The notes under the pieces are model-generated. The model searched no databases and had not been told where the DNA came from. It saw nothing but the letters and a program-made list of their open reading frames with translations. Shown piece by piece: positions 1 through 64,000 of a stretch of 64,000 nucleotides of DNA; position 1 is the stretch's first letter; each line of letters starts with the position of its first letter. The translations under genes were made by a program, and so were the position numbers. Origin of the DNA: Acidihalobacter prosperus. Lineage in GTDB: Bacteria > Pseudomonadota > Gammaproteobacteria > DSM-5130 > Acidihalobacteraceae. The DNA is taken from assembly GCF_000754095.2 (NCBI RefSeq), contig NZ_JQSG02000006.1, positions 418,637 through 482,636 of the forward strand, in the 5' to 3' direction.

Positions 1-462
1 CTGGATGTCCTCATGTATCTCTTCGAGCAGTATGTCGACGAAGATATGGAAGACCACGAAGCGGATCGTGAACAGCTCGAATCGCGCCTGATCGACGCCG
101 GATTCCCGGCCAGCGAGATCGACCGGGCATTCGAATGGCTCGATGGCCTGGCCGAGCAGCGCGATGCGCCGCTGGCTCACACCGTGCGGCCGTCGCTGCG
201 GCTCTATACCGACGCGGAACAGGCGCGCCTCGACAGCGAAATGCGCGGATTTCTGCTATTTCTGGAGCAGAGCGAAATACTCACGCCCTCCACACGCGAG
301 CTGGTACTGGACCGCGTCATGGCGCTGGACGAGGACGAAATCGACCTCGAACAACTTAAATGGATCGTGCTCATGGTCCTGTTCAACCAGCCTGACCGCG
401 AGCTGGCATACAACGAACTCGAGGATCTGGTGTTCGAAGAAACGCCCTCCTACCTGCACTGA
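1..462 (+). CDS. smg: Smg family protein (DUF494), 5' end outside window
   Basis: Member of the Smg/DUF494 family, small acidic proteins of unknown biochemical role usually found between dprA and topA. The frame is open from base 1 and reads L-D-V-L before the first internal Met at base 13. In the E. coli homologue the protein begins MFDVLMYLF, so the true start probably lies about one codon before the window and the Met at 13 is internal. Family features visible are the N-terminal LMYLFEQY stretch, the central GFLLFLEQ segment and the LKWIVLMVLFN segment near the C-terminus. topA follows after 23 bp, as expected for the family. Confidence 0.9.
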   Translation: MDVLMYLFEQYVDEDMEDHEADREQLESRLIDAGFPASEIDRAFEWLDGLAEQRDAPLAHTVRPSLRLYTDAEQARLDSEMRGFLLFLEQSEILTPSTRELVLDRVMALDEDEIDLEQLKWIVLMVLFNQPDRELAYNELEDLVFEETPSYLH

Positions 463-485
463 GCCTAACCGCAAGCAAGGATTTT

Positions 486-5491
<5,006 letters not shown>

Positions 5492-5501
5492 CAACGCGCG
5501 C

Positions 5502-6350
5502 ATGACCGGAGCAACCGATCAGTACGCGGTGATGGGGCACCCCGTCGCGCACAGCCTGTCGCCGCGCATCCACCGCGCGTTCGCGGCGCAGACCGGGCAG
5601 GCGCTCGAATACACCGCCATCGAGGCACCGCTGGACGGCTTCGCCGCTGCGGTCGCGCGCTTTCGCGAGGCCGGCGGACGCGGCCTCAACGTGACAGTCC
5701 CGTTCAAGGAGGAGGCCTGGCGCCTGGCCGACGCGCTCGGCGAGGCCGCGCGGGCCGCCGGTGCGGCCAACACCCTCACGCTGGACGCCGCCGAGGGCAT
5801 CCGCGGCGACAACACCGACGGCGTCGGTCTGCTCACGGACCTCGCGGCCAACCTGGGGCTTGCGCTCACCGGCCGCCGCATCCTGCTGCTGGGCGCAGGC
5901 GGGGCAGCCAGAGGCGTCGCCGGCCCCCTGCTCGACCAGGCCCCCGAGCTGCTGCTGGTCGCCAATCGCGGTGCCGAACGCGCGACGCGGCTGGCCGCCG
6001 ACTTTTCCGCCCGAGGCCCGATCCGGGGCGCGGCCCTCGACGCACTGGCCGGCGAAACCGCCTTCGACCTCATCGTCAACGCCACGGCGGCCAGCCTGAG
6101 CGGCAGCGCGATCGATCTGCCCGAAGGGTTGATCGGCGAGAGCACCGTGGCCTACGACATGGTCTATGCCGCGGCAGCCACCCCGTTCATGCGGTGGGCC
6201 ACCTCACGCGGCGCCCTGCACGCGGTGGACGGACTCGGCATGCTGGTCGAGCAGGCGGCGGAATCCTTCCGCATCTGGCGCGGCGTCCGCCCGCAGACGC
6301 CACCCGTCATCGCCGACTTGCGCGCCTTTCTTGGCGGCGCCTATGCTTGA
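5502..6350 (+). CDS. aroE: Shikimate dehydrogenase
   Basis: Reduces 3-dehydroshikimate to shikimate with NADPH in aromatic amino acid synthesis. The ATG at 5502 gives 282 aa starting MTGATDQYAVMGHP, which aligns with the family N-terminus. An in-frame start at 5421 would overlap hemB by 24 codons and add unrelated residues. Substrate-binding and catalytic positions are present: SLSP at 18-21, NVTVPFK with K69, and GDNTDG with D106. The nucleotide-binding loop GAGGAA is at 131-136, and the cofactor-selecting VANRG segment follows. It is 10 bp downstream of hemB. Confidence 0.96.
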   Translation: MTGATDQYAVMGHPVAHSLSPRIHRAFAAQTGQALEYTAIEAPLDGFAAAVARFREAGGRGLNVTVPFKEEAWRLADALGEAARAAGAANTLTLDAAEGIRGDNTDGVGLLTDLAANLGLALTGRRILLLGAGGAARGVAGPLLDQAPELLLVANRGAERATRLAADFSARGPIRGAALDALAGETAFDLIVNATAASLSGSAIDLPEGLIGESTVAYDMVYAAAATPFMRWATSRGALHAVDGLGMLVEQAAESFRIWRGVRPQTPPVIADLRAFLGGAYA

Positions 6351-6400
6351 GGCGACGGAGCTTTCCGCGATACAGACCCGATTCCTCTGGAGAACGACCC

Positions 6401-7069
6401 ATGACGCTGCGTAGACTGGTTCCCGTAACGGCCGTGATGTTCACGCTCGGTCTTGCGGGCTGCACGACCAACCCCTACACCGGACAGCAGGAAGCGAGCC
6501 GGACCGCCATCGGTGCGGGCATCGGTGCCGTGGCCGGCGCCATCCTCGGCAACAACCTCGGCAAACCGGGCCGCAACACCGCACTCGCCGCGACGCTCGG
6601 CGCCATCGCCGGCGGCTCGGTGGGCTACTACATGGACCGCCAGCAGGCGGAGCTGCGCCAGCAATTGCAGGGCACCGGCGTCAGCGTGACGCGCAGCGGC
6701 AACAACATCATCCTGAACATGCCGGGCGACATCACCTTCGCCACCAACCAATACCAGATCGCCTCGCATTTCTACCCGGTGCTCAATTCCGTGGTCAAGG
6801 TGTTACTGCATTATCCGAAAACGGCCGTCGACGTTGCCGGCTATACCGACAGCACCGGCACCGCCGCCTACAACCAGCAGCTCTCGGTCAAGCGTGCGCA
6901 GTCGGTGGCCGACTACCTGGTCGCCCAGGGCGTGCAGGCTCAGCGTCTGCAGGCCGTCGGCTACGGCGAGGCCAACCCGATCGCCTCCAATGCCACCGCA
7001 CAGGGCCGGGCAATGAACCGCCGCGTCACCATCACCCTGGTGCCAATCACCCAGCCTCCGCAGGGCTGA
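6401..7069 (+). CDS. OmpA-family outer-membrane lipoprotein (YiaD-like)
   Basis: Predicted lipoprotein of 222 aa with a lipobox LGLAGC near residues 17-22. A glycine-rich zipper-like hydrophobic region (GAGIGAVAGAILGNNLG and LGAIAGGSVGYYMD, roughly 38-80) follows, then a C-terminal OmpA domain that binds peptidoglycan. The OmpA domain is marked by VDVAGYTDSTG, the RAQSVADYLVAQGV helix and GYGEANPI, ending in a conserved NRRVTITL strand. The architecture matches YiaD-type proteins that tether the outer membrane to the wall. The start at 6401 was chosen because it gives the signal peptide and has CTGGAG upstream. A longer in-frame extension inside aroE has no signal peptide. Confidence 0.9.
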   Translation: MTLRRLVPVTAVMFTLGLAGCTTNPYTGQQEASRTAIGAGIGAVAGAILGNNLGKPGRNTALAATLGAIAGGSVGYYMDRQQAELRQQLQGTGVSVTRSGNNIILNMPGDITFATNQYQIASHFYPVLNSVVKVLLHYPKTAVDVAGYTDSTGTAAYNQQLSVKRAQSVADYLVAQGVQAQRLQAVGYGEANPIASNATAQGRAMNRRVTITLVPITQPPQG

Positions 7070-7079
7070 GAAGCGCGCA

Positions 7080-7107
7080 CGGCGCGGCGGCATCGGCCGC
7101 CGCGCCG
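7080..7107. terminator. GC-rich hairpin between convergent genes
   Basis: A perfect 11-bp inverted repeat (CGGCGCGGCGG and CCGCCGCGCCG) with a 6-nt loop lies between the end of the OmpA-type lipoprotein gene (+) and the end of gorA (-). It has no T-tract on either side, so intrinsic termination is only an inference from its position and stability. Confidence 0.45.
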
Positions 7108-7115
7108 TCGATGTG

Positions 7116-8474
7116 CTAGCGCATCGTGACCAGCTCTTCGGCACTGGTCGGGTGGATCGCGACGGTGTCGTCCAGATCCTGCTTGGTCGCGCCCATGCGG
7201 ATCGCGACCGCGAAACCCTGCAGCATCTCGTCCGCGCCCGGGCCGATGATGTGGCAACCGACCACCTTCTCGCGCGCACCCACGGTGACGAGCTTCATCG
7301 CGGTCTTCACCGGATGATCGGTCATCGCGTGGTACATCGAGGTGAAGCTGGTCTGGTAGATCTTGACCGCCTCGCCGTGCAGCTCGCGCGCCTCGTCCTC
7401 GGTGAGCCCTACGGTGCCGATCGGCGGGTGGGTGAACACCACCGTGGCGATGTTCTCGTAGTCGAGCCGGCGCGCCTTCTGTCCGCCGAACAGCCGGTCG
7501 GCGAGCCGCCGCCCGGCCGCAATGGCGACCGGGGTCAACTCCACGCGCCCGGTGATGTCGCCGATCGCGTAGATACCCGCCACGTTGGTGTTCTGGTAGG
7601 CATCCACCGCCACGTGACCGTGCTCGTCCTGAATCACGCCGATCGCCTCAAGGCCCAGCTCGGTCACCGCCGGGCGGCGCCCGATCGCCCACAGCACGGA
7701 CTCGAAACCGCCCGATATGCGGCCGTCGGCGCAATGCAGCGACAGCCGTCCGTCGTCGTCGCGCCGCAGCGACTCGATGCGTGCACGCGGAAACACGGAA
7801 ACGCCGGCCTCCAGCATCGCCTCGGTCAGATGTTCGCGCAGCAGGTTGTCGAAGCGGCGCAACAGATGTTCGCCGCGAAGATACAGCGAAACATCCGTGC
7901 CCAGGGCATTGAGCAGACCGGCCAGTTCGACGGCGATATAGCCGGAGCCGACCACGGCCACGCGGCCGGGCAGGTGGTCGAGTTCGAAGAAACCGTCCGA
8001 GGTGATACCGAGATCCGCGCCTTCGATTTCCGGCATCACCGGCTCTCCGCCGGTGGCCAACACGACGTGGTCGGCGGTATAGCGGATGCCGTCCACCTCG
8101 ACCGTGCGCGCATCGACCAGACGCGCGTGACCGCGTATGAGCGCAACGTCGGAATCGTCCAGGTAGGTGACGTACCAACCGTTGATACCGCTGATATAGG
8201 CATCTCGCTTGGCCTTGAGTTCGGCCCAGTCGAAGGTCGTTTCGCCGACCGAAAAACCATAGCCGGGCGCGTCCTTGAGCGCATGCGCGAGGCTGGCGCC
8301 GTACCACATCACCTTCTTGGGCACGCAGCCGACGTTGACACAGGTGCCGCCCAGGCGGCGCGATTCGACCACCGCGCAGCGCGCCCCGTAGCGGGCCGCA
8401 CGCTCGGCTACCGACAGCCCGCCGCTGCCGCCACCGATGGCGATCAGATCGAAATGCCGCGGTTCGTTACTCAT
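7116..8474 (-). CDS. gorA: Glutathione-disulfide reductase
   Basis: FAD- and NADPH-dependent flavoprotein that regenerates reduced glutathione. The FAD loop GGGSGG is at residues 14-19. The redox disulfide is C45 and C50 in [13 protein letters not shown]. The second dinucleotide fold reads [11 protein letters not shown] and is followed by arginines in [10 protein letters not shown], as in NADPH-using reductases. The C-terminal interface carries the catalytic HPT motif (AIHPTSAEE). ATG at 8474 is preferred because GGAGG lies 5 nt upstream. An in-frame ATG at 8486 would add four residues but has a poor ribosome site. It is convergent with the upstream lipoprotein gene and divergent from ubiA. 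Confidence 0.95.
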
Positions 8475-8579
8475 CTTTGCCTCCATCCGGGTGTGAATGC
8501 GCGCACTTTACGCCGATCCGCCGGCCGGTGAAGTGCGGCGCTTGATTTTGGGGGTTCGACGGTGCGAAAGTCATGCGCC

Positions 8580-9491
8580 ATGGCCGACACCAACCCACTC
8601 CTCGCCGCGCTCAGACCGGGACACCCCCTGCGCGAACGTCTGTGGCAGTACGCACTGCTGGTGCGGGCCAATCGCCCGATCGGCGCGCTGCTGCTCGTCT
8701 GGCCGATGCTGTGGGCGCTTTGGATCGCCGCCGAAGGCCGCCCAGATCCCTGGGTGCTCGTCGTGTTCCTGGCCGGCACCTGGGTGATGCGCTCCGCCGG
8801 CTGCGCGATCAACGACTACGCCGACCGCGACTTCGACGGTCATGTCGCCCGTACCCGCCAGCGCCCGCTGGCCGCCGGCCACATCCGCCCCATCGAGGCG
8901 ATCGGCGTGTTCCTGGCACTCAGCCTGACCGCCTTCCTGCTGGTACTGAGCATGAACAGGGAGACGGTCTACCTCTCCTTCGCCGGGGTCGCGCTGGCGG
9001 CGAGCTATCCCTTCATGAAGCGCTTTCACCACCTGCCCCAGGTGCATCTCGGCGCGGCCTTCGGCTGGGCGGTGCCCATGGTCTGGACCGCGCAGACCGG
9101 CGCATGGCCCGGCCCGCTCGCCTGGCTGATCTTCATCGCCGCGGTACTGTGGGCGACCATCTACGACACCCTGTACGCCATGGCCGACCGCGAGGACGAT
9201 CTCAAGATCGGACTCAAGTCGACGGCCATTCTGTTCGGCGACGCCGACCGTCTGATCATCGGCGTGTTGCAGGTGATGATGATGGCCACGCTATTCCTGA
9301 TCGGCCGCGATGCGCATCTCGGTTGGCCATACGACCTGTCATTGGTCGTCGCCGCGGGCATGTTCGTCTATCAACAGCTGCTGATCGCCTACCGCGTGCC
9401 CGAGTTCTGCTTGCGTGCCTTCATGAACAACAACGGCTTCGGCTTCGCCGTATTCGCCGGCGTCGCCCTGTCCTATCTGCTGCGCGCCTGA
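8580..9491 (+). CDS. ubiA: 4-hydroxybenzoate polyprenyltransferase
   Basis: Integral membrane prenyltransferase that attaches the polyprenyl tail to 4-hydroxybenzoate in ubiquinone synthesis. The first prenyl-diphosphate/Mg motif is NDYADRDFD at residues 78-86, followed by ARTRQRPL. A second aspartate-rich motif (YAMADREDD) lies after the middle. Multiple hydrophobic helices run along the 303 aa, and RPIGALLLVWPMLWALW near the N-terminus is typical of UbiA. A GTG at 8562 would add six residues; ATG 8580 is preferred. No ubiC is adjacent. The 3' end overlaps the convergent ComF-type gene by 19 bp. Confidence 0.95.
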   Translation: MADTNPLLAALRPGHPLRERLWQYALLVRANRPIGALLLVWPMLWALWIAAEGRPDPWVLVVFLAGTWVMRSAGCAINDYADRDFDGHVARTRQRPLAAGHIRPIEAIGVFLALSLTAFLLVLSMNRETVYLSFAGVALAASYPFMKRFHHLPQVHLGAAFGWAVPMVWTAQTGAWPGPLAWLIFIAAVLWATIYDTLYAMADREDDLKIGLKSTAILFGDADRLIIGVLQVMMMATLFLIGRDAHLGWPYDLSLVVAAGMFVYQQLLIAYRVPEFCLRAFMNNNGFGFAVFAGVALSYLLRA

Positions 9492-10204
9492 CCGGCGCGC
9501 GCAATGCTCCATACCTCCACCGAAGCCGCGCCCGCCCGCAGTAACACCCTCGCCAGTTCGTCGACCGTGGCCCCGGTGGTCATCACGTCGTCGACAACGG
9601 CGACCGCGCCGCTCAGACGGCAGCCTCCGCGCATGGCGAATACGCCGCGCACGTTTGCCCGCCGCCGCTTGGCCGGCAACGACATCTGCGGCGCGGTCGC
9701 CCGCAGCCGCCGTACGCAATCGACCTCGAGCCGCGAGCCGAAGGCACGCGCCAACGGACGGGCCAGCTCGACCGACTGATTGTACCCGCGCCCACGCAGG
9801 CGCCGGGGATGCAGCGGCACCGGTATCAGAACCGGCGGCGGCGCCCGTCCATCTGCCCGCGCCGCGCGTACCAGCAATTCACCGAGCAGACGCGCATTCG
9901 CGAGCCGCCCGCGAAACTTGAATTCGGCGATCAGCCGATCGACCGGTGGCGCGTAGCGGTAGGGCGCGTACACCGTGGCATAGGCCGGCCGCCGGCGCAG
10001 GCAACGCCCGCAAAGCCCGCCGGCTGCCCTCTCGGGCAGGGGGCGGCCGCAACCTGGGCAGCCCCGCTGCAAACGCGGCAGGTCGGCGCGGCAGCCCGCG
10101 CACAGATCCAGACCGTCGGCGCCGGCATCGCCGCATAGCGCGCAGACGGGTGGATACAATGCCGCCAGCCAGCGCACGAAGCGACGCTCCATCACCCTAT
10201 TCAT
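9473..10204 (-). CDS. ComF family protein (phosphoribosyltransferase-like)
   Basis: ComF/GntX-type protein of 243 aa. The N-terminus has eight cysteines in four CxxC pairs (C21/C24, C35/C38, C49/C52, C65/C68) that form a double zinc-ribbon-like region. A type I phosphoribosyltransferase domain follows, with VAVVDDVMTTGAT as the PRPP loop near residue 205. Homologues take part in DNA uptake in competent bacteria, but the exact reaction is unknown. ATG at 10204 is used; ATG at 10192 (MERRF) is an alternative. Being divergent from the bioB operon is a common gammaproteobacterial arrangement. Confidence 0.88.
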   Translation of the reverse strand: MNRVMERRFVRWLAALYPPVCALCGDAGADGLDLCAGCRADLPRLQRGCPGCGRPLPERAAGGLCGRCLRRRPAYATVYAPYRYAPPVDRLIAEFKFRGRLANARLLGELLVRAARADGRAPPPVLIPVPLHPRRLRGRGYNQSVELARPLARAFGSRLEVDCVRRLRATAPQMSLPAKRRRANVRGVFAMRGGCRLSGAVAVVDDVMTTGATVDELARVLLRAGAASVEVWSIARAGQARSR

Positions 10205-10279
10205 GCCGCTCCCCAAGTTGACATGCCCTCGCCGCCCGGTAGACTGGCCCGTCAGCCGCCGCAGCAGGTAGCATCCGCC

Positions 10280-10678
10280 ATGACCGAGGCTCCCGCCACG
10301 CCGAAACCGATCACGGGACGCTCCGCGCGCAACGCGGCGACCCTGTTCAACTATGGCAACATCGTGGCCTTTCTGCTGCCGTTTCCGCTGGTGATCTTCT
10401 GGTTCGGCGCCTCGATGTTCATCTATGCCATGAACCGCCAGCATCCCAACCCGCGGGTCGGCCACTACACCCAGATCGCCGCCTACCGCTTCTATGCCAT
10501 GACCGGATTCCTGATCGTCGCCGGCACCTATTTCCCGCCCAAATTGATGCACTTCCTGATCTACTGGGGTGTGTCCGCGGCTATCATGATTCCCTGGTCG
10601 ATCATCGACCTCATCCGTATCCACCGGGAGCGCTGGGAGGACATTCCGCGCACGCCCGCCACATCCAGGCCCGAATGA
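10280..10678 (+). CDS. Small integral membrane protein upstream of bioB
   Basis: Predicted 132-aa inner-membrane protein of unknown function. Two or three hydrophobic segments are visible (roughly residues 28-50, 72-86 and 90-108), with a basic C-terminal tail after [13 protein letters not shown]. No catalytic motif is recognised. ATG at 10280 (MTEAPATPK) was chosen; an earlier ATG at 10223 would add a proline- and arginine-rich leader inside the divergent promoter region. The stop is 1 bp before bioB, so the gene is probably the first of the bioB-bioF transcript. A biotin-related role would be guesswork. Confidence 0.75.
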
Positions 10679-10679
10679 C

Positions 10680-11675
10680 ATGAGCGCAATCCGCCACGAC
10701 TGGACGATCGAAGAAATCGAAGCCCAGTTCGACCGCCCCTTCAACGACCTCCTGTTCGCCGCCCAGCAGACCCATCGCGCGCACTTCGACCCCAATGCAG
10801 TGCAGATCAGCAGCCTGCTGTCGATCAAGACCGGGGCCTGCCCCGAGGATTGCGCCTACTGCCCGCAGAGCGCCCACCACCACACCGAGCTCGAACGCGA
10901 ACGTCTGCTGCCGCTTGACGAAGTCGTCGCCGAGGCCCGCGCCGCCAAGGCCAATGGCGCGACCCGCTTCTGCATGGGCGCGGCCTGGCGCAATCCCACC
11001 GACCGCAACCTCGACCGCGTGGCCGAGATGGTCGAGGCCGTGCGCGCGGAAGGACTGGAAACCTGCGTCACCCTCGGCATGCTCGAGGCCCGTCAGGCCG
11101 AACGGCTCAAGAACGCCGGCCTCGACTACTACAACCACAACCTCGACACCTCGCCGGAATTCTACGGCAAGATCATCACCACCCGCGTCTATCAGGACCG
11201 CCTGGACACCCTGGCACGCGTGCGCGAGGCGGGTATCAACGTGTGCACCGGCGGCATCGTCGGCATGGGCGAATCGCGCCGCGACCGCGCCCGCCTGCTA
11301 CAGCAGCTCGCCAATCTGCCGCAACACCCCGAATCGGTGCCGATCAACAACCTGGTGCAGGTGGAAGGCACGCCGCTGCATGGCGTCGAGGCACTCGATC
11401 CGCTCGAATTCGTGCGCATGATCGCCGTCGCCAGACTGACCATGCCGACAAGCCACGTGCGCCTGTCGGCCGGACGCCTGGACATGAGCGACGAGCTGCA
11501 GGCTCTGTGCTTCCTCGCCGGCGCCAACTCGATTTTCTACGGGGAAAAGCTGCTGACCACCGACAACCCGGAATCGCAGCGCGATCAGGCCCTGTTTCGC
11601 CGCCTCGGCATCCATGCCGCGCAGCCCCATAGCGCGCAGGGCGAAACCGGCAACGCCCCCGCCCGCCACACCTGA
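10680..11675 (+). CDS. bioB: Biotin synthase
   Basis: Radical SAM enzyme that inserts sulfur into dethiobiotin to make biotin. The 4Fe-4S cluster cysteines are C54, C58 and C61 in [12 protein letters not shown]. Biotin-synthase segments include [31 protein letters not shown] and the TGGIVGMGE region. Its 331 aa are typical. The start is 1 bp after the preceding gene's stop, and bioF follows after 3 bp. bioA, bioC, bioD and bioH are not in the window, so the pathway is split in this genome. Confidence 0.97.
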
Positions 11676-11678
11676 CGC

Positions 11679-12851
11679 GTGATCAATCTCGGTGAACGAC
11701 TTGCCGCCCGCCGGGCGGCCGGCCGACAGCGCTTCCGGCGCCTGGTCGAAAGTCCGGCGGGTCCGCTGCAGAAAATCGACGGGCGCGAAATCCTCGCCTT
11801 CTGCAGCAACGACTACCTTGGCCTTGCCAATCATCCCGAGGTTGCCGCCTCGCTGCGCGAGGCCACGCACCGCTACGGCAGCGGCAGCGGCTCCGCACAC
11901 CTGATCAATGGCCACACCCACGCCCACCATGCACTCGAGGAGGCGCTGGCCGAGTTCACCGGCCGTCCCCGCGCGCTGCTGTTTTCGACCGGTTACATGG
12001 CCAATCTCGGTACCGTGGGCGCACTACTGGGTCGTGGCGACTGCCTGATCGAGGACCGCCTCAACCACGCCTCGCTAATCGACGCCGGCACCCTGTCCGG
12101 CGCCAAGCGCCTGCGTTACGCGCATGCCGATGTCGAAGCCGCCACCCGCCAGCTCGCCCGCGCGAGCGGCGAGACCCTGCTCGTCACCGATGGGGTATTC
12201 AGCATGGACGGCGACATCGCGCCGTTGCCTGCGCTCGCGCGGGCCGCCCGCGCCCACGATGCCTGGCTCATGGTCGACGATGCCCACGGCATCGGCGTAC
12301 TCGGGCCCGGCGGGCGCGGCAGCCTGGCGCACTTCGGACTCGGACTCAACGACGCACCGGTGCTGATGGGCACGCTCGGCAAGGCGATCGGCACCGCGGG
12401 CGCCTTCGTCGCCGGTGACGAGGATCTGATCGAATACCTGATCGGCGCGGCACGCACCTATCTGTTCACCACCGCGATGCCCGCCGCCATCGCCGAGGCA
12501 ACGCGCACGGCGCTTTCGCTGGCCTCGCGCGAAGACTGGCGACGCGAACACCTGCAAGCGCTCATTGCCCGCCTGCGCAACGGCGCCGAGGCGCTCGGCC
12601 TGGCACTGATGCCCTCGCAGACGCCGATCCAGCCCTTGCTGATCGGCGACAGCGCACAGGCCCTGGCGGCCGCGGACGCGCTCTGGGAACATGGCGTCCT
12701 GGTGCCCGCCATCCGGCCGCCGACGGTGGCTGAAGGCCAGGCGAGGCTGCGCATCACACTGAGTGCCGCGCACGAATCGGCACATGTCGATCGCCTGCTG
12801 GAGGCTCTGGCCGCGACACAGGCGGTCCTCGCGGCACAGACGCCGGCCTGA
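11679..12851 (+). CDS. bioF: 8-amino-7-oxononanoate synthase
   Basis: PLP-dependent alpha-oxoamine synthase that condenses pimeloyl thioester with alanine in biotin synthesis. The PLP lysine is K235 in MGTLGKAIG, and the ring-stacking and aspartate region [11 protein letters not shown] is at 199-209. The glycine-rich [17 protein letters not shown] region is also typical. The start is a GTG at 11679, 3 bp after the bioB stop, giving 390 aa; no ATG lies near the conserved N-terminus. A short inverted repeat (AAGGC and GCCTT) follows the stop before the convergent radC. Confidence 0.96.
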
Positions 12852-12863
12852 AGGCGCGGCGCC

Positions 12864-13535
12864 TTATAGGACGCCACGCTGGGCGAGCGACACCACCGCG
12901 TCGCCGACCACCAGATGGTCGAGCACGCGCACGTCGACCAGCGCGAGCGCGTCTCGAAGACGGCGGGTGATGGCCTCATCGGCGGCACTCGGCTCGGCCA
13001 CCCCGGAGGGGTGATTGTGCGCGAGGATCAACGCGGCGGCGTTATGGTGCAATGCGCGCCGGACCACCTCGCGCGGGTGCACGCTGGCGCCGTCGATGGT
13101 GCCCTGGAACAGCTCCTCGTAGGCCACCACTCGGTGGCGGCCGTCGAGAAAGACGCAGGCGAAAACCTCGCTGGGACGGTCGCGCAGCCGCGCAGCCAGG
13201 TATCGGCCTGCCGATTCTGGACTCTCGATCGCCTCACCCCGCGCCAGCTCCTCCCACAGATGTCGGCGGCCCATTTCCAGCACGGCCTGCAACTGCGCGT
13301 ATTTGGCCTCGCCCAGGCCGTTGCCGCGGCAGAACACCTCACGCGGCGCCGCCAACAGCGGTCTCAAACCGCCGAATTCGGCCAGCAGCTCGCGAGCCAG
13401 ATCCACCGCACTCTTGCCCGCCACGCCGGTACGCAGGAAGATCGCCAGCAGCTCGGCATCGCCGAGCGTCCCGGCGCCGCGCGCGAGCAGTTTTTCCCGC
13501 GGACGCTCGCCCGCCGGCCAGTCCTTGATGCCCAT
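12864..13535 (-). CDS. radC: RadC family protein (JAB/MPN domain)
   Basis: UPF0758/RadC protein of 223 aa. A helix-hairpin-helix-like N-terminus (residues about 1-90, with [22 protein letters not shown]) precedes a JAB1/MPN domain. The metal-binding JAMM signature is [15 protein letters not shown], with two histidines and a downstream aspartate. RadC was named for DNA repair, but its role is unproven. In many gammaproteobacteria radC lies divergent from coaBC; here the cyclic-nucleotide-domain gene and a lipoprotein gene lie between them. Confidence 0.92.
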
Positions 13536-13578
13536 GCTGCCCCCATCCTCGCCCTGTCACGCAAGAAGTCTAGACGAG

Positions 13579-13620
13579 GCACGGCCGCGACACGGCCGCG
13601 AAGGCCACAGGCGGCCGTGC
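13579..13620 (-). terminator. Possible hairpin terminator after the cyclic-nucleotide-domain gene
   Basis: A perfect 10-bp inverted repeat (GCACGGCCGC and GCGGCCGTGC) with a 22-nt loop directly follows the stop of the upstream minus-strand gene and precedes radC. The loop itself contains a third copy of the CGGCCGCG core. There is no T-tract, so this is only a candidate. Confidence 0.3.
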
Positions 13621-13621
13621 G

Positions 13622-14113
13622 TCAGTAGCGCCCGTGGGTCTGGGTGATGTAGTTGTTCATTTCGAGGTGTTGCTGGTTCATGCGCTTGAGCACCGCATGT
13701 CCCAGCCGGACGATCGCACGCATGACGTGATAGACCACATGCGGATGCGTTTCGATGAGCGATTCGAAGGGCGCCCGTTCCAGCGACAGCAGCACGGTAT
13801 CCTGTTCCGCGATCAGCGTCGCCGAGTGGGGCGCGCCATCGACAAACCCCATTTCGCCGCACAGGCCGCCCGGACCCATCACGTGCAGCAGCAGTGGCTC
13901 GCCCATGGCGGCCTCCTGGACGACCTTGACCCGGCCCTGGGCCACCAGATACACGGTCTGATCGGTTTCGCCCTCGCGGATCAACACGCCACCCGCTTCA
14001 AGCCGCCGCAGACCCATGATGTTTTCGAGCACTTCGCAATCGCCAGCGGTCAAATCCTGCGCCAATGGCGAGTCCTTGATGAAATCGAGCAAATGCATAT
14101 TTTCGGGGACCAC
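13622..14113 (-). CDS. Cyclic nucleotide-binding domain protein without DNA-binding domain
   Basis: A 163-aa protein made essentially of one cNMP-binding (Crp-like) beta-barrel. Residues of about 30-130 carry the jelly roll (IREGETDQTVYLVAQGRVKV) and the phosphate-binding-cassette position GLCGEMGFVDGAPHSATL, near residues 83-100. A helical tail ends in NNYITQTHGRY. There is no helix-turn-helix, so it is not a conventional Crp/Fnr regulator. The start is a GTG at 14113 with AAGGAG about 10 nt upstream; ATG at 14098 is an alternative. The ligand cannot be told from sequence; the cassette lacks the classic R-T/S pair of cAMP-binding proteins. Confidence 0.82.
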   Translation of the reverse strand: MVPENMHLLDFIKDSPLAQDLTAGDCEVLENIMGLRRLEAGGVLIREGETDQTVYLVAQGRVKVVQEAAMGEPLLLHVMGPGGLCGEMGFVDGAPHSATLIAEQDTVLLSLERAPFESLIETHPHVVYHVMRAIVRLGHAVLKRMNQQHLEMNNYITQTHGRY

Positions 14114-14209
14114 GATTACACTACTCCTTATAGGTGGTTATGGGGGTTTGCCATCACCCAATCCCACTGTAACCGCAGATAGACCACACAACCAGTGCAG
14201 GCGTTCAAC

Positions 14210-14566
14210 ATGCGCTACCCGCCACGTTTGTTTTCCCTCGTGCATCCCGTTCTGCCCACTCTGGCAACCGGCGCGCTGACGATCTTGCTGCTGGCGGGCT
14301 GCGTACCGCTGGCTCCGGTCGGCCCCGGTCGGGCAGCCGTCTATGTCCGCATCGGTCCGCCACCGCCACCTTACGAAGTGGTATTGCCGCGTCCCTATGC
14401 CGGCGCGGTCTGGATACCGGGACGCTGGATCTGGAGCGGCCGCTGGCAGTGGCGAGGTGGCTACTGGGCCAGACCGCCGTACCCGCATGCCCGCTGGGCG
14501 CCCGGGCGCTGGGAACGCCATGGCGAGGACCGCTGGTTCTATCACCGGGGACATTGGCACCGCTGA
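14210..14566 (+). CDS. YXWGXW repeat-containing lipoprotein
   Basis: Small predicted outer-membrane lipoprotein of 118 aa. The signal peptide ends in the lipobox ILLLAGC. The mature part is rich in Trp, Arg, Pro and His and carries degenerate repeats of the form W-x-P-G-R-W (WIPGRWIW, WQWRGGYW, WAPGRWER), the hallmark of the YXWGXW/BcpO family. Function is unknown; the repeats may bind cell-wall or surface polymer. ATG at 14210 is preferred over the GTG at 14195 because it leaves a normal basic n-region. It is divergent from the cyclic-nucleotide-domain gene. Confidence 0.8.
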   Translation: MRYPPRLFSLVHPVLPTLATGALTILLLAGCVPLAPVGPGRAAVYVRIGPPPPPYEVVLPRPYAGAVWIPGRWIWSGRWQWRGGYWARPPYPHARWAPGRWERHGEDRWFYHRGHWHR

Positions 14567-14621
14567 ACGGCGACGCACGCGCATTTGTTACACTGCGCGC
14601 GTACCATGCCGGGCCATTCTC

Positions 14622-15854
14622 ATGTCGACACCACTCGCGCATTCCCGAATCCTGCTGGGGGTCACCGGCGGCATCGCCGCCTACAAGGCCTGCGAACTGA
14701 CGCGCCTGCTGGTCAAGGCCGGCTGCGAGGTCCGCGTGGCGATGACCGCGGCGGCCTGCGAGTTCGTCACCCCGCTGACCTTCCAGGCGCTGTCCGGCAA
14801 TCCCGTGCACACCACGCTGCTGGACGAACGTGCCGAGGCCGGCATGGGGCACATCGAGCTGGCGCGCTGGGCCGACGCCGTGCTCGTCGCCCCGGCCAGC
14901 GCCGACTTCATGGCACGCCTCGCGCATGGCCTGGCCGACGACCTGCTAGCCACCCTGTGCCTCGCCACCGAGGCGCCGCTGTATCTCGCCCCGGCGATGA
15001 ACCGCGTGATGTGGGCCAATCCAGCGACGCAGGCGAACCGCGCGCTGCTCGAATCCCGCGGCATCGCCCTGCTGGGCCCCGCCGAAGGCGATCAGGCCTG
15101 CGGCGAGGTCGGTGCCGGGCGCATGCTCGAACCCGCCGGGATTCTCGCCGCACTGGGCAAGCACAAGGGCCCGCTCGGCGGCGTGCGCGTCACCGTCACC
15201 GCCGGCCCGACGCGGGAACCCATCGACCCGGTGCGCGTGATCGCCAACCGCAGCTCGGGCCGCATGGGCTTCGCCATCGCTGCCGCAGCGCGCGCCGCCG
15301 GGGCGCGGGTGACGCTGATCGCCGGTCCCGTCGCCCTGGCAACGCCGCGCGGCGTGACCCGCGTCGACGTCGAGACCGCCGCCGACATGCACCGTGCGGT
15401 GCTGAGCGCGCTGCCGTCGACCGATCTCTTCGTCGCCGCCGCCGCGGTGGCCGACTACCGGCCCGCCGCCGCCAGCGCGCACAAGCTCAAGAAGACTGCC
15501 GACACGCTCGCCCTCGCACTCGAACGCACGCCGGACATCCTCGCCGAGGTTTCCGCGCACCGGCCGCGGCCCTTCTGCGTGGGGTTCGCCGCCGAGACCG
15601 ACGACCTGCTCGCCAATGCCCGCGCCAAGCTCGCCGCCAAGCGGCTGGACATGATCGCCGCGAACCGCGTCGGCGATGGTCTCGGCATCGAGCAGAGCGA
15701 CAATGCGCTGGAGGTATTGTGGGACGAGGGCGCCCGCAGTCTGCCGCGCGCTTCCAAGGAAGACCTCGCCCGCGAACTCGTCGCGCTCGTCGCCGAGCGC
15801 TACCGCCTTATCCATCCGCTCAAGGAAGATCCCGCACGCCATGCGCAAGATTGA
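14622..15854 (+). CDS. coaBC: Bifunctional phosphopantothenoylcysteine decarboxylase/phosphopantothenate-cysteine ligase
   Basis: Two-domain coenzyme A biosynthesis enzyme (Dfp). The N-terminal flavoprotein decarboxylase (CoaC) covers residues of about 1-185, with [11 protein letters not shown], the catalytic H77 in [12 protein letters not shown], the substrate clamp PAMNRVMW and C160 in [10 protein letters not shown]. The C-terminal ligase (CoaB) follows, with [31 protein letters not shown] and the KLKK segment. ATG at 14622 gives 410 aa, near the E. coli length. The stop overlaps dut by 14 bp, which supports translational coupling. Confidence 0.96.
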
Positions 15855-16296
15855 ACTCAAGATTCTCGACCCGCGGGTCGGCCGCGACTTCCCGCTGCCC
15901 GCGCACGCCACCGACGGCGCCGCCGGCATGGACCTGCGCGCCTGCCTGGACGCGCCGCTCGACCTCGCGCCGGGCGACACCGCGCTGATCCGCACCGGCA
16001 TCGCCATCCACATCGGCGATCCGGGTCTGGCCGCCACCATCCTGCCGCGCTCCGGCCTCGGCCATAAGCACGGCATCGTGCTCGGCAATCTGGTCGGGCT
16101 GATCGACTCCGACTACCAGGGCGAGCTGATGGTCTCGTGCTGGAACCGCGGCCAGGACAGCTTCACCGTGCAGCCCGGCGAACGCATCGCCCAGCTGGTG
16201 TTCGTGCCCGTGGTGCAGGCCGAGTTCGACATCGTCGACGAGTTCGACGCCAGCACTCGCGGCGCCGGCGGCTTCGGCCACACCGGCCGCCACTGA
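15841..16296 (+). CDS. dut: dUTP diphosphatase
   Basis: Homotrimeric dUTPase that hydrolyses dUTP to dUMP and pyrophosphate. It keeps uracil out of DNA and feeds dTMP synthesis. All five family motifs are visible in 151 aa: AAGMDLRA near 27-34, PRSGLG at 69-74, [10 protein letters not shown] at 86-95, PGERIAQLV at 112-120 and the C-terminal RGAGGFG at 140-146. The ATG at 15841 overlaps the end of coaBC, as in Pseudomonas and E. coli relatives where dfp and dut are adjacent. Confidence 0.97.
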
Positions 16297-16330
16297 TCCC
16301 CGCGACAACCGAGCGACACAAGGAAGCCCG

Positions 16331-19192
<2,862 letters not shown>

Positions 19193-19196
19193 CGGA

Positions 19197-19841
19197 CTAT
19201 ATCCCGTATTCCGCGCGGTAGGCTTCCACGCGCTTGAGCGTCTCGGTCTGCGCGGGATCGTGCGCCAGATGCGCCACCAGGTCGCCGAGCGTGGCGATGC
19301 TGATCACTGGCACGCCGAGCGATTCCTCCACCTCCTGTATGGCCGAACGTGCGCCGCGACCGCGTTCCTCCCGGTTGAGCGAGATGGCGACACCGGCCAG
19401 CGTGGCGCCAGCGGCCTGGATGATGTCCACGGACTCGCGGATCGCGGTGCCCGCCGTGATCACGTCGTCCACCACCAGCACGCGCCCGGACAACGGCGCG
19501 CCGACCAGCGAGCCACCCTCGCCGTGGTCCTTGGCCTCCTTGCGGTTGAAGCACCACGGCAGGTCGCGCCCGTGGTGCTCCGCCAGCGCCACGGCGGTTG
19601 CGGACACCAGCGGAATGCCCTTGTAAGCGGGGCCGAACAGCATGTCGAAGGCCACGCCGGAGTCGGCGATGGCCTGCGCGTAATAACGCCCGAGCCGCGC
19701 CAGCGCGGCGCCGCTGTTGAACAACCCCGCGTTGAAGAAATAGGGGCTGATGCGCCCCGACTTGAGCGTGAACTCACCGAAACGCAGCACGCCGCGCTCG
19801 ATGGCGAAATCCAGGAAACCTTGCTGGTCGTGGGTACTCAT
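19197..19841 (-). CDS. pyrE: Orotate phosphoribosyltransferase
   Basis: Converts orotate and PRPP to orotidine 5'-monophosphate in pyrimidine synthesis. The 214-aa product has [10 protein letters not shown] and [10 protein letters not shown] near the N-terminus, the flexible loop around [13 protein letters not shown], and the PRPP motif [15 protein letters not shown] at 19841 matches the E. coli start; a GTG nine codons upstream would add unrelated residues. It sits head-to-head with the antiporter gene and near argB and the exonuclease III gene, as in pseudomonads. Confidence 0.96.
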
Positions 19842-19911
19842 TTCATTTCCATAGGAGGACACCTCCACATGCTAGAGTAGCCCCAGCTTCCCTGACAACC
19901 ACCGCGCGCCC

Positions 19912-21741
19912 ATGAACGAATCCGCCCTGTTCGCGATTGCCGCCATCGGACTGCTCGGCGTCGCCTGTCAGTGGGTCGCCTGGCGGGTCAAGCTGCCCGC
20001 CATTTTGTTCCTGCTGCTCGCCGGCATCCTGCTCGGCCCGGTGACCGGATGGCTCGACCCGGACAGTCTGTTCGGCGATTTGCTGTTTCCGCTGGTTTCG
20101 CTGGCGGTCGCCGTGATCCTGTTCGAAGGCAGCCTGACCCTGCGCCTGGACGAAATCCGTGGCCTTGAACGCGTGGTGCGCAATCTGGTCAGCTTCGGGC
20201 TGGTGATCAGCGGCACGGTCACCGCGCTGGCGGCGCACTGGCTGGTCGGCCTGGACTGGCAGCTCGCCGCGCTGTTCGGCGCAATGATGACCGTCACCGG
20301 CCCCACAGTGATCATCCCCATGCTGCGCACCGTGCGCCCGAATGCCGCGGTGGCCAAGGCGCTGCGCTGGGAAGGCATCGTCATCGACCCGCTCGGCGCG
20401 CTGCTGGCGGTCGTCATCTACGAGTTCATCATCTCCAGCCAGGGCACTGGCGCCGTCGGCCACCTGCTCGCCACCTTCGCGCTGATCCTGCTGATCGGCG
20501 GCGGTCTCGGCATGCTCGCCGGACATTTGCTCGGCTTGCTGCTGCGGCATTACCTGATCCCAGAATACCTGCACAACGTCGCCACGCTTTCCACCGTGTT
20601 CGCGGTGTTCGCCGCGGCCGATCACCTGGCACCCGAGTCGGGGCTGCTTGCGGTGACGGTGATGGGTATGTGGCTGGCCAACATGAAGCGCATTCCGGTC
20701 GAGGCCATCCTCGATTTCAAGGAAAGCCTGAGCGTGTTCTTCATTTCCGGCCTGTTCATCATCCTCGCCGCGCGCCTGGACCTCGGCCAGATGCTGCGCA
20801 TCGGCTGGGGCGCGCTCGGGGTGCTCGCGGTTCTGCAGCTCGTCTCGCGCCCGCTCAAGGTCTGGCTATCCACGCTCGGCTCGCCTCTGACCGGACGCGA
20901 ACGCGTGCTGCTGGCCTGGATCGGCCCGCGCGGCATCATCGCCGCGGCGGTCTCTGCGCTGTTCGCGCTGAGGCTTACCGAGCTGGGTTACGCCGACGCC
21001 AACCGGCTGGTACCGCTGACCTTCCTCGTCATCATCGGCACGGTGGTGCTGCAGAGCCTGACCGCACGGCCCTTCGCGCGCTTTCTCGGCATCGCGGAGC
21101 CGGAGCCGCGCGGCCTGCTGCTGGTCGGCGCCAACCCAGTCGCACGCATGGTCGGACGCGCCCTGCAGAAGCGCGGCTTTCAGGTCATTCTGGCCGACAG
21201 CTACTGGGAACACGTCAAGGCCGCGCGCATGGACGGCCTGAGCACCTATTACGGCAATCCGGTATCCGAGCACGCCGACCGCCATCTCGACCTGATCGGC
21301 ATCGGCCGCCTGCTCGGACTCTCGCCGCAGGGCGATCTCAACGTGCTCGCCGCCCAGTACTATCGCCGCGAGCTGGGCCAACAGAGCGTCTACACGCTGC
21401 CCACGAGTTCGGACAGCGAACAGCGTCGGCACAAGCACACGGTCGCCGCCGAGTTCCGCGGCCGACCGCTGTTCGGTGCCGACGTGTCCTACCGCAAGCT
21501 GCAGAGCCTGCTGAGCCAGGGCGCGGAAATCCGCACCACCACCCTGACCGACAGCTTCGGGCTGGAAGACTGGCGCAAACAGCACGGCGCCCGCGCGTTG
21601 CCGCTGTTCGCCATCACGCCCAAGGGCGCGCTGCGCATCTTCACCGCGGACAGCGAGACGCGGCCGGGCAGCGACTGGACACTGCTGGCCCTCACGCTGC
21701 CCGACAAAGGCGGCGAACAGGAAGCGGCCGCCCCCCCGTAA
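19912..21741 (+). CDS. CPA1-family sodium/proton antiporter with C-terminal regulatory domain
   Basis: Cation:proton antiporter of 609 aa. About twelve hydrophobic helices span residues 1-400. They include the LLLAGILLGP helix, the FEGSLTLRLDE segment and EGIVIDPLGALLAV, whose Asp is the expected ion-binding position. RGIIAAAVSALFAL is near the last helices. Residues of about 400-609 form a soluble region starting RGLLLVGANPVAR, which resembles a TrkA-N/RCK nucleotide-binding fold, so gating by a nucleotide or ion is plausible. It is divergent from pyrE with a 70-bp gap. The exchanged cation (Na+, K+ or Li+) cannot be told from sequence. Confidence 0.88.
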   Translation: MNESALFAIAAIGLLGVACQWVAWRVKLPAILFLLLAGILLGPVTGWLDPDSLFGDLLFPLVSLAVAVILFEGSLTLRLDEIRGLERVVRNLVSFGLVISGTVTALAAHWLVGLDWQLAALFGAMMTVTGPTVIIPMLRTVRPNAAVAKALRWEGIVIDPLGALLAVVIYEFIISSQGTGAVGHLLATFALILLIGGGLGMLAGHLLGLLLRHYLIPEYLHNVATLSTVFAVFAAADHLAPESGLLAVTVMGMWLANMKRIPVEAILDFKESLSVFFISGLFIILAARLDLGQMLRIGWGALGVLAVLQLVSRPLKVWLSTLGSPLTGRERVLLAWIGPRGIIAAAVSALFALRLTELGYADANRLVPLTFLVIIGTVVLQSLTARPFARFLGIAEPEPRGLLLVGANPVARMVGRALQKRGFQVILADSYWEHVKAARMDGLSTYYGNPVSEHADRHLDLIGIGRLLGLSPQGDLNVLAAQYYRRELGQQSVYTLPTSSDSEQRRHKHTVAAEFRGRPLFGADVSYRKLQSLLSQGAEIRTTTLTDSFGLEDWRKQHGARALPLFAITPKGALRIFTADSETRPGSDWTLLALTLPDKGGEQEAAAPP

Positions 21742-21796
21742 CGCAGAACGGATGCTAGACTCGCCGACTTTCGCCAAGCCACAACCTTCTACCTGC

Positions 21797-22582
21797 ATGC
21801 GCATCATCACCTTCAACGCCAACGGCATCCGCTCCGCCGCCCGCAAGGGTTTTTTCGACTGGCTGCCGCAGCAGCATGCGGACGTGGTCTGCATCCAGGA
21901 AACCAAGGCCCAGGCCGCGCAGCTCACCGATGCGGCGTTCTGGCCGGAAGGCTGGGACTGCTACTACTCCGATGCCGAAAAGAAGGGCTACAGCGGGGTC
22001 GCGCTGTACGCGCGGCGCAAGCCCGATGCGGTGGAAGCCGTGCTTGGCTGCCCCGAATGCCCGGAGTTCGAGGCCGAGGGCCGCTGGCTGGAAGCCCGCT
22101 TCGGCAACCTGAGCGTGATCTCCCTGTACATGCCGTCGGGTTCCTCCGGCGATGTACGCCAGCAGATCAAATACCGCCTGATGGACTGCCTGTACCGACA
22201 CCTCGACGCGCTGCGCGGCAGCGACCGCGAGTACGTGATCTGCGCCGACTGGAACATCGTGCACACCGCCGCCGACATCAAGAACTGGCGCGGCAACCAG
22301 AAGAACTCGGGCTGCCTGCCCGAGGAACGCGCCTGGCTGGACCGCCTGTTCGGTGAACTCGGCTATGTCGATGCGTTCCGCCGGATCGAGCAAGCGCCCG
22401 AGCAGTACACATGGTGGTCCAACCGCGGCCAGGCCTGGGCCAAGAACGTCGGCTGGCGCATCGACTATCAGGTGGTCAGCCCCTCGCTGGCCGACAAGGT
22501 CCGCGCCACCGCGATCTACCGCGAGCAACGCTTCTCCGACCACGCCCCGCTGACCATCGACTACGACCGAGAGCTGACCTGA
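21797..22582 (+). CDS. xthA: Exodeoxyribonuclease III (Crc-clade, catalytic residues intact)
   Basis: Exonuclease III/AP endonuclease family protein of 261 aa for base-excision repair. All expected catalytic positions are present: E35 in IQETKAQ, Y111 in SLYMPSG, D151 and N153 in ADWNIVH, D223 in RIDYQ, and D248-H249 in FSDHAPL. In length and in segments such as DIKNWR and YTWWSN it resembles the clade that contains Pseudomonas Crc, which also sits near pyrE but has lost catalytic residues. This copy should therefore be an active nuclease. ATG at 21797 is the family start. Confidence 0.93.
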   Translation: MRIITFNANGIRSAARKGFFDWLPQQHADVVCIQETKAQAAQLTDAAFWPEGWDCYYSDAEKKGYSGVALYARRKPDAVEAVLGCPECPEFEAEGRWLEARFGNLSVISLYMPSGSSGDVRQQIKYRLMDCLYRHLDALRGSDREYVICADWNIVHTAADIKNWRGNQKNSGCLPEERAWLDRLFGELGYVDAFRRIEQAPEQYTWWSNRGQAWAKNVGWRIDYQVVSPSLADKVRATAIYREQRFSDHAPLTIDYDRELT

Positions 22583-22614
22583 CGCGACGGACGGCGCTCA
22601 AGTCTTTGTCCTGT

Positions 22615-22642
22615 TTGACGTTACGCTCATACGGACTAGGCT
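22615..22642 (+). promoter_or_regulatory. Candidate promoter of the PAS kinase gene
   Basis: TTGACG at 22615-22620 and TAGGCT at 22637-22642 with a 16-bp spacer, about 90 bp before the kinase start. The -35 is good (5 of 6), the -10 poor (3 of 6). An imperfect inverted repeat containing ACACGCC and GGCGTGT lies just downstream and could be an operator or leader structure. Sequence resemblance only. Confidence 0.3.
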
Positions 22643-22733
22643 TAACCGGACACGCCATAAGAACGGCTTACCCCCTGACATACGGCGTGTCGGACACGGT
22701 TCATGGGCAATCCCTCCCGGAGCGCAGGCCCGA

Positions 22734-24284
22734 ATGGAAACGTTGCGGTTGGTTGCACCGGTCATCCCCGACGCCATCATCGCGGCCGATACGCGAGGCG
22801 ACATCCTGTACGCCAATCCCGCGGCATCGCGCCTATTCGGCTATCGTGACGACGACTGGCAGGGACGCAATGTCCGCGAACTGGCGCCAGCACCACATCG
22901 CGATGCGCACGACGGCTACCTGAACCGCTATCTGGCCACCGGCGAGGCCCGCCTGATCGGAAAAGGCCGCGAGACCGAGGCCATGCGGCGCGACGGCAGC
23001 ACCTTCCCCGTACGCCTGGCGCTCGGCGACATGGGCGCCGGCAAATCCGACGGCTGGCGTTTCATCGCCCTCATCCAGGATCTCACGTCGGAATACCAGC
23101 ATCGCCAGCAGCTCCAGACCCAGCACGACATGTTGAACCTGGTCATCAACCGCGTGCCGGCCCTGGTCGCCTATGTCACGCCCGACGAGCGCTATCGGCT
23201 GGCCAGCGCCACCTACTCGATCTTTTCGTCCCTCCCCGCCGACCAGGTGCCCGGCCACCAGGTCCGCGAAATTCTCGGCGAAGCACGTTACGCCGTGGTC
23301 GAGCCCTATTTCAGGAAGGCGCTGCAAGGCGAAGAGCAGGCCTATGAGGCCGATCTGCCGGAGCCGGACGGCGAAATCCGGCGCTTCGAAATCCGCTACA
23401 CGCCCGACCGTGCGCCCGACGGCGAAGTCCGTGGCGTGCTGATACTCGCCCTGGACGTGACCGCGCAGCGCATGATGGAAATCCAGGCCAGCGAGCGATT
23501 GACGGCATTGGGCGGGCTGGTTGCCGGCGTGGCGCACGAGGTCAACAACCCCATCGGCATCGCCAACACCACCGCAAGCCACCTCGAGGACGCCACGCAA
23601 CGCACGCGCGAGGCCTGGATCGCCGGCACCCTGACGCGCAGCGAACTCGAAAAATATATGAACGAGGCCGAACAGGCCGCGAAACTCATCGCCGACAACC
23701 TCCAGCGCTCGGCGCGCCTCGTCCGCGAATTCAAGCAGGTCGCCGCCGATCAGCGCGCGGCGGAGCCCCGCCGCATCGAGCTGTGCGGCTACCTTGAAGA
23801 GGTACTCGACACGCTCAGGCCGCTGACGCGGCACCGGCCGGTCGCGATGACGCTGGACTGCGCCGATCCCGTCACGCTGACCGACTATCCGGATGCCTGG
23901 GCGCAAATCCTGATCAATCTGGTACAGAACTCGCTGACCCACGGCTTCATCGAGCATCAACCCGGGCACATCACGCTACAACTGCGACGCGAGTCGGACA
24001 CGATCATCTTCGTCTATCAGGACGACGGCTGCGGCATGCCCGAGTCCGTGCGCCTGCAGGCACTCGACCCCTTTTTCACCACGCGCCGGGGACAGGGCGG
24101 CAACGGGCTTGGCCTGTCCATCGTACACAACCTCGTAACCGGGCTGTTTCGCGGCAGCCTGAAGCTGGAAAGCCGGCCCGGGCATGGCGTGCGTTTCACG
24201 ATCCGTCGCCCTCTGCCAGAAACCAGCGGCGATGCCCCCCCGCCGTACCCACGCACGCCAACCCTGGCCGACATTGATCGATGA
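22734..24284 (+). CDS. Soluble PAS-domain sensor histidine kinase
   Basis: Cytoplasmic sensor kinase of 516 aa with no membrane segment. A first PAS domain covers residues 5-118 (IIAADTRGDILYANPAASRLFGY), and a second PAS-type domain lies at about 128-250. The dimerisation/phosphoacceptor helix has H268 in GVAHEVNNPIG, followed by an extended helical stretch. The ATPase domain has an N-box (INLVQNSLTHG), G1 (DDGCGMPE), an F-box (DPFFTTR) and G2 (GGNGLGLSIV). This HisKA variant with HEVNNP is common in energy- or redox-sensing kinases. The receiver/HD-GYP gene starts 30 bp downstream and is its likely partner. Confidence 0.92.
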   Translation: METLRLVAPVIPDAIIAADTRGDILYANPAASRLFGYRDDDWQGRNVRELAPAPHRDAHDGYLNRYLATGEARLIGKGRETEAMRRDGSTFPVRLALGDMGAGKSDGWRFIALIQDLTSEYQHRQQLQTQHDMLNLVINRVPALVAYVTPDERYRLASATYSIFSSLPADQVPGHQVREILGEARYAVVEPYFRKALQGEEQAYEADLPEPDGEIRRFEIRYTPDRAPDGEVRGVLILALDVTAQRMMEIQASERLTALGGLVAGVAHEVNNPIGIANTTASHLEDATQRTREAWIAGTLTRSELEKYMNEAEQAAKLIADNLQRSARLVREFKQVAADQRAAEPRRIELCGYLEEVLDTLRPLTRHRPVAMTLDCADPVTLTDYPDAWAQILINLVQNSLTHGFIEHQPGHITLQLRRESDTIIFVYQDDGCGMPESVRLQALDPFFTTRRGQGGNGLGLSIVHNLVTGLFRGSLKLESRPGHGVRFTIRRPLPETSGDAPPPYPRTPTLADIDR

Positions 24285-24314
24285 CACGGGATTCGTCCCC
24301 ATAGCAGGTGCCCC

Positions 24315-25865
24315 ATGAACAACAACAGCCTCGGACTCGCTCCCGACAACACCTCGCCCCAGGCCAGCGGACGCCCCTGGCGCGTCCTCATCGTCGACGA
24401 CGAGAAGGATGTTCACTCGGCGGTACGCATGGCCATTGCGGGCATCCGCTTCCACGCTCGTCCACTGGAAATCGTCAGCTGCTATTCGGCTGCCGAGGCT
24501 GAGGCAGATCTCGCCGCGCACCCCGAAACCGCGCTCGCGCTGGTCGACGTGGTGATGGAGAACGAGCATGCCGGTCTCGACCTGGTGCGCACCGTCCGCG
24601 AAAGGCAGCATAACGCTCAGGTACGCATCGTGATCGTCACCGGCCACCCCGGCCAGGCCCCCGAACGCGAGGTGGTACGCGACTACGACATCAACGACTA
24701 CCACGAAAAGACGGAAATGGACGTCAACCGTCTGTATGCGGTCGTCATCAACGCCCTTCGCGGCTACAGTGCGCTGGCGACGCTGGAGCGTTCTCGACGC
24801 GGGCTCGAACGCGTTGCGGAGGCCAGCGGCGGCCTGTTCTCGCACGAATCCATCGACCAGTTGCTGCACGCGGTCTTGGACGAAATGGCCTCCCTGCTCG
24901 GCGTGCTCGAAGGCGGCCTGCTGCTGGAAACGCCCGCGGCCGCGATCGTCGAGGCGGAAACGGCAAGCGAACCGGACCTGCGCATCGTCGCCGCGCTCGG
25001 GCATTATCGCCCCAGCGCCGGGCAGAAACCCGCCGCCCTGTTGCCGAGCGAGGGCCTGCGACTGGTACTCCAGTCCCTGCGCAACGGCAGCACTCAAATC
25101 GAGGGCCGGCTCTTCGCGGGCTACATCCCCAGCCGCTGTCAGCCGCGCCAGGTGATCTATCTCGAAGGCATGCCGCCACTGTCCCCGGCCGACCTGCAGT
25201 TCATCGAACTGCTGCTGGCGAACACCGGCCGGGCCCGCGACCAATTGACCCTGAGCTGCGACATGGAGCGCATGCAGCGCGAAACCCTGCTGCTGCTCTG
25301 CGAAGCCATCGAACTGCGCTCTGGCGAGACCGGCAACCACGTGCGCCGCGTCGGCGAAAGCGCCGCGCTCCTCGGCAAACTCGCGGGCCTCGATTCGGCC
25401 GAGTGCGAACTGCTGCGCGCCGCAGCGCCGCTGCACGACGTCGGCAAGATCGCGATCCCCGATGCCATACTCAACAAGCCTGGCGCGCTCACGGAGGAGG
25501 AATGGGTGGTGATGCGCACCCATGCGAACGCCGGTCACGCACTGCTGATCAGCCACGATTCGCGCTGGCTCGCCGCCGCCGCCGAAATCGCCCTGAGCCA
25601 CCACGAGCGCTGGGACGGCCAGGGCTACCCCGGCGGACTCGGCGGCGGTGACATCCCGCTCTACGGACGCATCACCAAGCTCGTCGACGTGTTCGACGCA
25701 CTGCTGTCGCGACGCTGCTACAAGGAGGCGTGGCCCCTGACACGGGTGCTCGAAGTGCTGCAGCAGGGGCGCGGCAGCGAATTCGATCCCGTCCTGACCG
25801 ACCTGATGCTGCGGCACATCGAGGACTTTCTCGCCATTCACGAACGCCTGCCGGACGCAGGCTGA
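24315..25865 (+). CDS. Response regulator with HD-GYP c-di-GMP phosphodiesterase domain
   Basis: A 516-aa response regulator. The receiver domain (about 22-150) has D28/D29 in LIVDDE, phospho-acceptor D78 in ALVDVV and an atypical C-terminal end. A middle domain (about 150-310) resembles DUF3369, a GAF-like module often found between receiver and HD-GYP domains. The C-terminal HD-GYP domain has HDVGKIAIPDAIL, HHERWDGQGYPGG and DVFDALLSRR, with the metal-binding HD and GYP residues intact, so c-di-GMP hydrolysis is expected. It is probably phosphorylated by the upstream PAS kinase. Its stop is 22 bp before the left end of an IS element, which cuts it off from the next gene cluster. Confidence 0.93.
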   Translation: MNNNSLGLAPDNTSPQASGRPWRVLIVDDEKDVHSAVRMAIAGIRFHARPLEIVSCYSAAEAEADLAAHPETALALVDVVMENEHAGLDLVRTVRERQHNAQVRIVIVTGHPGQAPEREVVRDYDINDYHEKTEMDVNRLYAVVINALRGYSALATLERSRRGLERVAEASGGLFSHESIDQLLHAVLDEMASLLGVLEGGLLLETPAAAIVEAETASEPDLRIVAALGHYRPSAGQKPAALLPSEGLRLVLQSLRNGSTQIEGRLFAGYIPSRCQPRQVIYLEGMPPLSPADLQFIELLLANTGRARDQLTLSCDMERMQRETLLLLCEAIELRSGETGNHVRRVGESAALLGKLAGLDSAECELLRAAAPLHDVGKIAIPDAILNKPGALTEEEWVVMRTHANAGHALLISHDSRWLAAAAEIALSHHERWDGQGYPGGLGGGDIPLYGRITKLVDVFDALLSRRCYKEAWPLTRVLEVLQQGRGSEFDPVLTDLMLRHIEDFLAIHERLPDAG

Positions 25866-25887
25866 GCGTACGCATTCGGCCGAGGCC

Positions 25888-25897
25888 GTGTCAAAAC
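25888..25897 (+). repeat. IS left terminal inverted repeat
   Basis: GTGTCAAAAC, the exact complement of the right end at 27474-27483. The match does not extend beyond 10 bp, so the true IR may be a little longer with mismatches. Confidence 0.7.
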
Positions 25898-25983
25898 CGC
25901 CGATCTGGGTCTTAAGCTAATCAGCTGGCCCCTTCAGTAGAAACCTGTGGTGCTGAATAAAGAAGGGATTGGCGCGCCGGGTT

Positions 25984-27417
25984 TCACCCAGCCTGGATGG
26001 CCTGGATCAGGTTTTGCGTTCCCATCAGGTTCATCATGCGCTTGAGGTTGTAGGCCAATACATGCAGGCTCATCTCGGTACTCACATGTTCCAGGGTTCG
26101 GGTCAGGAAGTGCGTGTGGCCCATCCATGATTTAATCGTTCCGAATGGATGCTCGACCGTTTGTCTTCGGATGCGCATGCTCTGCGGCGCCTGATCCAGA
26201 CGTCTTTGCATGGCTTCGAGGACATCCTGATGCTCCCAACGACTGACCCGTCGATAATCACCGGGCGTGCATTGGGATTTAATGTCGCACCGTGGGCAAT
26301 GTGAGCTCCAGTAACGATGGATCTTCAGGCCACCTTCTGTGCTGACATAACGCCAGATCAAACGTTGTCCGGCAGGACAGCGATATTCATTGTTGGTCGC
26401 ATCATAGATAAAGTCCGCCTTGTCGAAGCGGCCATCAGCTCGGGCGCCCGACGTCGTGGTCTTCGGCACGATGGCGGTAATGCCCGCCTCATGACAGGCC
26501 AGGATCTGTTCGCTTTTGTAATACCCCCGATCCGCAATGACTGTCAGATCCGTTTCACCCGTGGCCGTTCGAGCGTGTTCTGCCATCGTTGTGAGCTGGT
26601 CACGATCACTGCCGTGCGAGGTCACCGCATGGGCGACAATCAGGTGATGTTGCGCATCAACCGCAGTCTGGACGTTATAACCAACGATCCCTGCGCCACG
26701 GCTCTTCATGGAACGTGCATCCGGATCGGTCTGTGAGAGTTGGCCATCTGGACTCGCATTGAGTTCGGTCTCGATGGCCTGCAGCTGCTTCATCTGTGAC
26801 TTGAGCGCTAAGATCTTGTCCTGAAGACGCCCTGACTGGGCCCGGGCCACCTCATCTTCCTGACGATCGGCCGTGTCCAGATCCACCAGATAACGCTGGA
26901 TGCTCTTGTCGATCTCTTCCATTCGACGCTTGAGCTTAGCCTTCGTGAAGTTCCGGTCCCGGTTGTTCACCGCCTTAAACTTGCTCCCGTCGATGGCCAC
27001 CAGGGCTTCGGAGAACAAACCCAGCTGACGGCACAGATACACAAACTGGCGACAGACATTACCGATGGCCTGTCCATGTTCCTGGCGAAAGCGGGCAATG
27101 GTCTTGTGATCCGGCATCAGGCGACCGGTCAGCCACATCAGCTCGACGTTGCGCTGGGCCTCACGCTCAAGACGACGCGAGGATTGCACCCGGTTGAGAT
27201 ACCCATAGATGTAAAGCTTGAGAAGAACGGCCGGATGGTAACCGGGACGTCCCGTAGACGCCGGCTCAACCCCGGCAAATCCCAGCGCACCCAGATCCAG
27301 TTCATCGACAAAGACATCAACCACACGAACCGGGTTGGCATCGCTGACATAATCATCAAGGACTTCTGGAAACAAGACGCTTTGCGTACGGCTCTGACCT
27401 TCAATAAAACGCTTCAT
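25984..27417 (-). CDS. IS1182-family transposase
   Basis: DDE transposase of 477 aa, apparently full length with no frameshift. The N-terminal region has GRPGYHPAVLLKLYIYGYLN and LMWLTGRLMPDHKTIARFR, typical of IS1182/IS5-related enzymes. Candidate acidic residues are the Asp of LVAIDGSKFKAVNN, the Asp of TVIADRGYYKSEQI and the Glu of RQTVEHPFGTIKSW. A charged coiled-coil-like insert lies between the first two (about 165-235), and a cysteine cluster (CPRCDIKSQC) lies near residue 375. Intact motifs and both ends suggest the element may still be mobile. Confidence 0.92.
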   Translation of the reverse strand: MKRFIEGQSRTQSVLFPEVLDDYVSDANPVRVVDVFVDELDLGALGFAGVEPASTGRPGYHPAVLLKLYIYGYLNRVQSSRRLEREAQRNVELMWLTGRLMPDHKTIARFRQEHGQAIGNVCRQFVYLCRQLGLFSEALVAIDGSKFKAVNNRDRNFTKAKLKRRMEEIDKSIQRYLVDLDTADRQEDEVARAQSGRLQDKILALKSQMKQLQAIETELNASPDGQLSQTDPDARSMKSRGAGIVGYNVQTAVDAQHHLIVAHAVTSHGSDRDQLTTMAEHARTATGETDLTVIADRGYYKSEQILACHEAGITAIVPKTTTSGARADGRFDKADFIYDATNNEYRCPAGQRLIWRYVSTEGGLKIHRYWSSHCPRCDIKSQCTPGDYRRVSRWEHQDVLEAMQRRLDQAPQSMRIRRQTVEHPFGTIKSWMGHTHFLTRTLEHVSTEMSLHVLAYNLKRMMNLMGTQNLIQAIQAG

Positions 27418-27473
27418 CCCGCCCCCAGAAATCTGCCTTCAAACTTAGATCAAATGGGACTCTCTTGGTTCAC

Positions 27474-27483
27474 GTTTTGACAC
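27474..27483 (-). repeat. IS right terminal inverted repeat
   Basis: GTTTTGACAC on the plus strand, the exact inverse of the left end at 25888-25897. It lies 57 bp upstream of the transposase start codon. Confidence 0.7.
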
Positions 27484-27570
27484 ACCCTGGGCCCTCGCGC
27501 GCCGCTACGGCGGCCCTGCCGCCGGCGCCGGGGCAGCGAACGATGCGCACCAAAAAAGCGCGCGCGCACC

Positions 27571-27614
27571 ATTATTGATCAATGACTTATATTGACTATT
27601 TTATCGGGTATAGT
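27571..27614 (+). promoter_or_regulatory. AT-rich candidate promoter/operator of the GTPase/Roadblock cluster
   Basis: The 269 bp between the IS and the next gene are GC-rich except for this block. It holds a perfect 10-bp palindrome ATTGATCAAT (27574-27583), a possible promoter TTGATC-N16-TATTTT (27575-27602) and a near-consensus -10 TATAGT (27609-27614) without a matching -35. It is the only promoter-like sequence upstream of the six-gene cluster. A TTGACT at 27592-27597 is only 11 bp from TATAGT, too close to pair with it. Confidence 0.35.
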
Positions 27615-27752
27615 TGTTCGTCGTCGCTCGCTATGGAACCACAAACAGAAATAATGGCGTGCCTGTCGACGCCGGTTTTCGGTACGAGCGCACCGTCGCG
27701 TCCCTTTCATCGACCGACGCACGAACAATCCAGTCGAACCGCAAGGAACCCG

Positions 27753-28754
27753 ATGGCAGTCCCAAACAAGCACATTTCCATCCGTCTCGGGGGCATACAC
27801 GGCAAGGCGCAGACCATCGTCAATGTGGCTCTCAGGCTGCTGCCGGCCAATCACATCGACTATACCCTGGTCAGCGATGAGCGCGTGCCGGCGGACCTGC
27901 TGATCGCCGATGGCGACGACGCCACGGGGCAGGCGCTGCTGGCGGCAAGCGCGCGCGACCAACACGCCATCGTCTACGGCAAACAGGCGCCCGCAGCCGT
28001 CGCGGCCCAATGGCAGTACATCCATCCCCTGAGGGTGCAGGGCCTGCTGGACGCCATCGGCGATCTGGTGCGGCATATGCCCGTCCGCACTCGGCAGGCC
28101 GGCACGCACGAAATGGACGGCGTTTCCGACAGCTGTCTGCAATGGCTGACGCGCATGCGCCATCTGGACACGCCGTCTCATGCCGTCGTCGCCCCGACGC
28201 TGGCGATCTGGATCGACGGGCAGGCCAAGACCTTCTACGCCATCCAGAATTTCGATAAGGTCAGCATGGAAATGGCCGCCTGCAGCCGGCCGCCGCAGGT
28301 CCGCACGGTCGACCCGGAGACCTTTCTGGCAGCGACGGCGAAACTTCAGCGCCACAACCTCGACGGCCTGATCTGGCGCACCGCGCACATGCCCCGCAAG
28401 GTCGCACCGCTGGATCCGAAACAGCGCTACAGGCTCAGGGGCTGGCCGAATTTCACCCGCGTCGGCGCGCAGGCTCACGAACTCAGGCTGGCGGCGCTGC
28501 TGACGCAGCGGGCGATGAGCGTCGCGGAACTCGAACGCGCCAGCGGCTGCGACCAGCAGGAAATCGCCGGTTTCTGCAATGCCGCCCGTTGGTTCGACCT
28601 GTTGCTGACCGAAAGCGCAGCCCCCGATCACCGGCCGTCTTCGCTGCCTGGCACGCCTGCGGCCGCGCACGGGCCGGCCTCTTCCGGTCTGCTCGCACGA
28701 CTTGCGCGCCGCCTGTCCGACATGGTGACATCAAGAGGGGCCGATGAACGCTGA
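27753..28754 (+). CDS. Pseudo-receiver-like regulator paired with a GTPase (copy 1)
   Basis: A 333-aa soluble protein of no recognised family. Residues 1-110 look like a degenerate receiver fold: a hydrophobic strand followed by IADGDDATGQALLA at the phospho-acceptor region and YIHPLRVQGLLDAIGDL near the end. Residues 111-220 are unique to this copy. Residues 226-286 (YRLRGWPNFTRV, then RLAALLTQRAMSVAELE and FCNAARWFDLLL) match the C-terminal module of the protein at 29488-30180 and may be a winged-helix-like domain. ATG at 27753 has AAGGAA 6 nt upstream. The stop overlaps the next GTPase gene by 11 bp. Function is inferred only as a regulator or scaffold of the GTPase. Confidence 0.7.
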   Translation: MAVPNKHISIRLGGIHGKAQTIVNVALRLLPANHIDYTLVSDERVPADLLIADGDDATGQALLAASARDQHAIVYGKQAPAAVAAQWQYIHPLRVQGLLDAIGDLVRHMPVRTRQAGTHEMDGVSDSCLQWLTRMRHLDTPSHAVVAPTLAIWIDGQAKTFYAIQNFDKVSMEMAACSRPPQVRTVDPETFLAATAKLQRHNLDGLIWRTAHMPRKVAPLDPKQRYRLRGWPNFTRVGAQAHELRLAALLTQRAMSVAELERASGCDQQEIAGFCNAARWFDLLLTESAAPDHRPSSLPGTPAAAHGPASSGLLARLARRLSDMVTSRGADER

Positions 28755-29289
28755 CAACAAGATCCTGTTTGCCGGTCCTGTCGGCGCCGGCAAAACGTCC
28801 GCGATCCAGGCCATCAGCGATTTCCCGCCAGTGAGCACCGATGTCCACGCCAGCGAGGACGAACGCACGCACGAGGGCAAGACCACCACCACGGTGAGCA
28901 TGGACTACGGCCATATCGAACTCGACGACGGCATCGGCGTCCACCTTTACGGCACTCCGGGTCAACGCCGTTTCAGCCACATGTGGGACATCTTGACGCA
29001 GGGTGGTCTAGGCTTGGTTTTGCTGGTGGACAACTCGCGCGAGGATCCCTTGGCCGACCTGACTTTCTACCTGGAGGCCTTTGCCGATTTCGTTGTCCGG
29101 ACCGCAGTCGTCATCGGTGTGACGCACACCGATATGGCCCGCCAACCGAAAATGGACGACTATCTCGAACACCTCGCTTCCCACCACCTGAGCCACCCCG
29201 TGTTCGAGGTCAACGCCACTCACCGCAACGATATCGTGCTGCTCGTACAGACGCTGCTCGCCTGCCTCCAGACCCGGCCGCGGCCGTAA
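28744..29289 (+). CDS. Small Ras-like GTPase (copy 1)
   Basis: Bacterial small GTPase (MglA/CvnD-like) of 181 aa. The P-loop is GPVGAGKT at residues 11-18, and a Thr-rich switch I region (KTTTTVSMDYG) contains the Mg-binding Thr. Switch II reads LYGTPGQRRF, in which the Asp of Ras DxxG is replaced, as is usual in this branch. The G4 position reads VTHTD, not the canonical NKxD, so base specificity or affinity may differ. It overlaps the preceding regulator gene by 11 bp. It is about half identical by eye to the GTPase at 30177-30704. Confidence 0.87.
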   Translation: MNADNKILFAGPVGAGKTSAIQAISDFPPVSTDVHASEDERTHEGKTTTTVSMDYGHIELDDGIGVHLYGTPGQRRFSHMWDILTQGGLGLVLLVDNSREDPLADLTFYLEAFADFVVRTAVVIGVTHTDMARQPKMDDYLEHLASHHLSHPVFEVNATHRNDIVLLVQTLLACLQTRPRP

Positions 29290-29487
29290 TCCGCATGCCC
29301 CTTCGTCCCGCGTCGCTTGAAGGCAGGCTGTATATCCGGCCATGGGCTGCTAACATCAGATAACGGACACCGATGATAAGAAAATCTACTGACGCCGGTG
29401 GGTGGACGGGCGCCGAGCGCCGGACACCGGAAGACCCTGAAGCTGCGCACGAGCGCCCCGTTTTCGGTGCGCGATGGAAGATCGCTC

Positions 29488-30180
29488 ATGTCCGCTACGT
29501 ATAAGACCCTGTCTCTGAATGCCCTGAGTGACAAGGACGCAGCCGTTGTGACCTCGCTGCTCGAATTGCTGGCGGACAGGATGCAGCACGCCTGGCGCGT
29601 CGACAACGCCGTCGCGCGGCCGGATCGCATCCTGATCGACATCGACGATCCCATGGGCCAGTCGCTATGGCAAACCTCAGCGCGCGAGGGCCCACGGCGC
29701 ATCGCGCTCTCCGCCCGCACCCCTCCGCCTGACGCGCTGCACGTGCTGCACAAGCCGATCCGGGCGCGGGATCTGGTCAGCGTGCTCGAACGCAGTCTGG
29801 AGCAGGACGCCGCCCGGCAGGGAGCGCCCGCCGCCGCGGGCGCGACGGGCAGGCCTCCGGCCCTCGACGCGTCATCGCTGATCCAGCTCAGACGCTGGCC
29901 AAGCCCGCAAGTTGTGCAGGCCGCCGGCGACCGGGCATCGCTGACGCGCCTCAGCGCGGTCTTGATTCGCCGGGCCATGACACTCGAGCAGCTGGCACGC
30001 GAAGCGCGCAGCGAGCTTGAAACGGCCCGGCATTTCGTCGAACTGTGCCACCGCCAGGGCTGGCTGGCCGTGCTGGGCTCCGCACCCGCGAATCAGGCAC
30101 CGGCCCTGTCCACCCGACACGAACGACGGGGGCTGTTTTCGCGCATCCGCGCCGGACTTGGCCTGGGAGGCCAGCCTTGA
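29488..30180 (+). CDS. Pseudo-receiver-like regulator paired with a GTPase (copy 2)
   Basis: A 230-aa paralog of the protein at 27753-28754. The N-terminal 105 residues again resemble a receiver without the standard acidic pocket (ILIDIDDPMGQSLW at 48-61 and LHKPIRARDLVSVLE at 87-101, where the KP pair sits as in true receivers). A 20-residue Ala/Pro linker leads to the shared C-terminal module at about 131-197 (IQLRRWPSPQVV, LSAVLIRRAMTLEQLA, FVELCHRQGWLAVL). It lacks the middle domain of copy 1. ATG at 29488 is chosen because homology begins there. The stop overlaps the start of the following GTPase gene. A 198-bp gap with no recognised gene separates it from GTPase copy 1. Confidence 0.7.
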   Translation: MSATYKTLSLNALSDKDAAVVTSLLELLADRMQHAWRVDNAVARPDRILIDIDDPMGQSLWQTSAREGPRRIALSARTPPPDALHVLHKPIRARDLVSVLERSLEQDAARQGAPAAAGATGRPPALDASSLIQLRRWPSPQVVQAAGDRASLTRLSAVLIRRAMTLEQLAREARSELETARHFVELCHRQGWLAVLGSAPANQAPALSTRHERRGLFSRIRAGLGLGGQP

Positions 30181-30704
30181 ACGAACTCAAATTCATTTTC
30201 ACGGGGCCGCCCGGCGCCGGCAAGACGACCGCCATTTCCTCGATCAGCGAAATCCCGCCCGTGGCCAGCGACGTGGCGACCACGGACGACCTCGCCGAGA
30301 TCAAGCAAACCACCACGGTGGCCATGGATTTCGGCGAGGTCACGCTCCCGGACGGCCAGATACTCCATCTCTACGGCACGCCGGGGCAACGGCGTTTCCG
30401 GCACATGTGGGAAATCCTCGCCCAGGGCGCGCTGGGTCTGATCATCCTGTGCGACAACAGCCGCCCTGACCCCATCGCGGACATGGACATCTACCTCGAA
30501 AATTTCGCGCAGCTCATTGAGCAGACCGGCGCCGTGGTGGCCGTCAACCGGATGGAGACGCCCAACAGCCCCACACTCGAGGATTACTACACCCATCTGC
30601 AGGACATCGGCCTGATCCTGCCCGTACTGGCGGCAGACCCACGCGAACGCGAGGACATGCTGATGCTGCTGGACACCCTGATCACCACGCTGGAGTACGT
30701 TTGA
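30177..30704 (+). CDS. Small Ras-like GTPase (copy 2)
   Basis: GTPase of 175 aa, a paralog of the one at 28744-29289. The P-loop is FTGPPGAGKTTAI, switch I contains QTTTVAMDFG, and switch II is LYGTPGQRRF. The G4 region reads VNRMET, so the Asp that reads guanine in most GTPases is Glu or missing. The start is a TTG at 30177 in a TTGA overlap with the upstream regulator's stop, with GGGAGG 6 nt before it. The stop abuts the first Roadblock gene. Such GTPases usually work with Roadblock-domain GTPase-activating or recruiting proteins, as in MglA/MglB polarity control; that role is inferred here. Confidence 0.85.
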   Translation: MNELKFIFTGPPGAGKTTAISSISEIPPVASDVATTDDLAEIKQTTTVAMDFGEVTLPDGQILHLYGTPGQRRFRHMWEILAQGALGLIILCDNSRPDPIADMDIYLENFAQLIEQTGAVVAVNRMETPNSPTLEDYYTHLQDIGLILPVLAADPREREDMLMLLDTLITTLEYV

Positions 30705-31094
30705 ATGTCCGTGACCGCCATCACCGAGGAAATCCGCCACATCGCGGAAACGCGGCTGAGGACCCTGCTCGACGAACAGAGCAGCGTCTATGGCGCCCTG
30801 CTATCCAGCATCGACGGCCACCGCCAGGCGAGCGCCATGCACAAGGACCTGCACACCTCGAAACTGGCCGCCATGACCAGCTCGGTCATTGCCCTGGGCG
30901 AAAGCCTTGCCAAGGAGGCGGAGCAGTCGCAGTGCCAGTTCGTAATCGTGCAGAACCGCGATGGCTACATCGTCACCCAGCGCCTTGGCACAAACCATGC
31001 TTTAACCGTCTTCGCCACGGCCACCGTCAGTCTGGGCATGCTGCTCTCGACGATACGCATCGCCGCAGAGGATCTGCACCACTACCTCGCTTAG
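30705..31094 (+). CDS. Roadblock/LC7 domain protein (MglB-like)
   Basis: A 129-aa protein with one Roadblock/LC7 domain over about residues 26-125. The segments GALLSSIDGHRQAS, KLAAMTSSVIALGE, CQFVIVQNRDGYIVTQRLG and LSTIRIAAEDLHHYL match the alternating strands and helices of MglB-type proteins. Such proteins dimerise and act as GTPase-activating or adaptor partners of the small GTPase encoded next to them. The ATG directly follows the GTPase stop with no gap, so translation is coupled. Confidence 0.82.
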   Translation: MSVTAITEEIRHIAETRLRTLLDEQSSVYGALLSSIDGHRQASAMHKDLHTSKLAAMTSSVIALGESLAKEAEQSQCQFVIVQNRDGYIVTQRLGTNHALTVFATATVSLGMLLSTIRIAAEDLHHYLA

Positions 31095-31141
31095 GCAAAC
31101 ACAGTTCCCGAACGACCGACCCACACCAAGGAGAAACACTC

Positions 31142-31552
31142 ATGGCAGACCTCAACGCCATTTGCGAACAAGTCGTAGACGACGTCAACGACGCCCTCGG
31201 CTTTGCCGTTGTCGATCTCGGCTCCGGATTGCTCATGGCCGTGCACCACAAGGTGCCTTATTTCACCCAGAGCTATCTCGACGCGGTCGCCGCGGCGGCG
31301 GTCGACATGTTCCGCGGCAAGACCATCAATGCGGTCGAAAAGCTGCTCGCCAACCAGCGTGGCACGGATGTCGCCAACTCCATCAAGGAAGTGCAGATGA
31401 CCACCGACGGCACCTATCACTTCATGTCCATCGTGCCGGGCAAGCCCAACTCGCTGGCCGTGCTGATCACCGGCCGCAAGGCCAATCTCGGCATGGGCTG
31501 GGCCGCGTTGCGCAAGTCGCTGCCGGAAATCGCCCCGCACTGCCCGGGCTGA
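31142..31552 (+). CDS. Divergent Roadblock-like protein
   Basis: A 136-aa protein with the order strand-helix-strands-helix expected of the Roadblock/profilin-like fold: FAVVDLGSGLLMAVHHK, the long helix from QSYLDAVAAAAVDMF, then YHFMSIVPGKPNSLAVLIT and a final helix WAALRKSLPEIAP. It is not closely similar to the Roadblock protein at 30705-31094, so it is not a simple duplicate. ATG at 31142 has AAGGAG about 8 nt upstream, a stronger ribosome site than its neighbours, which suggests higher expression. It is the last gene of the cluster; a hairpin follows. Confidence 0.68.
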   Translation: MADLNAICEQVVDDVNDALGFAVVDLGSGLLMAVHHKVPYFTQSYLDAVAAAAVDMFRGKTINAVEKLLANQRGTDVANSIKEVQMTTDGTYHFMSIVPGKPNSLAVLITGRKANLGMGWAALRKSLPEIAPHCPG

Positions 31553-31560
31553 CGCATCGC

Positions 31561-31590
31561 CTGACGCACCGCCGCACGGTGGTGCGTCAG
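31561..31590. terminator. Hairpin at the convergent end of the GTPase/Roadblock cluster
   Basis: A perfect 10-bp inverted repeat, CTGACGCACC and GGTGCGTCAG, with a 10-nt loop. It starts 8 bp after the second Roadblock gene and reaches into the stop codon of the convergent metallophosphoesterase gene. There is no T-tract, so a bidirectional terminator is inferred from position. Confidence 0.45.
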
Positions 31591-33158
31591 CGCCCGGCCC
31601 GCAACCGCGACGCCAGATCCACCGAAAGACCGGCGGCACGCAGATCGCACGCGGTCGCCTCAAGATCGTAATCCAGCCGCACGAAATCGACCGTCCCCGC
31701 CTCCCGGTCCACGACGGCGTATTCGGCGCCGGGCGTGCCGCTGCGCGTCTGCCCCACGGAACCCGGGCAGATCAGCGCCTGATCCGCGTTCGCCAGATCA
31801 AAATGCGCGCCGGTCGCATGCAGATCCTCGCCGTCGCGGCGCGCGTACACACCGGCCAGGTGGGTGTGTCCGTGGAACGCCAGCCGCACGCCCTCCCGCT
31901 CGAGCCAGTCGAGATTCAGCGTGTAGGTCATGTGATAGACATAGGCGTAAAAGAAATGCTTGTCGATCGGCGCACCATGGACCGCGAGCCAGTCGTGACC
32001 GCGCAGATGCGGCGGCAACGCACCCAGCCAGGCCCGCTCGTCGTCATCGAGCCGCGTGCGCGTCCATTCCACCACCTCGCGCGCCAGCGTGGAAAAGCCG
32101 CGACGGGTGCTGCCGGTGGCCGCGCCGTAATCATGATTGCCCTGGATCACCGTGTAGCCGCGCTCGCGCAGCATCGCGATGCATTCGCGCGGGTGCGGGC
32201 CGTAGCCCACCACGTCGCCGAGGACCAGTCCCGACGCGATACCGCGCGCGTCGATATCCCGCAACACGGCTTGCAAGGCAGGCCGATTGGCGTGCACGTC
32301 GGCCAGCAGCGCAAAGCGCGCGGCATCGGCCGCGACGACCGGCGGCAGCGCGGGCGACGCGGCCACGGGAATGACGACGCGCGCGTCCTTGCGCGCCAGC
32401 AGCAGGTCCTGCAGACGCGCCATGGCTTCGCGGCCAGGGCCGGCAGGCATGAAGACCTGACGCAATTGCCCGCCCAGTACGTGCAGCTGATGACGCTCGC
32501 CCCAAGCAGACAGTACTGCGGTCCGCAGCCAGCGGCCCAGCTGTTCGATGCGCGCCTCGGCACACCAGGCCGGCTCGGCCCGCAGCCACGATCCGAGCCC
32601 GGCGGCGAACCCGGTGTGATCGTCCCAGGGGTAAAGATCGTCATCCAGGTAGTACAGCCGCTCCTGCGCATCCAGGCCGAAGTTGGACAAGCCTTCGTCC
32701 AGCCGGCGGTCGTGTCGGGCGGCCAATGAAAAATATTGTTTGAGCAACGGCTCCAAGGCCGCGAAACGACGCGCTTCGTCCCCCAGCCCGCCCTCCGCAT
32801 GCAAGGGCATTAGACGCGGCGCCACATTGCCGATGATCGGTCCTTCCGGCGCCTCGGCCACGAACCAGGTCTTGGCAGGCGGATGGACGGCCAGCGCGCG
32901 TTCGCGCGCGACCGCCTGCTCCGCCCAGATGCGGCTGTCGCGCGTGCCGAAATTCAGTTCCGTGCGCAGTTTGACCACCGCGTGCGCGTCAGCATACAGG
33001 CGGGTCGTGGTGCGTCCGGTGAACGCCGAATCGCGCTTGAGTGGCTGCGGCGTTCTCGCCGCCACGGCGATCGACGTGATGCTCATGACCTGCAGGGGGT
33101 CGAGCGAACCGACGATGTCGATAGAACCGGGACGTATGTGCATCACGGTATGTATCAT
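31587..33158 (-). CDS. Metallophosphoesterase with N-terminal kinase-like domain
   Basis: A 523-aa two-part protein. The C-terminal half (from about residue 280) is a calcineurin-like metallophosphoesterase with LLADVHANRPAL (D-x-H), GDVVGYGPHP, GNHD and FHGHTHLAG, all metal ligands present. The N-terminal part is not a known partner. It contains VVKLRT (K63), an AEQAVARERAL helix with a candidate Glu, LDEGLSNFG (D154 and N159) and LYYLDDDLYPWDD (D172-D174). Their order matches the Lys, Glu, catalytic-loop and metal-loop positions of a kinase or aminoglycoside-phosphotransferase fold. A kinase-phosphatase fusion is therefore a hypothesis. The start at 33158 is provisional; Met25 is an alternative. 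Confidence 0.78.
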   Translation of the reverse strand: MIHTVMHIRPGSIDIVGSLDPLQVMSITSIAVAARTPQPLKRDSAFTGRTTTRLYADAHAVVKLRTELNFGTRDSRIWAEQAVARERALAVHPPAKTWFVAEAPEGPIIGNVAPRLMPLHAEGGLGDEARRFAALEPLLKQYFSLAARHDRRLDEGLSNFGLDAQERLYYLDDDLYPWDDHTGFAAGLGSWLRAEPAWCAEARIEQLGRWLRTAVLSAWGERHQLHVLGGQLRQVFMPAGPGREAMARLQDLLLARKDARVVIPVAASPALPPVVAADAARFALLADVHANRPALQAVLRDIDARGIASGLVLGDVVGYGPHPRECIAMLRERGYTVIQGNHDYGAATGSTRRGFSTLAREVVEWTRTRLDDDERAWLGALPPHLRGHDWLAVHGAPIDKHFFYAYVYHMTYTLNLDWLEREGVRLAFHGHTHLAGVYARRDGEDLHATGAHFDLANADQALICPGSVGQTRSGTPGAEYAVVDREAGTVDFVRLDYDLEATACDLRAAGLSVDLASRLRAGR

Positions 33159-33177
33159 ACGGCAATCCCGATGCTGA

Positions 33178-34449
33178 ATGCCCCTTGTGACGCCGCCCAG
33201 CTACCGCCAGCTTCTGCGCGAATTCTTTACCGGCCGCATGATCGTGGCGGCGCTCATGGGCTTCGCCTCCGGCCTGCCGCTGCTGCTCACGCTGACCCTT
33301 TTGCAGGCCTGGCTGACCCAGGCCGGCGTGTCCCTCGGCGAGATCGGCCTGTTCGCCCTCGTCGGCATTCCCTACACGATCAAGTTCCTGTGGGCGCCGT
33401 TCATGGACCGCTACGTCCCGCCGCTGCTCGGACGCCGCCGCGGTTGGCTGTTCGTGCTGCAGCTGCTGCTGGCGCTCGCCATCCTGCTGCTGGGCCAGAC
33501 CGATCCGCACCGCAACCTCACCCTGGTGGCCGTGTTCGCGCTGCTGGTGGCGCTGTTCTCGGCCATGCAGGACACGGTGATCGACGCCTATCGGCGCGAG
33601 TCGCTGGCCGACGACGAACAGGGGCTCGGTGCCTCGCTGTACGTATGGGGCTACCGCGTCGGCATGCTGGTGGCCTCCGGCGGCGGTCTGATCCTCGCGC
33701 AGTACGCCGGTTTCGCACTGACCTTTGCCGCGATGGCGGCGCTCATGCTGCCCGGCCTCGTCACCACGCTGTTCGCGCCCGAACCGGACACCCACAAGCC
33801 CCTGCCGCCCGACCTGCGCACCGCCGTGGTCGGCCCCTTCGTCGAGTTCTTCAGCCAACGGCAGAACGCGCTGCTGATCCTGCTGTTCATCCTGCTCTAC
33901 AAGCTCGGCGACACCCTCGCCACCACCATGACCACACCGTTCTATCTGGAACTCGGCTACTCCAAGGCGGACATCGGCGCGGTAGTCAAGCTGTTCGGCT
34001 TCTGGGCCACCGTGTTCGGCGGCTTCGCCGGCGGCATCGGCATCCTGCGCATCGGCCAGTACCGTGCCCTGTGGCTGTTCGGGCTGCTGCAGGCCCTGTC
34101 CACCGCCGCCTTCGCCTGGCTGTTCTACACCGGCCCCGTGCTCGGCTGGCTGGCCGTGATCATCGCCTTCGAGAACTTCACCGGCGGCATGGGCACGGCC
34201 GCCTTCATCGGCTTCATGGCGAACCTGACCAACAAGGAATTCACCGCCACGCAGTACGCGCTGCTCACCAGCCTGATGGGGGTGCCGCGCACCCTGCTCG
34301 CCGCCAGCACCGGCTACATGGCGCAGGATCTCGGCTGGCCGATGTTCTTCATCGTTTGCGCCCTGCTCGCGGTACCGGGGCTGCTGCTGCTCACGCGCTT
34401 CCGCGGCTGGCTGCGACCGGCGGGCACGCCGCCGGAAACCTCGCCATGA
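33178..34449 (+). CDS. ampG: AmpG-family muropeptide MFS transporter
   Basis: Inner-membrane permease of 423 aa that imports GlcNAc-anhydro-muropeptides for cell-wall recycling. About twelve hydrophobic helices are visible. AmpG features include MGFASGLPLLLTLTLLQAWL near the N-terminus, IPYTIKFLWAPFMDRY, the AMQDTVIDAYRRE segment after helix four and TTPFYLELGYSKADIG in the middle. The gene starts 19 bp from the divergent metallophosphoesterase gene and overlaps the next gene by ATGA, so ampG and the mechanosensitive channel are translationally coupled. Confidence 0.92.
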   Translation: MPLVTPPSYRQLLREFFTGRMIVAALMGFASGLPLLLTLTLLQAWLTQAGVSLGEIGLFALVGIPYTIKFLWAPFMDRYVPPLLGRRRGWLFVLQLLLALAILLLGQTDPHRNLTLVAVFALLVALFSAMQDTVIDAYRRESLADDEQGLGASLYVWGYRVGMLVASGGGLILAQYAGFALTFAAMAALMLPGLVTTLFAPEPDTHKPLPPDLRTAVVGPFVEFFSQRQNALLILLFILLYKLGDTLATTMTTPFYLELGYSKADIGAVVKLFGFWATVFGGFAGGIGILRIGQYRALWLFGLLQALSTAAFAWLFYTGPVLGWLAVIIAFENFTGGMGTAAFIGFMANLTNKEFTATQYALLTSLMGVPRTLLAASTGYMAQDLGWPMFFIVCALLAVPGLLLLTRFRGWLRPAGTPPETSP

Positions 34450-35726
34450 ACACATACATCCAGATGCTGACGCCGGATCGGCTGTGGCAGATCGCCGCCG
34501 TCGCGCTGGCGCTGGCCGTGGGCTGGCTGGCCCACCGCCTGGCCACGCAGCGCGTGGCCCAGGCCACCGAAAACGCCCCGCAGCGCAGCCTGCGCCGCAT
34601 TCTGCTGCGCGGTTCGGAACGACTCGCCTTTCCGCTGGCGGCGCTACTCGTCACCCTGACCGGACGCGCCGCGCTGCTGGCCACACACCGTCCCGGCGAG
34701 ATACTGGCGGTGATGACCCCCTTGCTGTTGTCGCTGGCCGCGATCCGGCTGCTGGTCTACTTCCTGCGCCAGGGACTTCGACCGGGGCCGACGCTGCGCG
34801 CCTGGGAGCAGATCGTCGGCCTGTCCATCTGGGCGGTGGTCGCGCTGCACCTGCTCGGCTGGCTCGAACCGCTGTCGAAACTGCTCGACCGCGTGCAGCT
34901 CACCCCCGGGACGCATCCCATTACCCTGCTGACGCTGTTCAAGGCCGGCATGCTGATCGGCGTGGTGTTCCTGCTCACCTGGTGGGTCGGCAGCGCCATC
35001 GAGCGCCAGATCATGGCCGCGGGCGGCATCAGCGCAAGCTTGCGCGTAGGCATCGCCAAGGTGATCAAGTTCGTGATGCTGGTCTTCGGCCTGCTGATCG
35101 GACTGAATCTGGTCGGCATCGACCTGACCGCCTTCACCGTGTTCGGCGGCGCCCTCGGCGTCGGCCTCGGCCTCGGCCTGCAGCGCATCGCGAGCAACCT
35201 CGTCAGCGGCTTCATCCTGCTGTTCGACCGCTCCATCCGGCCCGGCGACGTGATCAGCATCGGCGACCGCTTCGGCTGGGTGCAGGAGCTGCGCGCCCGC
35301 TACATCGTCGTGCGCGACCGCGACGGCGTGGAAACCCTGATCCCGAACGAAAACCTCGTGACCTCGCAGGTGATCAACTGGAGCTATAGCGACCGCAAGG
35401 TGCGCCTCAAGACGCCGGTCACCATCAGCTACGCCGACGATCCCGAGCACGCGCTGCGCCTGATGGAGGAGGTCGCCCGCGCGCATCCGCGCATACTCGA
35501 CGACCCGTCGCCGGGCGCGCGCCTGCTCTCATTCGACGACAACGGCATGCGCCTCGAACTGCGTGCCTGGATTCAGGACCCGGAGGCCGGCGTGAACAAC
35601 ATCCGCTCCGAGCTCAATCTCGCCATCTGGCGCGCCTTCAAGAACCACGGCATCACCATTCCGTACCCCCAGCGGGTGGTGCACCTGCCTGCGGGCGGCG
35701 GCAGCCTGGACGGCGGCCGGCGCTAA
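34446..35726 (+). CDS. MscS-family mechanosensitive ion channel
   Basis: Mechanosensitive channel of 426 aa. Hydrophobic segments fill residues 1-225. The pore-lining TM3 is FGGALGVGLGLGLQRIASNL, typical of MscS with its small-residue packing. The cytoplasmic beta domain follows (PGDVISIGDRFGWVQEL and ETLIPNENLVTSQVINWS) and a C-terminal alpha-beta domain ends at ITIPYPQRVVHLP. It is larger than E. coli MscS (286 aa) because of extra N-terminal helices. The ATG lies within the ampG stop (ATGA). Confidence 0.92.
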   Translation: MNTYIQMLTPDRLWQIAAVALALAVGWLAHRLATQRVAQATENAPQRSLRRILLRGSERLAFPLAALLVTLTGRAALLATHRPGEILAVMTPLLLSLAAIRLLVYFLRQGLRPGPTLRAWEQIVGLSIWAVVALHLLGWLEPLSKLLDRVQLTPGTHPITLLTLFKAGMLIGVVFLLTWWVGSAIERQIMAAGGISASLRVGIAKVIKFVMLVFGLLIGLNLVGIDLTAFTVFGGALGVGLGLGLQRIASNLVSGFILLFDRSIRPGDVISIGDRFGWVQELRARYIVVRDRDGVETLIPNENLVTSQVINWSYSDRKVRLKTPVTISYADDPEHALRLMEEVARAHPRILDDPSPGARLLSFDDNGMRLELRAWIQDPEAGVNNIRSELNLAIWRAFKNHGITIPYPQRVVHLPAGGGSLDGGRR

Positions 35727-35842
35727 GCTGCGCTATCGGCAGGCGGGCACCGCTCTGCTAACATCCGCCCGGACGCCACGAGCCGCTAGACTCAAAGGCA
35801 TAGAATTGGCCATAACGACAAAGCGATACGCCAAGGCACGCC

Positions 35843-36829
35843 ATGACCGGATGGATCGGCTGCGCACGCAAGAGCCCCGTCATCACCCTGATTCTGGGGT
35901 TGATGCTGTGCGCGCACGCATCGGCCGCCCCCTCTCCACGCTGCCTGATCGTTTCCTCCTACCATACCGGCTACGCCTGGAGCGACGGGGAACTGGGCGG
36001 GCTGCGCACTGGGCTCGCCTCGCATTGCGAGATCAGGGTCGCCGAACTCGACAGCAAACGGCAACCGGCGCCGGCGCAGATCGCCGCAGCGGCGCAGCGC
36101 GTCGACGCGCTGATCCGCAGTTGGAAACCTGACGTGGTCATCTGTCTCGACGACAACGCCATGCGTTATGTCGGGCTGCCCTATCTGCTCGGCACCGGCA
36201 TTCCGCTCGTCTTCGCGGGCATCAACGCCTCGGTCGCCCCCTATGGCCTACCCTGGCCCAACGCCACCGGGATGATCGAACGCGCGCCGTTTCTGCCGCT
36301 GCTTGAGGCGGCACAAACCATCGTGCGGCACGGCGACACGCTGACCTACCTCGCCGCCGACACCGTCACCGAGCGACGCGACCTGGAGGCACTGACCCAG
36401 GCGGCGGACAGCCTCGGCATACGCGTCAATGCCGCGCTGGTGAAAACAGGCAAGGCCTGGATCGACGCCCTGATCCAGGCGCAACACACGGACGGCTTCA
36501 TCGTGCTCGGCTCGCCCGCCGGTATCCGGCACTGGGAGCCGGCAGCCGCGCTGGCCGCCATCAAACAGGACAACCGCCGCCTGACCCTGACCACCTATAC
36601 GTGGATGATGCCCTACGCCATGCTCGGCTTCACCCGTAGTGCGGAAGAGGAGGGTCTCTGGGCGGCGTCGGCGACCGTGGCCATACTCGAAGGCAGCAAA
36701 CCTGCCGAAATCCCGATCATCCCCAGCCGCGACTGGGACGAATGGCAAAACGCCGCGCTGCTCGAGGCCGCGGGCATCCGCCTGCCCAGTTGGATCGCGA
36801 GCGTCGCCAAGCGAGCCGACGCCCCATGA
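35843..36829 (+). CDS. Periplasmic ABC-type substrate-binding-like protein
   Basis: A 328-aa protein with a signal peptide (hydrophobic segment about 13-28, cleavage near AHASAA). It has a periplasmic binding fold of the ABC_sub_bind type, with CLIVSSYHTGYAWSDGE, VVICLDDNAMRYVGLPYL, IPLVFAGINA and a later TDGFIVLGSPAG. No ABC permease or ATPase gene is nearby. Its stop overlaps the ATG of a membrane-bound GGDEF/EAL protein, so it probably serves as the soluble ligand sensor for that protein rather than for transport. The ligand is unknown. Confidence 0.8.
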   Translation: MTGWIGCARKSPVITLILGLMLCAHASAAPSPRCLIVSSYHTGYAWSDGELGGLRTGLASHCEIRVAELDSKRQPAPAQIAAAAQRVDALIRSWKPDVVICLDDNAMRYVGLPYLLGTGIPLVFAGINASVAPYGLPWPNATGMIERAPFLPLLEAAQTIVRHGDTLTYLAADTVTERRDLEALTQAADSLGIRVNAALVKTGKAWIDALIQAQHTDGFIVLGSPAGIRHWEPAAALAAIKQDNRRLTLTTYTWMMPYAMLGFTRSAEEEGLWAASATVAILEGSKPAEIPIIPSRDWDEWQNAALLEAAGIRLPSWIASVAKRADAP

Positions 36830-39600
36830 ACGCGACGCCTCCGCCCAACGTCGCGGCGCGCGGCGACCGCCTGTTTTCATGGCGCGAAATCGCCGCCGGG
36901 CTGGCGGCCGCGCTGCTGCTGAGTCTTGCGCTCGCGACGATCCTCGGCTGGCTCAACCTGAACGAATCTCGGCGCGTCTACAACACCCAGGCCACCAGTA
37001 TCGTACAGCTGATTTCCCAACGCCTGGCCGCCGACCGCGCCGTCCTCACCCCACTCTCAGGCCTCTATCAGGCAAGCGCCCTGCATAACACCCACCAGCT
37101 GCTTTCCGTTGGCAGCACCCTGCTGCGCAGCTATCCGTATTTTTCCAATTTCGCATACCTGCGCTGGCTGACCGCAGACGCGCGCCAACCTTACGTCGCA
37201 CAAATGCGTGAACGCGGCTATCCGCAGTTTCGCATCCATCCGCTCGGCGAGCCCGAAGGCATCGTGTCAGCCGACGCGCCGGCCTTGATCGTCAGCTTTC
37301 TCGCGCCGCTGACGCCGCACAATGCAAGACACCTCGGCGCCGACCTGCTGAGCAATCCCCGCATCGCCAAGGCCGTCGAATACGCCATCCGGAGCGGGCG
37401 CATGGCGGTGGTCGATGTCCCGCACTTCAATGGCGACCATCCCGGCTATCTGGCTCTGATGGCGACCTATTACGGCTTTCACCCGCCTCGCGACGCACAG
37501 CAGCGCCAGCGTCAGCTCAGCGGCATGTTCATGGTTTCGGTCGACTTTCCTAGCATGCTCGACGACATCGAAATCGCCCACCCGCGCTGGGGCCTGAGCA
37601 TATTCAACCCCGAAGGCGACACGCACTCGCCGCGTCTCATCTACCGCCGCAGCATGCCATCATCCGGGATGCTGTCCAGCTGGCTGCCCGGCTACCGGAT
37701 CGAGCGCCAGTTGAACGTCGACCACCACCGGCTCCTGATCCGGCTAGACCGTCACACTGCGTTCTCGGACGTCCGGCCAGGCACGATCGTGCCGGCCATG
37801 CTGCTGCCCTGGATGTTCATCGGCGCCCTGGGATGGGTGACCGGACTGCGCCGCCAGGCGCGACACGCACAACAAGCCGCGGAACGCGAGCTGGCGCACA
37901 GTCGCGAGCAGGCCGAAATCGCCCTCAGCTCGATCACCGATGCGGTGATCACCACCGACGCCCGGATGCGCGTCCAGTTCATGAACCCGGTCGCCACGCG
38001 ACTGACCGGATGGCCGATGGCCATGGCCATCGGCCATCCCCTCGACACCGTCGCGATGCTGCGTGACGAACGCACTCACGCGCCCATGTCTGTTGCTCCC
38101 GAGCACGTCGCAACCTTTCTCGGCAAATCCCTGGAAGGCGAACTGCGCGCACGTGACGGGCGCAGCCATGCCGTGGAGATTCGCTTCACCGCATTGACCC
38201 GCGGCGACGATGCCGCGGGCGGGCTGGCCCTGGTACTGCGCGACCTCAGCCGCGAGCGCGAACTCGAAGACGCGCTCGACTACCAGTCGTCCCGCGACCC
38301 ATTGACCGGGCTGCTCAATCGTCGCAGCTTCGAGACCTATCTGCGCCAATGGCTGAGCCTGTGCCAGCCCAAGGGCTCCGATGGCGCACTGTGCCAGGTC
38401 GATCTCAACCACTTCAAGCTCGTCAACGACACCGCCGGTCACCGCGCCGGCGACGAATTGCTGCGCCAGTTCGCCTGGCTGCTCGATACCGTGCTTCCCT
38501 CCGGCACCGTGCTCGCGCGCCTGGGCGCGGACGAATTTGGCTTGCTGCTGCCCCCCAATGCCGTCGAACCGCCCGAGCGGATCGCTGAGCAACTGATCGA
38601 GGCCGCACGCGCCTTCGATTTCAGCTGGGAACAGCAACATTTCAATATCGGGGTAAGCATCGGCCTGGTCAGGGTGGCCGATGCCCGACAGGACGCCGGC
38701 GATCTGCTCGTCATGGCCGATCTCGCCTGTCTGGCCGCCAAGGACAGGGGGCGCAACAACCTGCATATCTACGACGCCGGCGACAAGGCGATCGCCCACC
38801 GCTCGGGCCAGATGCTCTGGCTGACGCGTCTGCAGGAAGCCTTGCACGACGAACGATTCGTGCTCTACACCCAGCCGATGTTGCCGCTCAACGCCGAGGC
38901 CCGACCGCGCGAGCTGCATGAGTTCCTGCTGCGCATGCACCTGGACGACGGCAGCCTTGCCGCGCCGAATCTATTCATTCCCGCCGCCGAGCGCTACCAG
39001 TTGATGGCGGAACTCGATCGCCGGATCATCGACCTCGCGCTCGCGCTGGTGGCGCGCAGTGCCGGTAGCCCGCACGACACCCTGTACACGATCAATCTGT
39101 CCGGCCAGTCGGTCGGCGACCCCCACCTGGCCGGTTATGTCTTTGAACGTCTGCGCCACCATGGCGTCAATCCGGGGCAGATCTGCTTCGAAATCACGGA
39201 AACCGCCGCAATCAGCAACATGCACGGCGCGCAGACCCTGATTCGCCAGCTGCGTGCCCGCGGTGTGCGCTTCGCGCTCGACGACTTCGGCGCCGGCCTG
39301 AGCTCCTTCACGTATCTCAAGCGCCTGCCCGTGGATTTTCTCAAGATCGAGGGCGAATTCGTGCGCGGCATGCTGCAGGATGCAACCGACCGCAGCCTGG
39401 TCGAATCCTTCTGCGAGATCGGACGGGCCTTCGGCCTGCACATCATCGCCGAATCGGTCGAGGACGAGGCGACGCTGGATCTATTGCGGCAGATCGGCGT
39501 CGACTACGTGCAGGGCTTTCACATCGGTCGGCCGCGCCCAGCACCGTTCGCCGCGCCGACACGCATGCTCAATGCAGACCCTGGGACGTCGGCGGTGTAG
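36826..39600 (+). CDS. Membrane-bound PAS-GGDEF-EAL protein (c-di-GMP turnover or effector)
   Basis: A 924-aa protein. A first membrane helix lies at about 25-45, a periplasmic sensor domain (CHASE-like, with DFPSMLDDIEIA) at about 50-320, and a second helix near 325-345 (MLLPWMFIGALGWVTGL). A PAS domain covers about 365-480, GGDEF about 490-650 and EAL about 670-910. The GGDEF signature is changed to GADEF (G567-F571) and EAL to EFL (E699-L701), while DDFG (819-822) and the ExT of FEITET are intact. Diguanylate cyclase activity is doubtful; phosphodiesterase activity is more likely. It is coupled to the upstream binding protein by an ATGA overlap. Confidence 0.9.
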   Translation: MNATPPPNVAARGDRLFSWREIAAGLAAALLLSLALATILGWLNLNESRRVYNTQATSIVQLISQRLAADRAVLTPLSGLYQASALHNTHQLLSVGSTLLRSYPYFSNFAYLRWLTADARQPYVAQMRERGYPQFRIHPLGEPEGIVSADAPALIVSFLAPLTPHNARHLGADLLSNPRIAKAVEYAIRSGRMAVVDVPHFNGDHPGYLALMATYYGFHPPRDAQQRQRQLSGMFMVSVDFPSMLDDIEIAHPRWGLSIFNPEGDTHSPRLIYRRSMPSSGMLSSWLPGYRIERQLNVDHHRLLIRLDRHTAFSDVRPGTIVPAMLLPWMFIGALGWVTGLRRQARHAQQAAERELAHSREQAEIALSSITDAVITTDARMRVQFMNPVATRLTGWPMAMAIGHPLDTVAMLRDERTHAPMSVAPEHVATFLGKSLEGELRARDGRSHAVEIRFTALTRGDDAAGGLALVLRDLSRERELEDALDYQSSRDPLTGLLNRRSFETYLRQWLSLCQPKGSDGALCQVDLNHFKLVNDTAGHRAGDELLRQFAWLLDTVLPSGTVLARLGADEFGLLLPPNAVEPPERIAEQLIEAARAFDFSWEQQHFNIGVSIGLVRVADARQDAGDLLVMADLACLAAKDRGRNNLHIYDAGDKAIAHRSGQMLWLTRLQEALHDERFVLYTQPMLPLNAEARPRELHEFLLRMHLDDGSLAAPNLFIPAAERYQLMAELDRRIIDLALALVARSAGSPHDTLYTINLSGQSVGDPHLAGYVFERLRHHGVNPGQICFEITETAAISNMHGAQTLIRQLRARGVRFALDDFGAGLSSFTYLKRLPVDFLKIEGEFVRGMLQDATDRSLVESFCEIGRAFGLHIIAESVEDEATLDLLRQIGVDYVQGFHIGRPRPAPFAAPTRMLNADPGTSAV

Positions 39601-39997
39601 ACGCGCTCGCCTGCGGCGTGGCGAGGTGCGAAATCATACGCCAGCCTTCCGGGAAACGTCGGTAGGTGTTGCTGTAATGCAGAACGCCACTCGGCGACAG
39701 CTCGCCGGCCCGCACGATGCGCTCCTCGCCCACGTGTACCGCCAGGTCATCGTCGGCTTCCCGCCACAGGCACACGGGCAGTATCCGTACGTCCAACGCC
39801 CGGGCGAACACGCCGAGCCACCCCTCCAGCACGGCGCGGGCACCAACCTGCGGACGCGCGTTCGGCCCCGGATGCATGCACAGTACCTCTTGCGTTTCCG
39901 CCCAGACGGCCATCATCGCCTCCGGATCGGCGGCCTGCAGCGCGGCGTAATAGGCCGCCTCGCAGTCATCGGGAGTGGCGAACCCGGTCGCGCTCAA
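39569..39997 (-). CDS. NTF2-like/SnoaL-like domain protein (paralog A)
   Basis: A 142-aa NTF2-fold protein: an N-terminal helix (CEAAYYAALQAADPEAMMAV), VLCMHPGPNARPQVGARAV and a C-terminal sheet (LHYSNTYRRFPEGWRMISH). Its nearest relative is the adjacent gene at 39994-40395. The stop codons of both lie on the minus strand, and the 4-bp overlap with that upstream gene suggests coupled translation. Its last 32 bp overlap the 3' end of the GGDEF/EAL gene. Ligand or reaction unknown; NTF2-fold proteins of this type include isomerases, hydrolases and ketosteroid-binding proteins. Confidence 0.72.
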   Translation of the reverse strand: MSATGFATPDDCEAAYYAALQAADPEAMMAVWAETQEVLCMHPGPNARPQVGARAVLEGWLGVFARALDVRILPVCLWREADDDLAVHVGEERIVRAGELSPSGVLHYSNTYRRFPEGWRMISHLATPQASASTPPTSQGLH

Positions 39998-40395
39998 TGC
40001 AGCGCCCCCCGAGCCTCAGCCGTCTCGGTCCAGCCGGGCGAGGCATGGTGGGACACCAGGTGCCACCCCGCCGCGTCGCGGTGAAAGGCGTTGACCGCGA
40101 ACACCAGACCGGACTCGCCCTCGGTGGCAAAGCGCTCGATCACCGCATGCACGGCTACGCGCTGCGAGCGCGTGCGCGACAATGGCTGGATCTGCAGTCG
40201 GGCAGGCGCCGCGCGCGAGGCGCCGAACAGCTCAGCCCAACTGGCCCGAACGGCCTCCACACCCTTCAGCCGGCCCATGCCCGGGTGTATGCACACGATC
40301 GCGTCGCTATGCGCCCAGACCCGCATCATGGCATCGGTATCGCGCGCCACGAAGGCTTCGTAAAATGCGCGCTCGGCATCCTCGGGCTTGTCCAT
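39994..40395 (-). CDS. NTF2-like/SnoaL-like domain protein (paralog B)
   Basis: A 133-aa NTF2-fold protein. It shares with paralog A the pattern MM-x-V-W-A followed by C-x-HPG (AMMRVWAHSDAIVCIHPG here), a mid-protein sheet and a final HLVSHHASPGW strand. The conserved Cys-x-His-Pro-Gly may mark a binding or catalytic site. It lies upstream of paralog A with a 4-bp overlap, and is divergent from the PfkB kinase gene. Function unknown. Confidence 0.72.
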   Translation of the reverse strand: MDKPEDAERAFYEAFVARDTDAMMRVWAHSDAIVCIHPGMGRLKGVEAVRASWAELFGASRAAPARLQIQPLSRTRSQRVAVHAVIERFATEGESGLVFAVNAFHRDAAGWHLVSHHASPGWTETAEARGALH

Positions 40396-40472
40396 GTGGG
40401 CAACTCCATGATCTCCGGACTCTGCGGCATCTATGGTAGGTTATGCCGCCCGACAACGACAGAGCGACGCGC

Positions 40473-41363
40473 ATGAGCCTGTTCCTGCTCGCCGGCATCG
40501 CCACGCTGGACATCATCAACACGGTCGACCATTACCCGGCCGAGGACGAGGAATTGCGCGCAAGCGCCCGCCGCATCAGCGCCGGCGGCAATGCGCTCAA
40601 CGCCGCGCGCGTGCTGACCGGTCTCGGCCATCGCGCCGAACTGCTCGCGCTGCTGGCCGATGACGATGGCGGCGGGCGCATACGCGCCGAACTGGATGCC
40701 GAACGCGTCGGTCACCGCTACGCGCCGCTCGCGGCCGGCGTAACGCCGACCTCTTACGTCGCGCTCAGCGCCGCCAACGGGTCGCGCACCATCATCCACT
40801 ATCGCGACCTGCCCGAGCTACGGTACGCGCATTTCCGGGCGGTGCCGATCGAGCGCTTCGACTGGCTCCACTTCGAGGGCCGCAACGTCGCCGAAACCGA
40901 AGCGATGTTGCGTCATGCGCGCAAACGCCTGCTCGATCAGCCGATCTCGCTCGAAATCGAAAAACCCCGCCCCGACATCGAGCGGCTGATGCCCTATGCC
41001 GACGTGCTCATCTTCAGCCGAGCCTATGCGCTGGCACGGGGCCACACGCAGGCTGCCGAACTGCTGGCCGCGATGCGTCCCCACGCGCCACGTGCCAGCC
41101 TGGTCTGCGCCTGGGGCGAGGCCGGCGCCTGGGCTCTGGCGACGAACCGGCAACTCGCGCGAGAGGCCGTCCATGCGCCGGCAGTCAAGGCGGGACAGAC
41201 GGTCGACACCCTCGGCGCGGGCGATGCCTTCAACGCCGGCCTGATCGCCGCGCTGGCCACCGGCGCCACCCTCGACGAAGCGCTGGCGCGGGCGGTCGCC
41301 CTCGCGGGACACAAGGTGACCGCACATGGATTCGCGCATCTTGGCAAGGCGCGCCCGTCATGA
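40473..41363 (+). CDS. PfkB-family carbohydrate kinase
   Basis: A 296-aa ribokinase-like sugar kinase. The N-terminal substrate region has ISAGGNALNAARVLTGLG, the PfkB signature 1. Signature 2 is DTLGAGDAFNAG, where the catalytic Asp is the second-last acidic residue, and it is followed by a helix. An ATP-binding Gly-rich part precedes it. It resembles ketohexokinase-type enzymes, but the sugar substrate cannot be assigned. ATG at 40473 is favoured because homology starts there; ATG at 40443 would add ten residues. The Rieske gene's ATG overlaps its stop. Confidence 0.85.
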   Translation: MSLFLLAGIATLDIINTVDHYPAEDEELRASARRISAGGNALNAARVLTGLGHRAELLALLADDDGGGRIRAELDAERVGHRYAPLAAGVTPTSYVALSAANGSRTIIHYRDLPELRYAHFRAVPIERFDWLHFEGRNVAETEAMLRHARKRLLDQPISLEIEKPRPDIERLMPYADVLIFSRAYALARGHTQAAELLAAMRPHAPRASLVCAWGEAGAWALATNRQLAREAVHAPAVKAGQTVDTLGAGDAFNAGLIAALATGATLDEALARAVALAGHKVTAHGFAHLGKARPS

Positions 41364-41719
41364 ACGGCAGGCAGCCGCTGCTTGAACTGGAATCGCTCCC
41401 GGACCCGGGCAGCATCGCGCTGGAAATCGAACGGCACGGCCAGCGCCTTGCCATCGTCGTGATACGCCATCAAGGGCATGTACACGGCTATCTGAACGAC
41501 TGCCCCCATCTCGGCACGCCGCTGGACTGGGTGCCGGGTGAAGTGCTCGACCGGGACGGCCAATACATCGTCTGCGCCACCCATGGCGCGAGATTCCGCA
41601 TCCACGACGGCCACTGCATCTCCGGCCCCTGCCTCGGCGATCGTCTCACGCCCGTCCCCTTGCGGGTGGGCAATGGCCGCATCTACCTCGATTCGCCACC
41701 CGACATGCCCGAGGAATGA
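41360..41719 (+). CDS. Small Rieske [2Fe-2S] protein
   Basis: A 119-aa soluble Rieske protein. Cluster ligands are C48/H50 in NDCPHLGTPLDW and C73/H76 in VCATHGARF, the C-x-H and C-x-x-H pattern of the nitrite-reductase small subunit/ferredoxin type. There is no membrane anchor or oxygenase domain, so it is probably an electron carrier. An ATGA overlap with the PfkB kinase gene indicates coupled translation, which is an unusual pairing. The 3' end overlaps the convergent CHAD gene by 37 bp. Confidence 0.87.
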   Translation: MNGRQPLLELESLPDPGSIALEIERHGQRLAIVVIRHQGHVHGYLNDCPHLGTPLDWVPGEVLDRDGQYIVCATHGARFRIHDGHCISGPCLGDRLTPVPLRVGNGRIYLDSPPDMPEE

Positions 41720-42708
41720 CCCACATCCATCGCTGCTGGGCGGTCCCTCTCGGTCAGCAATGCCTCCAGTCGCTGCCGCAGTGCGCGCGCCTCCCCTCCG
41801 GTATACCAGTCCTGCAACCGACCACGCAGCATCGCCAGATGCGCGCTCAGCTGCGTGGCGAGATAAACCAACCCCGGCAGGGCTTCGTGTGTCCTCAGGA
41901 TAGCGAAACCCTGAACGTCCTCGCGCAGGGCGGCACGCATCATGTCGCGCGCCTGCGCGCCGCAGGCGCTAGCGGCCGCATCCGTCAGCCATTCGCCAAA
42001 CAGCTGTGCGTCGCGCCATTCGCCGAAATGCGTTTGCAGGGCCTTGAGAGCATCGATCACGTCGCCACATGCACCCTGCCCGTAGATCGACTCATCCGAT
42101 TCCAGCAGATAGCGCAGACGTTTGGCCAGCAGCCGCGCTCGGTGCGCGGACTCGCTTTCCATCTCGGGCCAGGCTATAGACAGCGCCTCGTCCAGATCGC
42201 GCCACAAATGGCGCGCTTGTGCCCGGTAGCGGGGCACCTCGCCCTCATATTCGGCCTGATCGTCCTCGGCCAACCTGGACGCAAGCACGCGCATGCGCGC
42301 GCGCAAATCGGGATAGCGGCACTGCGCCGCTGCACGGGCGCACGCCCATTCCTCGTCTGCCGTGCGTGCCAGCTGCGCGCGCATCTGCGTCACGCCCTCG
42401 GATTCCTGACGCGTACTCCCAACGCCCAGCGTATCGAGCAACGCCAGCCAGACTTCGGCGTTGCGGGCGATATCGCTGGTACGCGAGAGTTTGCGCAGAT
42501 CGCGCAGCAGTGAGCGGACACCCTTGGCGCCGTCGCGATGCAAGGCCAAACGACTGCGTATGCGTCGGATCGCGACCCTGAAGTCATGCAGGCTATCGTC
42601 GCCATCTTGCGATCGCGCCAGCCTGGCCATCGCACGATCCGCCACCTTCAATTGATGCTCGAGCAGACGACTCGTGTCGGCGGCCACCGATTTCTTACCG
42701 TCAACCAT
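41683..42708 (-). CDS. CHAD domain-containing protein
   Basis: A 341-aa helical protein with a CHAD domain, a conserved-histidine alpha-helical fold that binds polyphosphate. The hallmarks are HDFRVAIRRIRSRLALH near residue 42, KLSRTSDIARNAEVW, then HRARLLAKRLRYLLE and FGEWRDAQLFGEWL in the second half. No CYTH (triphosphate tunnel) domain or ppk is attached or adjacent. ATG at 42708 lies 67 bp after the upstream endonuclease V stop; an earlier in-frame start at 42816 would overlap that gene. Confidence 0.85.
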   Translation of the reverse strand: MVDGKKSVAADTSRLLEHQLKVADRAMARLARSQDGDDSLHDFRVAIRRIRSRLALHRDGAKGVRSLLRDLRKLSRTSDIARNAEVWLALLDTLGVGSTRQESEGVTQMRAQLARTADEEWACARAAAQCRYPDLRARMRVLASRLAEDDQAEYEGEVPRYRAQARHLWRDLDEALSIAWPEMESESAHRARLLAKRLRYLLESDESIYGQGACGDVIDALKALQTHFGEWRDAQLFGEWLTDAAASACGAQARDMMRAALREDVQGFAILRTHEALPGLVYLATQLSAHLAMLRGRLQDWYTGGEARALRQRLEALLTERDRPAAMDVGHSSGMSGGESR

Positions 42709-42775
42709 GTAGCCTCGCAGCGGATGTTCCTCTGCGAAACTTATCCTTGCCGCGGCGCCGCCACCCTGCGCCAGA

Positions 42776-43495
42776 TCAACTTCGCGGGCTTCGGCTTGCG
42801 GATCGCTCCGCGGCACGCGCGATCGCAGGCGCCGAGGCCAGCCGGTGCGCCGCCCGGATCGGTTCCGGCAGACGGAAACGCGTGAGCGCCTGCATCACCA
42901 GCTGCGGCGCCGTTTCCTGGGCAACCCGATGACCGGGCGAAACATACAAGGGCCGCACACCTGTGCGGCTGCGCAACACGCTGCCGATACGCGCCCCATC
43001 CAGCCACAGCGGTGTACAGTCGCCGCGCCGGTCGCCGACCGCATCGTGACGGCCGATCAGACGGGATTTGCCTACGCCGATGCACGCCAGCCCCGTCAGC
43101 ACGCCAAGATGAGCCGCTATGCCCAGCCGGCGCGGGTGCGCCACCCCTTGTCCGTCGCAAAACACCAGGTCGGGTACAGCGGAAAGTTGCTCGAACGCGT
43201 CCAGTACGGCCGGCAGCTCGCGAAACGACAACAGGCCGGGCACATACGGGAACCGGGTGGGATGCCGGACCAGCACCTGCTCCAACGGTTCTAGTGTGGG
43301 CCAGCTCAGCAACACGAGCGCGGCCCGCGTGACCGCCCCGCCATCCTCGAAACCGACGTCGACACCGGCCACCCGCCGCAGGGCGGGATAGGCATCGGCC
43401 AGCGAGACTTTCGCGGCGAGGCGCGTCTGGATGCGCCGCGCCTCGGCGGGCGTGACGGCCCATTCGTGGATTAAAGCCGGCTGCTGTTGCGTCAT
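42776..43495 (-). CDS. nfi: Endonuclease V (deoxyinosine-specific)
   Basis: Repair nuclease that cuts near deoxyinosine and other deaminated bases. The 239-aa product has the metal-site Asp in AGVDVGFEDGG, the PYVPGLLSFRELPA substrate-pocket region (Tyr in FPYVPG), the second Asp in VFCDGQGVAHPRRLG and GVGKSRL after it. ATG at 43495 (MTQQQPAL) was chosen because the longer in-frame start at 43558 adds an unconserved leader. The CHAD gene follows on the same strand. Confidence 0.92.
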   Translation of the reverse strand: MTQQQPALIHEWAVTPAEARRIQTRLAAKVSLADAYPALRRVAGVDVGFEDGGAVTRAALVLLSWPTLEPLEQVLVRHPTRFPYVPGLLSFRELPAVLDAFEQLSAVPDLVFCDGQGVAHPRRLGIAAHLGVLTGLACIGVGKSRLIGRHDAVGDRRGDCTPLWLDGARIGSVLRSRTGVRPLYVSPGHRVAQETAPQLVMQALTRFRLPEPIRAAHRLASAPAIARAAERSASRSPRS

Positions 43496-43650
43496 ATAGT
43501 GTTGAACCACGTAATCCGTGGGCAATCCATGCGTCCGGCAGGGGTCGCCTGCCGCCATAGGCGGGCATCACAAAAGACGCCGCAGAGCGTCTGGGCATGT
43601 CGGACTTCCAAGGGCAACAGCCCGCCATACCACCAGCCAGGAGCCACCTA

Positions 43651-44097
43651 GTGAATCGTCACCTCAAACTCGCCTCTCTCGCCCTCGGCCTGTGCGCCCT
43701 GGGCACCACCAGTGCCATGGCCGCCACCCACAAGACGCCGCCTTGGGGTACTGGCCCGTTCAAGGTACTGCTCGAGGTCAACCAGAACAACCACGCCGAG
43801 TGGGCCATCACCATCAACAACCTGAGAACCATGGAGAAGGTCGTGGGCATGAACACTGCGCACGCCGAAGTGATCGCATGGGGTCCCGGCCTCAAGTTCC
43901 TGCTCAAGAATTCGCCTTACGCGCAGGACATCCAGAGCCTGTCCATGTACGGCGTCAAGTTTGCGGCCTGCCATCAGACCATGAAGGCGATGCACATTAC
44001 CAAGGCGCAGCTGGCCAACGGCGTTACCGTGGTACCCGGCGCCATCGCCGAGATCGTCAAACGCCACAACGCCGGCTGGACCGAAATCAAGGAATGA
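43651..44097 (+). CDS. Secreted DsrE-fold protein
   Basis: A 148-aa protein with a Sec signal peptide (hydrophobic LASLALGLCALGTT, cleavage near SAMA) and a DsrE/DsrF-like fold. The strands FKVLLEVN and AEVIAWGPGLKFLL and the segment GVKFAACHQTM carry a single conserved Cys, the position that holds a sulfane-sulfur carrier residue in related proteins. A periplasmic sulfur-handling role is plausible given soxA on the opposite strand. The start is a GTG at 43651 with AGGAG 8 nt upstream. Confidence 0.78.
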   Translation: MNRHLKLASLALGLCALGTTSAMAATHKTPPWGTGPFKVLLEVNQNNHAEWAITINNLRTMEKVVGMNTAHAEVIAWGPGLKFLLKNSPYAQDIQSLSMYGVKFAACHQTMKAMHITKAQLANGVTVVPGAIAEIVKRHNAGWTEIKE

Positions 44098-44323
44098 CCC
44101 CGAGGCGCCCGGTGCCCGCGTCGGGTACCGGGCGCACTACCCGCGCCCCGCCACCGCCTCTCCCCGTACCATACCGGTCACCGCCAGGCCTCGAACGCGC
44201 ATGGCAACGGCCGCTGCGCGCGCCGAATTGCCGTGTGCAGCCAGCGGAATCACCCTCGATCGCCGATACGCATCCCCTCGGCCCCATCGCCTGGCTAGCC
44301 CAGGCAGAGCCGAGCGCACGGGC

Positions 44324-44364
44324 AAAAAAATGGCCCATGACCGGCAGGGCGCCGGTCATGGGCC
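44324..44364 (-). terminator. Rho-independent terminator of soxA
   Basis: On the minus strand a perfect 13-bp stem (GGCCCATGACCGG and CCGGTCATGGGCC) with a 7-nt loop is followed by ATTTTTTT. It begins 16 bp after the soxA stop codon. This is the clearest intrinsic terminator in the window. Confidence 0.9.
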
Positions 44365-44379
44365 AGCACGGTGAAGCAA

Positions 44380-45243
44380 TCAGTTCCTGTAGCCGGGGCC
44401 TGTGATCGGAATGCCGTTACTCATGTATGAGATGAAGTACTCCAGGTCGCGATACTCGACGCTCTGCGGCTTGAAGGGCTTGGCCCGGACCTGCTTGTTG
44501 CAGCCGATGAAACGACGGTCGACGGTACCCAGGTTGCTCCACTTGGCGCGGTAGACCGGGAAGCCATTGAGCATGCCCAGCGCGGGGCTGAGGGTCTGCG
44601 TACGCAGCTTCTGACCGGCATGCGCCATGTGGCAGGCCGCACAGGAGAAGTTGAGCTGACCGCGCTTGGCGTAGAAGAAATCCTTGCCGCGCTCGTAAGC
44701 AGCCAGGGCAGCCGGGTCGTTGGGCACGGTCACGTGCAGCAGCTTGCCGTCGGAGGTGCTCGCCATATAGGCGGAGATCTCGGCCAGCTTGCCCTTCTGC
44801 CAGGGCAGCGGCTTTTCGCCGTTCTTGACGCGACAGTCGTTGATGGCGGACTCAAGGGTCACCACCTGCCCGGTCTGCTTGTCGAAGTAGGGGTAGTTCT
44901 GACGAATGCCGATACCGCCCTTGGGGAAGCAGCTCGCATAGGTCTTGCCATTGGCGAAGGGCTTGTCGAACAGACGCTTGCCGGCCGCGATGCCTTCATC
45001 CTGAGGCGGGAATTCCATGATGCTCTTGTACTGACTGATCGCATCCTCTGAGTTGATGCCCGGTATCCATTCGCCATCGGCATAGGCCTTGAGCGGCACG
45101 CCGGGGAAGCGTTGCTCGAAGAAATGGCGAAACGCCTTGAGGTCCTGCTCCGGGCTGGCCTGTGCCAGCACGGGCGCCCCCAGCATGGCGGCGACCACAC
45201 CGACCATTCCGACAACTCCTGCTCCCTTGAACATTGTTCTCAT
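44380..45243 (-). CDS. soxA: SoxA, diheme-lacking L-cysteine S-thiosulfotransferase subunit
   Basis: Periplasmic c-type cytochrome of 287 aa with a signal peptide (cleavage near VLAQAS). One heme site, CAACH at 201-205, is present. The active-site cysteine is C248 in FIGCNKQVRAKPF, the residue that carries the persulfide in SoxA. C105 and C137 take the place of the lost N-terminal heme, as in single-heme SoxA. SoxAX conjugates thiosulfate to the carrier SoxYZ. soxX, soxYZ, soxB and soxCD are not in the window. ATG 45243 has GGAGG 4 nt upstream. It lies downstream of recG with its own palindromic upstream site and a strong terminator. Confidence 0.93.
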   Translation of the reverse strand: MRTMFKGAGVVGMVGVVAAMLGAPVLAQASPEQDLKAFRHFFEQRFPGVPLKAYADGEWIPGINSEDAISQYKSIMEFPPQDEGIAAGKRLFDKPFANGKTYASCFPKGGIGIRQNYPYFDKQTGQVVTLESAINDCRVKNGEKPLPWQKGKLAEISAYMASTSDGKLLHVTVPNDPAALAAYERGKDFFYAKRGQLNFSCAACHMAHAGQKLRTQTLSPALGMLNGFPVYRAKWSNLGTVDRRFIGCNKQVRAKPFKPQSVEYRDLEYFISYMSNGIPITGPGYRN

Positions 45244-45279
45244 TGCGCCTCCTTCAGATCGACAACATTTATGAATACC

Positions 45280-45293
45280 TTGGGCATGCCCAA
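45280..45293 (-). promoter_or_regulatory. Palindromic site upstream of soxA (possible operator)
   Basis: A perfect 14-bp palindrome TTGGGCATGCCCAA lies 36 bp before the soxA start codon, where a promoter would be expected. Downstream of it is AT-richer sequence with CATAAA as a possible -10. A dimeric regulator of sox genes is a natural candidate, but nothing here identifies it. Confidence 0.4.
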
Positions 45294-45344
45294 TGGGTTG
45301 ATTATAGCCAGCCCTGTCACGAGTGCTGCAAACGTTCCATTACA

Positions 45345-47423
45345 TCAGACCTGCGCATAGCGTACCCCACCCGCCACCCAGCGCCGAATCAGCGCATCGG
45401 TTTCCGTCGGCGCCTGCGCCACCAACCTGTGCGCCGCCTCGAGCGCGGCGGGGATCAGATCGCCGTCCTGCACCATGTCGGCCACGCGCAGCCGCGCCAG
45501 CCCCGTTTGGCGCGTCCCCAGCAGCTCGCCCGGACCGCGGATTTCGAGGTCGTGTCGAGCCACCTCGAACCCATCCTGGGTTTCGCGCATCACCTGCAGC
45601 CGCCGGCGTGCGGTCTCCCCCAGAGGGGGATGATATAGCAGCACGCAGCTCGATGCCTCGGACCCGCGGCCGACGCGACCGCGCAGCTGATGCAATTGAG
45701 CCAGACCCAGCCGCTCGGCGTTCTCCACGATCATCAACGAGGCATTCGGTACGTCGACGCCGACCTCGATCACGGTGGTCGCCACCAGCAAATCGATTCG
45801 TCCATCCTTGAACGCGTGCATCATCGCTTCCTTTTCCGTCGCCTTCAGACGACCGTGCACGAGTCCGATCGCCATTTCCGGCAAGGCCTCGCTCAGCAGC
45901 GCATGCGTCGCCTCGGCGGTCTCGCACTGCAGCACCTCCGACTCCTCGATCAGCGCGCACACCCAATACACCTGTTGGCCACGCCCGACCGCCGCGCGGA
46001 TGCGTTCGACGACTTCCGGGCGACGCGTATCGGGAATGGCCACTGTCACCACCGGCTTGCGCCCCGGCGGCAATTCGTCGATCACCGAGTAGTCCAGATC
46101 GGCATACGCCGTCATTGCCAGCGTCCGGGGAATCGGGGTCGCGGTCATCACGAGTTGGTGCGGATGCAGCCCTGCAGCGGTCGCCTTTTCGCGCAACGCG
46201 AGCCGCTGGTGCACGCCGAACCGATGCTGCTCGTCTATGACCACCAGCCCAAGCCGGGCGAAGCGCACTGCGGCCTGGAACAGCGCATGCGTGCCCACCG
46301 CAAGCGCTGCGCGGCCATCGGCCAGCTCGGCCAGCATTTCGTTCCGTCGCGATTCCCGCAGCCGCCCGGACAACCAGGCCACGCGCACCCCAAGCGGCGC
46401 CAGCCAGCGCTCGGCATTGCGGAAATGCTGCTCGGCCAGCAGTTCGGTCGGCGCCATCAGCGCCGCCTGACAGTCGCCGTCCACCGCCTGCAGGCAAGCG
46501 GCGATCGCCACCACGGTCTTGCCGGAACCCACGTCGCCCTGCACCAGACGCAGCATGGGGTGCGGCCGCCCCAGATCGTGCGCGATTTCTTCGAGCACGC
46601 GACGTTGGGCGGCGGTCAGGGCAAAGGGCAGATTCGCCACGAAACGGGTGCTCAGGGCGTCGCGCTCGGGACGCGGCAATGCGGGCGCGGCCTCGGCGCG
46701 CGCCTGTGCGCGCAGACGCGCCATCCCGAGCTGGTGCGCCACCAGTTCCTCGAAGGCCAACCGTCGCTGCGCGGGATGCCGGCCGGCCATGAGTGCGGCG
46801 GTATCGACATCAACCGGCGGCGCGTGAATCAAGCTCAAGGCCTCGCTCAGGCCATAGCGCAACGCGACCGGCAACAGATCGTCCGGCAACCATTCGTGCA
46901 GTCCGCCATAGGCGCGGGCGAGTCCGATCAGACGCCGCAGAGTCGCCTGCCCTACACCTTCGGTGGTCGGATAAACCGGCGTCAGGGTCCTTTCGAGCGG
47001 CTCCGACTCCGCCGCGGCCAGTATCCGGTATTCGGGGTGGACCATCTCCAGTCCGGCCGCCCCCGCGCGCACTTCGCCGAACGCACGCACGCAGTGCCCC
47101 GGCGCAAACTGCTGGCGTTGCGTGCCGCCGAAATGAAAAAAACGCAGCGTGAGCTGGCCGCTGTCGTCGCCGATGCGGACCAGCAGCGCGCGCCGACGGC
47201 GCACCACGACCTCCGCATGCAGCACCCGCCCCTGGACCTGCACCTCCTGCTGCGGACGCAGGCCGCCGAGCGGCGTCAGCCGGCTGCGATCCTGATAGCG
47301 CAGCGGGAGATGGAACAGCAGATCCTCGACGCGCTCGATACCGAGGCGCGCGAGCCTTTCGGCAAGCCGCTCGCCCACTCCTTTCATGGCGGCGACCGGC
47401 GATTGCAGGCTCAGTGCGGTCAT
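45345..47423 (-). CDS. recG: ATP-dependent DNA helicase RecG
   Basis: Branch-migration helicase that remodels stalled forks and recombination intermediates. The 692-aa product has an N-terminal wedge/OB region (RYQDRSRLTPL and the strand GRVLHAEVVVRRRRALLVRI). The helicase core has Walker A GDVGSGKT, DEQH, TATPIPRT and VSWVC-type motifs. The C-terminal helicase domain has VHGRLKATEKEAMMHAFKDG and QLRGRVGRG. ATG at 47423 is the family start; an upstream Met at 47543 adds an unconserved leader. ridA lies 46 bp upstream. Confidence 0.95.
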   Translation of the reverse strand: MTALSLQSPVAAMKGVGERLAERLARLGIERVEDLLFHLPLRYQDRSRLTPLGGLRPQQEVQVQGRVLHAEVVVRRRRALLVRIGDDSGQLTLRFFHFGGTQRQQFAPGHCVRAFGEVRAGAAGLEMVHPEYRILAAAESEPLERTLTPVYPTTEGVGQATLRRLIGLARAYGGLHEWLPDDLLPVALRYGLSEALSLIHAPPVDVDTAALMAGRHPAQRRLAFEELVAHQLGMARLRAQARAEAAPALPRPERDALSTRFVANLPFALTAAQRRVLEEIAHDLGRPHPMLRLVQGDVGSGKTVVAIAACLQAVDGDCQAALMAPTELLAEQHFRNAERWLAPLGVRVAWLSGRLRESRRNEMLAELADGRAALAVGTHALFQAAVRFARLGLVVIDEQHRFGVHQRLALREKATAAGLHPHQLVMTATPIPRTLAMTAYADLDYSVIDELPPGRKPVVTVAIPDTRRPEVVERIRAAVGRGQQVYWVCALIEESEVLQCETAEATHALLSEALPEMAIGLVHGRLKATEKEAMMHAFKDGRIDLLVATTVIEVGVDVPNASLMIVENAERLGLAQLHQLRGRVGRGSEASSCVLLYHPPLGETARRRLQVMRETQDGFEVARHDLEIRGPGELLGTRQTGLARLRVADMVQDGDLIPAALEAAHRLVAQAPTETDALIRRWVAGGVRYAQV

Positions 47424-47469
47424 GAGGCGTACGGGCCGGGAGTTCGCCACACGGCGCCGGCCCAGTCGT

Positions 47470-47853
47470 TCAGCCGAGCACCATGACCGCTTCCATCTCC
47501 ACGCCCACTCCACGCGGCAGCGCGGCCACGCCGACGGCCGCACGCGCGGGGTAGGGCTCGGAGAAGTACTCGGCCATCAGTTGGTTGACCATGGGGAAGT
47601 GGACCAGATCGGTCAGGAAGATATTCAGCTTGACCACATCGGCCAGACTGCCGCCGGCAGCCTTCGCCACGGCCGACAGGTTATCGAAGACCTGTTTGAT
47701 CTGGGTCTCCATGTCGTCCCCGGCCAACTCCATGGTGGCAGGGTCGAGCGGGATCTGCCCGGAAAGATAAACCGTGTCGCCGGCGCGTACCGCCTGGGAA
47801 TAGGTGCCGATGGCCTTGGGGGCCTCTTCGGTGAAAATCACTTCCTTTTTCAT
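47470..47853 (-). CDS. ridA: RidA family reactive-intermediate deaminase
   Basis: YjgF/YER057c/UK114 protein of 127 aa that hydrolyses reactive enamine/imine intermediates such as 2-aminoacrylate. Signature segments are [41 protein letters not shown] and [21 protein letters not shown]; in the last one the Arg is the key substrate-carboxylate ligand. ATG at 47853 matches the usual [12 protein letters not shown] start. It lies between spoT and recG, as in many gammaproteobacteria. Confidence 0.94.
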
Positions 47854-47920
47854 GACGCAAGCTCCCGTGGGTCGAAGGCGCACAGGGTACCGGGAATCCG
47901 CCGCCCGGTCACTTGCCGCG

Positions 47921-50104
47921 TCAGCCGCGCACGCGGGTGATCTTGGTGACCGCGGGCACCGCACGCAAGCGGCGCATGATGCGCGCGAGATGCCGCCGAT
48001 CGCGCACGCTGAGCACGAAGGTCATGGTGGTTAGCATGCTGTCGCGCTCCTCGAAGGAGACGTTCTCGATATTTGAATCGGTTTCGGCGATGCGCGCCGC
48101 GATCTGCGCCAGCATGCCTCGCTGGTTGGACACCATCACCCGGATCGCAGCGGCGAATTCCCCGCTGGGCTCGTCTGCCCACTGCAGCGGCATCCAGCGG
48201 TCCGGCTTGTCGCGGAACTCGACCACGTTGCGACAGGTTTCCCGATGCACCACCAGTCCCCGCCCGGCGCTCAGCACGCCGGCGACGGGATCGCCAGGCA
48301 GCGGATAGCAACACTTGGCGAAGGTCAGCACCAAGCCCTCGCTGCCGCGGATCACCAGCGGCTTGCCGCCGCTGGCCGGCGCGTCGCCCTCGTCGGTTTC
48401 GCCCAACAGGCGACGTGTCGCCAGCGGTGCGAGGCGATTGCCGAGACCCACGTCGTTGAGCAAGGCATCCAGGTCCGCCAGCCCCCATGCGGCCAGCAAT
48501 TCGGCCAGCCGCTCGGGATCGATCGATTCCAGGGTCTTGCCCGCCGCGCTCAGGGATTTTTCCATTAGGCGGCGACCGAGCGCGATGGCCTCGTCTCCCT
48601 GCAGACTCTTGAGCCGATGACGCAGGCCGGTACGCGCCTTGGCCGTGACCACGAAATTGAGCCAGGCCGGATTCGGCCGTGCCGTGGGCGAGGTGATGAT
48701 CTCGACCGTTTGACCGCTTTCCAGCGCCGACGACAGCGGCGCCAGATGCCGGTCGATCTTTGCCGCAACGCAGGTATTGCCGATGTCGGAATGCACGGCG
48801 TAGGCGAAATCGACCGCCGTGGCGCCTCGCGGCAGCTCCATGATCGCGCCCTTGGGCGTGAAGATGTAGACCTCGTCGGGGAACAGGTCGACCTTGACGT
48901 TCTCCAGGAATTCGAGCGAGCTGCCCGCTCGCTGCTGCATTTCCAGGATGCCCTTGAGCCACTCCCGCGCGCGCGCCTGGGTGCCTGCGCCGGCACTACC
49001 GCCCTCGCCGGACTTGTACAGCCAGTGCGCGGCAATGCCGCTTTCCGCGACCCGGTCCATTTCCTCCGAGCGGATCTGCACCTCGATGGGAATGCCGTGC
49101 GGCCCGAACAAAATGGTGTGCAGCGACTGATACCCATTGGCCTTGGGAATGGCGATGTAGTCCTTGAAGTGCCCCGCCACCGGCTTGTAGAGATTGTGCG
49201 TGATGCCGAGCGCGCGGTAGCAGGTGTCGATGTCGGCCACCACCACACGGATCGCGAAAACATCGAAGACTTCAGCAAAGGGCATGCGCTTGCCGCGCAT
49301 CTTGCGGTACAGCGAATAGAGATTTTTCTCGCGACCGACGACACGCGCCTCGATACCGACCTCCTCCAGCCGCCGGACAATGGCGGCTTCGACATTCTGC
49401 ATCAATTCCTTGCGTCGCCCGCGGGCACGCTCCACCGCGCCGGAAAGCACGCGAAAACGCATCGGATAGAGAGCGGCAAAGCCGAGGGTTTCGAGCTCGC
49501 GACGCAGCCCGTTCATGCCCAGACGCTGGGCGATGGGTGCGTAGATTTCCAGGGTTTCGCGGGCAATCCGGCGACGCTTGTCGGGGCGCAGCGCGGACAG
49601 GGTGCGCATGTTGTGCAGGCGGTCGGCCAGCTTGACCAGAATGACGCGCAGGTCGCGCACCATGGCCATCATCATTTTGCGGATGTTTTCGGCCTGCGCC
49701 TCGGCATGCGATTCGAACTTGAGATGGGTCAGCTTGCTGACGCCGTCGACCAATTCGGCCACTTCCTCGCCGAAGGTTTCACGCAACTGGTCCTTGCTGA
49801 CCGGCGTGTCCTCCATCACATCGTGCAGGATGGCCGCCATGATGCTGTGATGGTCCATGCGCATGCCGGCCATGACGCGGGCCACCGCCAATGGATGGAA
49901 GATATAGGGTTCGCCCGACTGGCGGTTCTGGCCGAGATGGGCCTCGGCGGCGAAAAGATAGGTGCGGTAGACCTCGCGCACCTGCTCCGGCGGCAGGTAC
50001 ACCTCCAACATCTTGCAGAGGTCGCTGACCAGAAAGCGCGTGGCCTCACCCCGGTTCGCGCCAGGGGCGGCATTCGGCTGTGACGGTGCTACGACTTCAA
50101 CCAT
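47921..50104 (-). CDS. spoT: Bifunctional (p)ppGpp synthetase/hydrolase
   Basis: RSH-family alarmone enzyme of 727 aa. The HD hydrolase domain has HDVMEDT near residue 95 and [13 protein letters not shown]. The synthetase domain has [16 protein letters not shown] and [21 protein letters not shown] (about 405-465) and ACT (about 655-727, with [20 protein letters not shown]) domains are C-terminal. Hydrolase residues are intact, as needed for SpoT; whether synthetase activity is strong cannot be read from the sequence. It lies downstream of rpoZ with a 54-bp gap, the classic gammaproteobacterial order. Confidence 0.96.
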
Positions 50105-50158
50105 GGGTATCTACCGGCGCTGGCGCGCGGGGCCCGAACGGGCCTGGGGAGAGATCGT

Positions 50159-50419
50159 TTAGATCTCCTCCCGGACTTCCTGCTCGCTGATCGGCGATTC
50201 CAGACCGTGTTCGCGGGCAACCACCTCGTCCAGTACGCTGGAGTCGGTCAGCCCTTCCGCGATCTCGCGCAGCGCGACCACGGTGGGCTTGTCGTTCTCG
50301 AGCGGCACGCGCGGCTCTGCGCCCAAGGCAATCTGACGGGCACGCTTCGACGCGATCAACACCAGCTGAAAACGGTTGTCGACGTTGGCGAGACAATCTT
50401 CGACGGTGATTCTGGCCAT
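50159..50419 (-). CDS. rpoZ: DNA-directed RNA polymerase omega subunit
   Basis: Small RNA polymerase subunit of 86 aa that helps fold beta-prime. It carries [35 protein letters not shown] and LREIAEGL, typical of the family. Its position gmk-rpoZ-spoT is conserved. A direct link of this operon to ppGpp levels is known in relatives because omega forms one of the alarmone sites of the polymerase. Confidence 0.97.
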
Positions 50420-50516
50420 GACTCAACTCCAAATAGGGCTGCCCGGACCGCAACCTGCCGCCCGGTGCATTTCGAATGGGTATAGCGATGCAGCCATCTT
50501 AATGGATGGCGCGTCC

Positions 50517-52413
<1,897 letters not shown>

Positions 52414-52415
52414 CG

Positions 52416-53963
52416 CTATTCGGCCGCCGCAGGCGGCGCTCCGCGGGCCGGGGCGAAAGGCGGGCGCGCGAACCAGACCAGCCCCATCAGGATCACGAAG
52501 ATCCAGCCGGACAACCAGAAGAAATCGTTGGTCGAAAGCATGAAGGCCTGCTGCGCCACCAGCCGCTCCAGCATGCCTAAACCGGCCTGCGGCGTGAAGC
52601 CGTGCGCCTGCAGTTGATCCAGCGCGTGATGCAGGCCGGGATCGGCGCTGGTCAGATGCTCCGTCAAACGGTGGTCGTGCAGGGTCGCCCGCCGATCCCA
52701 CAGAGTGACGCTGAGCGAGGTACCGAAACTCGCACCCACCGTGCGCAGGAAGTTGAGCAACCCTGAGGCGCTGGCCACGCGCGACTGCGGCAGGCCGGCC
52801 AGCGACATCGCGGTCAACGGAATGAAAAAGGTGGCGATGCCGATGCCGAGGTAGATGCGCGGATCGATCAGCTGCCAGAGATCGACCTGGGTGGTCAGAC
52901 TGCCGAGCCAGAACGAACAGAAGGCGAACACCAGAAATGAGATGGTCACGAACACGCGCAGATCGACACGGTGCAGATTGCGCCCGACGATCGGCGACAG
53001 CACGATCGCCAGCAAGCCGACCGGTGCCGAGGCGATGCCGGCCCAGGTGGCGGTGTAATCGAGCTGGGTCTGCAGCCACAGCGGGAAGATCACGATGCCG
53101 CCGAAATAGACGCCGAAACCCAGCGTGATGGCCACCGCCGCGACGTTGAAATTACGACTGCGAAATAGAGTCAGGTCGACTACTGGGTGTGGGTCATACC
53201 ATTCCCAGATCACGAACAGCACCAGCGCCACCAATGCGGTGATGCCCAGGGCGAGGATGAAGGTCGAGCCGAACCAGTCGTCCTGGTTGCCCTTGTCGAG
53301 CATGACCTGCAGGGCGCCGACGCCGACGATCAGCAGCCCCAGACCGATGGCGTCGATCGGCAGCCGGCGGCGCGGCGTCTCGCGATTCTTGAGCAGAGCC
53401 CAGGTGATCATGATCGAAAAGATGCCGATCGGGATGTTGATGTAGAAAATCCACGGCCAGCTGTAATTGTCCGTGAGCCAGCCGCCGAAGATAGGTCCCA
53501 GTACCGGCGCCACCACGGTGGTCATGCCCCAGATGGCCAACGCCAGACCGCGCTTGTCCGGTGGGTAGTTGTTCATCAGCAGGCTTTGCGACAGCGGGAT
53601 CATCGGCCCTGCGACCGCACCCTGGAGCACGCGCAGCAGCAGCAGCAACGGGAAGCTGCCGGCGAGTCCGCAGAGCGTGGAAAACAGCGTGAACAACCCG
53701 GTACAGGCCACGAACAGCCGCACCTCGCCGAAACGCTGCGCGAGCCATCCGGTCAACGGCACGGCGATGGCCGTGGCCACCACGAAGGCCGTGATCACCC
53801 AGGTGCCCTGATCCGGGCTCACGCCGAGATCGCCCGAGATCGTCGGCACCGCGACATTGGTGATCGTGGTGTCGAGCACGTTCATGAACGTCGCCAGCGC
53901 CAGGGCGATGGTCAATACGCCCAACGTTGCGCCCTGGTAGGGCTGGACGGTTTCCTCAGCCAT
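52416..53963 (-). CDS. DHA2-family (EmrB-like) drug efflux MFS permease
   Basis: Fourteen-helix MFS exporter of 515 aa of the EmrB/QacA type. DHA2 marks are FMNVLDTTITNVAVPTIS in helix one, LTGWLAQRFGEVRLF and the RVLQGAVAGPMIPLSQSL region (motif C-like). It pairs with the EmrA-like adaptor gene, whose stop overlaps its start by 8 bp, so the two form an EmrAB-type pump. With the TolC-type protein upstream a full tripartite exporter is encoded. Substrates are unknown. Confidence 0.92.
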   Translation of the reverse strand: MAEETVQPYQGATLGVLTIALALATFMNVLDTTITNVAVPTISGDLGVSPDQGTWVITAFVVATAIAVPLTGWLAQRFGEVRLFVACTGLFTLFSTLCGLAGSFPLLLLLRVLQGAVAGPMIPLSQSLLMNNYPPDKRGLALAIWGMTTVVAPVLGPIFGGWLTDNYSWPWIFYINIPIGIFSIMITWALLKNRETPRRRLPIDAIGLGLLIVGVGALQVMLDKGNQDDWFGSTFILALGITALVALVLFVIWEWYDPHPVVDLTLFRSRNFNVAAVAITLGFGVYFGGIVIFPLWLQTQLDYTATWAGIASAPVGLLAIVLSPIVGRNLHRVDLRVFVTISFLVFAFCSFWLGSLTTQVDLWQLIDPRIYLGIGIATFFIPLTAMSLAGLPQSRVASASGLLNFLRTVGASFGTSLSVTLWDRRATLHDHRLTEHLTSADPGLHHALDQLQAHGFTPQAGLGMLERLVAQQAFMLSTNDFFWLSGWIFVILMGLVWFARPPFAPARGAPPAAAE

Positions 53964-55143
53964 GTACCGGCGCGCTCTTGCCGCTGTTTGACCGGATGAT
54001 GCGCGCGACCAGAGCGTCGGCGCCCTTGAGTTGCTGCGCGTAGACGTCGGTGCTCGCGCCCTTCTGCGCACGCGGCACGCTGGCGAGGCTAGCGCCCTGC
54101 TGATCGCGGATGTCGACCGTGGCGTTCATCGACAGCCCCAGGCGCAGCGGGTGCTGCTTGAGCTCGTCGGCAGGCAGGGAAATACGCACCGGCACCCGCT
54201 GCACGACCTTGATCCAGTTACCGGTGGCATTCTGCGCCGGCAGCAACGAGAACACCGAACCGGTGCCCGGCATCAACCCGATCACATGGCCGTGATAGAC
54301 CACCCCGCTGCCGTAGAAATCCGAGGTCAGACGCACGGGCTGGCCGATCTTCACGCTGCGCAGCTCGGATTCCTTGAAGTTGGCGTCGACCCACACGTCG
54401 GACAGCGGGATCACGTCCATCAACGCGCCGCCGGGCTTGACCTGCTGGCCCACCTCGACGCCGCTGTCGGCGACGTAGCCGGTCACCGGCGAGACGATGC
54501 GCGTACGCGCCACATCCAGATAATCCTTGCGCACCCGCGCGGCCGCCTGCCGCACCACCGGGTTGTCGGCGAGGCGGGTGCCCGATACCGCGGCACGCGC
54601 GCCCGCGAGCTGGGCTTGGTCGAGCGCCAGCTTGTGCGCGGCCACCTGCATCTCGGTCTGCATCTGCTGCGCCTTTTCGGCCGAGGTCATGCCCTTGTGC
54701 AGCAATCGCTGCTGGCGTCTGGCATTGTCGGTTGCGAGCCGCAGCTGCGCGCGATCCATCGCCACCGTCGCCTCCAGCGCATGCACGCGAGCGAAGGCCT
54801 CGCGCACCTGACGCACGGCGGCGGCGAGCTGCGCCTCGGCCTGCGACAGCGCAACGTCCGCGTTGGCGGTGTCGAGCCGCACCAATACCTGGCCACGTTT
54901 GACGTAATCGGTATCGCGCACCTCGACCGCCACCACCGTGCCGGCCACCTGCGGCGAGATCTGGATGCGGTCGCCATGCACGTAGGCATCGTCGGTGGCG
55001 ACCTGATAGCGGCCGACGAGCAGGTAATAGGCTCCCCAGACCAGACCCACGAGCACGAAGGCCGCGATGGCCAGGCGCAGGGCACGAGCCCGACGGCGGC
55101 CGCGCGGTTTTTCTTTCAATTGAGCATCATCCTGGTTCGACAC
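53956..55143 (-). CDS. EmrA-like HlyD-family efflux adaptor
   Basis: Periplasmic membrane-fusion protein of 395 aa. One N-terminal membrane helix (about 22-42) precedes the lipoyl-like half VAGTVVAVEVRDTDYVKRGQ. A long coiled-coil hairpin (about 90-215, rich in Ala/Gln/Arg) follows, then the second lipoyl half ARTRIVSPVTGYVADSGVEVG. A beta-barrel has VWVDANFKESELRSVKIGQ. It connects the EmrB-like pump to the outer-membrane channel. The start is a GTG at 55143 with AGGAG 8 nt upstream. A 150-bp gap separates it from the TolC gene. Confidence 0.92.
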   Translation of the reverse strand: MSNQDDAQLKEKPRGRRRARALRLAIAAFVLVGLVWGAYYLLVGRYQVATDDAYVHGDRIQISPQVAGTVVAVEVRDTDYVKRGQVLVRLDTANADVALSQAEAQLAAAVRQVREAFARVHALEATVAMDRAQLRLATDNARRQQRLLHKGMTSAEKAQQMQTEMQVAAHKLALDQAQLAGARAAVSGTRLADNPVVRQAAARVRKDYLDVARTRIVSPVTGYVADSGVEVGQQVKPGGALMDVIPLSDVWVDANFKESELRSVKIGQPVRLTSDFYGSGVVYHGHVIGLMPGTGSVFSLLPAQNATGNWIKVVQRVPVRISLPADELKQHPLRLGLSMNATVDIRDQQGASLASVPRAQKGASTDVYAQQLKGADALVARIIRSNSGKSAPVHG

Positions 55144-55293
55144 CGGGTTTTCTCCTCGAAATAACGTCTGCGATGCCGCCGGCCATCAAGGGCCGACGGG
55201 AGCATTCATGCGTCTACGTGGTTCGCGCGGGCGACGGCCACCTTTCAGAGTGCCGAGACCCGCATCGGGTTCCGGGGAACGGGGAACCGGCGC

Positions 55294-56655
55294 CTAGTCG
55301 GCTCCCGCCTGCGCGGCCGCCGCAGAAGGTGCGGCCAGATAGCCGTTGATATGCTCGATGTCGGCCATCGACAGCGTGCCGGCGGCCTGCTTGAGCAGTA
55401 ACGTGTTGATCAGGTAGTTGTACCGCGCCTGGGCATATTCGCTTTGCGCCTTGTACAGATCGGAAAGCGCCGTAAGCACGTCCAGCGAGGTGCGCGTCCC
55501 CACCTTGAAGCCCGCCTCCATCGACGCCACCGAGGCTTCGTTCGAGGCCACAGCCTGACGCAGTGCCTTGACCTGACTGATCGATGACATCACGTTCAGA
55601 TAGGCCGAACGGGTCTGACGCACGGCCTCGCGCTGCTGCCCCTTGAGCAGCTCCTGGCTCTGCAGGTACTTGTATTGCGCCTGATCCGTGAGCGAGCTGA
55701 CGCGCAGACCCGAAAATAGCGGCACCTTGAGCTGCAGCGCGATGCTGTCGTTGGTCGTCTGCCCGGCTTCCAGGCCTGCGTTGGCGTCGTTGTAGGCTCG
55801 GCTGGCGACCAGATTCACCGTCGGGTAATGCCCCGCGCGCTGCACGCCGACTTCCTGGCGCGCAGCGTCGGCGGTATAGCGCGCCGCGACCACGCTCAGA
55901 TTCTGCTGCAAGGCGGCCTTGACCCAATCCTTGAGATTGTCCGGCTTGGGCGTGAGCAGGGGCAACGCCCGGGCCAGCGGATCGAGCTGTTCGTTCTCCT
56001 GTCCGGTCAGTACCGCAAGCGCCTCGCGGGCATTGTCGACCTGACTTTGCGCCTGAATCACGGCGGCCCGGGCCAGATCGTAGCTCGCCTTGGCCTGCTG
56101 CACGTCCGTCACCGCAACGAGGCCGACGTCATAGCGTTTTTTCGCCTGCTCCAGCTGGCGCCCGATGGCGCGCTGCTGCGCCTCGGAGTAACGCAGCTGA
56201 TCCTCCGCGGCCAGCACCTGGAAGTAGGCCTTGGCGGTATTCAGGATCAGCGACTGGCTGGCAGCATCGAGCCGCGCCTGGGCGGCGGCCACGGTCTGGT
56301 CGGCCTGCTTGAGCGACAGCCAATCGCCGTAATTGAACAGCGTCTGGCTCAGACTGAGGGTATATCCGTTGCTGCCGTAATCGTAGCGGCTGTTGGGCAC
56401 CGGCTGTCCGGCGATGGAAAAATTCTCGAAACGCGAGCTGTTCTGCGCCACGCTCGCCGACAGATTGACCTGCGGCAACAGGCCGGCGCGCGCCAGCGGG
56501 CGCGCCTCGCGCACGGCCTTGTATTCCTGCTGGGCAGCGGCGAATTGCGCATCGTTGACGCGCGCCTGCTGATAGACCTGCATGAGATTCGCCGCCTGCG
56601 CGCCGGTGCCCGCACCGAACGCCGCGACGCCGAATACGATTCCTGCAATCTTCAT
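55294..56655 (-). CDS. TolC-family outer membrane channel protein
   Basis: Outer-membrane efflux channel of 453 aa with a signal peptide (cleavage near GAQAA). Two long internal repeats of coiled-coil helices and short strands are visible; the repeats carry YQQARVNDAQFAAAQQEY and AYNDANAGLEAGQTT. TolC-family strands such as VNLSASVAQNS and LTLSLSQTLFNYGDW follow the first helix. AAGGAA precedes ATG 56655. It may serve both the RND pump upstream and the EmrAB-like pump downstream. Confidence 0.92.
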   Translation of the reverse strand: MKIAGIVFGVAAFGAGTGAQAANLMQVYQQARVNDAQFAAAQQEYKAVREARPLARAGLLPQVNLSASVAQNSSRFENFSIAGQPVPNSRYDYGSNGYTLSLSQTLFNYGDWLSLKQADQTVAAAQARLDAASQSLILNTAKAYFQVLAAEDQLRYSEAQQRAIGRQLEQAKKRYDVGLVAVTDVQQAKASYDLARAAVIQAQSQVDNAREALAVLTGQENEQLDPLARALPLLTPKPDNLKDWVKAALQQNLSVVAARYTADAARQEVGVQRAGHYPTVNLVASRAYNDANAGLEAGQTTNDSIALQLKVPLFSGLRVSSLTDQAQYKYLQSQELLKGQQREAVRQTRSAYLNVMSSISQVKALRQAVASNEASVASMEAGFKVGTRTSLDVLTALSDLYKAQSEYAQARYNYLINTLLLKQAAGTLSMADIEHINGYLAAPSAAAAQAGAD

Positions 56656-56707
56656 TGCCGATTCCTTCCGAGGTGAGCCGCGGCGCCGCCGCGGGCGGGT
56701 AATCGCT

Positions 56708-57463
56708 TCACTGGCCACCCTGCATCTCCAGCAGTTGCTGCTGCAGCGGGGTCAGTGCGGGCTTCTGCCCGACCGGTTTGGGGTTGTTCTGCTCGAGCAC
56801 GTAACGCCGGTGCTGCAGATAGGCGTTGCGCAGGAACGTGTAGGGGTCGTAAGCCTGATCGAGGCTGGAATCCAGCGGCAGCAGCTGCGCCCGCTGTTCG
56901 GTGACCTTCAGCGCCGTGGCCGACCACTGCACGGCCGTGTCGGGGTAATAATAAAGCGGATTGAGATAAACGCCGTCGACCAGCGGCGACAGACTGTTGC
57001 GCAGCGTGCTCGGGCCGAAGAACGGCAGGATAATGTACGGCCCCTGCGGCACCCCCCAACGCGCCAGCGTCATGCCCAGGTCATCCTCGTGCTGGGGCAG
57101 CCCCCAGCCGCTGGCAACGTCGAACAGCCCGAACAGGCCGAAGGTGCTGTTGAATACCAGTCGGGTGAGGTCGCGCGCCGCCTGGCCGAGCTTGAACTGC
57201 AGCAAGGCATTGACCGTCACCGGCACGTCGCCCAGGTTGGAGAAGAAATTCGCGACCCGATGGCGCACGGGACGTGGCGTCACCGCCACATAGCCCTTGG
57301 CCACGGGTCGCAGCACCGCCTTGTCCATCACCATGTTGAAACGGAACATGGCATGGTTGTAGCCGCTCAGCGCGCCCGTATCCTGGCCACCCGCCTGCGT
57401 GGTGGCGCAACCGCCCAGTACCGGCAACAGCAACATTACCGCCCAATGAGCCAGGCGCTTCAT
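56708..57463 (-). CDS. mlaA: MlaA (VacJ) family lipoprotein
   Basis: Outer-membrane lipoprotein of 251 aa with lipobox LPVLGGC. MlaA proteins remove phospholipids from the outer leaflet and pass them to MlaC. Visible segments are GYNHAMFRFNMVMDKAVLRPVAKG (here split by the length limit into two halves), NFFSNLGDVPVTVNALLQ, FGLFDVASGWGLP, the ring-like stretch GPYIILPFFGPSTLRN and the C-terminal VDGVYLNPLYYY. No mlaBCDEF gene is next to it. It lies between an RND pump and a TolC gene, an uncommon place. Confidence 0.9.
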   Translation of the reverse strand: MKRLAHWAVMLLLPVLGGCATTQAGGQDTGALSGYNHAMFRFNMVMDKAVLRPVAKGYVAVTPRPVRHRVANFFSNLGDVPVTVNALLQFKLGQAARDLTRLVFNSTFGLFGLFDVASGWGLPQHEDDLGMTLARWGVPQGPYIILPFFGPSTLRNSLSPLVDGVYLNPLYYYPDTAVQWSATALKVTEQRAQLLPLDSSLDQAYDPYTFLRNAYLQHRRYVLEQNNPKPVGQKPALTPLQQQLLEMQGGQ

Positions 57464-57507
57464 ATCACGCACGATCGAACATCCTCCGAGTTTGCATAGA
57501 CCAAGTA

Positions 57508-60500
57508 TCATGCGGGGCTCGCCTGATGCGCGGGCGAGCCGGCATCCGCCTGATGCGAACGGGCCAGCAGCATGTACAGTGCCGGCACCACGAACAAGGT
57601 GAACAGGGTGCCGATCAGCATCCCTGTGAAAATCACGAGGCCGAGATCGAAACGGCTGACGGCGCCGGGTCCGCCGGCCAGCATCAGCGGCACCACGCCG
57701 ACCACCATTGCCGCCGTGGTCATCAGAATCGGGCGCAGCCGGATGGCCGCCGCGCGCTCCACCGCCGCGCGCTTGTCCAGACCTTCGGCCTGCTGCAGCT
57801 CGTTGGCGAAGCGCACGATCAGGATGCCGTGCTTGCTGATCAGGCCGATCAGGGTTATCAGACCGATCTGGGTGTAAATGTTCACCGAGGCGAGCCCGAG
57901 GTAAATGAAGATCAGCGCCCCGCAAATCGACATCGGCACCGTGACCAGGATGGTGACGGGATCGCGGAAACTCTCGAACAGCGCGGCGAGCACCAGATAG
58001 ATCAGCACGATCGAGAAAAAGAAGGTATACAGCAGTGCGTTGCCTTCCTCGACATATTGCCGCGACTCGCCGGCATAGCTGACGCCGTAATCCGCCGGCA
58101 TCAGGCGCTTGGCCTCGTTGCGCAGATAGTCCAGGCCGGCGGAAATCGGCTGTCCCGGGCGCATGACGGCGCCGATCGTCGCCGCGTTGAGCTGCTGGAA
58201 CTGGTTCAGCGCGGACGGCTCCACTTCGCCCTTGAGACTGACCACGGCGGACAACGGCACCATGGTGCCGTCGGCGCTGCGCACATAATACGACTTGAGC
58301 AGATCCGGATTGGCGCGCAGGCGGTCGGCGACCTGCGGGATCACCTCGTAACTACGGCCTTCGATGCTGAAGCGTTGCACGTAGTTCCCGCCGAGCAGGC
58401 TGGTCAGCGCGCCGCCGATATCCTGCATGCTCAGGCCAAGCGACGCCGCCTTGGCGCGGTCGACCACCACGTCTACGCGCGGCCGGCGAATCTTGAGGTC
58501 GTTGTCGACGTAGGCGAACAGGCCGGAGGCCTGCGCCTTCTGCTCCAGCGCGCGCGCCACTTCGTCGAGCGCGCGGTAATCGGCGGTGGTCGTGATCACG
58601 AACTGCACCGGCAGACCCTGGCCGGCACCGGGCAGGGAAGGCTGCGGGAAAACCACCGTACGCAAGCCGGCCACGCCGGCAACCTCGCGTTGCAGTCGCG
58701 GCATGTAGCTCATGATGGTCGTGCCGCGCTCGCTCCAGGGCTTGAACGCCAGTCCCGCGATGGTGTTGTTCACGCCCCCCATGCCGTTGACCACGAAATA
58801 GCGGTCGGCGTCCGGGAAGTTCGAAAAAATCTTGTAGAACTGATTCGCGTAGGCCTCCATGTATTGCGGCGTGGCGTCCTGCGGGCCGTTGGCGCTCATG
58901 AACAGGATGCCCTGGTCCTCGGTCGGCGCCAGCTCGTGTTTGGCGCCGGCATAGAGCAAACCGATGCTGGCCAGCACCACCAGCGCCATCAGATAGGTCA
59001 CAGGCCGATAATCCAGCGTACGCCCGAGGCGTCGCTGATAGGCGCTCTGCAGCCAGCCGAACAGGTGGTCCAGCCGTGCCGCGAAACCGCGCTTGTCCTG
59101 CGCCCCGGCGAACAGGCGCGCGCTCATCATCGGCGACAGTGTCAGCGCCACGATGCCGGAAATGAACACCGCAGCGGCCAGGGTGAAGGCAAATTCGGAA
59201 AACAGGCTGCCGGTGAGACCGCCGACCAGCCCGATGGGCGCGAACACCGCGATCAGGGTGAAGCTCATGGCCATGATCGGTCCGGCCAGCTCGCGCGCGC
59301 CAAGGATCGCCGCCTGGGTGGCGCGCATGCCGGACTCCATGTGCCGGTGGATGTTCTCCACCACGATGATGGCATCGTCCACAACCAGACCGATGGCCAG
59401 CACCATCGCCAACAGGGTGAGCAGGTTGAGCGAGTAGCCCAGCCACAGCATGATTGCTGCCGCGCCGATCATCGAAAGTGGAATCGTGATCGCCGGCACC
59501 AGCACCGCACGCAGACTGCCGAGGAACAGAAAGATCACCGCCACCACGATGAGCAGCGCCTCGCCGATGGTCTTGATCACCTCGCGGATCGCGTCGCTGA
59601 TGTAGGTCGACGAGTCGTAGACGATGCGCGCCTTGAGCGCCGAAGGCAGTTGCGCCTGGATGCCGGGCATCGCCTTGCGCACGCCGGTGGCGACGTCCAG
59701 CGGGTTGGCCGACGGCGTCGGCTCGATACCGATGAAGGTCGCGCGCAGGCCGTTGAAGGAAACATTGGAATCGTAGGACTGGGCACCCAGTTCGACGCGC
59801 GCCACCTGCCCGAGGCGAATCAGTGCGCCGTCGGCACGCTTGACCACCAGTTCGCGGAATTGCGCCGGCGTATGCAGATCCGTCCTGGCATTGAGATCCA
59901 CCTGCACGAAATCGCCGCGCGTACCGCCGACGGCGGCAAGATAGTTGTTGGCCTGCAGCGCAGCCACCACGTCCTGCGGGGTCAGGCCGTAGGCCGCCAG
60001 CTTGTCGGGTTCGAGCCAGATGCGCATGGCGTAGGTCTTGCCGCCGAGAATCTGCGCCTGCGCCACGCCCTCGATGCCCTGCAGCTTCGGCTGCACTACG
60101 CGGGTGAGGTAATCGGTAACCTGCTGCGGCGTCATCTCGGTGCTGTAGAAGGCCAGATACATCAGCGCCGTACCGCGCCCGGTGCCCTTCTGGATCACCG
60201 GCTGCTGACTGCCCGCGGGCAACTGATTGCTCACCTGCGCCACCTTGGACATGATCTCGGTCAACGCCGTGTTCGGATCGTAGCCCAGTCGCATGTTCAC
60301 CGAGATCACGCTCAGGCCCGGCGTGCTTTTCGAGCTGACGTAGTCGATGCCCTCGGCGCTGGCGACCGCCTGCTGGATCGGCGTGGTGATGAAACCCTTG
60401 ACCAGATCGGCGCTCGCACCCGGATAGGCCGTGGTGATGGTGATGACCGTGGTTTCGATTCGCGGGTACTCGCGCAGCGGCAGGTCGAACAGGGCGCGCA

Positions 60501-60576
60501 GGCCCACCACCAGGATCAGCAGACTGAGCACCGTCGCCAACACCGGGCGTTCGATGAAGATATCGGTGAGTTTCAT
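57508..60576 (-). CDS. RND efflux pump inner-membrane permease (AcrB/MexB family)
   Basis: A 1022-aa HAE1-type RND transporter. The N-terminus MKLTDIFIERPVLATVLSLL is typical. Two repeats of one plus five helices with large periplasmic loops are visible. Helix four (LAIGLVVDDAIIVVENI) carries the paired acidic residues of the proton relay, and helix ten the partner Lys region (ISKHGILIVRFANELQ). The periplasmic porter segments (GTGRGTALMYLAF and GGTRGDFVQVDLN) are intact. It overlaps its adaptor gene by 4 bp. The drug range cannot be predicted. Confidence 0.95.
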   Translation of the reverse strand: MKLTDIFIERPVLATVLSLLILVVGLRALFDLPLREYPRIETTVITITTAYPGASADLVKGFITTPIQQAVASAEGIDYVSSKSTPGLSVISVNMRLGYDPNTALTEIMSKVAQVSNQLPAGSQQPVIQKGTGRGTALMYLAFYSTEMTPQQVTDYLTRVVQPKLQGIEGVAQAQILGGKTYAMRIWLEPDKLAAYGLTPQDVVAALQANNYLAAVGGTRGDFVQVDLNARTDLHTPAQFRELVVKRADGALIRLGQVARVELGAQSYDSNVSFNGLRATFIGIEPTPSANPLDVATGVRKAMPGIQAQLPSALKARIVYDSSTYISDAIREVIKTIGEALLIVVAVIFLFLGSLRAVLVPAITIPLSMIGAAAIMLWLGYSLNLLTLLAMVLAIGLVVDDAIIVVENIHRHMESGMRATQAAILGARELAGPIMAMSFTLIAVFAPIGLVGGLTGSLFSEFAFTLAAAVFISGIVALTLSPMMSARLFAGAQDKRGFAARLDHLFGWLQSAYQRRLGRTLDYRPVTYLMALVVLASIGLLYAGAKHELAPTEDQGILFMSANGPQDATPQYMEAYANQFYKIFSNFPDADRYFVVNGMGGVNNTIAGLAFKPWSERGTTIMSYMPRLQREVAGVAGLRTVVFPQPSLPGAGQGLPVQFVITTTADYRALDEVARALEQKAQASGLFAYVDNDLKIRRPRVDVVVDRAKAASLGLSMQDIGGALTSLLGGNYVQRFSIEGRSYEVIPQVADRLRANPDLLKSYYVRSADGTMVPLSAVVSLKGEVEPSALNQFQQLNAATIGAVMRPGQPISAGLDYLRNEAKRLMPADYGVSYAGESRQYVEEGNALLYTFFFSIVLIYLVLAALFESFRDPVTILVTVPMSICGALIFIYLGLASVNIYTQIGLITLIGLISKHGILIVRFANELQQAEGLDKRAAVERAAAIRLRPILMTTAAMVVGVVPLMLAGGPGAVSRFDLGLVIFTGMLIGTLFTLFVVPALYMLLARSHQADAGSPAHQASPA

Positions 60577-61688
60577 GGCGCGACGCTCCCCTGCGGCTGC
60601 ACGGTGTTGTCGATCACCACGCGGCTGCCGTTGCGCAGCTTCATCTGTCCCGCGCTCACCACCTGTTCGCCGGCCTTGAGGCCGGTGCTCACGGTCACCC
60701 AGCCGTCGCGGGATTCGCCGGTGCGCACGTAGGTGCGCGTCACCGTGAGCCGCGGCTTGCCCTTGTCGTCCTTGCCCGCCTCACGGATCACGAACACCGA
60801 ATCGCCGTACGGGTTGTAATCGATCGCGCTCGCCGGCACCGCAATCAGATGCTGCTGTCCGGGCAGCTCGAAGCGCCCCTGCACGAACAGCCCGGGACGC
60901 AGCAGACGATCTGCGTTCGGCACCTCGACGCGCACACGCACGCTGCGCGACTGCGCACTCACCGCGGGGTCGATGGCCTTGATGCTGCCGGTGAAGTCCC
61001 GCAGCGGATACGCATCCACCGACAAGCGCACCGTCTGTCCGACGGCGAGCCTGGGCAGCTCCTGCTGCGGCAGGGTGAAATCGGCGTAGATCGGATTGAG
61101 GGACTGCAACGTGGCGACCGCCGCGCCCTTGGCCAGGAAACGGCCGACGTCGACGTCGCGAATGCCCAGCACGCCATCGAACGGCGCCCTGATCTGCTTT
61201 TTCTCGATCATGGCCCGGGTCTGCTCCACCTGGGCCTGCGCCTGGCGGTACTGGGCCTGCGCCGTGTCGAAGGCCGTTTGCGAGGTGGCCCGCTGCGCCA
61301 ACAACCGGCGCTCGCGCTCGTAGTTGAGGCGCGCCAGCGCCAGCGCCGCCTGATTGCCCTTGAGCATGGCGCGATCGAGGCTGTCATCCAGCCTTACCAG
61401 CAGCTGGCCGCGCTTGACCGCGTCGCCCGACGCAAAGTCGACCTCGGTCACCAGCCCCTCGGCATCCGTGGCCACGGCCACCTGATGCACCGCGACCAAA
61501 CCACCCACAGCCGCAACCTCCGGCTGCCATGTGACCTCGCGCACCTCGGCGCTCGCCACCGTTTGCGGCGGCGGCTGGAAATTTGCGAAATACTGATTGA
61601 TGAAATGCTGCCTGACCGCCCCCCAACCGAACACGCCGCCGAACACCAGTGCCAGCGCCATCACCATCAAAAACAAGCGCTTCTTCAT
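60573..61688 (-). CDS. RND efflux periplasmic adaptor (MFP)
   Basis: Membrane-fusion protein of 371 aa for the RND pump downstream. It has an N-terminal hydrophobic anchor or signal segment (LFLMVMALALVFGGVFGWGA), lipoyl half VTEVDFASGDAVKRGQLLVRLD, a coiled-coil hairpin at about 95-165, the second lipoyl half IRAPFDGVLGIRDVDVGRFL and a beta-barrel (PIYADFTLPQQELPRLAVGQ). ATG at 61688 has GGAGGG 6 nt upstream; a GTG two codons earlier is an alternative. Together with the downstream pump and TolC it forms a complete tripartite exporter. Confidence 0.93.
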   Translation of the reverse strand: MKKRLFLMVMALALVFGGVFGWGAVRQHFINQYFANFQPPPQTVASAEVREVTWQPEVAAVGGLVAVHQVAVATDAEGLVTEVDFASGDAVKRGQLLVRLDDSLDRAMLKGNQAALALARLNYERERRLLAQRATSQTAFDTAQAQYRQAQAQVEQTRAMIEKKQIRAPFDGVLGIRDVDVGRFLAKGAAVATLQSLNPIYADFTLPQQELPRLAVGQTVRLSVDAYPLRDFTGSIKAIDPAVSAQSRSVRVRVEVPNADRLLRPGLFVQGRFELPGQQHLIAVPASAIDYNPYGDSVFVIREAGKDDKGKPRLTVTRTYVRTGESRDGWVTVSTGLKAGEQVVSAGQMKLRNGSRVVIDNTVQPQGSVAP

Positions 61689-61793
61689 GACCACCCTCCC
61701 CTTTGAGGTCGACCGGCGAAGTGCCGGCGCCCCGAGCCCATACCCGGGGTGCGGCGCTGATCGTGCCGCCCCGGCCGTTTGTGCCGCGTGTCG

Positions 61794-62291
61794 TCACCGC
61801 GCGTCCGGCACCGCCCCCGTGCCGGTACCCGAGGCGCTCATTTCCTCGACCAGTCGCTGCAGGTGGGCGATGGCCACCCGATAGAACGCCGCCATCTCCT
61901 CAAGCCGCTGGCGGCGCGCGGGATCGTCATCAGAGGATAGCGCCCCCAGTGCATCCTGAACGATCGCATACATCTGCCGCTTGCGTTCGAGATAGCCGCT
62001 GATCAGGCGCGCGTAGGGCGATTCCGCGAGCTGGTAGTAGTCCTGGCGGTCGCCGGGCCGGCTGACGCGCTCGATCACGCCCAGAGACGAAAGAATCCGC
62101 GCATTGGTGCAGACGCTGGCCCGGCTGACCTGCAGCCGCTCGGACAGTTCGGAAAAGCTCACCGGGCCGCCGTTGAGCACCATGAAGCCGAGCATGCGGC
62201 CGGCGATGCGCGGCAGGCCGTCCGACTCGATGGAAAGCCCCACGCGTTCTATGAAGCATTCGAGGGCGGAAATTTCGGGATGTGCGCTCAT
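61794..62291 (-). CDS. MarR/GbsR-type transcriptional regulator
   Basis: A 165-aa winged-helix regulator. The DNA-binding helices are at about residues 43-80 (VSFSELSERLQVSRASVCTN) with a wing after SRPGDRQDYY, and the C-terminal helices dimerise. The spacing suggests GbsR-like members of the MarR group. It is the first gene of the efflux locus, 105 bp before the RND adaptor, and most likely controls it and itself. It has no ribosome-binding site; its -10 box lies 6 nt from the ATG, so a leaderless mRNA is predicted. Confidence 0.86.
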   Translation of the reverse strand: MSAHPEISALECFIERVGLSIESDGLPRIAGRMLGFMVLNGGPVSFSELSERLQVSRASVCTNARILSSLGVIERVSRPGDRQDYYQLAESPYARLISGYLERKRQMYAIVQDALGALSSDDDPARRQRLEEMAAFYRVAIAHLQRLVEEMSASGTGTGAVPDAR

Positions 62292-62297
62292 GAGGCA

Positions 62298-62325
62298 ATT
62301 CTAAACGTTTCGTTTGTTTTGTAAA
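62298..62325 (-). promoter_or_regulatory. Promoter of the MarR-type regulator (leaderless)
   Basis: On the minus strand TTTACA (62320-62325), a 16-bp spacer and TAGAAT (62298-62303), each matching 5 of 6 consensus bases. TAGAAT ends 6 nt before the ATG, so the start of transcription should fall on or next to the A of the start codon. The spacer is rich in AAAC/GTTT repeats that could be the regulator's operator. Confidence 0.6.
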
Positions 62326-62369
62326 CACTGAACAACATAAACGCACACGGACGGATCGAACCATCGACC

Positions 62370-62933
62370 TCAGGGCCGGCGCGCGAGCCAGTTGGCGAGC
62401 GAGGCGAGCTGCGCGGTCAGGACGTCGAGCGGGAAGGCCGCGTTGGCCGGGCTGGGGTTCGGCGTCACCCAGACCGGCACGCCGTCGAGCGTCTGCGACT
62501 GCAGACCCCATACGGCGGCGGGCGCCTCGCCACTGGTGTAACGCAGATACTGCGACCAGGGCGTACGCCCCTGAAACCAGATCGCGCGCGGCGCCAGTCC
62601 GTGCAGGCGCATGCGCAGTGCCGATGCGCCCGCGCGGTAGTCGGCGGCGCGCAGCTGGGCCACCCCGGGCGTGGACCGCTTGACCAGATCGGTGAAGCCG
62701 ATGCGGTGCGCCTCGAACAGGCGACGCATCGAGTCCGGGCTGGGCGAGAGCGTTTCGTCGATCAGGCCGGAGGCGTTGAGCATCGGCCAGAAGCGGTTGC
62801 GGGGATGCGCGAAATAGACCTGCGCGGCGACGGACGCGGGAGAGGGATTGAGTCCCACCGAGATCAAGCGCAACCCCGGCGCGAGCAGATCGGGCAGGGT
62901 CTCCGGCGGGATCAGCGACTCACGCGGATCCAC
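62370..62933 (-). CDS. mug: Mismatch-specific uracil/thymine DNA glycosylase (Mug)
   Basis: G:U/T mismatch-specific DNA glycosylase of the uracil-DNA-glycosylase superfamily, 187 aa. The catalytic-loop segment VGLNPSPASVA is near residues 27-37 and includes the Asn used by Mug instead of Asp. FAHPRNRFWPML and WVTPNPSPANAA (the loop that inserts into DNA) are also family marks. The start is a GTG at 62933 that overlaps the end of the upstream receiver gene by 22 bp; this fits translational coupling. Confidence 0.9.
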   Translation of the reverse strand: MDPRESLIPPETLPDLLAPGLRLISVGLNPSPASVAAQVYFAHPRNRFWPMLNASGLIDETLSPSPDSMRRLFEAHRIGFTDLVKRSTPGVAQLRAADYRAGASALRMRLHGLAPRAIWFQGRTPWSQYLRYTSGEAPAAVWGLQSQTLDGVPVWVTPNPSPANAAFPLDVLTAQLASLANWLARRP

Positions 62934-63352
62934 AGCACCTCGCCGTCGCGTGCGATCGGGCGTTTGGGGATCAGGTAGTCGGCACGGTACACCACGCCGA
63001 GAAAGAAGCGATTGAGGGTGAAGGCCCAGCGCGCGTCCAGCGCCGTGGTTGCGCTGGCCACCTGGCCGCGGAAGCCGATGCGGCGGGCATGACGCAGCAC
63101 CTTGAGCCCGGCCAGCTCCGTCTCCATGGAGATGTCGGTGACCACCGCATCGTAACGCTCACGCCCGGCATCGAGCATGGCCATGCCTTCCGCTGCGGTG
63201 CGGGCGCGCTCGCAGGTCGCGCCGCGTGCGGCAAGGTCCGCCGTCAGTCGCTCGGCGTAGAAATCATTGTCGTCGACCACCAGCACGTGCCTGAAAGCGG
63301 GCGATTCGCCCACCGCCAGCCCGTGCCAGCGCCGGATGGGCGTGGTGGACAT
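62912..63352 (-). CDS. Stand-alone receiver-domain protein
   Basis: A 146-aa protein with one response-regulator receiver domain and no output domain. Acidic residues are in LVVDDNDFYAERL, the phospho-acceptor Asp in VVTDISMETELAG, the Ser/Thr in VASATT and the Lys in PKRPI. A short N-terminal leader (about 20 aa) and no kinase gene nearby. It may work like a CheY-type or phosphorelay protein. The 22-bp overlap with mug couples it to a DNA-repair gene. Confidence 0.83.
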   Translation of the reverse strand: MSTTPIRRWHGLAVGESPAFRHVLVVDDNDFYAERLTADLAARGATCERARTAAEGMAMLDAGRERYDAVVTDISMETELAGLKVLRHARRIGFRGQVASATTALDARWAFTLNRFFLGVVYRADYLIPKRPIARDGEVLWIRVSR

Positions 63353-63509
63353 GCCTGCCTCTGCGCCGAAGGGCGCGCCTGTAAGCAGCCGGCTTTGTAC
63401 CTGCCGCCGGCGACGCTGTCAAACCGAGTCCTTCATGCATCTGCCGCAGATACGTAGCGCGCAACCTGATAGGCTATTTTCCCGACGCCCTCCACCACGC
63501 GCGAGAAAC

Positions 63510-64000
63510 ATGAAACGAGGCAGCCAAGAAGACGGCCGTATTCTGATGCCCTGGGAACGCGCGCTGGACCGCGTGCTCACCCCGTTCGAAGAATTCATCC
63601 ACCATCAGACCACCGGCGGCATCCTGCTGCTGAGCGCGGCGCTACTGGCCCTGCTAATCGCCAACTCGCCGCTGGGACCAGCCTATCAGCATCTGCTGCA
63701 CGCCAAGCTCGCCCTGCGCTTCGACGGCTGGGTGCTGTCGCTTAGCCTGCATCACTGGATCAACGACGGCCTGATGACCTTCTTTTTTTTCCTGGTCGGA
63801 CTCGAAATCAAGCGCGAGCTGCTGGTCGGTGAACTGTCCGACCTGCGCCAGGCCGCCATGCCCGCCATCGCCGCGGTCGGTGGCATGTTGGTGCCCGCCG
63901 GGCTGTACATGCTGACCGTTCACGATCCGCTCGGCGCGCGCGGCTGGGGCATTCCGATGGCCACCGACATCGCCTTCGCGGTCAGCGCCCTGGTGATACT
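63510..64000 (+). CDS. nhaA: Na+/H+ antiporter NhaA, 3' end outside window
   Basis: First 163 codons of an NhaA-type sodium/proton antiporter; the frame is open to the window edge. Seen are TTGGILLLSAALLALLIANSP (N-terminal helix, here in pieces), FFFFLVGLEIKRELLVGEL and the MATDIAFAVSALVI segment that carries the conserved Asp pair region of E. coli D163/D164. An octa-T run at 63783-63790 lies in the FFFF codons without breaking the frame. No ribosome site stronger than GCGAGAAA is seen. It is divergent from the receiver gene. Confidence 0.92.
   Translation, partial: MKRGSQEDGRILMPWERALDRVLTPFEEFIHHQTTGGILLLSAALLALLIANSPLGPAYQHLLHAKLALRFDGWVLSLSLHHWINDGLMTFFFFLVGLEIKRELLVGELSDLRQAAMPAIAAVGGMLVPAGLYMLTVHDPLGARGWGIPMATDIAFAVSALVI

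Follow-up and report, generated by a model that had tools for sequence, protein, structure and literature searches.

In the 64,000-nucleotide stretch of Acidihalobacter prosperus DNA analyzed here (the window), one operon encodes a small-GTPase system of the Group 3 MglA type; each of its two GTPase genes directly follows the gene of a protein that we call RD. RD1 and RD2 are members of a real, widespread and unnamed family, and the linkage of this family to GTPases belongs to its C-terminal module (C-module), not to its N-terminal pseudo-receiver. The gene order is RD1-GTPase1-RD2-GTPase2-roadblock-roadblock-like (Table 1), with the last protein classed by place and size.

Table 1. Features of the RD-GTPase operon, in window coordinates.
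Feature	Position	Strand	Description
RD1 (P0001, 333 aa)	27753..28754	+	pseudo-receiver, middle domain and C-terminal winged-helix-like module
RD1 pseudo-receiver, residues 5-113	27765..28091	+	model, fold comparison, hhalign to receivers, alignment columns
RD1 middle domain, residues 126-212	28128..28388	+	most family members have one
RD1 C-module, residues 225-330	28425..28742	+	LRGWP, winged-helix-like core, terminal helix
GTPase 1 (P0003), MglA-like	28744..29289	+	G3 motif GTPGQ
RD2 (P0002, 230 aa)	29488..30180	+	compact: pseudo-receiver and C-module, middle domain absent
RD2 pseudo-receiver, residues 3-112	29494..29823	+	D50 and K89 retained
RD2 C-module, residues 130-223	29875..30156	+	model and profile
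GTPase 2 (P0004), MglA-like	30177..30704	+	TTG start
Roadblock/LC7 (MglB-like) protein	30705..31094	+	Pfam Robl_LC7, 4.1e-06
RB2, small co-conserved protein	31142..31552	+	"roadblock-like" from position and size alone; best Pfam match 0.22, nothing significant

RD1 and RD2 belong to one family

The resemblance of the two proteins at both ends, claimed in a sequence-only reading of this DNA, was recovered by BLASTP, at E 2e-05 in the C-terminal block and 0.002 in the N-terminal one. The motifs named there are also in place: GDDATGQ and IHPLR in the N-terminal part of RD1 correspond to IDDPMGQ and HKPIR in RD2, LRGWP and TQRAM in the C-terminal part to LRRWP and IRRAM, and both C-modules have a Trp close to their end (AARW and RQGW, respectively). 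Each RD gene directly precedes a GTPase gene, as had been noted, with an overlap of 11 bases between the end of RD1 and the start of GTPase 1 and of 4 bases between RD2 and GTPase 2. A recent tandem duplication of the RD-GTPase pair was rejected as far as the two GTPases are concerned, which sit in different subclades. Scanning the operon for promoters and terminators gave one promoter-like site (minus strand) and seven terminator-like sites versus 3.2 expected.

Among the 362 ORFs of the window, exactly RD1 and RD2 were matched (E 2.6e-44 and 4.6e-24, two separate blocks for each protein) by a family profile built on 64 proteins of other genomes, RD1 and RD2 excluded; the search is mildly circular in that the 64 proteins had been gathered with a seed profile (A1) that included both. 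The profile matched in 82 of the 369 genomes of the window's class, in some of them by the pseudo-receiver alone. As a single-sequence query, RD1 matched in 6 of 56 genomes, its own among them, and RD2 gave no match in the genome contigs and none in four relatives. PDB sequence searches with the RD proteins returned nothing useful.

The absence of a family name held up, as RD1 and RD2 have no significant match in Pfam or NCBIfam; in two sets of family members (8 and 47), Pfam matches were weak and confined to one or two members each (for the set of 47, this covers 25 of the 30 families). The family is not new, since an unnamed description, in Group 3 MglA systems, dates from 2014 (PMC4316618). 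The sequence-only reading had also taken the roughly 110 residues between the shared blocks of RD1 for an extra domain. This middle part is the family norm: in the first alignment, RD1 and all six homologues have it, and RD2 alone does not. A gain by RD1 was rejected on this alignment. Compared with the receiver, DUF742, DUF4388, MarR, IclR, ArsR, Rrf2 and RBX profiles, the middle domain scored under 0.5% throughout.

A receiver fold without the acidic pair

Models, fold comparison and profiles all bear out a receiver fold in the N-terminal part. The RD1 model aligned with 8e9g_O at VIA Z 10.9 (rmsd 2.6, 103 aligned) and with the AraT receiver at Z 10.7, and the RD2 model with the AraT receiver (6swb_B) at Z 12.4 (rmsd 2.4, 106 aligned). 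In hhalign, the N-terminal profile of the family matched true receivers at 97.3% (E 2e-11), versus 0.1-0.2% for the profiles of the middle domain and the C-module. Foldseek gave no match for the RD1 model at E up to 0.001 and four for the RD2 model, the best being the response regulator VanR (E 5.6e-5); the receiver part occupied the lists of these whole-protein structure searches.

The loss of the acidic pocket was confirmed in part. The Mg2+-binding acidic pair is absent, the first position being Gly in 77% of the family and the second mostly hydrophobic by column counts, but the phospho-acceptor Asp (D in 74%) and the receiver Lys (K in 77%) are mostly kept. RD1 lacks the pair after strand 1, retains D53 and has H91 in place of the Lys. 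A classical response regulator was rejected on the mostly replaced acidic pair and on the Pfam scan, in which neither RD1 nor RD2 matched PF00072. Aspartate-less receivers, which PMC4395418 describes as having the receiver fold, an altered active site and no Asp, resemble the RD pseudo-receiver in the changed active site and, on that description, differ from it in that RD proteins have mostly kept the Asp and lost the acidic pair.

Assignment to Group 3

Wuichet and Søgaard-Andersen (2014) described an unnamed Group 3 protein with a receiver-like N-terminus, a variable linker and a winged-HTH-like C-terminus (PMC4316618). Its gene adjoins those for MglA and one or two MglB proteins in beta- and gamma-Proteobacteria, and transcription control, as opposed to nucleotide exchange, was proposed for it, with no name given (PMC4316618, section 18). 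The RD proteins are almost certainly these partner proteins. They share the receiver fold documented above, probably the winged-HTH-like C-terminus after a variable linker, and the MglA/MglB neighbors, as the RD-GTPase pairs are followed by one Robl_LC7 gene and one small co-conserved gene. The taxonomic range agrees as well, since RD is present in 53 of 80 GTPase loci, made up of 53 of the 56 proteobacterial loci (beta and gamma by their titles, with L171 labeled just Proteobacteria) and none of the 24 others. The window departs from the 2014 account in that a single operon holds two pairs of RD and GTPase genes and in that RD2 is compact, with no middle domain.

In the alignment, both GTPases have GTPGQ as G3 and a Thr replacing the G2 Arg finger, as in Group 3. 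Group 3 is further described by a G4 that deviates from [NT]KxD and by DAR as G5. The G4 motifs of the two GTPases (VTHTD and VNRME) have no Lys, and their G5 motifs (NATHR and DPRER) are not DAR, although DAR is the consensus of the aligned relatives. In a tree that had no labeled members of Groups 1, 2 and 4, the smallest clade with both GTPases held 109 of 136 tips (support 0.96), including GTPases of the Group 3 genera Snodgrassella and Stenotrophomonas and none of the 22 chloroflexal or cyanobacterial ones.

GTPase linkage follows the C-module

The linkage to GTPases seen in the window extends to loci with a C-module, 53 of 63 of which (those fetched by the family profile) have a GTPase, but not to the pseudo-receiver alone, which had one nearby in 0 of 12 hand-picked regions. 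A same-strand GTPase accompanies 108 RD genes; RD comes first in 100 of these cases, two are fused and six are arranged otherwise; in the RD-first pairs, the GTPase domain begins -60 to 500 bases past the RD stop (median of all, 24). By alignment occupancy, seven RD proteins beside a GTPase have no N-terminus and keep the C-module, although in one case (L093) the neighboring GTPase is broken. At four loci (L113, L123, L129, L133), the middle domain is absent beside a GTPase and the C-module is again kept.

These seven loci also bear on the idea that RD is a scaffold or targeting adaptor, in which the pseudo-receiver would dock the GTPase module to chemosensory or two-component machinery and the C-module would be a mere tether. 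Such a role would suit the fusions of RD-type pseudo-receivers to true receivers, two of which lie near chemosensory genes (L107 next to another receiver and a CheW gene, L102 next to an MCP gene), but RD proteins that lack the pseudo-receiver still adjoin a GTPase, and we consider it improbable.

Ten of the 63 C-module loci had no GTPase in the fetched stretch. Three are close to a contig end (L059 at 149 bases, L071 at 163 and L076 at about 1,100); the other seven are not (L039, L045, L046, L066, L083, L096, L097). The RD proteins of L039, L045 and L046 form one clade, which also holds RD proteins from loci with GTPases that group with GTPase 1. Two of their three genomes have, at another site, a GTPase-RD-GTPase-roadblock operon (L040, L051). 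From these operons and the placement of the clade, the partner may have been left in the other operon, an explanation that does not cover the genome of L045, nor L066, L083, L096 and L097. RD1 itself falls outside the group of RD proteins that accompany GTPase-1-type GTPases, so that for pair 1 the tree of the RD proteins conflicts, with weak support, with that of the GTPases.

The C-module and DNA binding

In the models of RD1 and RD2, the C-module has three helices and one strand (pLDDT mostly above 90), and the whole RD2 model had a winged-helix match in Foldseek (2yu3, E 0.021). From model and profiles, the C-module appears to be winged-helix-like. Its profile matched the C-termini of DUF4388-type proteins at 93.1% (E 3.3e-7, 87 columns) and DUF742 at 79.4% (E 1.5e-5, 89 columns), compared with 24-53% over 37-53 columns for MarR, IclR, ArsR (E 1.4e-4) and Rrf2. 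The DUF4388 C-termini matched MarR equally well (93.0%), and DUF742 matched them at 14-21%. Single-sequence scores exceeded those of generic winged helices for DUF742 (Mann-Whitney p 0.004) and DUF4388 (2e-05), values that count related sequences as independent and are not proof of kinship, and the ranges overlap (best ArsR 12.3 bits, best DUF742 12.0). PF05331 (DUF742) was not found in RD1 or RD2 at E 1; its matches in the same genome are at other sites and below the cut-off. Judged by these profiles, it is not clear that the C-module is akin to DUF742 beyond a generic winged-helix likeness.

Transcription control, the 2014 proposal for Group 3, would have the winged helix bind DNA under control of the pseudo-receiver or the GTPase. 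It was drawn from the receiver-like and wHTH architecture (PMC4316618) and has also been suggested for CvnC, DUF742 being assigned to the HTH superfamily and proposed to bind DNA in PMC8510531. The VanR match of RD2 is in its favor, but RD1 and RD2 have no significant Pfam HTH match and the RD gene is tied to a GTPase gene. Helix alpha3 also speaks against it, with 0.74 K+R of 16 residues in the RD family (n=117) and 1.0 in DUF742, compared with 1.8-2.9 in the four DNA-binding families MarR, IclR, ArsR and Rrf2 and 2.45 in the DUF4388 C-termini. In net charge, alpha3 of RD (-0.23) is much like that of MarR (-0.19), a point in favor of DNA binding, and charge is a weak argument against it. We regard a transcription regulator as unlikely. 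The C-module might instead bind the GTPase and promote nucleotide exchange, to which we give not quite an even chance; it was weighted lower because of the alpha3 net charge and the disagreement of the trees for pair 1. Our preference for GTPase binding and exchange over DNA binding is likewise held at somewhat under even odds.

Comparison with known GTPase partners

CvnC/MfpC (DUF742, PF05331) of actinobacterial conservons is a small protein of the HTH type. Its gene, like that of RD, lies directly before the gene of an MglA-like GTPase, an arrangement that we found with an adjoining roadblock gene in 8 of 9 regions examined. Unlike RD, it has no receiver and no middle domain, its roadblock gene is upstream, and PF05331 has no match in RD1 or RD2. 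Two papers, both citing the primary report, name MfpC as a GEF for MfpB (PMC13343842, PMC13015309), and the second found mfpC in Actinobacteria only. The genes for DUF4388 proteins (PF14332, confirmed in 3 of 3 scanned GTPase-preceding proteins) in Chloroflexi and Thermus are also directly 5' of a GTPase. In their C-terminal region, a winged-helix-like part and a terminal helix can be aligned with the C-module, but their N-terminal domain is another one and their alpha3 is basic.

The receiver of RomR is taken as canonical, and we know of no winged-helix module in RomR or RomX. By description, RomR/RomX resembles RD as a receiver-containing MglA partner, named as GEF of Myxococcus MglA in PMC13343842, and differs in that its gene is not beside mglA (PMC4316618). 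Myxococcus also bears on a role of RD as an effector, which would bind the GTP form and carry the output (for example to pilus proteins or the pole), leaving exchange unchanged. The pairing with a GTPase gene and the variable N-terminal modules would fit, and Myxococcus MglA does interact with receiver proteins; these are encoded away from mglA, however (PMC4316618), and MfpC, the characterized protein at the same gene position, is reported as a GEF in the two papers cited above. We think such a role quite unlikely.

Proposed role and significance

What was obtained here is a sequence family, a receiver fold of the models, gene linkage and a coupling with GTPase and roadblock genes. RD proteins probably control when the GTPase switches on. 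Each would work with the GTPase of the gene that follows its own, the C-module most likely binding its cognate GTPase and aiding GDP/GTP exchange as a GEF or GEF-like adaptor, with the roadblock protein as the GAP in the manner of MglB. Input or docking would fall to the pseudo-receiver and the optional middle domain, which would time the action of the C-module, and the pseudo-receiver possibly pairs with the receivers found in chemosensory systems of the Pil-Chp-like kind. The output would probably be control of type IV pili or polarity, so that the system perhaps steers surface pili. PilM was present in 79 of the 82 profile-positive genomes, some of which have the pseudo-receiver only, and in 215 of 287 others (Fisher 3.5e-06, from genome lists matched by eye, ignoring phylogeny and genome size).

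Bacterial Ras-like GTPase modules are few, and the best known are from Myxococcus and Streptomyces. The RD-GTPase version of the beta- and gamma-Proteobacteria is common, judging from the 82 profile-positive genomes, partly by pseudo-receiver alone, and our literature search found no work since 2014 on the GTPase-upstream partner of these systems. In Snodgrassella, RD adjoins a GTPase (L163). PMC11112851 reports for this genus that spreading was altered by a point mutation in an orphan roadblock gene, an effect ascribed by its authors to type IV pili, and that the mutation helped gut colonization.

More tentatively, one ancient winged-helix module may be the common exchange partner of bacterial MglA-family GTPases. 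Actinobacteria would have it bare (DUF742, as in CvnC/MfpC), Chloroflexi and Thermus joined to a DUF4388 sensor, and beta- and gamma-Proteobacteria joined to a pseudo-receiver plus a middle domain. In all these phyla the partner would be encoded ahead of its GTPase, and the input domain would be what changes. Should the C-module be an exchange factor that DUF742 and DUF4388 proteins also possess, the activator still missing for several GTPase groups would become testable in one simple assay.

The RD pair of the window

The sequence-only reading had described RD1 and RD2 as related regulators, each encoded immediately before a GTPase. The positions of both ORFs and all motifs named for them were confirmed in the sequence, and pairwise BLASTP reproduced the likeness at both ends (C-terminal block E 2e-05, N-terminal block E 0.002). 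A profile of 64 proteins from other genomes, initially gathered using a seed containing RD1 and RD2, selected exactly these two among the 362 ORFs of the window, with two blocks each (E 2.6e-44 and 4.6e-24). Both RD genes directly precede and overlap their GTPase genes, by 11 bases for RD1/GTPase 1 and 4 bases for RD2/GTPase 2, and the two GTPases are 49% identical. The roadblock gene 3' of the GTPases matches Pfam Robl_LC7 (4.1e-06); the second small protein encoded there is co-conserved, has no Pfam match and is called roadblock-like by position only.

In the genome of Acidihalobacter prosperus itself, the family profile gave three matches, all inside the two RD genes, and the GTPase profile gave two. 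No such GTPases were found in two genomes of the same genus and two of the same family, and RD1 (P0001) or RD2 (P0002) as single query gave no match in these four. This absence from four relatives, together with the transposase-like ORF just upstream of the RD operon (Table), suggests that the GTPase system of the window was acquired.

Table. Coordinates of features in the window and in regions from other genomes or records (L-numbers).
Region	Position	Strand	Feature
Window	22734-24284		PAS-type histidine kinase-like ORF (by eye), upstream of the transposase-like ORF
Window	24315-25865		Receiver/HD-type regulator (by eye; receiver alone profile-confirmed), upstream of the transposase-like ORF
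Window	25984-27417	-	477-aa ORF, which we take to resemble an IS1182-type transposase
Window	27753-28754		RD1
Window	29488-30180		RD2
L005	1596-2957		GTPase fused behind Ser/Thr kinase-like part (by reading), directly 3' of RD gene
L044	1596-3089		As in L005
L043	2053-2688		RBX, conserved gene
L061	4579-5214		RBX, conserved gene
L128	5541-6179		RBX, conserved gene
L163	5537-6196		RBX, conserved gene
L100	1683-3024		Pseudo-receiver fused to true receiver; adjoins second receiver
L102	20-3027		Pseudo-receiver fused to true receiver; adjoins second receiver and MCP gene
L107	1442-3195		Pseudo-receiver fused to true receiver; adjoins second receiver and CheW gene; HAMP protein also in region
L104	2260-3198		Pseudo-receiver fused to cyclic-nucleotide-binding domain (Pfam cNMP_binding 4.4e-21)
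L139	3596-4771		RD gene
L139	7953-8936		RD gene
L194	458-1447		ORF before GTPase (Mariprofundaceae, zetaproteobacterial)

Domain structure of RD proteins

In AlphaFold models (pLDDT 83.9 for RD1 and 87.0 for RD2), the N-terminus adopts a receiver fold (VIA Z 10.9 and 12.4, respectively). Foldseek gave a weaker result, with nothing to E 0.001 for RD1 and four matches for RD2, VanR on top. A profile of 108 RD N-termini scored 97.3% (E 2e-11) against 42 true receivers; profiles of the middle domain and of the C-terminus did not match the same receivers. Of the acidic pocket, which the sequence-only reading had seen as absent, it is the Mg2+ pair that is missing: across the aligned family, its first acidic position is glycine in 77%. 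The phospho-acceptor column holds Asp in 74% and Asn in 15%, and 77% retain the Lys of the KP pair. RD1 keeps the Asp and has His for Lys, and RD2 keeps both. The middle domain (residues 126-212 of RD1) is present in most members and missing in RD2 and the RDs of L113, L123, L129 and L133, whose GTPases all fall into a single clade of 23 (support 0.77). The C-module combines the LRxWP strand with three helices and a further strand; a low-confidence linker leads from there to the terminal helix.

The C-module is linked to GTPase genes

The family profile matched in 82/369 genomes. Eighty regions were fetched: every match in other genomes down to E 3.1e-24 (60 in all), plus 20 weaker, hand-picked ones, 12 of them chosen for carrying the pseudo-receiver alone; 77 contained an RD passing the 1e-8 threshold. 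The expected linkage to GTPases held for the C-module (53/63 regions), but not for the pseudo-receiver alone (0/12). Three of the 10 C-module regions without GTPase lie close to a contig end. Besides the 12 pseudo-receiver-only regions, the 14 counted as lacking the C-module include L088 (protein too long to be aligned) and L113 (compact form, below the threshold); both have a GTPase.

In the reverse direction, among the best 80 of 592 confirmed GTPase loci, an RD was present in 53. All of these were among the 56 proteobacterial loci, of which only L131 (truncated by a contig start), L151 and L164 lacked an RD; the remaining 24 loci, one of them zetaproteobacterial, had none. The two locus sets partly overlap in species (e.g. 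L092 and L132, on contigs of equal length). Where RD and GTPase genes share a strand (108 RD genes), the RD comes first in 100 cases, is fused in 2 and is arranged otherwise in 6.

One of the two RD genes of L139 precedes the GTPase, and the other follows a pair of roadblock genes and is encoded on the opposite strand. In a larger RD layout, RBX (~211 aa) lies between GTPase and roadblock gene; two RBX proteins scanned had no Pfam match, and by eye a small N-terminal domain is followed by a roadblock-like C-terminus.

Outside GTPase loci, the pseudo-receiver was found fused to true receivers (Table), in a gene order that at L107 and L102 resembles the pilGHIJ cluster. The L104 region, with its cyclic-nucleotide-binding fusion, contains no GTPase.

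History of the two RD-GTPase pairs

The two GTPases sit in separate subclades, GTPase 1 in one of 14 (support 0.87), GTPase 2 in one of 10 (0.91). In the operons of L040 and L051, the first and the second GTPase fall into these two clades as well, so that a two-GTPase layout also occurs outside the window. RD1 and RD2 share a clade of 16 (0.94), separate from the RDs paired with GTPase-1-type GTPases elsewhere; the L040 and L051 genomes carry RDs of that group that stand alone (L039, L046). With RD1 outside this group, the RD and GTPase trees conflict for pair 1, which may reflect partner exchange or poor resolution.

Winged-helix-like partners in other phyla

Eleven regions were opened among 128 plasmid records with a GTPase match: 9 actinobacterial, one from Thermus and one from Neisseria, the latter without annotation there. 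A DUF742 gene directly precedes the GTPase gene in 8/9 actinobacterial regions (the Rhodococcus region lists none), and the Thermus gene at this place is DUF4388. The Neisseria gonorrhoeae "plasmid" record (L211), with 17 annotated features on 2,167,441 bases, probably represents a chromosome under a wrong label. The upstream ORFs of 22 Chloroflexi/cyanobacterial loci are alike; by reading, their C-terminus is winged-helix-like and includes a terminal helix. DUF4388 matched all three proteins scanned (two of these and the Thermus protein). The L194 ORF, which matched neither RD nor Pfam profiles, has a similar helix at its end and is perhaps a further type of GTPase partner.

In profile comparisons, the RD C-module matched DUF4388-type C-termini at 93.1% (E 3.3e-7) and DUF742 at 79.4% (E 1.5e-5), spanning 87-89 columns, versus 23.8-52.6% across 37-53 columns for MarR, IclR, ArsR and Rrf2. 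The kinship to both is suggestive only, because the ArsR E-value is less than tenfold from that of DUF742, DUF4388 C-termini score 93.0% with MarR as well, and the score between DUF742 and DUF4388 C-termini is 14-21%. Of 16 residues in helix alpha3, 0.74 are K or R in the RD family (n=117), a low content shared with DUF742 (1.0, n=8), versus 1.8-2.9 in the four DNA-binding families; the net charge of the RD helix (-0.23) is close to that of MarR (-0.19), and alpha3 of DUF4388 C-termini is basic (K+R 2.45).

Possible role and status of the family

PMC13343842 and PMC13015309 cite the mycobacterial DUF742 protein MfpC as GEF of the GTPase MfpB, and the roadblock protein MfpD as GAP. From its position and module, we propose that the RD C-module would act likewise on Group 3 MglA; the pseudo-receiver and middle domain would be its inputs. 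PilM occurred in 79/82 profile-positive versus 215/287 negative genomes (Fisher 3.5e-06; lists compared by eye, phylogeny ignored). This association, and the pseudo-receiver beside pilGHIJ-like chemosensory genes, lead us to favour pilus control as the likely output.

The family, at first taken to be new, was already described, without a name, by Wuichet & Søgaard-Andersen 2014 (PMC4316618), as the protein of Group 3 MglA systems in which a variable linker joins a receiver-like N-terminus to a winged-HTH-like C-terminus. A literature search found no later work on the Group 3 partner protein; a later Group 3 paper concerns Snodgrassella roadblock genes (PMC11112851). What is added here is the linkage at module level, the alpha3 composition, the pseudo-receiver beside chemosensory genes and an unproven parallel with DUF742/DUF4388 partners. 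The original observation is sound and the family real, and the window adds a member with a two-GTPase layout.
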